Assembly (NCBI GenBank): GCA_007130045.1
Contig: SLTG01000058.1
Location: forward strand, 1-41,015
Length of the DNA stretch: 41,015 nucleotides
Origin: Opitutales bacterium
GTDB taxonomy: Bacteria > Verrucomicrobiota > Verrucomicrobiia > Opitutales > T3Sed10-336
Direction: 5' to 3'
The translations under genes and the position numbers were made by a program. Every line of letters starts with the position of its first letter. Position 1 is the stretch's first letter. The notes beneath the pieces were generated by a model. The model was not told where the DNA came from. It ran no database searches and saw only the letters and a list, made by a program, of their open reading frames with translations. Shown here one piece after another: positions 1 through 41,015 of this stretch.

Positions 1-130
1 CGGAACGTTCGCTTGCCGCGAAGATCGCGATGTCGTCGGCGTATCGCACGAATGACACACCGCGTCCCTCCAGTTCCTTGTCCAGCGGGTCCAGATAGAT
101 GTTCGCCAACAGGGGCGAAAGGTTGGCGGC
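1..130 (-). pseudogene. Group II intron reverse transcriptase/maturase, 5'-truncated fragment
   Basis: Read on the minus strand, this stretch encodes LSPLLANIYLDPLDKEL followed by FVRYADDIAIF. These are the hallmark 'SPLLANIYLD' and 'YADD' catalytic blocks of group II intron-encoded reverse transcriptases. The gene runs off the left edge, so its C-terminal part lies outside the window. Its N-terminal part (blocks before LSPLL, including the usual 'TPQGG') is absent: upstream of about position 125 the sequence becomes a REP-like hairpin and the 5' region of the next gene. The junction therefore looks like a truncation rather than an intact intron. The two catalytic Asp residues are present, but without the N-terminal blocks the product cannot be a complete maturase. 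The family call is secure; whether the piece is a dead remnant is inference. Confidence 0.75.
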
Positions 131-166
131 ACTTTTTGGCTTGGGTCGGGGCATGCCCATTGGAAA

Positions 167-183
167 GCGGTGCAAAGCACCGC
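167..183. repeat. REP-like perfect hairpin
   Basis: The sequence gcggtgc-aaa-gcaccgc is a perfect 7-bp inverted repeat with a 3-nt loop. It lies between the truncated reverse transcriptase and the start of the large secreted protein. I believe hairpins of this kind are dispersed in related genomes, but copy number cannot be judged from this window. Confidence 0.5.
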
Positions 184-203
184 AGTCCAGGAAAGTCACA
201 TGG

Positions 204-3200
204 GTGAAGTCAGTTGTGTGCCTTGTTGTTTGTTGTGTTTTTGCATTTTTTGTCCTCAACGCGTACGGATCACCCGGATACAATACGCTCGCGCTCACTG
301 ACTCCGGCGGCGAACCGGTGTTGGTGGTGCATGACGAACTTGCGGGGGTGGTGACCTTGGCGAAGGGGCTGCAGACGTCGGATCCGGAATTCATCTACGT
401 ACCTGTGCGCCGGTACGGGTTTACTGAAGGACATTTAATTCGCGCGGGAGATTTCAACGGCGACGGCCTGCTCGATCTCGTGCTCCCGGCGTATTCGACG
501 AATCGCGTCCTGGTCCTTTGGGGCGCGGATCTGGAAGGCCCGGACGTTCCGGTGGATCTGTTTTCCCCCGGTCCGGGACCGGGGTTCGTGGCGCCGGCGA
601 GGATCGGCCGGGCGCCGGCGGATGCGGTGCTGGCAGCGAGCACGGCGCGAGCGAACGTGCAGGTACGCGGGTGGGACGCGGTCGCAAAAACGCCGGTCAC
701 CACCGCGGCGGATTATCCGGAGGGTTTTGGGCAGGACGGTATTCTCGGGTTTGATACGGCGGCCTTTTCCCGGGGACGATCCGATCCCGTCCTTGGAATC
801 CTGCGGCGGGATGCCGGAGCGGAGTTCGTGGTCCTTAAGATCGTCCATCGGGCGCCCCCGCCGGAGTACGGCCCGGACAATGAAATTACGTCATGGGAAT
901 CCGCAGTGGCCCATACGCGGCTGATCGGCGGGCACCCTGCCGGGGAAAACGAGGCGGGTTGGTTTCTCGCCTATGCACCGGGCGCATCGTTACTGAAGCT
1001 TTTTTCCTCGAATCCCGGGGACCGTGTGGTTGCCGATCTCGGGAGTCCCGTGGCGCAGGTCTGGTTTCTTCCCGAGGTCGACGACGAAGTCCTGGTTCTC
1101 TTCCATGATGGCCAACTGGCGCAATACGACTTCTCGCCGGGGACTGGTCTGACTCTGGCCCAGGCGTTCAGCCCGCCGCCGGGCCTGCAGTTTGCCGGAG
1201 CGGCTGGAGGTCATGGTATGTTTTCAGCGATATTGACCGACGGTTTTGGTCAATTGGCGCAGTTTCATGTGTTTGAGAAAGGGCCGCAGGGGTATGACCT
1301 GATCAACCAGGGAGACTGGCCGGTTCTTCCGATGACGGACGGTGTGGTGACTGTGGTGCTGTACACCGGCGACCCGTTCGCGATGCCGGCTCCGTTCGCA
1401 TTCGAAACGTTCGCGGCTGGGGAGTGGACGAGTGACGCCGCGTTCAGCCAAGGCACGGTCTCGGCCTGGGTGGAGACATTTGGAGGATCGGCGCAGGGAC
1501 TGGGGAATCCTTCACTGCAACTCCTTCAGCCCGCTGCGGATCCGGAGCCCGGCGGGGCGGCCCGGGGCAACCAGTGGGAACCGTCCTCCAGCCTCCATTA
1601 CCTGGCGCCGGCGGCTACGTCCGACGGAATCGCGGCAGTGGCCATCCAGCCGCCGCCCGGGAGTTATCCGAACACGATCGCCGTAACCTTCCAGGCCGGC
1701 GAAGACGTGTCGGTGCAGTACCGCGTCAACAACGGCCCGTGGCAGAGCGGCTTGGGGCCGTTCCTGGTTACTCAGGATGCCACCGTGGAGTACTACGGCG
1801 AACACATCAGCGGCGCTCTGAGTTCGATTCACACGGCGGTTTATAAGATCAGCCAGTCGCTCGCGGTGGATACGGACGGCGACGACGTGCCCGACATTAT
1901 CGAGGACCTGGCCGGAACCAATCCCTTCGATCCCGATTCAGGCGGCAACGGGTTCGGTGATTTCAACTGGATCCTTTACCGAGATCCGGATGACCCGGAC
2001 GCGGTGCCCTCGCATTTGGCTTTGCCCTTCGACCGCGTCAATGTGGAGGTCCTGTGGGACGGCGATACGGCCGCGCTTCCGGCGACCGGGCAGAAGCTGT
2101 TCGTAGGAAACTTGTCCAACCACAATCTCGGGGCCGCCGAAGCTTCGCTGTCGAGTCCGCGCAAATACGACAATATCACGCTCAAACGCGGGGTGACCGA
2201 AAACAACGCCGTCGCGAAGTTCTGGTTTCCGGCGAGCTATCTGGTGGAAGTGAACAGCCCGGGCGAACCCGTGGGGCCGGCCATGACGGCGTTCGGGGGA
2301 ATCCCATCCATACCGTTGCCATCAATTCCACTGGACCTCGACGCCGAGGATCCGCTGCAAGCCTGGCGCCAGGCGGCTACGGCGGCGGTGGCGGAGCACG
2401 AGAACACGGTCGTCGAATTCACCATAGGCCCGTCCGGCACGATGGCCGCCCTGGTATTCGAATACTGGTACGGGACGCGCCTGGTGGAGGTGGGACGCCT
2501 GCCGGCGCTGAACGACCGTCCCCGTCTGGCGGATACGCCGCAATCCGTACGCGCCGGAATCGCGGCGCTCGCGGACGTCGAGGACATCGAAAGCCCGGAG
2601 GGCGAGGAGTTGTTGGCGCACGAACTGGCGCACGTGGTCCAGCAGGTCAAGGAAGCGGTGGGGAAGGATCCGGATTTCCTGGCGCTGCGGGAGACGGCGG
2701 AGGCTTTTTACGGACAGGCTATCGCCGCGGCCCGCGAAGGGACGCCGCTCGATCCGCCGATCGAATCGTTGCGACAAGCGCTTACGGGAAGCGTTCCCGA
2801 CGGGTACCTGCTTCCACACGAACCGGCGGTCCTGGAGGCCCAGCGTGATCAGATTTTGAATACGATCGAACCGCGCGGGCTGGTCGTCTTGAACGGGACC
2901 CTTTCGCGGAGCGGGGACGATCTGATTCTGGACGCCGGAGGAAAACTCTACTTGCTGCGCGACCGACGCGGGCGCCCGTACCGCCTTGCGGGATCGGGAC
3001 TGGTTGTGGACGGGAGCGTGGCGCGGGTGACCGGGACGGTTCTGCCGTCAAACGACGCCGCCATCGAAGAATTGATAATCGCGGTGGAAAGAATCGAAGT
3101 GGAGTCGGTCCCGGCGGCTCCCGATACTGATCTGAACGGCAACAGCCTCCCGGATTCATGGGAACTGTATTTTCTCGGTACGCTGAAGCACGGGTTCTGG

Positions 3201-3524
3201 GACGATCTTAACGGCGACGGCTTTTCTCTGGGTGAGGCCTTCCTGGCGGGGATCGACCCGCGCGATCGGTTTTCCAGCCCTCCGGGCGCGCCGGCGATCC
3301 CTCGAAACCTGCGACTGAGCCACGACGGCCCGAACGGCCCGCGGGTGGAGTGGGACGGCTCTTTTGTTGCCGAGTACGAATTGTGGAAGTCGATGGACAT
3401 GCTCAACTGGACGCAGCATCCCGGCGAGATCGACCGGGAGGGCGACCGCGAACATTCGGTGGAAGTCGAACTCGCCGATCCGCGTGGTTTTTATCAGCTG
3501 CTTATTCGTCTCCCGGTTCCCTGA
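204..3524 (+). CDS. Very large secreted protein with CHB_HEX_C-like domain and HELAH motif
   Basis: This is a 1106-residue secreted or surface protein of unknown function. I chose the GTG at 204 because it places a classic signal peptide (MKSVVCLVVC..., hydrophobic to about residue 25) at the N-terminus, about 10 nt after a purine-rich site; an in-frame ATG at 99 would overlap the RT fragment and bury the signal. Residues 80-105 resemble an FG-GAP/VCBS repeat (DFNGDGLLDLV). Residues about 480-550 resemble the chitobiase C-terminal (CHB_HEX_C) fold. Residues 555-580 and about 973-1010 carry Asp-rich DTDGDD / DLNGNSLPDSWEL calcium-loop segments typical of Verrucomicrobiota surface proteins. Residues 806-810 are HELAH, an HExxH zinc-protease signature followed by VVQQ as in DUF4157-type domains. 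The C-terminus is fibronectin-like. A peptidase role is possible but unproven. Confidence 0.8.
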   Translation: MKSVVCLVVCCVFAFFVLNAYGSPGYNTLALTDSGGEPVLVVHDELAGVVTLAKGLQTSDPEFIYVPVRRYGFTEGHLIRAGDFNGDGLLDLVLPAYSTNRVLVLWGADLEGPDVPVDLFSPGPGPGFVAPARIGRAPADAVLAASTARANVQVRGWDAVAKTPVTTAADYPEGFGQDGILGFDTAAFSRGRSDPVLGILRRDAGAEFVVLKIVHRAPPPEYGPDNEITSWESAVAHTRLIGGHPAGENEAGWFLAYAPGASLLKLFSSNPGDRVVADLGSPVAQVWFLPEVDDEVLVLFHDGQLAQYDFSPGTGLTLAQAFSPPPGLQFAGAAGGHGMFSAILTDGFGQLAQFHVFEKGPQGYDLINQGDWPVLPMTDGVVTVVLYTGDPFAMPAPFAFETFAAGEWTSDAAFSQGTVSAWVETFGGSAQGLGNPSLQLLQPAADPEPGGAARGNQWEPSSSLHYLAPAATSDGIAAVAIQPPPGSYPNTIAVTFQAGEDVSVQYRVNNGPWQSGLGPFLVTQDATVEYYGEHISGALSSIHTAVYKISQSLAVDTDGDDVPDIIEDLAGTNPFDPDSGGNGFGDFNWILYRDPDDPDAVPSHLALPFDRVNVEVLWDGDTAALPATGQKLFVGNLSNHNLGAAEASLSSPRKYDNITLKRGVTENNAVAKFWFPASYLVEVNSPGEPVGPAMTAFGGIPSIPLPSIPLDLDAEDPLQAWRQAATAAVAEHENTVVEFTIGPSGTMAALVFEYWYGTRLVEVGRLPALNDRPRLADTPQSVRAGIAALADVEDIESPEGEELLAHELAHVVQQVKEAVGKDPDFLALRETAEAFYGQAIAAAREGTPLDPPIESLRQALTGSVPDGYLLPHEPAVLEAQRDQILNTIEPRGLVVLNGTLSRSGDDLILDAGGKLYLLRDRRGRPYRLAGSGLVVDGSVARVTGTVLPSNDAAIEELIIAVERIEVESVPAAPDTDLNGNSLPDSWELYFLGTLKHGFWDDLNGDGFSLGEAFLAGIDPRDRFSSPPGAPAIPRNLRLSHDGPNGPRVEWDGSFVAEYELWKSMDMLNWTQHPGEIDREGDREHSVEVELADPRGFYQLLIRLPVP

Positions 3525-3530
3525 ACAAGT

Positions 3531-3540
3531 GTCCTATACT
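3531..3540. repeat. Left target-site duplication of MITE-like element
   Basis: The 10-mer gtcctatact sits directly against the left terminal inverted repeat and recurs exactly at 3703-3712 against the right one. Confidence 0.75.
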
Positions 3541-3702
3541 GAATGGCGCTCGGTTAGGGCGGTGGATCGTTTGAAAATCCAAATCGGGATCGGGATCGCT
3601 ATCGGGATCGAAGGCCCTGATGGGGATTGGGTTAACGAAACCTCGATTCCGATCCCGATCCCGATAGCGATCCCGAATGGAAACCTTAACCGAGTGCCAT
3701 TC
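3541..3702. mobile_element. MITE-like element with terminal inverted repeats
   Basis: This 162-bp non-coding element begins gaatggcgctcggttaggg and ends with the inverse of gaatggcactcggttaagg: the terminal repeats match at 17 of 19 positions. It is flanked by a perfect 10-bp direct repeat (3531-3540 and 3703-3712). Inside it, 3590-3610 and 3656-3676 form a perfect 21-bp stem built from tcgggatcg/atcgggatcg motifs. It carries no ORF, so it would depend on a transposase elsewhere. It lies between the secreted-protein gene and the PEP-binding gene and may have altered the latter's promoter. The transposase family is not recognisable from the ends alone. Confidence 0.75.
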
Positions 3703-3712
3703 GTCCTATACT
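3703..3712. repeat. Right target-site duplication of MITE-like element
   Basis: Exact second copy of the 10-mer gtcctatact, abutting the right terminal inverted repeat. Confidence 0.75.
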
Positions 3713-3803
3713 GCGCGTCGCCCGACTATGAGGGAAACGGAGATGCGGGAGTTCGTGCAATCCGGGCTTGGGTTTTCCGAGGAAAGTCGCGCATAATGAC
3801 GGA

Positions 3804-6494
3804 ATGCAAGAGGGAGACACGCCGGAGGATAAGAGTTCCGGAACGGACGGAGCGGAAGACGTTCCTGCAGTCCGTTTGGTGTCCACGGGAATAAGCGGGC
3901 TCGACACGGTGCTCGACGGTCTGCGCATCGGTGACAATGTCGTCTGGCGGGTGGAACACATCAATGACTACCGCCGGTTCGTCGATCCCTTCGTTTCTTC
4001 GGCGCTGGCGCGGGAGCGCTCCATCGTCTATTTGCGATTCGGACAGCATGAGCCGCTCGTACGGGCCGGTCCGAATGTGCGAATCGCGAATGTCGACGCT
4101 TTCCGGGGATTCGAAAGCTTCACGCGGAACGTTTACCAACTGATCACCGATTACGGCCGCGGCGCGTTTTACGTTTGCGATTGCCTGACGGAGTTGCTCG
4201 ATGCGTGGGCGACGGATCAGATGGTGGGGAATTTCTTCCGGGTGGTCTGCCCGTACCTCTACAATCTCGACACCGTAGCGTACTTCGCGCTGTATCCACA
4301 AAATCATTCGCACATCACCCTTGCGCGCATTCGCGAGACGACCCAGGTCCTGATCGACGTCCGCCGCGCAGGCGACGAGGAGCAGGTTCAGCCGGTCAAG
4401 GTATGGAAGCGCCGGTCCCCGACGATGTTTTTGCCGCACCGCCGGCGCGGAGATGTGTTTGATCCTGTGGTCGACAGCGGCGACGCGATTCGGCTTCAGG
4501 CGCTCTTGGAGCAGGAGCACCGGCAGGAGAACCAGCACCGGCTGCTCGATTACTGGGACCGGTTGTTTCTGAAAGCGTCCGAATCGGCGGCCGACGGATT
4601 CGAAGCGCGGGAGCGCTCGGACCTAATGGACCAGATCCTGCGCGTCCTGGTTGGACGCGACGAACGGATTCTTGAGCTCGCGCGCCGATACCTCGGACTC
4701 GAGGACCTGCTTGCCGTTCGCCGGCGGATGATCGGCAGCGGATACATAGGGGGGAAGGCGGTCGGGATGCTGCTCGCCCGTGCGATCCTGGTGCACGAGG
4801 ACCCGGAACGCTGGCGCCGTCGCCTTGAACCGCACGATTCCTACTACCTGGGGTCCGATGTCTATTATTCGTACCTCGTTCACAACGGCTGGTGGCCGCG
4901 ATTGATGCGCCAGCGCACCGAAGAAGGCTTTTTCCGCGAGGCGGAAACGCTGTACGAGGACATGCTGCACGGCGAGATTCCCGTGGAAATCCGAATGGAG
5001 CTTGAGCGGGTGCTCGATCACTTTGGCCAGTATCCCATTCTCGTGCGTTCGAGCAGTCTCCAGGAGGACGGGTTCGGCAACGCGTTCGCGGGAAAGTACG
5101 AAAGCGTGTTCTGCGTCAACCAGGGAAGTCCCGAAGAGCGTATTCGAGATCTGGCGGATGCGATTCGCAGGGTGTACGCGTCGGCGATGAGCGAGGATGC
5201 GCTCACGTACCGGCGGAAACGCGGACTCACCGAACAGGAAGAGCCCATGGCGCTCCTGCTCCAACGGGTGAACGGGCGTTACCACGGGCCTTATTATCTG
5301 CCTGACGCCGCCGGGGTTGGCGTGTCGCAGAATACGTTTGTCTGGAGTCCGGAGCTGGATCCGGACGCGGGTCTCGTGCGGCTGGTCGTGGGCCTCGGCA
5401 CCCGCGCGGTGGATCGCATCGAGGGAGATCACGCCTGTGTGATCGCGCTGGATCACCCGGAGAAACGACCGTTTCGCGACCGCGACGACGCCCACCGCTT
5501 TGCCCAGCACCTGGTGGACGTGCTCAACATAGACACCAACCGGCTGGAATCGGTACCGGTCCTCACGCTTGCCGCCGAAGCCCCGGATTTACCGCTCGAT
5601 CACATGGGGGAGCTTGATCGCGAGGCTACTGCGCGCGCACGAGAACTGGGCCGGAGCGGAGGACCGGTCTGGCGATTGACTTTTGTCCCGTTGATCCGGC
5701 AGGGAGCCTTTGTGTCGCACGTCCGATCCATGCTGAAGACCCTGGAAAAGGCCTACGCGCATCCGGTGGACGTGGAGTTCACCGTTCATCTGAGTGAAAA
5801 CGGCGATCCCTCCGTCAACCTTGTGCAGTGCCGTCCGCTGGCCGTACTCGGTTCGGATCAGAAAGCGGAAATCCCCGACAGCGTTGCGCCGGGATCGTTG
5901 TTTTTCGCTACCCGGGGGCATTTCATGGGCGGCAATATGAATCTCCCCATTGCGCGCGTGATCCGGGTGGACGGTGACCGGTACAATGCTCTGAGCATCC
6001 GGCGGAAACACGCCGTCGCGCGCGTCGTTGGCGGCTTGAACCGGGAGATGGCCGACAGGGAAACGTGCCCGACCCTGTTGATCGGCCCCGGACGCTGGGG
6101 AACGGCCAGTCCCGAACTGGGCGTTCCGGTTCGTTTTTCCGACATCAGCAACGTCGCGGTGCTCGTCGAAGTCGCCGAGATGGGAAAGGGGATGGTGCCG
6201 GACCTTTCCTTTGGCACGCATTTCTTTCAGGACCTGGTCGAATCCTCCATCGCATACGTTGCGGTGTTCCCGGACGATCCCGATACCGAATACAACGGCG
6301 CGTGGCTCTCTCGGTTGCAGCCGATGTGCGTGGGTCCTTTTGAATCCGGGGAAGACGTGGACACCGAGGTTATGGCTACGGTCGAGTTCTACGACACGTC
6401 CGGACTGGGATTGCGGGTGCTTGCGGACGCGGCCGATCAGCGCCTGATCTGTTCCCGGATCGATGGGGGCGGTGGCCGCGGAATCCGAGAGTGA
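3804..6494 (+). CDS. PEP/pyruvate-binding domain protein with N-terminal KaiC-like domain
   Basis: An 896-residue cytoplasmic protein. Residues about 20-190 resemble a KaiC/RecA-type domain (TGISGLDTVLDGL, later FYVCDCLTEL and LARIRETTQVLIDVRR), but the expected Walker A GxxGxGK[ST] is replaced by GDNVVWRVEH, so ATP hydrolysis there is unlikely. Residues about 410-690 are a PEP synthase/PPDK-type nucleotide-binding domain, shown by LVRSSSLQEDGFGNAFAGKY. The phosphohistidine and PEP-binding C-terminal domains of true PEP synthase are absent; instead the tail has a conserved-looking GPGRWGTASPELG segment near residue 760. The ATG at 3804 is preferred; an in-frame TTG at 3768 is the alternative, and no strong ribosome site decides. 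Possibly a regulatory or phosphotransfer protein; the function is not established. Confidence 0.8.
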   Translation: MQEGDTPEDKSSGTDGAEDVPAVRLVSTGISGLDTVLDGLRIGDNVVWRVEHINDYRRFVDPFVSSALARERSIVYLRFGQHEPLVRAGPNVRIANVDAFRGFESFTRNVYQLITDYGRGAFYVCDCLTELLDAWATDQMVGNFFRVVCPYLYNLDTVAYFALYPQNHSHITLARIRETTQVLIDVRRAGDEEQVQPVKVWKRRSPTMFLPHRRRGDVFDPVVDSGDAIRLQALLEQEHRQENQHRLLDYWDRLFLKASESAADGFEARERSDLMDQILRVLVGRDERILELARRYLGLEDLLAVRRRMIGSGYIGGKAVGMLLARAILVHEDPERWRRRLEPHDSYYLGSDVYYSYLVHNGWWPRLMRQRTEEGFFREAETLYEDMLHGEIPVEIRMELERVLDHFGQYPILVRSSSLQEDGFGNAFAGKYESVFCVNQGSPEERIRDLADAIRRVYASAMSEDALTYRRKRGLTEQEEPMALLLQRVNGRYHGPYYLPDAAGVGVSQNTFVWSPELDPDAGLVRLVVGLGTRAVDRIEGDHACVIALDHPEKRPFRDRDDAHRFAQHLVDVLNIDTNRLESVPVLTLAAEAPDLPLDHMGELDREATARARELGRSGGPVWRLTFVPLIRQGAFVSHVRSMLKTLEKAYAHPVDVEFTVHLSENGDPSVNLVQCRPLAVLGSDQKAEIPDSVAPGSLFFATRGHFMGGNMNLPIARVIRVDGDRYNALSIRRKHAVARVVGGLNREMADRETCPTLLIGPGRWGTASPELGVPVRFSDISNVAVLVEVAEMGKGMVPDLSFGTHFFQDLVESSIAYVAVFPDDPDTEYNGAWLSRLQPMCVGPFESGEDVDTEVMATVEFYDTSGLGLRVLADAADQRLICSRIDGGGGRGIRE

Positions 6495-6527
6495 GCCGCG
6501 GAATCGGCGTAACAGGGATTCCCGGAT

Positions 6528-7889
<1,362 letters not shown>

Positions 7890-8166
7890 TTATTGCGGCC
7901 ACATTTCCCCCCCACGAACGGCGCCCCTTGGGTCGCTGCCGGCAAGTGTTCCGTTTGTTTTCGGAATGTCAACGGCCAACGATACGAATCCCGTTTCAGC
8001 TAAAGAAGCTTATTAGAACAGCTTCGAAGCAATGTTCGACTACCTCGCCTCCCGCGGCTTACCAGGTCGGATCCGGGGCGGATCGAGGGCCAGCGCCGGG
8101 GTGGACATCGGAATACCTTTCCGCAGGAATTCAAATTCTCGTGAAGGCGATCATCCGGCGCGGGGG

Positions 8167-9147
8167 CTATTTCGAAGCAAAGACCTCTTTGTTGACGAGG
8201 TTCGGGATCGGCTCTCCGCGGAGAGCTGCGAGAAGGTTGTCGATCGCCATCATTCCCATCTTCGTGCGGGTGGCGATCGTGGCGCTGCCGAGGTGCGGCA
8301 GCAGAACGACGTTCTTCATCTCGAGAAGTTCGGGTTCGATCTCCGGCTCCCGCTCGTAAACATCCAGTCCGGCGCCGGCGATTCCGCCCTGCCGCAGTGC
8401 GTGGACAAGCGCTTTCTCGTCGACGACCGGGCCGCGCGCCGTATTGATGAGGAACGATGTCCCGCGCATTGTTTCGAGTTCCTTCGTTCCTATCAGATGG
8501 CGGGTCTCGTCATTGAAAGCGACATTCAGCGAGACGAAGTCGGCATGTGCGAGAACCTCTTCGAATCCGGCGTACGTGACGCCAAGTTCGCGCTCTTCCG
8601 ATTCGGAAAGGCGGGTCCGGTTCCAATAGAGGATCTTCATGTCGAAGCCCCTGGCCCGCCTGGCGACGGCCCTCCCGATCCGACCGAATCCGATCAGGCC
8701 GAGCGTCGCGCCATGGATGTCGAGCCCGAGCAGCTCCAACGGCCCCCACCCCTTCCATCTTCCGGTTCGAACGAGTCCGTCGCCTTCGACGATCCTCCGG
8801 GCGGCGGCCATGATGAGGGCGAATGCGGTGTCCGCCGTCGTATCGGTCAACACACCCGGCGTATTCGTTACCGGGATACCCCGCTCCGTAGCCGCGGCCA
8901 CGTCGATGTTGTTGAATCCGACGGCGTAGTTGGCGATCACCTTGAGATCCCGGTTCGCGTCCATCACATCGGCGTCGATCTCGTCGGTGAGCAGGCAAAG
9001 CAGGGCGTCCCTCCCCTTCACGCCCTCGATGATCTCGGCCTTTGAGAGGACGCGGTCCTCCGTGTTCATTTCGAGTTCGACCTCGTCCCGGAGGCGCTTC
9101 ATCGCCTCCGGGGGAAGTTCGCGAGTGAGAAAAATCCTGGGTTTCAT
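8167..9147 (-). CDS. D-2-hydroxyacid dehydrogenase (glyoxylate/hydroxypyruvate reductase-like)
   Basis: A 326-residue NAD(P)-dependent oxidoreductase of the D-isomer-specific 2-hydroxyacid dehydrogenase family, closest in motif pattern to glyoxylate/hydroxypyruvate reductase (GRHPR) or D-glycerate dehydrogenase. Visible motifs are the NAD-binding GFGRIG at residues 153-158, the substrate-binding Arg in NTARGPVVDE (R238), the catalytic Glu in YEREPE (E267) and the catalytic His in LLPHLGSAT (H285). All catalytic residues are present and the length is normal. It probably interconverts glyoxylate/glycolate or hydroxypyruvate/glycerate in the cytoplasm. The next minus-strand gene upstream is a sugar isomerase-like protein 21 bases away, so the two are likely cotranscribed. 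Substrate specificity cannot be read from the sequence. Confidence 0.9.
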   Translation of the reverse strand: MKPRIFLTRELPPEAMKRLRDEVELEMNTEDRVLSKAEIIEGVKGRDALLCLLTDEIDADVMDANRDLKVIANYAVGFNNIDVAAATERGIPVTNTPGVLTDTTADTAFALIMAAARRIVEGDGLVRTGRWKGWGPLELLGLDIHGATLGLIGFGRIGRAVARRARGFDMKILYWNRTRLSESEERELGVTYAGFEEVLAHADFVSLNVAFNDETRHLIGTKELETMRGTSFLINTARGPVVDEKALVHALRQGGIAGAGLDVYEREPEIEPELLEMKNVVLLPHLGSATIATRTKMGMMAIDNLLAALRGEPIPNLVNKEVFASK

Positions 9148-9168
9148 GTTTCCAAATTAGGTTGAAAG

Positions 9169-10089
9169 TTAAATCTCCAGCAGCCTCCAGGCCTCCGTCA
9201 GTTTCCGTTTCGCATTTGCGATCACGAGATCGGGGTCCTCGTCTCCGACCGGCTTGATCTCGAACGAAACGGGGCGCGGCTCCGAGCCGTCCGCCTTCAG
9301 GTAGCCGATCTGGAAGAGTTCCTTCAGGAACGCGACGATCTCGTTCACATCGTTCGCGCCTCCGGGATATCCGAACCGCGGGTGCATATCGCCGTAGGCG
9401 GGATCGCCGGTCTCCTTCATGTAGCAGTTTCCGATGTGGATGTGGCGGACGTAATCCCGGACCGGCCGTAGGGCCTCGGCCGGCGACTCGTGGAGCAGGG
9501 GGATGTGGCTCAGGTCCACCATCAAACCGAAATTCTCGTGGGAGCGGCAAATCCGTTCCGCAATCTCCCTCGCGTCCGCCGCGCGACCGATCAGCGCCTT
9601 CTTGTCAATCTTCTGATCGAAGACCTCGAGAACGACCGTCACGGACTTCGAGGCGGCGTGGAAGCAGATCTCGGAGAGTGATTTCTCGAGCAGATCCATG
9701 GCGGTCGCCTTTCCGTCCTCACCGGGGTATTTCCCGCTGAGGAGGCCGAAATCCGCGATGCCGAGGTCGGCGGCGTCATCGATCGCGTCCTTCATCTCCT
9801 GGACGGCCTTCGCGCGGTGAGACTCGTCGGCGCTGTTCAGGTCGAGCTGCTGGGTGAGGAGGCGCGGCTGAGCGCCGTACTTCACCTCGACGGCGCTCGT
9901 ACGGAGCATCTGTCGCGCCTTCTCGCGGACCTCGGGATCCCGGATCCAGGAAATTTCGACCACCTCGAAGTAGTCGTCCTCGATGATCTTCTTAAGCGTC
10001 TCCAGAACAGGCCCCTCCCCCTTGATGACGGGGTGGATCATGAAGTGGACGATTCCGGGTTTGATGTAATGTTTCAGTGGTGCGTGCAT
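9169..10089 (-). CDS. Sugar phosphate isomerase/epimerase family protein (xylose-isomerase-like TIM barrel)
   Basis: A 306-residue protein of the AP endonuclease family 2 / xylose isomerase-like TIM-barrel class. Evidence is the ordered barrel segments: VEISWIRDPEVREKA, the acidic VVLEVFDQ strand, MVDLSHIPLLHES with His and Asp suited to metal binding, HIHIGNCY, and a C-terminal VSFEIKPV strand ending in a metal-ligand-type Glu. The ATG at 10089 was chosen because residues upstream of MHAPLKHYIKP in the longer frame are low-complexity and not conserved-looking. It lies 21 nt upstream of the hydroxyacid dehydrogenase gene, suggesting a shared carbohydrate or hydroxyacid pathway. Substrate unknown. 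Confidence 0.82.
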   Translation of the reverse strand: MHAPLKHYIKPGIVHFMIHPVIKGEGPVLETLKKIIEDDYFEVVEISWIRDPEVREKARQMLRTSAVEVKYGAQPRLLTQQLDLNSADESHRAKAVQEMKDAIDDAADLGIADFGLLSGKYPGEDGKATAMDLLEKSLSEICFHAASKSVTVVLEVFDQKIDKKALIGRAADAREIAERICRSHENFGLMVDLSHIPLLHESPAEALRPVRDYVRHIHIGNCYMKETGDPAYGDMHPRFGYPGGANDVNEIVAFLKELFQIGYLKADGSEPRPVSFEIKPVGDEDPDLVIANAKRKLTEAWRLLEI

Positions 10090-10292
10090 ATTCGGGTCGG
10101 ATCTGGATTCGTTTCGTAGGGATTGCGGGACGACTTGCGGCGGCGGGACTATCAACGCTGAGTCACCACCGGGCCGCATGCCTCCAGTCGCGGAACCACG
10201 TTCTCCAAGCGGTCTTCGGTGCCGATCGGAAGAGGGGGTACTCGCCGGCTGCGAAGCGGGTATAGTCCGCGGCAATGTTTGTACCAACACAC

Positions 10293-10307
10293 GTCATGTA
10301 ACATGAC
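10293..10307. promoter_or_regulatory. Perfect palindrome, candidate operator
   Basis: gtcatgt-a-acatgac is a perfect 7-bp inverted repeat in AT-rich intergenic DNA about 200 nt upstream of the minus-strand isomerase/dehydrogenase pair. Its size and symmetry suit a dimeric repressor site, but no regulator is assigned. The rest of 10090-10411 shows no gene. Confidence 0.4.
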
Positions 10308-10411
10308 AATAAATCTTTTCAATTTCACCTGATATGTTCGTTCTCCCGATTTCAAATATATACCGAGATTGTCGCATACGATTCTCTTATAATTTCATCT
10401 GGAGTTTGTAA

Positions 10412-10654
10412 ACTTCCTTCGCAATTCCCGTATCCATCCGCGGGCGAACTGGCTTGCCGATGACGGAACACCGATACCGGAGAGCGGCGAGCCGTTGCCC
10501 CGGCATCCTTGCGGGCACAATGGTGCTTATCAGCTCCGCGTTCGCCTTGCTCGTCGATCCCTGGTGTTTATTGCCGGCGGTCTTCGTCGGCGTCAACCTG
10601 ATTCAGTCCGCCTTTACGGAACAACCGCCCGGAGTCGGAAAGTTCATGGCTTGA
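10412..10654 (+). pseudogene. YgaP-like DUF2892 membrane segment, remnant
   Basis: The open frame contains TGLPMTEHRYRRAA followed by a hydrophobic segment ending DPWCLLPAVFVGVNLIQSAF. This matches the end of a rhodanese domain ('aGLPV') joined to a DUF2892 transmembrane hairpin as in YgaP-like sulfurtransferases. The usual continuation 'TGFCPm' after QSAFT is replaced by EQPPGVGKFMA and a stop, and no rhodanese domain precedes it. I read it as the C-terminal remnant of a rhodanese-family membrane protein; a short functional membrane peptide starting at the ATG at 10460 cannot be excluded. Confidence 0.5.
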
Positions 10655-10672
10655 CAAATGAACAGGCGTCCA
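10651..10672 (+). promoter_or_regulatory. lexA promoter with candidate SOS box
   Basis: A consensus -35 hexamer TTGACA (10651-10656) is followed by tgaac-aggc-gtcca at 10659-10672, an imperfect palindrome of the GAAC-N4-GTTC type with one mismatch in the right half. This is the arrangement expected for autorepression of lexA. The spacing places the box between -35 and -10, where bound LexA would block polymerase. Confidence 0.5.
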
Positions 10673-10694
10673 TAGTCATTTATTCACTATGGAC
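10668..10694. promoter_or_regulatory. Inverted repeat spanning the lexA start codon
   Basis: gtccatagt (10668-10676) and actatggac (10686-10694) are perfect 9-bp arms separated by 9 nt. The right arm contains the lexA ATG (10689-10691). It could be a second operator or an RNA hairpin that hides the start codon. No Shine-Dalgarno is visible, so a short or leaderless transcript is possible. Confidence 0.4.
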
Positions 10695-11324
10695 TCTCTA
10701 ACACTTCGCCAGCAGGAAATCCTCGGTTTCATTCGTATTTACTCCCGGGACAACGGTTATTGGCCCAGTATCCGGGAAATTCAAAGTCACTTCGGATTCA
10801 AGAGCACCAACGCCGTCGCCGGTCACCTCCTCGCCCTGGAGCGCAAGGGGGTGATTTCGAGAGCGCCGGGACAGGCACGGGCGTATCGCGTCATGTCCGA
10901 CAAGGACGGCGCCCCCTCCACCCGCGACACGCTGGACGTTGTCGATATTCCCGTATTCGGGAATATTACCGCCGGTTACCCGGAGGGCGTGGAATCCGGA
11001 AACGCGGTGGCGCAGCTCCAGATCGACGTCGAATCCGCCGGACTGAACAGGAGCCGGAAAAATTTCGCCCTTCGCGTCCGCGGCGAAAGCATGATCGACG
11101 CGGGCATCCAGGACGGGGACACCGTGATCGTGGAAGTGCGAACGCCGCGCAACGGCGACATCGTCGCCGCGCTGATCGACGGCGAAACCACACTCAAACG
11201 CTACGTCCAGACCTCCAACCGTCCGCCCTTTCTGAAGGCCGAAAACGCATCCTTCCCGTCGATCCACCCGATTAACGAACTCATCGTCCAGGGTGTGGCG
11301 ACTTCCGTGGTACGACGTCTTTGA
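10689..11324 (+). CDS. lexA: LexA repressor, SOS regulator and self-cleaving serine protease
   Basis: The 211-residue protein represses DNA-damage genes and inactivates itself when RecA filaments stimulate autoproteolysis. The N-terminal winged helix (residues 1-70) contains TLRQQEILGFI and WPSIREIQSHFGFKSTNAV. The C-terminal S24 peptidase domain has the Ala95-Gly96 cleavage site in NITAGYPEG, the nucleophile Ser134 in RGESMIDAGI and the general base Lys170 in TTLKRYV. All are intact and the length is normal. The upstream region carries a TTGACA box overlapping a GAAC-N4-GTYC-like site, consistent with autoregulation. No SOS mutasome genes follow, so it is monocistronic. Confidence 0.95.
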   Translation: MDSLTLRQQEILGFIRIYSRDNGYWPSIREIQSHFGFKSTNAVAGHLLALERKGVISRAPGQARAYRVMSDKDGAPSTRDTLDVVDIPVFGNITAGYPEGVESGNAVAQLQIDVESAGLNRSRKNFALRVRGESMIDAGIQDGDTVIVEVRTPRNGDIVAALIDGETTLKRYVQTSNRPPFLKAENASFPSIHPINELIVQGVATSVVRRL

Positions 11325-11399
11325 CACGCGCAGGAAGGCGGGCGGGTGCTCATCCTCGGACTGGGTTTCGTCGAGGAAAACGACGAAACGGATTATGCG

Positions 11400-11510
11400 T
11401 TCCGCCGGTGTGATACAGCATAAATGTATCACAGATAGGCACCGATAAGAGATTTCAGCCTTATGAATCTGTGTCATTCGTACAATCTGTGGGCAGAAAT
11501 CCCCTGATAG
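11400..11510. repeat. Dispersed 'cacagat...atctgtg' intergenic repeat
   Basis: The gap between lexA and the VOC remnant holds tatcacagataggcaccgat and later aatctgtgtcatt and acaatctgtggg. The same word family (cacagat, tcagatgggcacagat, atctgtgg) recurs near 21130-21320 and 35460-35590. No gene is visible in 11325-11564. Confidence 0.45.
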
Positions 11511-11564
11511 AGCAGAGCCCGCGGCATCGGGCCTTCCCGCTGGCCTTGTGCTCCGCGCCTCTCC

Positions 11565-11819
11565 TCACCCTGATTTTCCTTTGTGAATCGTGATGCCGTT
11601 TCCGTCGGGATCGGCGATCAGCGCGAAGCTGCAAATGGGCGACTCGATTCGTTCCTCCATGATCGTGACGCCGACGGCCTTCAGTGAGGCCACCGCGGAA
11701 TCCAGATCGTCCACCTCGAAGGCAACGGACGGTCCGCTTTGCCCGGACGGCGGCCAGGCGTTCGAGATCGAAGGCGTTAGAGAAAACTTCGGTGATCTGC
11801 TGCTGGGTTTGCTGTTTAT
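11565..11819 (-). pseudogene. VOC (glyoxalase/bleomycin-resistance) domain, C-terminal fragment
   Basis: The minus-strand frame encodes SVAFEVDDLDSAVASLKAVG, then FALIADPDGNGITIHKGKSG and a stop, the second half of a VOC-fold protein including its terminal metal-ligand strand. No start codon precedes it in this frame. Upstream, a different frame starting at 11823 reads MNKQQTQQQITEVFSNAFDL, which looks like the first residues of an unrelated gene. The locus is therefore a join between a foreign 5' end and the 3' half of a VOC gene. Confidence 0.65.
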
Positions 11820-11856
11820 TCATAATTAATTTTTCCCCTTTCGTGGTCAGCCGGTA

Positions 11857-12640
11857 TTATTGAAGGCGACTTTGGGGCTTCTCGGGGATGGTGCGCCCGA
11901 TGAATTTCTCAGTGAGCAGGTGGTCGAGGTTGTTGCGTTGAAAGGTTTCTCGGTGCCGTATTCCCAAAACTTTTTGAATTTCCACACTCTTCCGGGGAAG
12001 CTCGCAGGCCAGGAGGGCCTTGATGATCCATTCCTCGACTCACAACTTGTCCGGCGACTTGTCTGGTGACTTGTCCGGCGACTTGTCCGGCGACTTGGGT
12101 ATCCTCTCCCTGGCCTTGGGGTTTCATCGGCGGGTTGAGGCGGAAGCCTGCGCGGGTGCCTTCGAAACTGGGGTGGGCACCGTTGGTATGGACGGGGAGG
12201 TATTTATGGATATTGATGAACCCGGAGCCCAATTCGTCGAAGCGGCCGAGCCGGATCATGAACTTGCAAATAGAGGGGTTTTCGCGTGGGATGCGAAGTT
12301 GTCCGGGGTGATGGGCTGGTGGAAATACTGGGTTCCCGGGTTGTCGAGGAGGACGCGGTCTTCGTAAATGATGAGGCGTCCTCGCCGCGGAGATGGATTT
12401 CGCCCTTGTGGCGATGGATTTGGGAGCTGAGAGGCACTTGCAGGACGATGATCGATTTGCCATCCAGCTGTTCCTCTTTCGGGAACAGGAGGTAGGGAGG
12501 ATCGAGCTTGTGCGGGTTGTTGGAGACAGCGGCGATTTCCTTCTTGAGCCGGGCAACGGCTTCCGGCTCGACGCCAGTAACGGTTCCATCGTCGCGAATG
12601 CCGAGCATCTCCAATGGATCGAGGGCAAACTCAACCTCAC
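11857..12640 (-). pseudogene. AlbA_2-type ATP-binding/transcriptional regulator protein, multiply frameshifted
   Basis: Four segments in changing frames on the minus strand reconstruct one protein. They are: RDDGTVTGVEPEAVARLKKE through PLSSQIHRHKGEIHLRGED; then RLIIYEDRVLLDNPGTQYFH; then NPSICKFMIRLGRFDELGSG through the tandem 'QVAGQVAGQVTRQVAGQV' linker; and finally KALLACELPRKSVEIQKVLG ending PEKPQSRLQ. This is the order seen in AlbA_2 (Schlafen-like) domain regulators with a C-terminal winged helix. At least three frame changes, near 12378, 12285 and 12040, and loss of the AlbA_2 N-terminus indicate a decayed gene rather than a single sequencing error. Confidence 0.7.
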
Positions 12641-12746
12641 GGTGTTGGCGCAGTTCAACATTGAATTCACGATTTCCAACCAAGCCGGAATGGGAGAAAT
12701 TGCTCGAACCGGTAATCACGAATCCGAAATCAATGGCTTCCGTTTA
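12641..12746 (-). pseudogene. PLD-domain helicase fragment fused to the AlbA_2 pseudogene
   Basis: The minus strand reads EAIDFGFVITGSSNFSHSGL then VGNREFNVELRQ, the phospholipase-D-like segment found in PLD-containing DEAD/DEAH helicases ('GSSNFSxSGLxxNxEFNVEL'). It is directly continuous with the AlbA_2 remnant (HREVEFALDPLEML...), so two unrelated genes have been joined by deletion. A stop codon lies just upstream in the same frame. Confidence 0.6.
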
Positions 12747-12840
12747 AGAAAAAACAAGGGGTGACTACAATTTTACAGAAAAAGCAGATACATCAATCAG
12801 GTAAACCCCTACTATTGAATTGAACCAAACACATTAATCC

Positions 12841-13359
12841 ATGAATGCTACATCATCCCCTGAGTTAAAGGAAATCGAACCGGAAGTCCGAAAAGGCATT
12901 GATGAATGCGTGGACCGGTGGAAGGACAAGGAGGGGAATCTCATAATGATTCTCCACGAAATTCAAAACCAGCATGGGTATGTTCCCCGCGAAGCCAGTT
13001 TGCTTTTGGCGGAAAAAACCGGGGTCCCCATGGCACGGATTTATGAGGTCATAACCTTTTATCATTACTTCCGGCTGGTTCCCCAAGGGAAACACAATGT
13101 GACGGTGTGCAACGGCACCGCCTGCTATTTGAAGGGAGCGGGGCGTCTCCTCAACGCCTTCGAGCGGAAACTGAAGATAAAAGACGGGGAGACTTCGAAT
13201 GATCGTTTGTTCCACCTTGAAACGGTTCGTTGTATCGGCTGCTGCGGGATGTCGCCTGCCTTGGTCATTGATAAAAACACCCTGGGCAAGATGGTTCCGG
13301 AGAACATCGAGAAAATCGTGGACGATATTTTAAAGACCGAGCAAACCAATGAAAACTAA
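12841..13359 (+). CDS. hydC: [FeFe]-hydrogenase subunit, NuoE-like [2Fe-2S] protein
   Basis: A 172-residue NuoE/HndA-type subunit of a soluble NAD(P)-linked [FeFe]-hydrogenase. The N-terminal helical region (residues 15-80, ILHEIQNQHGYVPREA...IYEVITFYHYFRL) is typical of NuoE. The thioredoxin-like ferredoxin domain holds its [2Fe-2S] cluster with Cys90 and Cys95 (VTVCNGTACYLKG) and Cys131 with Cys134/Cys135 (RCIGCCGMSPA). All ligands are present. The stop overlaps the start of the next gene by 11 nt, so translation is coupled. Upstream, 12747-12840 is AT-rich and probably holds the operon promoter, though no clear -35/-10 pair stands out. Confidence 0.92.
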   Translation: MNATSSPELKEIEPEVRKGIDECVDRWKDKEGNLIMILHEIQNQHGYVPREASLLLAEKTGVPMARIYEVITFYHYFRLVPQGKHNVTVCNGTACYLKGAGRLLNAFERKLKIKDGETSNDRLFHLETVRCIGCCGMSPALVIDKNTLGKMVPENIEKIVDDILKTEQTNEN

Positions 13360-15322
13360 ATCGTTCGAAGAGACGCTGGCACTTCTGAAAAAAGGCGCCG
13401 AATCCAAGCCCGGTTCGCCGCAACGGATTCGCGTGGGACTCGATTCGGGAGGAATCGCCGCCGGGGCGGAATCGCTGATTGATGTGCTCCGCAGCGCATG
13501 CGATGAAGCCGGATTGAACATTCCCGTTGAGCGAACCGGATCCTATGGGTATGCTTTTATTGATCCCCTGGTGGAGGTGTGCGCGGACAATAAGCCGGCC
13601 ACTCTTTACGGGCAGGTGGATGAACAACTGGCCGCGCGTATCGTCAAAGACCACCTTCAGGAAAACCGGCTTTTGGAGGACCACATCGTGGCCAGCCGCT
13701 CCAGGGCAACTTCCTGCTACGGGCCGCCCGAAGCGATTCTGGTGTTGGACACGTCCCAGGAGGACGGCGATAAAACCCGTTTTTTCCAATCTTCGATCGT
13801 GGATGAACTTCGCAGCCGGGGCTGGGAAGGCAAGGTGCAGGTGGTTCGGGCTCTCGATATGGGCCTTTACGACAAGGGAATGGTCATGCAGTTGCTGCCT
13901 TCCCGCGTCACCTACACCCATGTCCTCAGTCGCGACATCGCCCGCATCGTGGAAGATTCCATCGGGAATGGCAAAGTGGTGAAAGATCTCCTCTGCGAGG
14001 AACCCGACCGGCAGGTTCGCATTGTCCTGCGGAACTGCGGCCTGATCGATCCGGAGAGCATCGAGGATGCCATCCGGGCGGGTGCCTATGAAGGCCTGGT
14101 CCGGGCCGTCACCGACGGGAATCCCGATGACGTCATTGCCACGATGAAGACCAGCGGCCTGCGCGGACGAGGCGGTGCGGGTTTTCCAACCGGGCTGAAA
14201 TGGGAATTGACGCGCAAACCGCAAGCGGATGTCAAATACGTCATCTGCAACGCCGACGAGGGAGACCCCGGCGCTTTTATGGATCGCAGTATTCTGGAAG
14301 GCGATCCCCACGCCGTTCTGGAAGGCCTCATCATTGCGGGATATGCCGTAGGGGCGAACAAAGGGTATTTTTATATTCGGGCGGAGTATCCGCTGGCGGT
14401 CAAACGGATTGAGCTGGCCTTGACGGAAGCGCGCGAAAAAGGGCTTTTGGGAAAAAACATCCTGGGATCGGGATGGGATTTTGACGCTGAAATCCGTTTG
14501 GGGGCCGGCGCTTTTGTCTGCGGGGAGGAAACGGCCCTCATCGCATCCATCGAAGGAAAGCGGGGCAGTCCCGAGCCTCGTCCCCCCTACCCTTCGGTGG
14601 AGGGATTGTGGAAGAAGCCCACCTGCATCAACAATGTGGAAACCCTTGCAGCGGTGCCTTGGATACTGGCCAAGGGCGGGGAAGCCTACGCCCGATACGG
14701 GACCGAAAAGTCCAACGGCACCAAGGTTTTCGCCGTCACCGGAAAAGTGCGCAACCCGCAATTGGTGGAAGTTCCCATGGGCACCACCGTCCAGGACATC
14801 ATATTCGAGATCTGCGGAGGCGCGCAGGACGAGATCCCCATCAAAGGGGTGCAAACCGGGGGCCCCTCCGGAGGCATCATCCCGGAAAGGCTTCTGGATA
14901 CTCCGGTCACCTATGAAAACCTGCTGGAACTTGGTTCCATCATGGGTTCGGGAGGGATGCTGGTCATGAATGAAAGCGACTGCATGGTGGATGTGTCCGC
15001 CTTTTATTTGCAATTCTGTGTGGACGAGTCCTGCGGGAAATGCGCGCCTTGCCGGATCGGCGGCTACCAAATGCTGCAATTGCTTACTAAGATCGGAAAA
15101 GGACGGGGCCGCACCGAAGATCTGACCCAAATTCACCGGATTTGCAAGTCCATGCAAACGGCTTCGCTTTGCGGCCTGGGGCAAACCGCGCCGAACCCGG
15201 TCCTGTCGACCTTGAAATACTTTGAAGAGGAATACAAAGGCTACATCGAGGGAGGCCCCGCCTACTCCCGTAAACGCAAAAAAGGACTGGAAGAAGGAAA
15301 AAACCTGAAAGCCCTCGCCTGA
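13349..15322 (+). CDS. hydB: [FeFe]-hydrogenase subunit, NuoF-like FMN/NADH-binding flavoprotein
   Basis: A 657-residue NuoF/HydB-type subunit that binds NAD(H) and FMN and passes electrons to the catalytic subunit. The NADH/FMN region shows GRGGAGFPTGLKW (about residue 273) and NADEGDPGAFMDR; an SLBB domain follows, then the C-terminal [4Fe-4S] site with Cys562, Cys565, Cys568 and Cys608 (CGKCAPCRIG, SLCGLGQT). The N-terminal thioredoxin-like ferredoxin domain is present (residues about 26-120) but its expected Cys ligands are gone: the usual 'CGIxAGA' reads SGGIAAGA (33-40) and 'TGCxGxC' reads TGSYGYA. The additional C-terminal 2x[4Fe-4S] domain found in many HydB proteins is also absent. 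It sits within hydC-hydB-hydA. Confidence 0.93.
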   Translation: MKTKSFEETLALLKKGAESKPGSPQRIRVGLDSGGIAAGAESLIDVLRSACDEAGLNIPVERTGSYGYAFIDPLVEVCADNKPATLYGQVDEQLAARIVKDHLQENRLLEDHIVASRSRATSCYGPPEAILVLDTSQEDGDKTRFFQSSIVDELRSRGWEGKVQVVRALDMGLYDKGMVMQLLPSRVTYTHVLSRDIARIVEDSIGNGKVVKDLLCEEPDRQVRIVLRNCGLIDPESIEDAIRAGAYEGLVRAVTDGNPDDVIATMKTSGLRGRGGAGFPTGLKWELTRKPQADVKYVICNADEGDPGAFMDRSILEGDPHAVLEGLIIAGYAVGANKGYFYIRAEYPLAVKRIELALTEAREKGLLGKNILGSGWDFDAEIRLGAGAFVCGEETALIASIEGKRGSPEPRPPYPSVEGLWKKPTCINNVETLAAVPWILAKGGEAYARYGTEKSNGTKVFAVTGKVRNPQLVEVPMGTTVQDIIFEICGGAQDEIPIKGVQTGGPSGGIIPERLLDTPVTYENLLELGSIMGSGGMLVMNESDCMVDVSAFYLQFCVDESCGKCAPCRIGGYQMLQLLTKIGKGRGRTEDLTQIHRICKSMQTASLCGLGQTAPNPVLSTLKYFEEEYKGYIEGGPAYSRKRKKGLEEGKNLKALA

Positions 15323-15341
15323 AAACGATCCATTACCTGCC

Positions 15342-17108
15342 ATGATCAAACACAACACAGTAAAGGCAACCATCAACGGGATGGCCGTGGAAGTTCCATT
15401 CGGCACGTCCATTCTGGAAGCCGCCCGCAGCGTCCAGGTCAATATCCCCGTGCTCTGCAAGCACAAGGATTTGCTTCCCACAGCGGCCTGCGGCCTCTGC
15501 ATTGTCAAGGTAAGCGGCAACCGAAAATTGCCGAGGGCCTGTGCCACCGCCCTGGAGGATGGCATGGAGATCACCACCCATGACACCGAGTTGACCGAGG
15601 TCCGCCGCACCACCCTGGAACTGATTCTGTCCAACCACCCCAATGCCTGCCTGACCTGCGGCCGAAACGGCAGTTGTGAATTGCAGACCATGGCGGGTGA
15701 ATTCGGGATCCGGCAAGACGATATTCCCCGCTATGTCCGTGATCTGGAACCTGATTGTTCGTCCGGTTCCATTGTCATGGATTTCACCAAATGCATCAAA
15801 TGCGGCCGGTGTATCCAGGTCTGCCAACAGATGCAAAACGTGTGGGCTCTCTCCTTCCTGGACCGCGGGATCAACACCCGCATGGCTCCGGCCGGGGATA
15901 TCAGCCTGAACGAATCTCCCTGCATCCGCTGCGGCCAATGCTCCGCCCACTGTCCCACCGGCGCCATCGTGGAAAACGACGAAACCGCCGCGGTGTGGGA
16001 AGAGCTTCGCGATCCGGACAAATATTGCACCGTCCAGATCGCCCCATCCGTGCGTGTGGCCCTGGGGGAGGAATTCGGGCATGCGCCGGGCACGGATGTG
16101 ACCGGAAAGATCTACACCGCTCTCCGAAGGCTCGGCTTTAAAGCCGTGTTCGATACGAATTTTTCCGCCGACCTCACGATCATTGAAGAGGCCAGCGAAT
16201 TTCTCGAACGCTTCGCCCACGGCAATGGAGAACTCCCGCTGATTACCTCCTGTTGTCCGGCCTGGGTCGATTACATGGAGAAGCGATTTAGCGATTTTGT
16301 CCCGAATTTCTCCACCGCCAAATCCCCGCAACAAATGCTGGGGGTTTTGGCCAAAACGTATTTTGCGGAAAAATCCGGCATTGACCCGGCCTCGATCATC
16401 CAAGTGTCCATCATGCCCTGCACCGCCAAAAAATACGAATTGGAGCGGACCGACGAGATGTATGCCTCGGGCTACAAGGACGTGGACATTTCCCTGACCA
16501 CCCGCGAACTGGCCCGCATGATCAAACAATCCGGTGTGGATTTCAATCGATTGCCGGACGGGGAAGCGGATTCCATCCTCGGCACTTATTCCGGGGCGGG
16601 CCTGATTTTCGGGAGCACCGGGGGCGTCATGGAAGCCGCCCTTCGCACGGCCTATTTCAAAGTGACGGGAAAAAACCTGGAAAAGGAAGCCATCAATCTG
16701 CATGCGGTCCGGGGCATGAAGGGAATCCGTGGAGCCGCGATTGACATCGAGGGCACGGAGGTGCGGGTGGCCGTTGCTCATGGACTCGCCAACGTGGAAG
16801 CCTTGCTCAAGGAAGTCCGCGAGGCCCGCGACAGCGGTGGCCCGATTCCCTATCATTTCATTGAAGTCATGGCTTGCCCGGGAGGCTGTATCGGAGGGGG
16901 CGGCCAGCCTTACGGGGTGTCCGACGAGGTCCGGCTCCAGCGTATCAAGGGTTTGTTTGACGGCGACGAATCCATGGCTCTGCGGTTTTCCCACGAAAAT
17001 CCGGATATCAAAAAGCTCTACGACGATTATCTGGGTGAACCCTTGGGGGAAAAAGCGCACAGCCTCCTGCACGCCCATTACAAACCACGTCCGGCCTATC
17101 AGCGCTGA
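15342..17108 (+). CDS. hydA: [FeFe]-hydrogenase catalytic subunit, probable bifurcating type
   Basis: The 588-residue catalytic subunit reduces protons to H2 (or oxidises H2) at the H-cluster. The N-terminal plant-type [2Fe-2S] domain uses Cys39, Cys50, Cys53 and Cys67. A His-Cys [4Fe-4S] site follows (His99, Cys103, Cys106, Cys112), then two bacterial ferredoxin clusters (Cys151/154/157/161 and Cys194/197/200/204). H-cluster motifs are TSCCPAW (about 302), MPCTAKK (about 358) and EVMACPGGCIGGGGQP (about 508); the small-subunit tail (SHENPDIKKLYDDYLG) is fused at the C-terminus. All H-cluster cysteines are present. With hydC and hydB it forms a group A3-like, ferredoxin/NADH-linked enzyme. 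Maturases HydEFG are not in the window. Confidence 0.95.
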   Translation: MIKHNTVKATINGMAVEVPFGTSILEAARSVQVNIPVLCKHKDLLPTAACGLCIVKVSGNRKLPRACATALEDGMEITTHDTELTEVRRTTLELILSNHPNACLTCGRNGSCELQTMAGEFGIRQDDIPRYVRDLEPDCSSGSIVMDFTKCIKCGRCIQVCQQMQNVWALSFLDRGINTRMAPAGDISLNESPCIRCGQCSAHCPTGAIVENDETAAVWEELRDPDKYCTVQIAPSVRVALGEEFGHAPGTDVTGKIYTALRRLGFKAVFDTNFSADLTIIEEASEFLERFAHGNGELPLITSCCPAWVDYMEKRFSDFVPNFSTAKSPQQMLGVLAKTYFAEKSGIDPASIIQVSIMPCTAKKYELERTDEMYASGYKDVDISLTTRELARMIKQSGVDFNRLPDGEADSILGTYSGAGLIFGSTGGVMEAALRTAYFKVTGKNLEKEAINLHAVRGMKGIRGAAIDIEGTEVRVAVAHGLANVEALLKEVREARDSGGPIPYHFIEVMACPGGCIGGGGQPYGVSDEVRLQRIKGLFDGDESMALRFSHENPDIKKLYDDYLGEPLGEKAHSLLHAHYKPRPAYQR

Positions 17109-17237
17109 CCAACCTGGTAATGTACGCGGGAATCCGATAAGGTTATCCTGTGTCGGCAAATTGGCGCCGAATGGGCCGGATGTTCATTCTCAATTTCCTT
17201 TCGGAAGGAATATTTTGAATATAAGGTCCGAGCCCTT

Positions 17238-19310
17238 GTGAGAAAAAAGTTTTCTTCAATCGCTTTTTTGTCCTTTGGGGCGACCTTGTTTTGGTTTCCG
17301 GCAGCCGCTCTTTCAAGCCCGGAAAGGGCTATGGATGAGGAAAGTGTGTATCAATTGCCGGGGATTACCGTGACCCCTCCCCTGGAGAGCCCTTTTACCG
17401 GACTCTCCAGTCGGTCCCTGGCCATGCCGGTGGACGCACCGGCGGCGGGCGCCGGGTTGAGGGAAACTTTGCAACACATCCCCGGGCTTATCCTGCAGGA
17501 CAGTTTCGGCGGTTTCGACCCCCCTCGTTTAACCGTGCGGGGATCGGGCATCCAAAGCGCTCCCGTAAGCCGGGGGGTTCAACTTTCGCTCAACGGATTC
17601 CCCCTCAATTTTGCCGATGGGTCTTTCAATCTCGCCCTGATCGAAAGCGGTTGGCTGGAATATGCGGCTCTCACTCCCGGTCCGGGGGCGGGGGTTCCCT
17701 CCCTTGGAGGTTCCCTTGCGCTTTGGAGCCAGGGCGGCCTGTTTTCGGAGACAGGTTCCATGGAGGCGGGATACGGCAGCAACCGGAGCTTCTCCTTCTC
17801 CACCCAGGCGGGTTTCCAAAGCGAATCCACGGATTCGGTTTTTGAGGGCGCGATTTCCGGGACCGACGGCTGGCGGAGGCTTTCCGAACAGCGGCGGGAG
17901 AGCATTCTTTTCGCCACCCGGACCCCCATGGGCGAAAGAACGGAAGCCGTTTTTCAGTTTTTCGGGTCCCGGCCCCGCTTTGATGTGCCGGGGCCACTTT
18001 CCAAATCCGAAGCGCTGAACGACCCCAGGAGCAATTTCGCCCGTGTGGAAATGGATCGTCCGCGCAGGGAGACGGAATATGGCCAATTGGGAGGAAGGCT
18101 GACCACCGGCGACGCCGAAGGTCATGTTTCCATGGGAGTGACAGGGGGTTACCACCGCGATGATTTTTTTCAATTGCTGCCCAATGGAATCAGCACCACT
18201 CGGGCCTGGGAAGGGGCGCTTTTTGCCGATATCCAGCGGGAATGGGACGGAAGCGCCCTGCCCCAGAAAACGGAAGCCGGGCTGCTGCTGCAAGGCAGTC
18301 GTGGGGATGTCCGGCGTTATCAAACGGATGGCGGAGAAAAAGGAGCCCTTATCGGCGACAACCCCCTGCGGCCGGTTACCTTGACCCTGGGGCTGGATCA
18401 CAGTCTCTCTCCCACCGGCACCCAAACCTTTGAAGCGGGGGCATCGGTCCTGGCCGCCCGCAGGAAAATCAAGACGGGCGCCATCCAGGATGAGAGCGCC
18501 CTGAATCTCTCCGATGCAAAAGTGGCGCCACGTCTTTCCTGGGAGTGGACGCCCCTCGACGGGTACGCCCTGACCCTGTTGTGGGCGCGTTCCTACGAAC
18601 CCCCCACCTTCGATGATCTTCTCATTACCCAGGCGCCGCCGCCGCCGCCACCCCAGCCGCCCGGCGGCGTGGAAAGCATCGGGTTGCAATGGCAAAGGGC
18701 GGATTCCTATGAAGTCCGTTTGCGTGGAGACACCGGCCCCGTCTCCTGGACGTCCGGAGTTTATTACGCCCGTTGGAAGAGAGAGTTTCTCCGTTTGCAA
18801 GACGACGAGGGAAACATTGGCACGGTGAATGCGGATCGCACCCTGCACATGGGCTGGGAATCCTCCCTCAACTGGATGCTGATGGAGGCCTCCGATTACA
18901 CAGTGCGCCTGTGGGCCAACTATCAACTCAGCGACATCCGTTTTGACGACGATCCCATTTATGGAACGAACCGGCTCGGCGGGATTCCGCCGCACGCCGG
19001 TTCGGTCGGCCTGCGCTCCGACCTTCCGGGAGGGTGGTTTATCTCCCCCGGCCTTTTCTGGCAGGCCGGCAAGACTTATGCGGACCATGCCAACACCTTG
19101 TATTCCGGCAGCTTCGGAGTTTGGTCCCTCGACCTGGGACGGATTCATCCCTCGGGTTGGGAAGCCAGCCTCCGCCTGACCAATTTATTTGACCGGAATT
19201 ATATCGCCAGCACCGCGGGGGTTCTGGAAGAGGCCGCCGGCCCCGGGCAGCCAATATTCCTGCCCGGAGCGGGCCGGCGAATCGAGGCCGGGTTGCGGTA
19301 TCATTGGTAG
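17238..19310 (+). CDS. TonB-dependent outer-membrane receptor
   Basis: A 690-residue outer-membrane gated channel for a scarce ligand. I accept the GTG at 17238: it gives MRKKFSSIAFLSFGATLFWF, a clear signal peptide, with an aagg site about 9 nt upstream. A short GITVTPP segment near residue 40 could serve as the TonB box. The plug domain follows (LRETLQHIPGLILQDSFGG, LTVRGSGIQSAPVSRGVQL), then a long beta-barrel ending LFDRNYIAS...GLRYHW, with an aromatic last residue as expected for BAM recognition. It starts 129 nt after hydA on the same strand. A DMT permease follows 6 nt later, suggesting a shared uptake route. The ligand is unknown; no riboswitch or Fur-like box was recognised in the leader. 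Confidence 0.9.
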   Translation: MRKKFSSIAFLSFGATLFWFPAAALSSPERAMDEESVYQLPGITVTPPLESPFTGLSSRSLAMPVDAPAAGAGLRETLQHIPGLILQDSFGGFDPPRLTVRGSGIQSAPVSRGVQLSLNGFPLNFADGSFNLALIESGWLEYAALTPGPGAGVPSLGGSLALWSQGGLFSETGSMEAGYGSNRSFSFSTQAGFQSESTDSVFEGAISGTDGWRRLSEQRRESILFATRTPMGERTEAVFQFFGSRPRFDVPGPLSKSEALNDPRSNFARVEMDRPRRETEYGQLGGRLTTGDAEGHVSMGVTGGYHRDDFFQLLPNGISTTRAWEGALFADIQREWDGSALPQKTEAGLLLQGSRGDVRRYQTDGGEKGALIGDNPLRPVTLTLGLDHSLSPTGTQTFEAGASVLAARRKIKTGAIQDESALNLSDAKVAPRLSWEWTPLDGYALTLLWARSYEPPTFDDLLITQAPPPPPPQPPGGVESIGLQWQRADSYEVRLRGDTGPVSWTSGVYYARWKREFLRLQDDEGNIGTVNADRTLHMGWESSLNWMLMEASDYTVRLWANYQLSDIRFDDDPIYGTNRLGGIPPHAGSVGLRSDLPGGWFISPGLFWQAGKTYADHANTLYSGSFGVWSLDLGRIHPSGWEASLRLTNLFDRNYIASTAGVLEEAAGPGQPIFLPGAGRRIEAGLRYHW

Positions 19311-19316
19311 GACACG

Positions 19317-20228
19317 ATGCACGCGGCACTCCTCACCGCCTTTCTTTTCGCCCTGACCGGGGTTTGCGCCAACCAATCTTCCCGATTGCTCGGCGCGGCC
19401 CGGGCCAACACCTGGCGACTGGTCGTCGCCCTGGCACTTCTTGCGGGTTGGGCGCACCTTTTTGGAAAAGGGTTGGGGTCGGAAACAACCCTGTGGTTTT
19501 TCCTTGCCGGGGGCATTGGATTCGGGATCGGCGGCTGGTGCATGTTCCAGGCTCTCCGCCGGGTGGGCTCCACTCTCAGTCTGCTGATCGTGGAATGCGG
19601 GGCCGCGGTTTTCGCCGCCGGCATTGGCTGGATCGCACTGGGTGCCGCCTTGCGCTGGGAGCAAATGCTCTTTGCCGGTCTCATCCTCTGCGGAGTCATT
19701 GTCGGCATGACACCCGGTCCCATTCCGAATTTGAAGCGGGCCCACGTCCTGGCCGGCTGCGGCCTTGCCCTCGCCGCCTCCCTCTTCCAGGCAATCAGTT
19801 TCAACATTTCCCGGCATGCCTTCAACCTGCTCCGGGATGCAGGGGAATCGATCGCATTTTCCAGTGCCGCCTACCAACGGTTGATCGGGGGACTGCTGGT
19901 GGCCGGCCTGATTTACGGGCTCACCGCTCTTTGGGCCCGCCGCCATTCGGTATCGGCCCCGGCGAAGCATGTTTCCCCTTTGCCCGCTCCCGTATGGGTG
20001 TTTTTCAACGCTCTGTTTGGTCCCGTCCTTGGGGTGACCTGCATGCTATGGGCCATCAGTTTGGTGGAAAACCCCGGATTAGTGCAATCCGTGGCGGCCA
20101 CCGCCACTCTACTCACCGTTCCTTTCGCCTATGCCCTGGAAAAGGCGCGCCCGGGTTGGAGCTACTATATCGGATGCCTCATCGCGTTGATCGGAACCAC
20201 AGGCCTGATCCTGCTACGACATGGATGA
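19317..20228 (+). CDS. DMT/EamA-family inner-membrane permease
   Basis: A 303-residue polytopic membrane protein with about ten hydrophobic segments arranged as two EamA-like halves. Examples are LTAFLFALTGVCANQSS at the N-terminus, GGIGFGIGGWCMFQALRRVG, and VQSVAATATLLTVPFAYALE near the C-terminus before a final IALIGTTGLILLRHG helix. It starts 6 nt after the TonB receptor stop and is probably cotranscribed, so it may move the same solute or a product across the inner membrane. The substrate cannot be inferred from the sequence. Confidence 0.85.
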   Translation: MHAALLTAFLFALTGVCANQSSRLLGAARANTWRLVVALALLAGWAHLFGKGLGSETTLWFFLAGGIGFGIGGWCMFQALRRVGSTLSLLIVECGAAVFAAGIGWIALGAALRWEQMLFAGLILCGVIVGMTPGPIPNLKRAHVLAGCGLALAASLFQAISFNISRHAFNLLRDAGESIAFSSAAYQRLIGGLLVAGLIYGLTALWARRHSVSAPAKHVSPLPAPVWVFFNALFGPVLGVTCMLWAISLVENPGLVQSVAATATLLTVPFAYALEKARPGWSYYIGCLIALIGTTGLILLRHG

Positions 20229-20394
20229 TTCCAAACTCCAAGAGGGCGGGATGGGGTCAGGCCGAAAGATGGGGTTTCTCACCGCATTGACCGAGGCGAA
20301 GCAGACGGCCTCTGTAATCTTGATGTTCCCGGCCGCGCTCTGATCCGAATTTCCGAAGGGTTTTGTCCTAGCTGAGAATCGGCTCGGAGAGTCT

Positions 20395-20820
20395 TTGGCG
20401 CTTTCTTCACGATTACCGAAGCGGCCTGAGCATCGGCGCGGCATGGGAAAAGACCTGCTGCGTCGCAAGCAAATCGCTCCGAACACCTTCCGGCGTCTGA
20501 TCAAACAGTACGAACTGATCAAGCCCCAGAGCGAAGTGCGTTCCGAAAAACGTCTCGCCTTCGCCACGCGTTACGCCAACGAAATGTGGCAGGCCAACAC
20601 CCTTTACGGCCCACACACGTGCGCGACCACTCAGGCAAGCCCCGCCAGACCCGCCTGATCGCCTTCCTCGACGACGCCTCCCGCCTCCTGTGCCACGGGC
20701 AGTTCATCTTCGAGGAAAACCGCCCCGCGCTCAACGCCGCTCTCAAACTCCCCCTCTACAAACGTGGCGTTCCGCAAACCCTCTACGTCGATAACGGCTC
20801 CACTTACGCTTCGGCCACCA
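20395..20820 (+). pseudogene. DDE integrase-core transposase, frameshifted and truncated
   Basis: Two frames together read RRKQIAPNTFRRLIKQYELI...ATRYANEMWQANTLYGPH and then VRDHSGKPRQTRLIAFLDDA...KRGVPQTLYVDNGSTYAS, the central rve-type catalytic core of an integrase-like transposase. A two-base insertion near 20615 separates the frames. The first catalytic Asp, expected in 'WQADTLYG', is Asn here, while the second (LYVDNG) remains. The protein stops being recognisable after YAS, where SLC13-like sequence begins. No inverted terminal repeats are identifiable. Confidence 0.7.
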
Positions 20821-20951
20821 ATCCAACACCCTTGTCCTCGGCCCCGGCGGCTACCGATTCTCCGACTATTGGAAACTCGGACTCCCCGTGCAGACCCTCG
20901 TTTTCCTCGTCGCCCTCCCCCCAGGCCTCTGGGCCTGGCCGCCGGGAGGGT
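20808..20951 (+). pseudogene. SLC13/DASS anion permease, C-terminal fragment
   Basis: In a third frame directly after the transposase core the sequence reads FGHQSNTLVLGPGGYRFSDY then WKLGLPVQTLVFLVALPPGL. This matches the conserved last loop and final helix of SLC13-type (sulfate/dicarboxylate) permeases, 'GYQTNxxVxGPGGYRFxDYxxxGLP'. Nothing upstream belongs to the family, so it is a remnant joined to the transposase piece. Confidence 0.65.
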
Positions 20952-21029
20952 TAGCGGGGTCGGGAGGGGCGTGGCATCGGCGCTTCCGTGCTCGACTGAG
21001 CTCGTGACCCGACCGAGCTCGCCGAAGTC

Positions 21030-21320
21030 CGATGACCGAAACCAAGACTCACCGCGAAGGACACGCCCTCGACGAGCTCAGGCCAGGGAAAGAGCACGAA
21101 GGGAAAGGCAGCCGAACCAAGAACAAGAGGTTCAACCACAGATTTCACAGATGGGCACAGATGAAATCCGTTCCTGGTTCTTAGATTCTGTCCTATGATT
21201 CCTTGCCCCCTATTACCTGCGAAATCTCCCTTCCCATTCTTTGTGATCCTTGTGCTCTTTGTGGTTAAAGATCGGTTCTCTGCCTTGTATCTGTGTTATC
21301 TGTGAGCAATCTGTGGTCAA
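21030..21320. repeat. Dispersed intergenic repeat cluster
   Basis: The stretch 21039-21172 (ccgcgaaggacacgccctcg, gacgagctcaggcc, aaagagcacgaaggg, caaccacagatttcacagat) recurs in inverse orientation at about 35559-35697 with roughly 85-90% identity by eye. A second motif set (gatccttgtgctctttgtgg, atctgtgttatctgtgagca, atctgtggtc) follows at 21240-21320. No gene is seen in 20956-21316. Confidence 0.7.
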
Positions 21321-22162
21321 ATATCCCCAGCCTTCGGCATTTGTTTCACGTAAATGTCCCGCTGCGGATAGGGAATCCGGATACCGTACTTTTTGAATTT
21401 TTTCCAAATCAGAAAATTGACGTTACTGAAGAGCAGCTTGGGACGGTTGTAAAGCGAATCGGTCCAAACGCGCAGTTCGAAATCAACGGAAGAATCCCCG
21501 AAGCCGATCAGCCTCACCGCCGGCGCCGGCTCACTGAGCACATTCCCGCACTCCGACGCGGCCTCAAGGAGGGCCTTCTGCACCAGTTCGACGTCGCTGT
21601 CGTAATGGACGCCGACCGGGACCTTAAAGCGCACCTTTTTGTCATGGTAGCTGAGGTTCGTCACCTGATTGGAGATGAACTGGGAGTTCGGCACGATGAT
21701 ATCGATGTTGTCGTTGGTACGCACGGTGGTGCTGCGGGCACGGATCTCCACCACCGTGCCAAAGGTCCCGGCCACTTCGATGCGGTCGGTCACTTTAATC
21801 GGGCGTTCGATAAGCAGGATCAAGCCGCTGAAAAAATTGTCCGCCACGTTGCGCAATCCAAACCCCACCCCGAACGAAAGAGCGCCCAGGACCACCACCA
21901 GGGTGTTGATATTGAACCCGGGGGCCATAACAGGCAATATGACCAGCACCCCGATGAGCAGAATCGCGTAGCCGATCAAAGCGCCGACCGCGGCGCTGAC
22001 GCCCTCGGTCAAACCCAGACGCGGAAAAACCCTTCGCTGCAGCAGACCACGCATCCGGGTCACGACCAGAAAGAGCGCCGCCAGCAACAAAAAGCCTACC
22101 AGGAGCGACCGGGGCGTCACCACAATATCTCCGATCTCCACCGCACGATTCCAGAAGTCCAT
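21317..22162 (-). CDS. MscS-family mechanosensitive channel
   Basis: A 281-residue small-conductance mechanosensitive ion channel protecting against hypo-osmotic shock. Three N-terminal transmembrane helices are visible (SLLVGFLLLAALFLVV at about 19-34, a second near 60-80, and the pore-lining TM3). TM3 carries the Ala/Gly pattern LVVVLGALSFGVGFGLRNVADNF. The cytoplasmic beta domain begins RPIKVTDRIEVAGTFGTVVE and contains NDNIDIIVPNSQFISNQVTN, both diagnostic. The length is normal for a minimal MscS. It is transcribed alone on the minus strand, divergent from the DUF899 region. Confidence 0.93.
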   Translation of the reverse strand: MDFWNRAVEIGDIVVTPRSLLVGFLLLAALFLVVTRMRGLLQRRVFPRLGLTEGVSAAVGALIGYAILLIGVLVILPVMAPGFNINTLVVVLGALSFGVGFGLRNVADNFFSGLILLIERPIKVTDRIEVAGTFGTVVEIRARSTTVRTNDNIDIIVPNSQFISNQVTNLSYHDKKVRFKVPVGVHYDSDVELVQKALLEAASECGNVLSEPAPAVRLIGFGDSSVDFELRVWTDSLYNRPKLLFSNVNFLIWKKFKKYGIRIPYPQRDIYVKQMPKAGDI

Positions 22163-22266
22163 GCCGTGGATGAAAGCAGAACCCCCGCCTTAAAGCGAGC
22201 CCAAGCGCCACCTCACCCGAAACCACCCGAACCGCCCAGCCAACGCAGCAATCTGTCAATTACATT

Positions 22267-22540
22267 TTGCCTGGCCAAATAAGATCTACGGCCCGGGACA
22301 TCGCCGAATTGGAACGGATTCTGCAACACTCGCCGCTCGACGCGTATTACCTGACCCATGCCGTTCTGGGAGATCTCGAAATGCAGCGCAACCGCGTCGC
22401 CGCCGCGGCTTCGCACTTCCATGACGCCATCAACCTCACCGAAGTGACCTCGGAAAGGATTTTTCTGGCTCAAAGGCTCCGCGATTGCCGGACCGGGAAT
22501 AAAAAAAAACGCCTGACCGTGTCCTTTCACGCCACCCCTG
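22267..22540 (+). pseudogene. ECF sigma factor (ECF42/DUF6596 type), C-terminal remnant
   Basis: The frame reads ARDIAELERILQHSPLDAYY then LTHAVLGDLEMQRNRVAAAA and ends TSERIFLAQRLRDC. This is the TPR-like C-terminus of DUF6596-containing ECF sigma factors ('LDxLxxxpxLxxYHLxhAxxgdLxxrxGrxxEAxxxFxxAixLtxxxxERxFLxxRL'). The sigma-2 and sigma-4 regions are missing and no start codon other than a TTG is available. Its neighbours (DUF899, VOC, DUF1428, DUF1579) are exactly the usual ECF42 companions, which supports the assignment. After about 22500 the frame becomes unrelated. Confidence 0.65.
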
Positions 22541-22595
22541 TTCGTCGTGTTATTGGAATCCGGAAAAAACACTCGACTCTACCAGGGAACCAGCC

Positions 22596-22808
22596 ATGCC
22601 GATAGCCGCTCCACCGACCGAAGACGAGCTTTACAGCCACCCGATTGTTGACCACACCTATTCCACCTACGCCCGCGGCAACGAAGAGGTCGATGGCGTC
22701 TTTATCTACCTCGATATGACACCGAAGGGGCGCAACGAGAACGAGATCATGGACTGGGTGCGCCGCCGCGACGAATATCCGGACGCGAAGGGAGGGGACG
22801 GGGCATGA
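22596..22808 (+). pseudogene. DUF899 thioredoxin-fold protein with internal deletion
   Basis: This 70-residue ORF joins the N-terminal signature of a DUF899 protein (MPIAAPPTEDELYSHPIV) directly to its C-terminal signature (HTYSTYARGNEEVDGVFIYL then WVRRRDEY). About 170 residues of the core present in the intact paralogue at 23143-23940 are missing, but the frame is kept. It may still be translated, since an agggaa site precedes the ATG, but it lacks the thioredoxin-like core. The stop overlaps the start of the next gene. Confidence 0.65.
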
Positions 22809-23146
22809 GCGCACATTGCCAGTGCGGCCGGATCGCCGGGAAACAGAGGCGAACCGGACGGCTCGGGATGTGCGTGGGACGCGCGGCGGCCGCCGGCGCC
22901 TGGATCGCCCCCGGGGCCGTGCTGGCGCTTCTGCCGAAGTGCCCCGCCTGCCTCGCGGCGTATATCGGGCTCTGGACCGGACTTGGAATTTCCATAAGCG
23001 CGGCGGGTTATTTGCGGACGGTCATCATCGTCGCTTGCTCGGCCGTATTCGTGTTTCTCATCGCCAACACTGTCCTGCGATTTCGCCATCGTCCAAACCG
23101 CGAATCCCGCTGCGGCACGCCAACCTTTACGGAGGAATTACCATGA
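22805..23146 (+). CDS. Small Cys-containing membrane protein
   Basis: A 113-residue hypothetical inner-membrane protein. Visible features are two N-terminal cysteines (HCQCGR), a first hydrophobic segment (AAAAGAWIAPGAVLALL), a PKCPACLAAYIGL motif with two cysteines at its edge, and a second transmembrane segment (TVIIVACSAVFVFLIANTVL). The paired CxxC suggests metal or thiol chemistry at the membrane, as in MerC-like proteins, but I cannot name a family with confidence. It overlaps its neighbours by 4 nt on both sides (ATGA), so it is translationally coupled to the intact DUF899 gene. Confidence 0.7.
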   Translation: MSAHCQCGRIAGKQRRTGRLGMCVGRAAAAGAWIAPGAVLALLPKCPACLAAYIGLWTGLGISISAAGYLRTVIIVACSAVFVFLIANTVLRFRHRPNRESRCGTPTFTEELP

Positions 23147-23940
23147 CCACAACCGCCATTAACTATCCAAAAACCGCCTCGCGCGGGGAATGGCTGGAGG
23201 CGCGCCGGAAACTGCTGGTAAAAGAAATGGCGCTCACCCGGGACCGCGATCAGCTGAACACGGATCGTCGCCGATTGCCTATGGTTGAGATCGACAAGCC
23301 GTACGTTTTCGAGGGGGCGGCAGGGAAAAACACTCTGCTCGACCTGCTTGAAGGACGCCTCCAACTCATCGTCTACCATTTTATGTGGCGCTGGGAAAAC
23401 GCCCAACCGCTGGACGCGGGCTGCCCGAGCTGCTCGACCTGGACCGATGAAATTTCACGCGGCCACCTCAACGCCTTAAGGACGCGCGACACCTCCTTTT
23501 GCCTGGTATCACGTGCACCGCTGGAAAAAATCGCGCCGTTCAAGAAACGCATGGGCTGGTCGGTCCCCTGGTATTCATCCTTCGGCAGCGACTTCAATTA
23601 CGACTTTCAAGTCACCATGGATGAATCCGTCGCGCCAATGGAATACAATTACAAAAGCAAGGCCGATCACGAGCGAGCGGGCACAGGCTACTACTTCGAG
23701 GGCGCACAGCCATTCGACCTTCCCGGCCTAAGCTGCTTCCTGCGTCGCGCCAACAAAATTTATCACACCTATTCGACGTACGGCCGCGGCGGAGAAGCCG
23801 TAGGCGGCAGCCATTACTTCCTCGATCTGACCGCCCTCGGCAGACAGGAGGAATGGGAGGAACCCAAAGGCCGCGCCACCGGCCTCGGCGCTCCAGCCGG
23901 GAGCGAGAAGATTCTCTACCCTGACGAATACGAAAGGTAA
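23143..23940 (+). CDS. DUF899 thioredoxin-like family protein (intact)
   Basis: A 265-residue protein of the DUF899 family, a thioredoxin/AhpC-like fold common beside ECF42 sigma factors. The start is the ATG at 23143, preceded by a strong ggagg at 23131. Recognisable are the N-terminal EWLEARRKLLVKEMALTRDR helix, YVFEG, LIVYHFMW with DAGCPSCSTW (two cysteines where thioredoxins have CxxC), FKKRMGW, FPWYSSFGSDFNYDF-like text and the C-terminal YHTYSTYGRGGEAVGGSHYF. It is likely cytoplasmic and thought to act in redox or stress adaptation, though no reaction is established for the family. It overlaps the membrane-protein gene and is 6 nt from the VOC gene: one operon. Confidence 0.88.
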   Translation: MTTTAINYPKTASRGEWLEARRKLLVKEMALTRDRDQLNTDRRRLPMVEIDKPYVFEGAAGKNTLLDLLEGRLQLIVYHFMWRWENAQPLDAGCPSCSTWTDEISRGHLNALRTRDTSFCLVSRAPLEKIAPFKKRMGWSVPWYSSFGSDFNYDFQVTMDESVAPMEYNYKSKADHERAGTGYYFEGAQPFDLPGLSCFLRRANKIYHTYSTYGRGGEAVGGSHYFLDLTALGRQEEWEEPKGRATGLGAPAGSEKILYPDEYER

Positions 23941-23946
23941 TCCGAC

Positions 23947-24318
23947 ATGCAGCTCTATTTTGAAATTCAAGCTGACAATCCCGAACGCGCCGTCGAGTTT
24001 TACCGGAAACTCTTCGGCTGGAAATTCGAGGAAACGCACGGCCTTCCGGTCAAATATTGGCGCATCGAAACTGACTCCGGACGCGGGGGTCTCTTGGAAC
24101 GACCGGCCCAAACACCCCCAATGGAATGCGGAACCAACGCTTTTACCTGTTCTTTCGAAGTCGATAACTTTGACCCCATGGCTGAAAAAATTGCCGAAAT
24201 GGGAGGCCGGGTCGCATTGCCGAAATTCCCCGTCCCGGGAATCTGCTGGCAGGGTTACTTTCTGGATACGGAAGGCAATACATTTGGAATCTATCAACCC
24301 GACGCCAATGCTGGCTGA
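23947..24318 (+). CDS. VOC-family (glyoxalase-like) protein
   Basis: A 123-residue single-domain vicinal oxygen chelate protein. It begins QLYFEIQADNPERAVEFYRK with LFGWKFEE, the classic first beta-alpha-beta unit, and ends GYFLDTEGNTFGIYQPD, which carries the C-terminal Glu-type metal ligand strand. Such stand-alone VOC proteins are typical ECF42 cluster members; the substrate is unknown. The stop (24316-24318) is followed at once by an alternative ATG for the next gene, so the operon is tight. Confidence 0.85.
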   Translation: MQLYFEIQADNPERAVEFYRKLFGWKFEETHGLPVKYWRIETDSGRGGLLERPAQTPPMECGTNAFTCSFEVDNFDPMAEKIAEMGGRVALPKFPVPGICWQGYFLDTEGNTFGIYQPDANAG

Positions 24319-24348
24319 ATGCCGCACGGCAAACCCAATAATAAGAAA

Positions 24349-24711
24349 ATGAGCAAATACGTAGATGGATTCGTTCTTCCATTGCCGAAGGACAAGATTG
24401 AAGGCTACCGCAAAGTGGCGGAGAAAGCGGGCGAAATCTGGAAAGAGCACGGCGCGCTGGAATATATCGAGTGCGTGGGCGACGACATGGAGATCCAGGA
24501 TATGCTCGCCTTTCCCAAACTGGCGAACGTCGGACCCGACGAGACGGTCGTGTTCGCATGGATTGTCTTTGAGTCGCGCGAGCACCGCGACGCGGTCAAT
24601 GCGAAGGTTATGGCCGACCGGCGGATGAAAGAACTCTGCGGTCCGGACAAAGTCGATTTCGACTGCAAACGCATGGCTTACGGCGGATTTAAAATAATCG
24701 TCGAGGCTTGA
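24349..24711 (+). CDS. DUF1428 family protein
   Basis: A 120-residue protein of the DUF1428 (dimeric alpha-beta barrel) family. MSKYVDGFVLPLPKDKIEGY at the N-terminus, EHGALEYIECVGDDM and the terminal FDCKRMAYGGFKIIVE are the family signatures. The ATG at 24349 matches the family start; an in-frame ATG at 24319, directly after the previous stop, would add ten non-conserved residues. The function is unknown; it co-occurs with ECF42 sigma factors. It is cotranscribed with the VOC and DUF899 genes. Confidence 0.85.
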   Translation: MSKYVDGFVLPLPKDKIEGYRKVAEKAGEIWKEHGALEYIECVGDDMEIQDMLAFPKLANVGPDETVVFAWIVFESREHRDAVNAKVMADRRMKELCGPDKVDFDCKRMAYGGFKIIVEA

Positions 24712-24778
24712 AAAAAAATCCCCGGGAAACGGATTGGGGAACCACGGAATATGCCGAACACACGAAAATGGAGGGAAG

Positions 24779-25330
24779 ATGATTATCATTAAAAACGCAA
24801 CCGTTGCGCTTGCAGGTGTAACCCTGATTGTTGTCGCCGGCTTTGTGGGAGCGCAGGAAATGCCCCAACCGAGCGAAGAACACGAATGGCTTCAGAGGTT
24901 TGTCGGCGAATGGTCGACCGATGTGAAAATCTTCATGGATCCGGACGGTCCGCCCACGGAGGTCCAGGTCGCCGAAACATTTCGTCCCGTGGGGGGATTC
25001 TGGGTCGTGGGCGACATGGAGAGCCGGACCGAGGAAATGCCGTTCTCGGGCGTCTACACAATCGGGTATGATTCCGAAACCGGAAACTATATCGGATTCT
25101 GGATCGAATCGATGACCGGCAATCTGATGAATTACCGAGGTTCGGTGAATGCTGCGGGCGACGTTCTGACCATGAAAGCGGAAGGGGCCTGCCCCATGCG
25201 GCCGGGAGAACTCACGAAATTCCGGGAAGTGACCGAGTTCAAAAGCGACGATTACCGCCGCATCACATCGGCGATTTACGTCGATGGCGAATGGGTGGAG
25301 AACGTGACTATTGAATCCCGGAGAAAATAA
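24779..25330 (+). CDS. Exported DUF1579 family protein
   Basis: A 183-residue protein with an N-terminal signal peptide (VALAGVTLIVVAGFVGA) and a DUF1579 lipocalin-like domain. Motifs are EHEWLQRFVGEWSTDVKIFM, FRPVGGFWVVGDME, TIGYDSETGNYIGFWIES and a Tyr/Arg-rich C-terminus. The ATG at 24779 follows a strong gaggga site at 24771. It is 67 nt after the DUF1428 gene and belongs to the same accessory cluster, but unlike them is directed out of the cytoplasm. Its ligand is unknown. Confidence 0.83.
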   Translation: MIIIKNATVALAGVTLIVVAGFVGAQEMPQPSEEHEWLQRFVGEWSTDVKIFMDPDGPPTEVQVAETFRPVGGFWVVGDMESRTEEMPFSGVYTIGYDSETGNYIGFWIESMTGNLMNYRGSVNAAGDVLTMKAEGACPMRPGELTKFREVTEFKSDDYRRITSAIYVDGEWVENVTIESRRK

Positions 25331-25403
25331 GCCGGCAATCCAGCGGAGTCACAATCCGTCCCAAACATGAAAGAACATTCGCAACACAGAAAAGGATAAA
25401 GCC

Positions 25404-25562
25404 ATGCCGATCGCAAAAGCACCGACAGCCGATGAGCTAAAGAATCACAGTGTCGTTTCTCCGGAGGACTGGCTTGCCGCCCGTCGGGAACTCCTGCGGA
25501 GGGAGAAAAACCTTACGCGACTCAACCAATACGAAGGCGTTGCGGAGAAGGCCCACTCATGA
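25404..25562 (+). pseudogene. DUF899 protein, N-terminal fragment
   Basis: The 52-residue ORF reads MPIAKAPTADELKNHSVVSP then EDWLAARRELLRREKNLTRL, a clear DUF899 N-terminus, then diverges into NQYEGVAEKAHS and stops. Everything after the first helix of the family is missing. Its ATG is preceded by aaaggataa. It is the third DUF899 locus in 3 kb and the stop overlaps the next small ORF (ATGA). Confidence 0.7.
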
Positions 25563-25672
25563 AAATCGCCGTCATTATAGTGCGGGTCCTGATGGGACTG
25601 CTTTTTGTCTTCGCCTTCGCCTGCCGCAAACATTACCGTGAGCTGTCGGCGCCCAAAGCGCGGTTGTCCTGA
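25559..25672 (+). pseudogene. DoxX-like membrane protein, N-terminal fragment
   Basis: A 37-residue ORF starting MKIAVIIVRVLMGLLFVFAF, which is the typical first transmembrane helix of small DoxX-family proteins. It then turns into CRKHYRELSAPKARLS and stops. The remaining three helices are missing. It overlaps the DUF899 fragment by 4 nt, so an original operon structure is preserved although both genes are truncated. Confidence 0.55.
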
Positions 25673-25713
25673 ATTTTCCACACCGATCAACAAAACCACA
25701 AGGAGACACCAAC

Positions 25714-26175
25714 ATGAGCACAATACAACACCAGCCCAAAGGTTACCACACGGTGACCCCTTACATCACGGTCAAAGACGCCCCGGGCTTTATCGAATTC
25801 ATCAAACAGGTCTTCCAGGGCGAGGAACTCGAGCGCATCCATCAAACGGACGGAAGGATCATGCACGCGGAAGTTCGCATCGGAGACGCTCCCATCATGA
25901 TCAGCGAAGCCTGCGACCAGATGGGGCCCATGCCCGCTCAGCTTTATCTTTACATGAAGGATGCCGATGCCGTGTACCGTGACGCGCTGGCCGCCGGGGC
26001 GACTTCCGTCATGGAACCGGCCGACATGTTTTGGGGAGACCGCTACAGTTGCGTCAAAGACTCATGGGGCATCGTGTGGTCGATCGCCTCCCACGTCGAA
26101 GATGTCCCGGCGGAGGAACTCGAAAAGCGCGCCCGCGCCTTCACCGAACAAATGGCGGCCGAGCAGGGCAAATAA
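25714..26175 (+). CDS. PhnB-like VOC family protein
   Basis: A 153-residue VOC protein of the PhnB/YdcN-like type. Evidence is YHTVTPYITVKDAPGFIEFI, FQGEELERIHQTDGRIMHAE, MISEACDQMGPMPAQLYLYM and the closing MFWGDRYSCVKDSWGIVWSI, including the Gly-Asp-Arg turn common to this group. A good aaggaga site precedes the ATG. PhnB-like proteins of this type often sit beside ECF42 sigma factors and DUF899 genes, as here. No catalytic role is established. Confidence 0.88.
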   Translation: MSTIQHQPKGYHTVTPYITVKDAPGFIEFIKQVFQGEELERIHQTDGRIMHAEVRIGDAPIMISEACDQMGPMPAQLYLYMKDADAVYRDALAAGATSVMEPADMFWGDRYSCVKDSWGIVWSIASHVEDVPAEELEKRARAFTEQMAAEQGK

Positions 26176-26189
26176 CCAGGGCTTCAGTT

Positions 26190-26823
26190 CGCCAGCACCA
26201 GGCCGCCCGGGAAATCGTGGGCAATGGATCCCTGAAGAAGGGCATGAATCCAATGGAGAACACCGCCACCATTCCGAGAACGAGCGGGACAAACTGCCGA
26301 AATCCCCATTCGCCCCCATACCGTTGCATCAGGACATCGCAAACCGCAAAGCTGGCGGCACTCAGCAGCGTGAGAGCAATGGAGACGAACAAACGGTTCC
26401 TGTCGGCGGTACGCCCCACCCGCAACAACCACACCGACCAAAATGCCAACATCGCCGCAACCCACCAGGCAAGCGGCACCGGTTCCGGGAGAATGATCAC
26501 GGATATCGCGGCAACAAAGATCACTTTGCTCCCCATCAGCGGAGTCGCCACCGAGACATCTCCTTTGCGCAAAGCCAGAATGGTAAATATCTGACCGAGG
26601 AAAAAGAATACCGCGGTGATCGCCGGAGCGTGCCAGTTTTCCACCGACAGCCCCCCTTCCGTCCCAAACAGTAGGGGCAGAAACAGGAGTCCCATGGCGA
26701 CGTTGGCGACAAAACCGGTCCGCAACACCCCCGCCCCTCTTCCATGGCACGTTTAAGGAAAAGCACACTCAGCGCATACCCCAAAGCGGAGGTCAGCGGG
26801 AAGAGAAGAAACCACGAATTCAT
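26190..26823 (-). pseudogene. DMT/EamA permease, frameshifted and 3'-truncated
   Basis: The ATG at 26823 begins MNSWFLLFPLTSALGYALSV through FLKRAMEEG; the frame then changes within a G-rich run near 26735 and continues as VLRTGFVANVAMGLLFLPLL...GGEWGFRQFVPLVLG. Restoring one G gives an uninterrupted EamA protein of about 200 residues, which still ends early (after about six or seven helices) where it meets the VOC gene. The start overlaps the stop of the upstream DMT gene by 4 nt. The frameshift alone could be a sequencing error in a homopolymer, but the missing C-terminal helices argue for a pseudogene. Confidence 0.65.
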
Positions 26824-27692
26824 CCCAAAATCAGACAGATTATGCCCGCGATGGCAACCCCGACCGCCACCGCCTGCCTCCGGGTCAGGCGTTCGCAAAG
26901 GACCATAAACGCCAGCAGGCTCGTCGCCACCGGGGAAAGGGCGCCCGCCACCGAAACGATCGATATGTATCCGTCGGCGACCGCCAGCGCAAATGCGGTG
27001 AAGGCCAACCCTTGGCAAAGCCCGACGGCGACGATCAGGGGCCATACGCCTTTGGCTTCGACATGACGGTTACCGTTACGAAAACGAAAGAACAAAATCG
27101 GCGGAATCGACCCTGCGAGGGTCATCAGTACCGGCCATAACGGCCCTCCGCTCGATGCCAGCCCGAGAAACACGAACGAAAACCCGAAACACGTCCCAGC
27201 CACCGCACCATCCGCGATCCCGGTAACCTGCCGCCGGGGTAACCGAAGAGAATGCGCGTCCATCGCGGCTTCCCCCCGCTTTGCGCGCCCGTTCCTCCGG
27301 ATCGCCAGAAACAAAGCGAAAACGATGCTCAACACCCCCGCCACCGCCACAAGGGACGGCCGCTCACCCAAAGCGATTCCCACCACCAGCGGCACCAACG
27401 CCGAAAACGCCCCCATCACCGTCGCCACCCACCCCATGGCCCCATGGGTCAAGCCGTGATAATACCGGACTATCCCCAAGCCGACCGCAATGCCGGCCGC
27501 CAACCCCCACCCCACCGCCGCCGGATCCGCCGCCCCGCCGAGAAAAATCACCGCCAGCGTCGCCAAACCGATCGCCACCCCCTGCGAATAGAGCGATACC
27601 GTCAGCGCCGAAACCTTTTTTGACGCCAAACCCGCCAGAAAATCCCCCGCCCCGAAACCCAGTGCGGTCAGCAAAATCAATAACGGCGTCAT
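26820..27692 (-). CDS. DMT/EamA-family permease
   Basis: A 290-residue inner-membrane protein with ten predicted helices in two EamA halves: MTPLLILLTALGFGAGDFLA, then VRYYHGLTHGAMGWVATVMG...FSALVPLVVGIALGERPSL closing half one, and GLCQGLAFTAFALAVADGYI...SPVATSLLAFMVLCERLTRR closing half two. The ATG at 27692 is followed at once by the hydrophobic helix; upstream residues are not membrane-like. It overlaps the second, broken DMT gene by ATGA, so the pair may have formed a two-gene transporter. The substrate is unknown. Confidence 0.85.
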   Translation of the reverse strand: MTPLLILLTALGFGAGDFLAGLASKKVSALTVSLYSQGVAIGLATLAVIFLGGAADPAAVGWGLAAGIAVGLGIVRYYHGLTHGAMGWVATVMGAFSALVPLVVGIALGERPSLVAVAGVLSIVFALFLAIRRNGRAKRGEAAMDAHSLRLPRRQVTGIADGAVAGTCFGFSFVFLGLASSGGPLWPVLMTLAGSIPPILFFRFRNGNRHVEAKGVWPLIVAVGLCQGLAFTAFALAVADGYISIVSVAGALSPVATSLLAFMVLCERLTRRQAVAVGVAIAGIICLILG

Positions 27693-27828
27693 GACAGGCC
27701 CACCCCACCCCCAAACCATCCGACCTGTGTCTGCTTCTTTTTCATGTCCGCCAGTATGGCACAAAACTTCCCTGCCCGCATGGTCTCAAATTTGTGAGCA
27801 AAAAAAACCTCCGGCAACTGTTGCAACT

Positions 27829-28065
27829 TCATTGAAGAGGGCGGCCGGCTTCCCTCGCGGCGGTGAGAAAGGCCGAGACTGCGGCACCGGTGCAGTCCTC
27901 CAGCCAAGCCGCACCTACGATAAACGGGGCCGGGGGCGGATGGAGAGGACGGATGACCAGGCGCGGGCCGGAGAGGCATTCGAAGCCCTGCTGGACCAGA
28001 GCGACGCCGCGGCCGGCTTCCACCGACGCGATCAGGCTGGTGGAGGTCTGCGTGGCGATCCCCAC
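27829..28065 (-). pseudogene. LysR-type regulator, C-terminal fragment
   Basis: The minus strand reads ATQTSTSLIASVEAGRGVAL then SGPRLVIRPLHPPPAPF and AVSAFLTAAREAG, the end of a LysR substrate-binding domain. The winged helix and most of the sensor domain are absent. The fragment begins where an oppositely oriented isochorismatase-type fragment begins, so a deletion has joined two 3' halves head to head. Confidence 0.6.
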
Positions 28066-28318
28066 CCTCTCCGCGCTGGAGCAAGGCTACGAAGTTTTTG
28101 TGGTCACCTACGCCTCCGGCACGCTCAACCAGACCACCCGGGATGCCGCCTGGGACCGGATGTCCGCCGCGGGAGCGCAACTCATGACATGGTTCGGCAC
28201 CGCCTGCGAGCTGCATCGGGATTGGCGCAACGATGTCGAGGGACTGGGAACGCTCTTCTCCAACCACCTCCCCATCTACCGTTGCCTGATCAACAGCCAC
28301 CTCACGCAACAGAAGTAA
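28034..28318 (+). pseudogene. Isochorismatase-family hydrolase (YcaC-like), C-terminal fragment
   Basis: The frame reads LVEVCVAIPTLSALEQGYEV then FVVTYASGTLNQTTRDAAWD and ACELHRDWRNDVEGLG. This is the second half of a YcaC-like isochorismatase hydrolase; the catalytic Cys of the family lies in the retained 'TEVCVA' motif. The N-terminal half with the catalytic Asp and Lys is missing. It abuts the reversed LysR fragment. Confidence 0.65.
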
Positions 28319-28498
28319 TCCCCTCTATCCGACCACCCGCCGTCCTCCAACCATCGAGGGGTGGCGGCGGACGATACTTGACACCGTAATCGCGCCCATA
28401 TAAGGGAATCAACGCACCACACCTCACCGGTTCCCTCGGCGGATCCGGCACAACCCCCTGCTCCCAGAGGCCGCACCACTCGCGAGATCAAAAGACCC

Positions 28499-28975
28499 TT
28501 GCGCGAAAGCAACTGGATCTTCACCTGGCTCCGTCAATCCACCCACCTCGTCGGCCGGGCGGAATGGATTTCGAGTGTTGTGATCGCGGACGACGAAGCC
28601 GGCGCGATCGAAAAGGAGCCGGAATCCATGTGGAAGGTCGAGTTCGAAGAACACGAGCGGACTCTCTGGTGGCCGATTTACCACCGGGCGAAGGAAGGGG
28701 ATCGCAAAGCCCGCAGGGAAATTCTTTGGCGTCTCTACGACAGCCGGACGCAAACCGCCGGCGATGACCGGACCTATGCCCGGCGCCGGGTTCTCTGGCG
28801 GCTCTGGCACCAGGAGCAGCACGACAGTCACGTGAGCACCGACTTCTTTCCATTCGTCTCGACGGACAGGAACCGTGAGAATGATCTCTTCGGCTGGTCG
28901 TTCGCGGGCGGTCTGCTCGGTGTGCACCGGGAAGGCGATAAGCGCCGCTTCCGGGTTCTTTACTTCACCCTGTAA
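28499..28975 (+). CDS. Hypothetical protein, possibly a 3' fragment
   Basis: I do not recognise this 158-residue product. It is rich in Trp and Arg (FTWLRQSTHLVG, REILWRLYDSRTQ, RRVLWRLWHQEQ) and ends NDLFGWSFAGGLLG...RVLYFTL, which looks like a conserved C-terminus. The only start is a TTG at 28499 with no ribosome site, and the open frame extends upstream without ATG, so it may be the 3' end of a longer gene truncated near 28420. The alternating charged/aromatic pattern favours coding on this strand over the overlapping minus-strand frame. Confidence 0.45.
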   Translation: MRESNWIFTWLRQSTHLVGRAEWISSVVIADDEAGAIEKEPESMWKVEFEEHERTLWWPIYHRAKEGDRKARREILWRLYDSRTQTAGDDRTYARRRVLWRLWHQEQHDSHVSTDFFPFVSTDRNRENDLFGWSFAGGLLGVHREGDKRRFRVLYFTL

Positions 28976-29056
28976 GGCGATCCCCAGCCATTTCCTCCGG
29001 GCAAACCTTGTGTTCTTCTTCCGGCAACCAGAATGTCTTTCGTTCGTCTCAGGAAA

Positions 29057-29967
29057 TCACCGCGTCACCAGGCGCACCTGGACTTCGATCGCGTCGTTTA
29101 CCAGATGTCCGCCGAGGTTGCGGAAGAACTTTCCGGAACCGTAAAGCACGTGCCAGAGGGTGCGATCGAAAGACAATACAGCCTGCGCGCCAAAGCGTCC
29201 TTCCGTGTCAATACCGGAAACCCCGTCGAATTCGATTGGCCGGGTCTGGCCTTTCAGTGTCAATTCACCGCTGATCCTCAAATCGGGCGAGCCGACGGTG
29301 GCTTCGGCAACGGGGATGGCGGAAATCAACTGAAACCTTGCTTCAGGATAAATCTCCGTATCGAAAAAATCGTGACTTATCAAGTGGGCGATCAAAACGT
29401 CGTGCAGCCGATCTCCCCGGAGGTCGGAACACTCGATGGCATTCATATCCAAAACAAACTCACCTCCCGACAACCTGCCCGCCTCGAAGGTCAGGAATCC
29501 CGACTTCAACCCAATCGTACCCCAATGGCTATTGAGCAGGTTCCGGCCGATCCATCGAACCCGGCTTTCCGTCAAATCCGCCTCCCGTTTCCCGTTCAAT
29601 ACCGGTCCCCGAGAAGGGGCGACCGCCAACGTTCCCTCCACGGCAAACCCGGCCGACTCCCAGCCCGCCACCCCCTCCCGCAATTCGCTCACCCGGCGAT
29701 AACCGGCGCGCACCAGCTTTTCCGCCGCCATGCGCGCCTCGCGCGTGCCCGCGTCGTGCCCGTACACACACACACCCATTTCTCCTTATCGGCAACGAGC
29801 TCCGGCATTCGATCCAAAAACTCGACTTCGTAGACGCAATTATTCCGGGCGCCCGGCAACCGGCGACGATCAAAATCGTCAACCGAACGGACATCAAGAA
29901 TCGTAATCGCCTCCCGATTCGAAAGCGCGGCATTCAGCTCAGCGGGTGATATCAGTTGGTGGTCCAT
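29057..29967 (-). pseudogene. Rhodanese-YceI fusion gene interrupted by a (GT)6 tract
   Basis: Starting at the ATG at 29967, MDHQLISPAELNAALSNREA and ITILDVRSVDDFDRRRLPGA form the first half of a rhodanese domain. At 29764-29775 a run of six GT units shifts the frame; with five units the protein would continue VCVYGHDAGTREARMAAEKL...YRRVSELREGVAGWESAGF and then a YceI lipid-binding domain (ESRVRWIGRNLLNSHWGTIG, DLRGDRLHDVLIAHLISHDF, ISGELTLKGQTRPIEFDGVS) to 29057. The rhodanese active-site Cys, expected after 'VxxY', is Gly, so the domain is probably not catalytic. No signal peptide is visible, unlike most YceI proteins. It may be a true pseudogene or a phase-variable gene in the off state. 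Confidence 0.7.
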
Positions 29968-30150
29968 CGGCCGATTCGGTGAATCGAGAATGGAAACCGC
30001 CGGCCGGGCTGGCAATCACAATAGGAGGCGAAAAATTCCGTCAGCAATCCGCAGACCTTTCCCTTCATGCCCCTGATGTCTTTTCCTCCTTCGAAATCAT
30101 AACACCCGGACCGATCCCGGCCCCGCAAAACCCTATTGTTTCCCGTATGA

Positions 30151-30186
30151 TTGACAATAATAGCCAAAATAGCTAATTTAGCTATT
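30151..30186 (+). promoter_or_regulatory. Promoter and operator palindrome of the phd-zeta module
   Basis: TTGACA (30151-30156) is followed 17 nt later by a weak -10 (taattt). The palindrome aatagctaa-t-ttagctatt (30168-30186) has perfect 9-bp arms, overlaps the -10 and ends directly at the antitoxin ATG (30187). No Shine-Dalgarno fits between, so the transcript is probably leaderless and the palindrome is the likely autorepression site. Confidence 0.6.
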
Positions 30187-30540
30187 ATGGACATAAAATA
30201 TTCTTCGTCCTCCCGGTCAGACCTCAAGGTGCGGAAGCTTCCGTCGGTCACTGCCACCGCGTTGAAGAACTCGGCGGCCGATGTCCTCGACCAGGTAACC
30301 GCTCAGGGTGCGGTCGCCATTACAAAACACGACAAGCCGCGCGCGGTCCTCGTTTCGATCGAGCAATACGAGCGGATGACGGGTGCCGGGAACAATTTGC
30401 TCAACGAACTGCAGGCGGAATATCGCGGTATGCTTGAAAGCATGCAGAAACCGGAGCAAAAAGCGGCGGCGAAGCGCGCATTCAATGCGACACCAGAGGA
30501 GTTGGGTAAAGCCGCCGTAGCCGCGGCCCGCAGGCGTTAG
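30187..30540 (+). CDS. Phd/YefM-family antitoxin
   Basis: A 117-residue antitoxin of the Phd/YefM family. The core (about residues 17-60) reads VRKLPSVTATALKNSAADVL...GAVAITKHDKPRAVLVSIEQ then YERM, the DNA-binding and dimerisation fold that also represses its own promoter. The C-terminal extension (LQAEYRGMLESMQKPEQKAA...NATPEELGKAAVAAARRR) is where such proteins bind the toxin. The ATG at 30187 abuts a perfect palindrome. It precedes a zeta-type toxin kinase by 50 nt rather than a Doc or YoeB toxin, an uncommon pairing. Confidence 0.88.
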   Translation: MDIKYSSSSRSDLKVRKLPSVTATALKNSAADVLDQVTAQGAVAITKHDKPRAVLVSIEQYERMTGAGNNLLNELQAEYRGMLESMQKPEQKAAAKRAFNATPEELGKAAVAAARRR

Positions 30541-30576
30541 CCTGAATTATTCACCGGATTGCGCGAATAACCCAGG
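30541..30576. repeat. Intergenic hairpin between antitoxin and zeta toxin
   Basis: ttattc (30547-30552) pairs with gaataa (30565-30570) over a 12-nt loop and is flanked by complementary cctg and cagg. There is no T-run, so it is not a classical terminator; it could attenuate toxin expression relative to antitoxin, or be a REP-type element. Confidence 0.35.
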
Positions 30577-30590
30577 TTAGGGCTCATCGG

Positions 30591-31244
30591 ATGCGTGCGG
30601 GAAAACGGAACGAACCGGCTCTCTATGTTCTCGCCGGAGTCAACGGAGCCGGAAAATCCAGTCTCGCGGAGGAGATTTTTCGCGCAAAAGGCTCGGCTGT
30701 CTTCACCCCCGACACCATCGCCCGGAGAATCCGCACGCTTCATCCGGACATTTCACCGACCCTCGCCAACGCCCGCGCCTGGGGGCTCGGCAAGTCGCTG
30801 CTGGAACAGGCCATCGAGGAACGCAAAGATTACCGGTTTGAAACCACGCTCGGCGGACGTACGATCACCCGTTTGCTGCAAGAGGCGGCGCGTGGCGGAC
30901 ACCGGCTCCAGATTTGGTTTTGCGGACTGGAAAGCCCCGACCTTCACCTTCGCCGGGTGCGGGCCCGCGTCGCGCGGGGCGGGCACGACATCCCGGAAGA
31001 AAAAATCGGCGAGCGTTGGAACAGCAGCCGGGAAAATCTCATCCGCCTGCTCCCGCACATCCATCACCTCCGGGTTTATGACAATTCGACCGAAGCCGAC
31101 CCGGCCAGGGGCAAACTTCCCCGGCCCGTGCTCCTGCTCGAAATGAAGCGGCGCAAGATCACCGCCCCCGCCGATCTTTCCGGCGCCGCCGATTGGGCGC
31201 AGCCGATCATCGCCGCCGCAATCCGCCTGCACATGTTTACTTGA
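30591..31244 (+). CDS. Zeta-type toxin kinase family protein
   Basis: A 217-residue P-loop kinase of the zeta toxin family, which phosphorylates UDP-N-acetylglucosamine or related nucleotides and blocks cell-wall synthesis when not held by an antitoxin. The Walker A GVNGAGKSS lies at residues 16-24. FTPDTIARRI and RFETTLGGRTITRLL give the substrate-loop Asp and the helical cap, and LRRVRARVARGGHDIPEEKI is the conserved Arg-rich lid. All hallmarks are present. The likely antitoxin is the Phd/YefM protein upstream. A VOC fragment on the other strand overlaps the last 8 bases. Confidence 0.88.
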   Translation: MRAGKRNEPALYVLAGVNGAGKSSLAEEIFRAKGSAVFTPDTIARRIRTLHPDISPTLANARAWGLGKSLLEQAIEERKDYRFETTLGGRTITRLLQEAARGGHRLQIWFCGLESPDLHLRRVRARVARGGHDIPEEKIGERWNSSRENLIRLLPHIHHLRVYDNSTEADPARGKLPRPVLLLEMKRRKITAPADLSGAADWAQPIIAAAIRLHMFT

Positions 31245-31341
31245 TCCCTTTTGTCGGAAATCCCAATCCGTCCCGACAGAAAGCGACCGACCTTTCGAGA
31301 TCCTCCACTCCGAGCGTGATAACGGTAACATGCGGGTTCAT
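31237..31341 (-). pseudogene. VOC-family protein, N-terminal fragment
   Basis: The 34-residue minus-strand ORF MNPHVTVITLGVEDLERSVA...GLGFPTKGIK is the first beta-alpha-beta unit of a glyoxalase/VOC protein. It stops where the zeta toxin gene ends, so insertion of the toxin module or a deletion removed the remaining ~90 residues. The interval 31342-31478 shows no gene. Confidence 0.6.
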
Positions 31342-31478
31342 CGTTTACTCTTCACAGTAATATCTCGAACTCGCAAATCAATGTGGCCAAAGGGATACAT
31401 AAGAATTCACTTAAGAAATGGAGCAAAATATTTCAACCGCGATTCGCCAGCACGGCTTTCTATCGATCGCGCCGCCCC

Positions 31479-31625
31479 TTAGGCTATCTCCCGCCCCCCC
31501 GGAAAGGCGGTCCGCACCGTCAGGCGCGCGAATTTCACCTCGTCGCAGGTCACATCCACGCGGATCCGGTACACCGGATAGCCTGTGATCGGATCGGAGG
31601 CCAGGAGTCTGACGGAATGAGTCAG
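31479..31625 (-). pseudogene. Unidentified C-terminal protein fragment
   Basis: The minus strand encodes HSVRLLASDPITGYPVYRIR then VDVTCDEVKFARLTVRTAFP and GGREIA before a stop. The codon choice and amino-acid pattern look coding, but no start lies upstream and I do not recognise the family. Probably the 3' end of a lost gene. Confidence 0.35.
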
Positions 31626-31647
31626 GGCTTACAAGGAGCCCTAACGA

Positions 31648-32055
31648 TTAAAGATGCTTCATGGTCAGCTTCGCGATCTTCTTGAAATCGGCGTCGAAGC
31701 TCGCCACGGCATGCCCGGTCAAACGCGCCTCCGCGGCCAGGCAGGCATCGACGTAATCGATCGAGTGATCGCGATACAATTCCAGGGCAAGCAGCACCAC
31801 ATCACGCTTTTCAACGTTCAGGGTCGGGGATTGGAGGAAAGGGATCAGTGCCGACGTGATTTCGTCCCGTTCATATCCGTACATCTTGCCCGAAAGAACA
31901 AAAACGACTTCCGCCACAACGAGAGGGACCACCTTCAGGTCCAATTCCCCCTCGTCATTCGCCGCAAAAAGATCCCTGGCACGGGCGGCCTGTTTCTCCG
32001 GTTCTCCGGTGAGAAATCGGATGATCAGGTTTGTATCGACAAGGCAGGAATTCAC
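31648..32055 (-). CDS. PIN-domain toxin ribonuclease (VapC-like)
   Basis: A 135-residue PIN-domain endoribonuclease. The acidic active-site residues are visible: Asp in SCLVDTNLIIRFL, Glu in LVVAEVVFVL, Asp in SIDYVDACLAAEA and a terminal Asp in ASFDADFKK. The GTG at 32055 is preferred because its codon overlaps the antitoxin stop (GTGA), the usual coupling for such modules. It degrades RNA when not neutralised by the upstream AbrB-type antitoxin. Confidence 0.88.
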   Translation of the reverse strand: MNSCLVDTNLIIRFLTGEPEKQAARARDLFAANDEGELDLKVVPLVVAEVVFVLSGKMYGYERDEITSALIPFLQSPTLNVEKRDVVLLALELYRDHSIDYVDACLAAEARLTGHAVASFDADFKKIAKLTMKHL

Positions 32056-32330
32056 CCGTCCGAGCCCTCTCGTTCCGCATGGTCGGCCCAATCTTCCCGC
32101 GCCGCGGTGCGCGCCTTCTTAAAATCCCCCTGCCGCACCCCTCCTCTCTTCTTGAGCGTGCCGAACGACGCGAGCGCTCCGGGATGGGAATGAAGGACAA
32201 CCTTGTCCCCTTCGACCTCGTAAACAAGACGTTGGCCCGGCTTGATACGCAAGGCCTCGCGCACATGCCTTGGTAGCGTCGTCTGGCCGCGCTTGGTGAC
32301 TTTGGATGTGATCATAAGATTACAATGCAT
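32052..32330 (-). CDS. AbrB/SpoVT-type antitoxin
   Basis: A swapped-hairpin (SpoVT-AbrB) DNA-binding antitoxin. ITSKVTKRGQTTLPRHVREA, RIKPGQRLVYEVEGDKVVL give the full AbrB-like fold in the first 55 residues; the charged tail (KKARTAAREDWADHAEREGS) is the expected toxin-binding segment. The ATG at 32330 has an aagaga site; the ATG at 32315 matches the family start better, so either is possible (92 or 87 residues). Overlaps the PIN toxin by 4 nt. Confidence 0.87.
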   Translation of the reverse strand: MHCNLMITSKVTKRGQTTLPRHVREALRIKPGQRLVYEVEGDKVVLHSHPGALASFGTLKKRGGVRQGDFKKARTAAREDWADHAEREGSDG

Positions 32331-32351
32331 TTCTCTTTTGCCTTGTCAATC

Positions 32352-32440
32352 TTCAGCCATCACCTCCGGCTTGGTGACCACTCAACCGGGGCCGACCCGG
32401 CTGGCGCAAACCTCCCCGGCCCGCGCACCTGCGCGAAAAC
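32352..32440 (+). pseudogene. Remnant of a second zeta-toxin gene
   Basis: This 89-nt stretch aligns with 31055-31147 inside the zeta gene at about 80% by eye (shared blocks ccatcacctccgg, gccgacccggc, tccccggcccg). It corresponds to the zeta residues around HHLRVYDNSTEADPARG. No flanking zeta sequence remains. It is either a decayed duplicate module or a recombination scar. Confidence 0.5.
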
Positions 32441-32521
32441 CCTATGCCTCGAACAACCAGTGATCAAACCGGGCAAGTCGCCGAAATAAGGTACAAAAAA
32501 ATAAATTTATTTCTTGATTCG

Positions 32522-32546
32522 TACTGAACTTTCAGTAAACACTGAA
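32522..32546. promoter_or_regulatory. Overlapping operator palindromes upstream of the GbsR regulator
   Basis: tactgaa-ct-ttcagta (32522-32537) is a perfect 7-2-7 palindrome, and its right half also pairs with the next half-site (ttcagt-aaac-actgaa, 32531-32546). Three half-sites 7 nt upstream of the ATG at 32553, overlapping the likely -10 (ttgatt at 32514), suggest autoregulation. Confidence 0.55.
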
Positions 32547-32552
32547 ATACAG

Positions 32553-33062
32553 ATGAATCAAGACTTCCAAAACGTACGTCGACGCTTCATTACCCAATGG
32601 GGTGCTTTGGGCAGCCAGTGGGGCATCAACCGGACGATGGCGATGATTCACGCACTGCTGTTGGTGGCCGAGCGGGAGCTTTCCACCGACGAAGTCATGG
32701 AAGAGCTGAATATCAGCCGGGGCAACGCGAACACCAACCTCCGCGATCTGATCGACTGGGGACTGGTGCAGCGGATGGTGCGACCCGGTGAGCGCCGGGA
32801 GTACTTTGCGGCCGAAAAGGATGTCTGGAAGATTTTCTGCATGGTGGCGCGGGAGCGCAAACGCCGCGAAACGGAGCCCGCACAGAAGGTGCTGGAGGCC
32901 TGTATCCGCGACACCGAAACAGACGACTCCCCGGAGGCCCGCGAATTCCGGCGGGAGCTGACCGCGCTCTCCGATTTTGTCTCCCTGGCGAACACCGTGA
33001 TGGAAAAGGTGGCCGCCGCCGAACAGAGCCGGGTACTCCCGCGCATTCTCAAAGTCCTCTAA
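32553..33062 (+). CDS. GbsR/MarR-family transcriptional regulator
   Basis: A 169-residue winged-helix regulator of the GbsR branch of the MarR family. RRFITQWGALGSQWGINRTM and IHALLLVAERELSTDEVMEE lead into the recognition region LNISRGNANTNLRDLIDWGL and the wing VQRMVRPGERREYFAAEKD. The C-terminus is helical and likely dimerises. The ATG at 32553 is chosen because the palindromes upstream cannot be part of the coding region. It heads a four-gene operon with a membrane protein, a DCC protein and a TIGR01777 protein, and probably controls it through the palindromes at 32522 and 33114. Confidence 0.88.
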   Translation: MNQDFQNVRRRFITQWGALGSQWGINRTMAMIHALLLVAERELSTDEVMEELNISRGNANTNLRDLIDWGLVQRMVRPGERREYFAAEKDVWKIFCMVARERKRRETEPAQKVLEACIRDTETDDSPEAREFRRELTALSDFVSLANTVMEKVAAAEQSRVLPRILKVL

Positions 33063-33113
33063 CGCGGGCACGGCTCCACCTTCCACTCAAACGCACCTCT
33101 AAGTTTCACTAAT

Positions 33114-33129
33114 TCTCGAAAGTTCGAGA
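33114..33129. promoter_or_regulatory. 7-2-7 palindrome upstream of the membrane-protein gene
   Basis: tctcgaa-ag-ttcgaga is a perfect palindrome with the same 7-2-7 geometry and inner gaa-NN-ttc core as the site before the GbsR gene. It lies 31 nt upstream of the next ATG (33161), so it may be a second operator. No T-run follows, which disfavours a terminator. Confidence 0.5.
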
Positions 33130-33160
33130 TATCAAACAACCACCAACAAAAGGACCTGTC

Positions 33161-33577
33161 ATGAATCCCACCGTTATTACCTACGCCCTCTACCTGTTAA
33201 TCAGCGTCGCCATGACCATCTGGGTGGCCCGCACTTTGCATCGGAACGGCCGGTTGTTCCTGGTACGCAGCTTCGGCGGCGACGAGGGTCTGGCCGATTC
33301 GGTGAACCACCTTCTCGTGGTGGGCTTTTACCTGATCAACACGGGCTTCATCGCTCTGTTTCTCAAATTGAAGGTTCGCCCGGAGACGATCGAAGGCATT
33401 TTAGAGGCCATTAGCGGCAAGGTCGGCGTGGTGCTCCTCGTGCTCGGCGCCATGCACTTCTTCAACCTTTACGTGTTCCATCGTCTCAATCAGCGGTACG
33501 AACGCCGCAACGCGCCCCCGCCGGTGGAACCGGACGACTACCGGGAACTGGAAAACGGTCAAGTGGAGCAACCATGA
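33161..33577 (+). CDS. Hypothetical inner-membrane protein of the GbsR/DCC operon
   Basis: A 138-residue protein with three hydrophobic segments: TYALYLLISVAMTIWVA, HLLVVGFYLINTGFIALFL, and VGVVLLVLGAMHFFNLYVF. Between them are VRSFGGDEGLADSVN and KVRPETIEGILEAISG. I do not know its function. It has a good aaaagga ribosome site, and its stop overlaps the DCC gene start (ATGA). Orthologous gene order with a GbsR regulator, a DCC protein and a TIGR01777 protein is, to my knowledge, common in Bacteroidota and relatives. Confidence 0.8.
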   Translation: MNPTVITYALYLLISVAMTIWVARTLHRNGRLFLVRSFGGDEGLADSVNHLLVVGFYLINTGFIALFLKLKVRPETIEGILEAISGKVGVVLLVLGAMHFFNLYVFHRLNQRYERRNAPPPVEPDDYRELENGQVEQP

Positions 33578-34068
33578 AAAAGCTGATTGTTTTTTACGAC
33601 AACCACTGCGACCTCTGCCGGCGCAGCCGACGCTGGGTGGAAACGCAGCCGGTCTACCTGCCGATACGGTTTCAGCCGCTGCACAGCACGAAAACCCGGC
33701 GGGCATTCCCGGATCTCGAACGGTTTTCCCCGGAAAAGGATCTGGTGGTTTTCACCGACGAAGGCGCCGTTTACCAGGGTACCAACGCCTGGATCATGGT
33801 GCTGTGGGCGCTGAAGGACTGGCGGGAGTGGAGTTTCCGTCTGAGCCGTCCCGGCTGGCGCCCACTGGCGCGGCGCTTTTGGAACTGGATCAGCACCCAC
33901 CGCATCCGGCGTTTGCCGGGAGCCATGGACGACGACGTAATCAGGGTCCTCGACGACGAGGCGACGGGGTGTGATCCCGGAGAACCCGCCGGCCGGGTTG
34001 CTTTTCAGCGAGCGAAGGCACGGACTCTCGGCGCCAATCCCGAACCACACGGAAAGACGAACCCATGA
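33574..34068 (+). CDS. DCC-family thiol-disulfide oxidoreductase-like protein (DUF393)
   Basis: A 164-residue DCC1-like protein. The family motif is at the N-terminus, FYDNHCDLCRRSRRWVE, with Cys12 and Cys15 in the DxxCxxC arrangement. The following FQPLHSTKTRRAFPDLERFS and VVFTDEGAVYQGTNAWIMVL complete the thioredoxin-like fold. A redox role in the cytoplasm or at the membrane is likely, without a known substrate. Both ends overlap neighbouring genes by 4 nt. Confidence 0.87.
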   Translation: MKKLIVFYDNHCDLCRRSRRWVETQPVYLPIRFQPLHSTKTRRAFPDLERFSPEKDLVVFTDEGAVYQGTNAWIMVLWALKDWREWSFRLSRPGWRPLARRFWNWISTHRIRRLPGAMDDDVIRVLDDEATGCDPGEPAGRVAFQRAKARTLGANPEPHGKTNP

Positions 34069-35102
34069 AGGCTCAACAGACACTGCTGATTGCTGGAAGC
34101 GGTTTTCTCAGCGCCGCGGTGGCTCGTTGGTTTCACCGCGATGGTTGGCGGGTCCAAGTGCTCACCCGGCGTCCGGCCGCGGTCGAAAGGCCGGCGGTTC
34201 CGGTGTCCTGGGACGGACGGACCCGGGGAGACTGGGAAACAGCGTTGCGCGAGGCCGATGTGCTGATCAACTTCTGCGGCCAATCGGTCAATTGCCGTTA
34301 CCATGCGGCCAATCGTCGCGCGATTCTCGAAAGCCGGGTACAACCGACCCGTTTGCTGGGAGAGGCGCTCGCCGACTGTCCGACGCCGCCGCGGGTCTGG
34401 TTGAACGCCGCCAGTGCGACGATCTACCGTCATGCCGAAGACCGGGGGATGAGCGAAGCCGAAGGCGAATTGGGCGCGGGGTTCTCGGTTGACGTTTGCC
34501 GGGCCTGGGAAGAGGAAGCCCGTCGCTGGCGGCGGGCGGAAACGCGCCAGGTGCTCCTGCGCACAAGCATGGTCCTGGGGCACGGCGCCAACAGTGTCTA
34601 CCCGGTTCTCGCCCGCCTGGCTCGTCTCGGGCTGGCGGGAACGATGGGACACGGCTCCCAATTCATTTCCTGGATACATCAGGAGGACTTTTGCCGGGTC
34701 GTGGCGTTTCTCGTTTCCGGCGATCTTGAAGGTCCGGTCAACGTCACCGCCCCGGAACCGGTCACCAACCGGTTTTTCATGCAAGCCCTCCGGACGAGCC
34801 TCGGACGCCAACTCGGCCTTCCGGCCACCCGTTGGATGCTCGAATGCGGAGCGGTATTCCTCCGCACCGAAACCGAACTCGTTCTGAAGAGCCGCCGCAT
34901 CATTCCGCGACGCCTCCGGAACGCCGGCTTCACCTGGCGATTCTCCACCGCGCCTTCCGCTTTGGAAGATCTGGCGAAAAGGCAAAAATGTCTGTGCCAC
35001 CTCGCCGCCGACCTGGGAGCGCGGGGCATGCGAAAGCATGGCTCTCCAGGTGAATATCTGGCCCAGAACCTTTCTCGATCAGGTTTGCAAACGGTTCGCT
35101 GA
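34065..35102 (+). CDS. TIGR01777 family NAD(P)-binding epimerase-like protein
   Basis: A 345-residue extended short-chain dehydrogenase/reductase-like protein. The N-terminal nucleotide fold reads LLIAGSGFLSAAVARWFHRD (a G-x-G-x-x pattern), then DVLINFCGQSVNCRYHAANR, AASATIYRHAEDRGMSEAEG, WEEEARRWR and VLLRTSMVLG. FISWIHQEDFCRVVAFLV, GPVNVTAPEPVTNRFFM and a C-terminal DUF1731-like segment follow. The reaction is not known for this family. It is the last gene of the GbsR operon (ATGA overlap). Confidence 0.88.
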   Translation: MKAQQTLLIAGSGFLSAAVARWFHRDGWRVQVLTRRPAAVERPAVPVSWDGRTRGDWETALREADVLINFCGQSVNCRYHAANRRAILESRVQPTRLLGEALADCPTPPRVWLNAASATIYRHAEDRGMSEAEGELGAGFSVDVCRAWEEEARRWRRAETRQVLLRTSMVLGHGANSVYPVLARLARLGLAGTMGHGSQFISWIHQEDFCRVVAFLVSGDLEGPVNVTAPEPVTNRFFMQALRTSLGRQLGLPATRWMLECGAVFLRTETELVLKSRRIIPRRLRNAGFTWRFSTAPSALEDLAKRQKCLCHLAADLGARGMRKHGSPGEYLAQNLSRSGLQTVR

Positions 35103-35160
35103 TCTCTCGCGGTGAAGAAAATCCCCCGGCGTAAGAATGGCCAAACCGTAGAAATCCTTT
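35079..35160 (-). pseudogene. PIN-domain toxin, C-terminal tail
   Basis: Directly downstream of the small antitoxin, the minus strand reads KDFYGLAILTPGDFLHRERS before a stop, the typical last strand of PIN-domain toxins ('fGvxilTPgdFL'). The rest of the toxin is deleted. Confidence 0.55.
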
Positions 35161-35170
35161 CCCGGAATCT

Positions 35171-35371
35171 TCACTTCCCCCGGCGAAATCGTTCGAGATC
35201 GGCCTCATCTTCGGCAACCCACGACTGGATTTGCTCGCGGGAAAATTTCCGCGGTTCAGGTAAACGCGCACCTTCATCCCGAAGACGCGCACTCAGAAAC
35301 AGAATCAGCTCCTGCTTCTCCTGAGTCGACAGTTTTTCCACCGCCTGCTCGATCTCCATAAGGGTGCTCAT
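35171..35371 (-). CDS. Small antitoxin-like protein, orphan
   Basis: A 66-residue acidic/basic helical protein (MSTLMEIEQAVEKLSTQEKQ, ELILFLSARLRDEG, then a charged tail FSREQIQSWVAEDEADLERF). It resembles the short antitoxins that precede PIN-domain toxins. Its expected partner survives only as a PIN tail at 35079-35160, so the toxin appears to have been lost by deletion and the antitoxin may be orphaned. Confidence 0.65.
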   Translation of the reverse strand: MSTLMEIEQAVEKLSTQEKQELILFLSARLRDEGARLPEPRKFSREQIQSWVAEDEADLERFRRGK

Positions 35372-35439
35372 CAGAAAAAAACACTACCTTATCCGGCCAT
35401 TCTGTCAATTCGTCAAAGGACGGTCTGCCGGTGAGGGCT

Positions 35440-35800
35440 CGCGGCGAATTTCGACCACGGATTACGAGGATTGGCACAGATTGGCCCTTCGACAGGCTCG
35501 CCCCCACGCCCCATATCCGCTGAGCCAGAGCGAATGCGGATCCCTCGCCCCCCTCCCCTATCTGTGCCCATCTGAGCAATCTGTGGTTGAAGATCGGTTT
35601 GGGTTCCTGGTTCTTGGTTCCGCTGCCTTACCCTTCGTGCTCTTTCACCGGCCTGAGCTCGTCGAGGGCGTGTCCTTCGTGGTGAAACTTGGTTCCTGTT
35701 CTGAGGCGTGGGCGGTGGGAGACGCCGTCTGAAGAGCGGAGCTACGGTTGAGCGACCGCAGGAAGCGGGCGGGATAGTGCTCGTATCGCAACAGATTTCG
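35440..35800. repeat. Dispersed repeat, inverted copy of the 21039-21172 element
   Basis: 35559-35697 read in reverse complement (ccacgaaggacacgccctcg, gacgagctcaggcc, aaagagcacgaagggtaagg, caaccacagattgctcagat) matches the element at 21039-21172 in the same order. Flanking words such as gattggcacagattgg and cccttcgacaggctcg are of the same kind. No gene is seen in 35372-35820. Confidence 0.7.
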
Positions 35801-35820
35801 GCTTGCCACTTTCCATGAGG

Positions 35821-36258
35821 TCAACCGGACCCCTTCCGCCTGCTGATCGTCTTTGCTCCGTAGGTCAGCACCTCCAAGCCCGGAATTTCCTCGAAATCTT
35901 CACCGTTCCGGGTCAGCAGACGAGCCCCGTTGGCCCGTGCTGTGGCCGCGATCCACAGGTCGTTGTGCGACCGGCCGGACAGGAGTTTCTTTCGGCGAAG
36001 GTGAGTCGTGATTCGCCCGTAGTGTTCCGCCACATCCAGGTTAGCGGATACTACTGTCCGCGCCCGCAGCAAGGTCAAGGCTTCTTGGACTCTCTCTTCC
36101 GACACCATTGCGGCGCCATCGAAAAACTCTCCAGCCGCGGCGACTGGAACGATCAGCGCCTCGGCGCCGTGTTTCAACATAGCCTTGTTGACCGGAGCAC
36201 CGGCATCACCCGCCGCGCGAAATTCGTCGATCAGGACCGTGGTGTCGATGCAGATCAT
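35821..36258 (-). CDS. VapC-like PIN-domain toxin
   Basis: A 145-residue PIN ribonuclease. Active-site acids are Asp in MICIDTTVLIDEF, Glu in AAGEFFDGA, Asp in SHNDLWIAATARANG and Asp in NGEDFEEI. The ATG at 36258 overlaps the antitoxin stop (ATGA). It would cleave a specific RNA, often initiator tRNA in this family, unless bound by its antitoxin. The length is typical. Confidence 0.88.
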   Translation of the reverse strand: MICIDTTVLIDEFRAAGDAGAPVNKAMLKHGAEALIVPVAAAGEFFDGAAMVSEERVQEALTLLRARTVVSANLDVAEHYGRITTHLRRKKLLSGRSHNDLWIAATARANGARLLTRNGEDFEEIPGLEVLTYGAKTISRRKGSG

Positions 36259-36512
36259 TCCGGAATTTCCACCGACCAGTTCGCGCGCCTGCGGTTGGAC
36301 CTGACAACGGCTTCCATCTTTTTCGCCCCGGAAAGCGACCGTTTCCCCGCCCAAACGGTCGCCGCCTGCCTCACCGCATCAGCGCAGGTTCCGGTGCCGC
36401 TCTGCGAGTCCACGAGACGATCAATCGTCCTCGTGAACGATTCTCCCTCCCGTTTTTGTCGCGCCAGCTTCTCGTAAATCCGGCTGTCCACGGCGATCGT
36501 CTTTGTACTCAT
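36255..36512 (-). CDS. VapB-like antitoxin
   Basis: An 85-residue antitoxin. The N-terminus STKTIAVDSRIYEKLARQKR...GESFTRTIDRLVDSQ is a ribbon-helix-helix type DNA-binding segment; the C-terminal basic part (SGAKKMEAVVRSNRRRANWS) should contact the toxin. The start is the ATG at 36512, followed upstream by an operator-like palindrome. It is translationally coupled to the PIN toxin. Confidence 0.83.
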   Translation of the reverse strand: MSTKTIAVDSRIYEKLARQKREGESFTRTIDRLVDSQSGTGTCADAVRQAATVWAGKRSLSGAKKMEAVVRSNRRRANWSVEIPE

Positions 36513-36514
36513 AT

Positions 36515-36528
36515 ATGTAGATTTACAT
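36515..36528. promoter_or_regulatory. Operator-like palindrome of the VapBC module
   Basis: atgta-gatt-tacat is a perfect 5-bp inverted repeat with 4-nt spacer, immediately upstream of the antitoxin ATG and extended by near-symmetric flanks (atat/gtat). This is the position where VapB-type antitoxins autorepress. Confidence 0.5.
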
Positions 36529-36549
36529 GTATCTCCGCTAAAGTCAAGT

Positions 36550-36791
36550 AGGCGCTGAGGGGACCGAAAGAGACAGGTCCTGGCTTCGTGGACAACCCCG
36601 GCAACGGCTCGTTCCTGGACAGCGAGGGAAACCCGATCATCGACAACTGGCTTACCGAAGGCACGGGCGGCTTCGACCTCGACGCCATCGGCGCCCTGCA
36701 CGCCTTTCCGGAACCCCGCGCCTACGCCGCCCTCGCGGGACTTGCCGCATTGGGCGTCGTCCTCATGCGGCGGATACGCAAACGGTCCTGA
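36550..36791 (+). pseudogene. PEP-CTERM protein, C-terminal fragment
   Basis: The frame reads GPGFVDNPGNGSFLDSEGNP...GGFDLDAIGALHA and ends FPEPRAYAALAGLAALGVVL then MRRIRKRS. That is a textbook PEP-CTERM sorting signal: Pro-Glu-Pro, a transmembrane helix and a basic tail, recognised by exosortase. The only available start is the GTG at 36588; the large exported N-terminal part is missing because sequence upstream of 36550 belongs to the VapBC promoter. Confidence 0.75.
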
Positions 36792-36811
36792 CAACAACGA
36801 CCGGGCAGCAA

Positions 36812-36841
36812 CCGGCTATCCGCCTTCGGGCGGCAAGCCGG
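36812..36841 (+). terminator. Stable UUCG-capped hairpin after the PEP-CTERM fragment
   Basis: ccggct...agccgg encloses ccgcc-ttcg-ggcgg, a two-part GC-rich stem closed by a UUCG tetraloop, 20 nt after the PEP-CTERM stop. The following bases are not a T-run, so termination is probable but not certain. Confidence 0.45.
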
Positions 36842-36982
36842 TCTTCAATGTTCCGAATACCTCCCCTGCCTCAAAACCAAGTTTAACCAAACTACCCTGC
36901 CGCCATCGCTTCACCAGTTCGACTGAATATCCTTGCCCTACCTATCCAGGTAACTTCATACTTACGACAATTCCGTAATTCC

Positions 36983-38230
36983 ATGGTAGCCTATACCTCC
37001 AAATTCGAACCAGAAGCCGCGACCGGGGCCGGATGGCGCAACACCGGTTATAACTACGACGATGCTTGGGCGCGGAGGCCCAGTGAGAGCCGGGAGAGTG
37101 ATGATTGGCACTCCGCCTACGACTACGACCTCTTCAGTACTGCCGTCAGATTCCAGGGAGAAAACAGCACCTTAATCCCGCTCCACCTCGGCACGACGTA
37201 CCAGGACAATCGGTCCGGGATGCTCAAGTACATGTACGACGCCGAAGGTATAGGTAGCTTTGTCCATTGCGATGACAATGGCAATGTGATTGCCCTGACT
37301 AATGGCGACGGGAACGGTGAGCTTTCGGCCACCTACGACTACGATCCATTCGGTAATTTTATTCGGGGAACCGGAACCGCAGCCGCTTTGAATCCATATC
37401 GTTTCTCCGCAAAGTACCACGATGACGTTCTGGACCTCTATTATTACGGCTTCAGGTTTTACAGCCCATCACAAGGACGGTTCCTGAACAGGGATCCGAT
37501 CGAGGAAGCGGGGGGATTGAACCTGTATGCGTTCGTCGGGAATGATCCGGTGAGTCGTATCGACTATTTAGGAAGATATGCGCTTTCGTTTGTAAGACGC
37601 CGTACCGGATCGCGCACCCATCGGTTAGCAAGTTGGCGTTGGGACGAGGATCGTGAACGTATAGTGAGGTTTTCCCAGGTAAACGCGAATATTTTTTCAC
37701 CACGCCTCCACGATTGGATATCGACGTACATGGAAGAAATCGCTGATATTTATTGTCCCAGCGAAGGGCGCGATATTCTTGAATCAGAAGTTTCGTACGC
37801 TGAAGCGACTGTCTCTGATGCTTATCAAGCGATGCAATCGAATCAGATTCTGGAGGTTAGTCCGGGGGAATATACAGGTGATGATTCAAGGGGCGTGGGC
37901 GCGTTTGTGTTCGATCGTGATGACCGAATCTGGATTACAGATCTGTTTTTCGAAGAATTCACATCGATGGAACAAGCAGCGGTGTTTTTTCACGAGGTAA
38001 CCCATTTGGTTGGCCGAACCCCGGGTGACGATGCAGATGAAGTTGGAGGGTGGCATAGAACAGGACATTTATATGAGGAACTATTCCTTGAGCGCTCGTA
38101 TAACGGAGTGATTTTCCGATTTGAGACGCGGAATGCAAATTTTATAAATGGGGAGCTGCTTTTCAGTGGAAATCTAGACCAAAGGATCCGACGAAGAGAT
38201 GGATTACCACTTGGCGCGACACGAAGGTAG
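36983..38230 (+). CDS. RHS repeat-associated core with C-terminal HExxH toxin domain
   Basis: A 415-residue C-terminal 'tip' of an RHS polymorphic toxin. Residues about 85-198 are the RHS-associated core: DDNGNVIALTNGDGNGELSA, TYDYDPFGNFIRG, NPYRFSAKYHDDVLDLYYYG, FLNRDPIEEAGGLNLYAFVG, NDPVSRIDYLGR. After this cleavage-proximal boundary the sequence is unrelated to RHS and lower in GC; it contains AAVFFHEVTHLVG (HEVTH at 337-341) with GWHRTGHLYEE shortly after, consistent with a zinc metallopeptidase-type toxin. The long N-terminal YD-repeat barrel and export signals are missing, so this is either an orphan tip or the 3' end of a truncated gene. The next gene is the candidate immunity protein. 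Confidence 0.82.
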   Translation: MVAYTSKFEPEAATGAGWRNTGYNYDDAWARRPSESRESDDWHSAYDYDLFSTAVRFQGENSTLIPLHLGTTYQDNRSGMLKYMYDAEGIGSFVHCDDNGNVIALTNGDGNGELSATYDYDPFGNFIRGTGTAAALNPYRFSAKYHDDVLDLYYYGFRFYSPSQGRFLNRDPIEEAGGLNLYAFVGNDPVSRIDYLGRYALSFVRRRTGSRTHRLASWRWDEDRERIVRFSQVNANIFSPRLHDWISTYMEEIADIYCPSEGRDILESEVSYAEATVSDAYQAMQSNQILEVSPGEYTGDDSRGVGAFVFDRDDRIWITDLFFEEFTSMEQAAVFFHEVTHLVGRTPGDDADEVGGWHRTGHLYEELFLERSYNGVIFRFETRNANFINGELLFSGNLDQRIRRRDGLPLGATRR

Positions 38231-38255
38231 ATTGAATTTCCGAGGCGGATGATAG

Positions 38256-38825
38256 ATGAAAACGCGTGACCAGAAGCGTCGGACACGACAAACATTATTG
38301 ATTGCGGTTCTTCTCGTTGGTCTTGGGGGTACCGTGTGCTTGCTGACGGACCCGCCTCAGGTTCACCACCCGAGATCGATCGAGGAGATTGATACGAGGC
38401 AGGATCTTAAAATGATTATTGGGAGTATAGTGAAATTGAAAAAAGAAGAAATGATTGACCTAGGCGACAAGACGGGAAGAAACCTTAATGAGGATAGGTT
38501 TGGTCAGAATATGTTAAAATTGGTATCCGACGTTTTTAGGTTCGACTGGCTACCTGTCCATCTGAGTATCAACGGGGAAGGAAATTGGATCGACTCGCGA
38601 GGTAATCTGATTTTCATTGTTTATTTCGGGGATGAAGAGGAAGCGCATGCGCGAGAGGAGATGCGGAGCTTGGCGCAACGCTATCGGTTTGCCGTATGGG
38701 CTATTGGGAGAAATGAAATTAACGAGTATGGAAGTGGCGATGACGTTTTTGTGGGGCTTTCACGTGATGGTGATTACGAATTTGAAGTGAAGAGATTTGA
38801 ACGCCCATGGTGGCGATTCTGGTAA
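38256..38825 (+). CDS. Candidate immunity protein of the RHS toxin
   Basis: A 189-residue protein of no recognised family. A basic N-terminus (KTRDQKRRTRQ) and one hydrophobic segment (TLLIAVLLVGLGGTVCLL) suggest an N-terminal membrane anchor; the rest is soluble, acidic and mixed (EEIDTRQDLKMIIGSIVKLK, FIVYFGDEEEAHAREEMRSL, a C-terminus rich in Trp: RPWWRFW). It starts 25 nt after the RHS stop and shares its lower GC. Position and base composition fit an immunity protein acting in the periplasm or at the membrane against the HEVTH toxin. This role is inferred only from context. Confidence 0.6.
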   Translation: MKTRDQKRRTRQTLLIAVLLVGLGGTVCLLTDPPQVHHPRSIEEIDTRQDLKMIIGSIVKLKKEEMIDLGDKTGRNLNEDRFGQNMLKLVSDVFRFDWLPVHLSINGEGNWIDSRGNLIFIVYFGDEEEAHAREEMRSLAQRYRFAVWAIGRNEINEYGSGDDVFVGLSRDGDYEFEVKRFERPWWRFW

Positions 38826-38869
38826 GAAACCCGTATGGGGTCAGGCTTAATATTGGAACATTGCATGCT

Positions 38870-39083
38870 TTTTGATGGAAGGGTGGGGACGCGGGCGATA
38901 GGGTCCGACTACAATTATTGCATGGGTGTTGTTGTGACTTTTCGAAAAACAGCCGGTTACACCCTCGCCACCGGCTCCTCCGTCGGTCTGAACCAGTACA
39001 CCGAGCATAGCTAGAGCCTGGGGGGGTGCTGAAGATGACATGGGAGTTGCCAGGCTCGGACCGAGGTCTAAACCTGACAACTG
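38870..39083 (+). ncRNA. IS110 5' non-coding region, candidate bridge-RNA locus
   Basis: About 215 nt precede the IS110 transposase without a credible gene. It contains a hairpin agccggt...accggct (38951-38957 with 38970-38976) and a second short stem cggt...accg. In IS110-group elements the non-coding region before the transposase encodes the structured RNA that guides target choice. The boundaries and the function here are inference; in the IS1111 subgroup the RNA is downstream instead. Confidence 0.35.
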
Positions 39084-40079
39084 ATGGATATTATGAATAC
39101 ACCCATGTCATCCGAAAACAACACTACAACGCACGCCGAGGTTATCAAGCTCGGTGTTGACATCCACGCCGGCAAGTATGTCGTGGCCCGACAGATCGAC
39201 GGGGCCTCTCCACAGGCACCGCAACGTTTCACTCCCGAACAGTTCCTCACTTGGGCAAAGAAGCAGACCCGGCTGGCCGGGCAGGTTTACTGTTGCTACG
39301 AGGCCGGCTGTTTCGGCTACGTGTTGCACCGAAGGCTGGAGGCGATCGGGGTCGTCAATTATGTGGTTCGTCCGCGCAACTGGGACGAATACGGAGAGAA
39401 GGTAAAGACCGACAATCGCGACGCCGGCGAGCTTCTTCACCACTTGGACCGCTACTTGGCCGGCAACAAGCGCGCCCTTCAAATCGTTCGTGTTCCGACC
39501 GAGAAAGAGGAGCAACAACGCAGCGAAAGCCGGCAGCGTGATTCCCTAGCCAAGGAACGCAAACGCCTGCAAAACCAGGGCAACAGCGCGGCGCGCTATT
39601 ATGGGTTTTCGGTGCCGGCGGAGTGGTGGCGGCCGAAGAAGTTCGCGGTGGTGCGCAACGAACTGCCGGAGCACCTCGTTGCCCTGTTGGAAGTGTGGCA
39701 CAGGTTGCTGGTGGTAATCGACAAGGAACTGACCGCGGCCACCGCTCGGCTTGAGCGCTCCAATCCCCGCATGCTGCCGGTGGGCCTCGGCGCTTTGACC
39801 GCGACGATCCTCGACCGCGAGGTCTGCGACTGGAACCGGTTCAAGAATCGGCGACAAATCGGCGGTTACACCGGACTGTGCCCGCGGGAAGATTCCAGCG
39901 GCGGGCGGCGCCAACAGGGCAGCATCACCAAACACGGCAATCCGAGGATACGGCATGTTACCCTCGAGGCCATCTGGCGGTTGTTTCAATTTCAACCCAA
40001 CTACAAGCCGATTGTCTATTGGTCCGAGCGAATCCGATCCGGAGGGGCGAGCCGAAATACGTCACGTTTTGACATGTGA
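39084..40079 (+). CDS. IS110-family transposase, C-terminally truncated
   Basis: A 331-residue DEDD transposase. The RuvC-like N-terminal domain carries Asp26 (KLGVDIHAGKY), Glu73 (CCYEAGCFGY), and Asp110/Asp113 (VKTDNRDAGELL). The C-terminal Transposase_20 domain follows (LPVGLGALTATILDREVCDW, IGGYTGLCPREDSSGGRRQQ) with the likely nucleophile Ser280 in QGSITKHGNPRIR. The last ~25-30 residues of the family are replaced: after FQPNYKPIVYWSERIRSGG the sequence enters a repeat array and ends SRNTSRFDM. The catalytic residues survive, so activity is uncertain. The ATG at 39084 is used; 39105 is an alternative. Confidence 0.85.
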   Translation: MDIMNTPMSSENNTTTHAEVIKLGVDIHAGKYVVARQIDGASPQAPQRFTPEQFLTWAKKQTRLAGQVYCCYEAGCFGYVLHRRLEAIGVVNYVVRPRNWDEYGEKVKTDNRDAGELLHHLDRYLAGNKRALQIVRVPTEKEEQQRSESRQRDSLAKERKRLQNQGNSAARYYGFSVPAEWWRPKKFAVVRNELPEHLVALLEVWHRLLVVIDKELTAATARLERSNPRMLPVGLGALTATILDREVCDWNRFKNRRQIGGYTGLCPREDSSGGRRQQGSITKHGNPRIRHVTLEAIWRLFQFQPNYKPIVYWSERIRSGGASRNTSRFDM

Positions 40080-40290
40080 CAAATCCACTCCCTGAATACA
40101 CCTCTCTCCCACTCGATCCAACGGCAACCGGCACGCCCTTGTTCCAACCCGGGGAGCCCTTCCCGCCAGCGCCTCGCCCGCTTGAGCCCTTTGTTTTCGG
40201 AAGCCGTCTCGCCCAGCACAACCGACATTATGATCTAATATCGCCCGGGAACCTGCCCGCGCCATCGGAGATGGCTAGTCAGGAAGAATA
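40054..40290. repeat. Repeat array unit 1
   Basis: Begins gaaatacgtcacgttttgac, contains cggcacgcccttgttccaac and gagccctttgttttcggaag, and ends with cacaaccgacattatgatc / aatatcgcccggg. 237 nt later the start recurs. It forms the new 3' end of the truncated IS110 transposase ORF. Confidence 0.75.
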
Positions 40291-40690
40291 GAAATACGTC
40301 ACGTTTTGACATTTGACACATCCACTCCCCAAATACACTGAGTTTCCTCGAGGCAAACGCTAACGGGCACGCCCTTGTTCCAATCGGCCGCCCCTCCCGC
40401 CATCGCCTCGCCCGCTCGAGCCCTTTTGTTTTCGGAAGCCTTCCTCCTCGCACAACATTTAGCGGAGTATGTCTGATGCCGCCGTGCGAGAAGGCTTGAT
40501 TTGGCTCGTGAGACGTTCGCGGCGGCATGGGACATACTCCGCCGTTGAACGAAACCGCTTCGGCCCGCCCGGTTCCGCCTCTTAAGGGGAAAGTAGGCGT
40601 TTCATCCTTTCCCAGGGCGCTCGCAATCGGCCGTCGATCGCTCCATGGAAGCGACAGCCGGGGCGCCTGATCCTTTTGAAGGCGGGGAAA
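40291..40690. repeat. Repeat array unit 2 with an inserted hairpin
   Basis: Shares gaaatacgtcacgttttgac, atttgacacatccactcccc, cacgcccttgttccaatcgg and agcccttttgttttcggaag with unit 1. After that it carries a long imperfect hairpin: gcggagtatgtctgatgccg (from about 40462) pairs with cggcatgggacatactccgc (to about 40542). This is absent from unit 1. Confidence 0.7.
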
Positions 40691-40692
40691 GC

Positions 40693-41015
40693 AAAAGACG
40701 TCAGGTCTCTACATTTGACAAATCCACACTCTGAATACGCACCTCTCAGTTCTTCGCCAACCGGCACGCCCTTGTTCCAATCGGCCGCCCCTCCCGCCCC
40801 CCTGTCCGCGGCTGGTCCGACCCTTTTGGTTTTTGGCGGGCCGCTCCGGCCGCACAATCCGCATTCATGTCCAATATCGCCCGGGGACCCGTCGGCGCTC
40901 GCGGGGCTCGCTTGGCAGGGGCGATACTGGACATAATGCGGGGTGGATTGTGCGCCGGAAGCGGCAAGTCAGCGGACCGGGTCGGACCAGCCGCGGACAG
41001 GGGGGCGGGAAGGGC
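40693..41015. repeat. Repeat array unit 3 with ~100-nt inverted arm at window edge
   Basis: Shares acatttgacaaatccacact, ggcacgcccttgttccaatc and gcacaatccgcattcatgtc / aatatcgcccgggg with units 1-2. The segment from about 40790 to 40890 is repeated in inverse orientation from 40910 to 41015 (for example ctgtccgcggctggtccgac on the left and gtcggaccagccgcggacag on the right), so a large cruciform or hairpin is possible. The element continues beyond the window. Confidence 0.75.

Follow-up and report, generated by a model that had tools for sequence, protein, structure and literature searches.

The window, the whole stretch of 41,015 nucleotides analysed here, is one entire contig of a 3.4 Mb genome assembled in 146 contigs. 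On its forward strand, an open reading frame (ORF) of 415 amino acids (36983..38230) carries the end of an RHS protein and is followed, after a spacer of 25 nt, by an ORF of 189 amino acids (38256..38825). The pair can be divided into the following features:

36983..37576, + strand: RHS part of the orphan RHS tip (P0001 residues 1-198; core 120-197), with a TIGR03696 match
37577..38230, + strand: toxin domain (residues 199-415), a putative zinc peptidase of zincin-like type
37991..38005, + strand: HEVTH motif (residues 337-341)
38256..38825, + strand: candidate immunity protein, with an N-terminal anchor and a GspG/pseudopilin-like domain predicted to be periplasmic
38583..38756, + strand: C-terminal region of GspG type in the immunity candidate (approximately residues 110-167, IDSRGN...FAVWAIGRNEINEYGSGDDVFVG; alignments A8 and A10)

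TIGR03696, the RHS core model, covers residues 120-197 of the tip (E 6.3e-23), in agreement with the first-pass annotation, which let the core end at about residue 198. What follows is a variable C-terminal domain of about 217-218 residues that is unrelated to RHS. This domain had been described as a low-GC, non-RHS domain with HEVTH, and both properties are confirmed: its GC content is 0.478 (GC3 0.42), compared to 0.54 (GC3 0.64) in the RHS part and 0.588 in the window, and the motif lies at residues 337-341. The description of the downstream gene as encoding a 189-residue product 25 nt 3′ of the tip with an N-terminal hydrophobic anchor is equally accurate.

The tip ORF opens inside the RHS part and the N-terminal delivery region is absent from it, which makes it an orphan tip. 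Upstream of the tip we found a PEP-CTERM-like fragment and no RHS N-terminal half. Being an orphan, the tip may be silent.

Several other elements surround the pair. An IS110-family transposase is located about 260 nt downstream and has three diverged direct repeats right behind it (40054-40919; about 110-235 bp, 69-81% identity). The contig end (40787-41015) contains a 37-nt inverted repeat, 97% complementary, inside a longer fold-back that is possibly an assembly edge. Three toxin-antitoxin modules (Phd/YefM with a zeta toxin, MazE-type with PIN, and VapB with PIN; Pfam, above cut-off) are found at most 7 kb from the RHS tip, at 30151-32330 and 35821-36797.

The same genome also contains further RHS pieces. 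The core DNA of the tips on contigs C49 and C102 (the longer piece) is 82-86% identical to the core DNA in the window. A third contig, C94, carries an RHS gene of 2095 codons which starts, by eye, with a signal-peptide-like sequence and leaves the contig inside the core. A search of the host genome for VipB, the sheath protein of the type VI secretion system (T6SS), gave no match, and one T2SSG-like gene scores over the cut-off. Given the full-length RHS protein with a signal peptide on C94 and the lack of a VipB match, delivery of a Sec-exported RHS protein is more likely than delivery by a T6SS. That the window tip ever joins such a full-length carrier is something we infer. The tip on C49 (L014 7722-9370, genome G000) is itself an orphan RHS tip, with a Cys-rich C-terminal domain, and the gene behind it resembles, by eye, a relative of the formylglycine-generating enzyme.

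The toxin domain reaches no family above cut-off in Pfam or NCBIfam. With this domain alone as query, a search of 84,980 species genomes brought up no close relative, and nothing convincing was matched among 388 genomes from the phylum; PDB sequence searches found no zincin, and PADLOC gave no match. The idea of an undescribed effector domain therefore holds for the toxin. Under threshold, the window domain matches Aspzincin_M35 (E 0.012) and M48 (E 0.08), and individual tips of the related loci described below match Aspzincin M35, Zincin_1, M91 and Reprolysin M12. The Aspzincin_M35 (PF14521) score amounts to 15.4-16.5 bits compared to a curated cut-off of 30, with one of four toxin members matched at all, and a PF14521 scan of the genome itself found nothing further. 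Some early weak toxin matches (L007-L010) were discarded as unrelated frames.

Across six aligned RHS tips, all with the same kind of neighbour, HExxH is the sole invariant motif. Asp349 and Asp350, located 8 and 9 residues past the second His of the window HEVTH, are candidates for the third zinc ligand; an Asp is found shortly behind the second His in most of the aligned tips, and G360 differs. When the window toxin is compared directly to the G360 toxin by BLAST, only the HExxH neighbourhood aligns. A toxin profile built without the window ranks the tip first among the ORFs of the window (E 0.15 with Z = 80000, the next at 180); the window toxin is a marginal member of this profile. The AlphaFold model of the toxin is poor (pLDDT 38, from an alignment of two sequences) and gave no meaningful match in Foldseek. 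The sub-threshold matches of individual members to several zincin families fit a zincin of no assigned family rather than membership in M35.

The downstream protein had been regarded as an orphan of no recognised family. This does not hold: profile comparisons relate the C-terminal part of the immunity candidate to the major pseudopilin GspG (T2SSG). Aligned with hhalign, the RHS-linked copies match true prepilins over the last 52 columns (99.4%, E 2e-21), and a leave-one-out profile recovers the window protein at E 9e-7. TIGR01710 matches one RHS-linked pilin-like member (E 0.0016), and in a mixed set that includes prepilins four members are matched by T2SSG; the window protein itself scores under the Pfam cut-off. 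A DUF6386 match (E 0.047) was set aside as a short sub-threshold stretch. The structural model (pLDDT 68) was folded from an alignment that held true prepilins, and its best PDB match (Foldseek, VIA) is a GspG-type pseudopilus, a weak match (E 0.31, Z 6.1, 117 residues) of the type that prepilins in the alignment favour.

Like GspG/T2SSG (PF08334, TIGR01710), the immunity candidate has an N-terminal membrane helix followed by another helix, and a C-terminal D..G...WSxGxN...GxGDD(I/V) region, in which W148, G151, N153, N156, G159, D162 and D163 are invariant in alignment A10. The window protein is without the Pro-Trp of DPWG. Unlike GspG/T2SSG, it sits behind an RHS tip and lacks the class III prepilin cleavage/methylation motif (GFTLIE), which is also absent from all RHS-adjacent relatives that were scored. 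Between loci, the identity of the pilin-like proteins goes down to 13-23%. The window protein has a single hydrophobic segment (about residues 13-31) with a charge of +5 ahead of it. This arrangement predicts an N-in/C-out topology, and accordingly the C-terminal domain should face the periplasm.

The combination of an RHS core, a HExxH domain and an anchored pilin-like gene is found in seven loci: the window and six other genomes (G360, G210, L060 (= G591), G193, G502 and G418). In G210 the contig start cuts the RHS core, of which the end is visible. The named relatives are metagenome-assembled genomes (MAGs) labelled Kiritimatiellae and Lentisphaerae.

Used as a query, the downstream protein gave two weak matches, each an anchored protein whose gene lies immediately 3′ of an RHS tip; the tip in G360 carries HEHVH and the tip in G204 carries another toxin. 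A profile made from the C-terminal motifs of three pilin-like proteins matched many proteins. Six of its seven best matches adjoin RHS tips (G204, G360, the window, G354, G210 and G084) and the other one (G230) does not; the rest are mostly ordinary prepilins or prepilin-like proteins. An RHS core lies directly upstream in none of the 29 loci with a prepilin motif compared to 11 of the 31 without, in a count of 60 loci that includes some identical loci entered twice. The first-pass annotation named a wide occurrence of the downstream gene away from RHS neighbours as a refuting condition. The domain is indeed widespread away from RHS, as true prepilins; what adjoins RHS tips is a divergent subset lacking the usual prepilin motif.

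Three of the loci (G360, G210 and L060) were found via the immunity side and are therefore no test of the pairing. The toxin profile alone found G502 (E 2.6e-38), G193 (E 9.6e-10) and G418 (E 7.3e-5), none of which was picked by its neighbour, and a pilin-like gene is located directly 3′ in all three. An immunity alignment of six proteins was too divergent for scanning and a narrower one was used. The immunity profile strongly matches the neighbours in G193 (E 1.7e-34) and G502 (E 2.9e-25); the G193 protein belonged to this profile, and the earlier motif profile, dating from when G193 was undiscovered, gave 2.2e-5. G502 and G210 are closely related, which limits the independence of G502. The 171-codon neighbour in G418 matches via SVGPDGRYNGGYHDDI only, with E 54 at Z = 80000 (about 7e-4 for a single ORF), and has, by eye, a lipobox-like VVAC in place of the plain anchor. 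That six further genomes carry the pair supports the toxin-immunity pairing proposed at first pass and, together with the N-in/C-out anchor, the proposed periplasmic side of action.

The pilin-like protein is also found with a toxin domain of another type. In G204 (L052), G354 (L048) and G084 (L051) it is paired with an unrelated domain containing GHG and C motifs, for which the G204 copy gives a sub-threshold separase (C50) match. With low certainty, we regard this GHG...C domain as caspase-like and as a second candidate class of protease-like toxins.

Some loci contain more than one such unit. In L060 and G193 more RHS sequence is found right behind the zincin/pilin pair; in L060 this includes a second RHS tip (1319-2443) with a domain that by eye is SGNH-hydrolase-like and with its own downstream gene. 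In L050 (1190-3619), tandem pilin-like genes lie beside other anchored orphans and are followed by an RHS fragment, an arrangement that looks like a polyimmunity array. Together, L050, L060 and G193 look like arrays of displaced cassettes. In a different context, a GspG-type C-terminal motif closes a planctomycete ORF of 753 codons (L053 874-3132).

We consider it likely that the locus is a polymorphic-toxin cassette made of an RHS zincin toxin and a periplasm-facing, GspG-derived immunity protein. The ORF at 36983-38230 would be a displaced RHS tip whose final 217 residues form a zincin-type zinc peptidase toxin. The immunity protein would be anchored in the inner membrane by its one N-terminal helix, and its periplasm-facing GspG-related domain, minus the prepilin cleavage site, would bind and block the toxin. 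Once recombined onto a full-length RHS carrier, the tip would release the toxin into the envelope of a neighbour, where it would cut an envelope protein, with siblings shielded by the anchored pilin-like protein.

The main rival concerns the function of the pilin-like protein, which could instead be an adaptor dedicated to secretion: a pseudopilin variant aiding export of the RHS protein by a type II secretion system (T2SS). It takes this rank because an RHS bacteriocin of Xanthomonas perforans, Bcn-A, depends on type II secretion and loses its activity in an xpsD (T2SS) mutant (PMC7259588). The relationship to GspG and the T2SSG-like gene in the host genome are compatible with such a role. 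We nonetheless consider it unlikely: the prepilin cleavage/methylation motif is missing, the gene is linked to the variable tip and not to the conserved N-terminal carrier, tandem orphan copies adjoin the RHS fragment in L050, and an identity of 13-23% between loci is a divergence typical of immunity genes.

Two further explanations concern the tip itself. An orphan fragment with no RHS N-terminal half upstream and an IS110-family transposase about 260 nt downstream could be a decayed, non-expressed remnant together with its neighbour. To this we assign a low probability, as neither reading frame is broken, HExxH and the GspG motif have both been retained, and relatives (L060, G193) contain arrays in which orphan tips with their immunity genes recur. 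Least probable, in our estimate, is that the domain is another kind of toxin with no peptidase activity, in which HEVTH occurs by chance. HExxH does arise in 1.3% of shuffles of the 217-residue domain, no curated family is reached and the predicted toxin structure is of poor quality (pLDDT 38); against this, the motif is invariant in the six aligned tips, and different members match, under threshold, different zincin families.

Within the toxin-immunity interpretation, the pilin-like protein might even be a decoy of the toxin target. The zincin and the caspase-like RHS toxins would then attack pseudopilin or type IV pilin machinery in rival cells. As the antidote, a copy of the GspG head that is anchored in the membrane and does not assemble would occupy the protease. 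This would explain why one immunity fold is common to two unrelated protease-like toxins; as an account of the target it is speculative and, we think, improbable.

RHS toxin-immunity cassettes have been surveyed as polymorphic toxins, including those with Tox-MPTase1-5 and Tox-HopH1 domains, for which the survey table gives no immunity protein (Zhang et al. 2012, PMC3482391). The window resembles these RHS cassettes in having a zincin-like HExxH domain behind the RHS core, an exchangeable tip and a small gene directly 3′; it differs in that its toxin reaches no Pfam or NCBIfam model. Zinc proteases, secreted or delivered, can act on bacteria. Bcn-C of Xanthomonas perforans is a zincin-type (M35-like) zinc protease acting against related bacteria, and the window toxin would putatively share the zincin type; unlike the latter, Bcn-C is a free-standing enzyme and not an RHS tip, and the available text of its report mentions no immunity gene for it (PMC7259588). 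VgrG2b of Pseudomonas aeruginosa carries a C-terminal zinc metalloprotease toxin domain on a delivery protein and is toxic in the periplasm (PMC12133291). Its carrier is a T6SS VgrG, whereas the carrier type in the window is RHS, in a host where VipB gave no match.

In the searchable literature we found no earlier report of a pilin-fold protein serving as an immunity protein; literature searches for an Rhs toxin with an Aspzincin domain, and for GspG together with immunity protein, effector or pilin-like, found no paper. New here are the finding that the pair recurs and the link between the immunity candidate and pilins.

The pilin fold is familiar from filaments and secretion. The locus and its relatives define a candidate family of immunity partners for zincin-type RHS toxins, and they suggest that a pilin-type protein has been recruited as an antidote to protease-like weapons, with the pilin fold as a scaffold for immunity to such toxins of more than one type. 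They also provide a small set of toxin-immunity pairs that can be tested, from a phylum in which few weapons have been studied.
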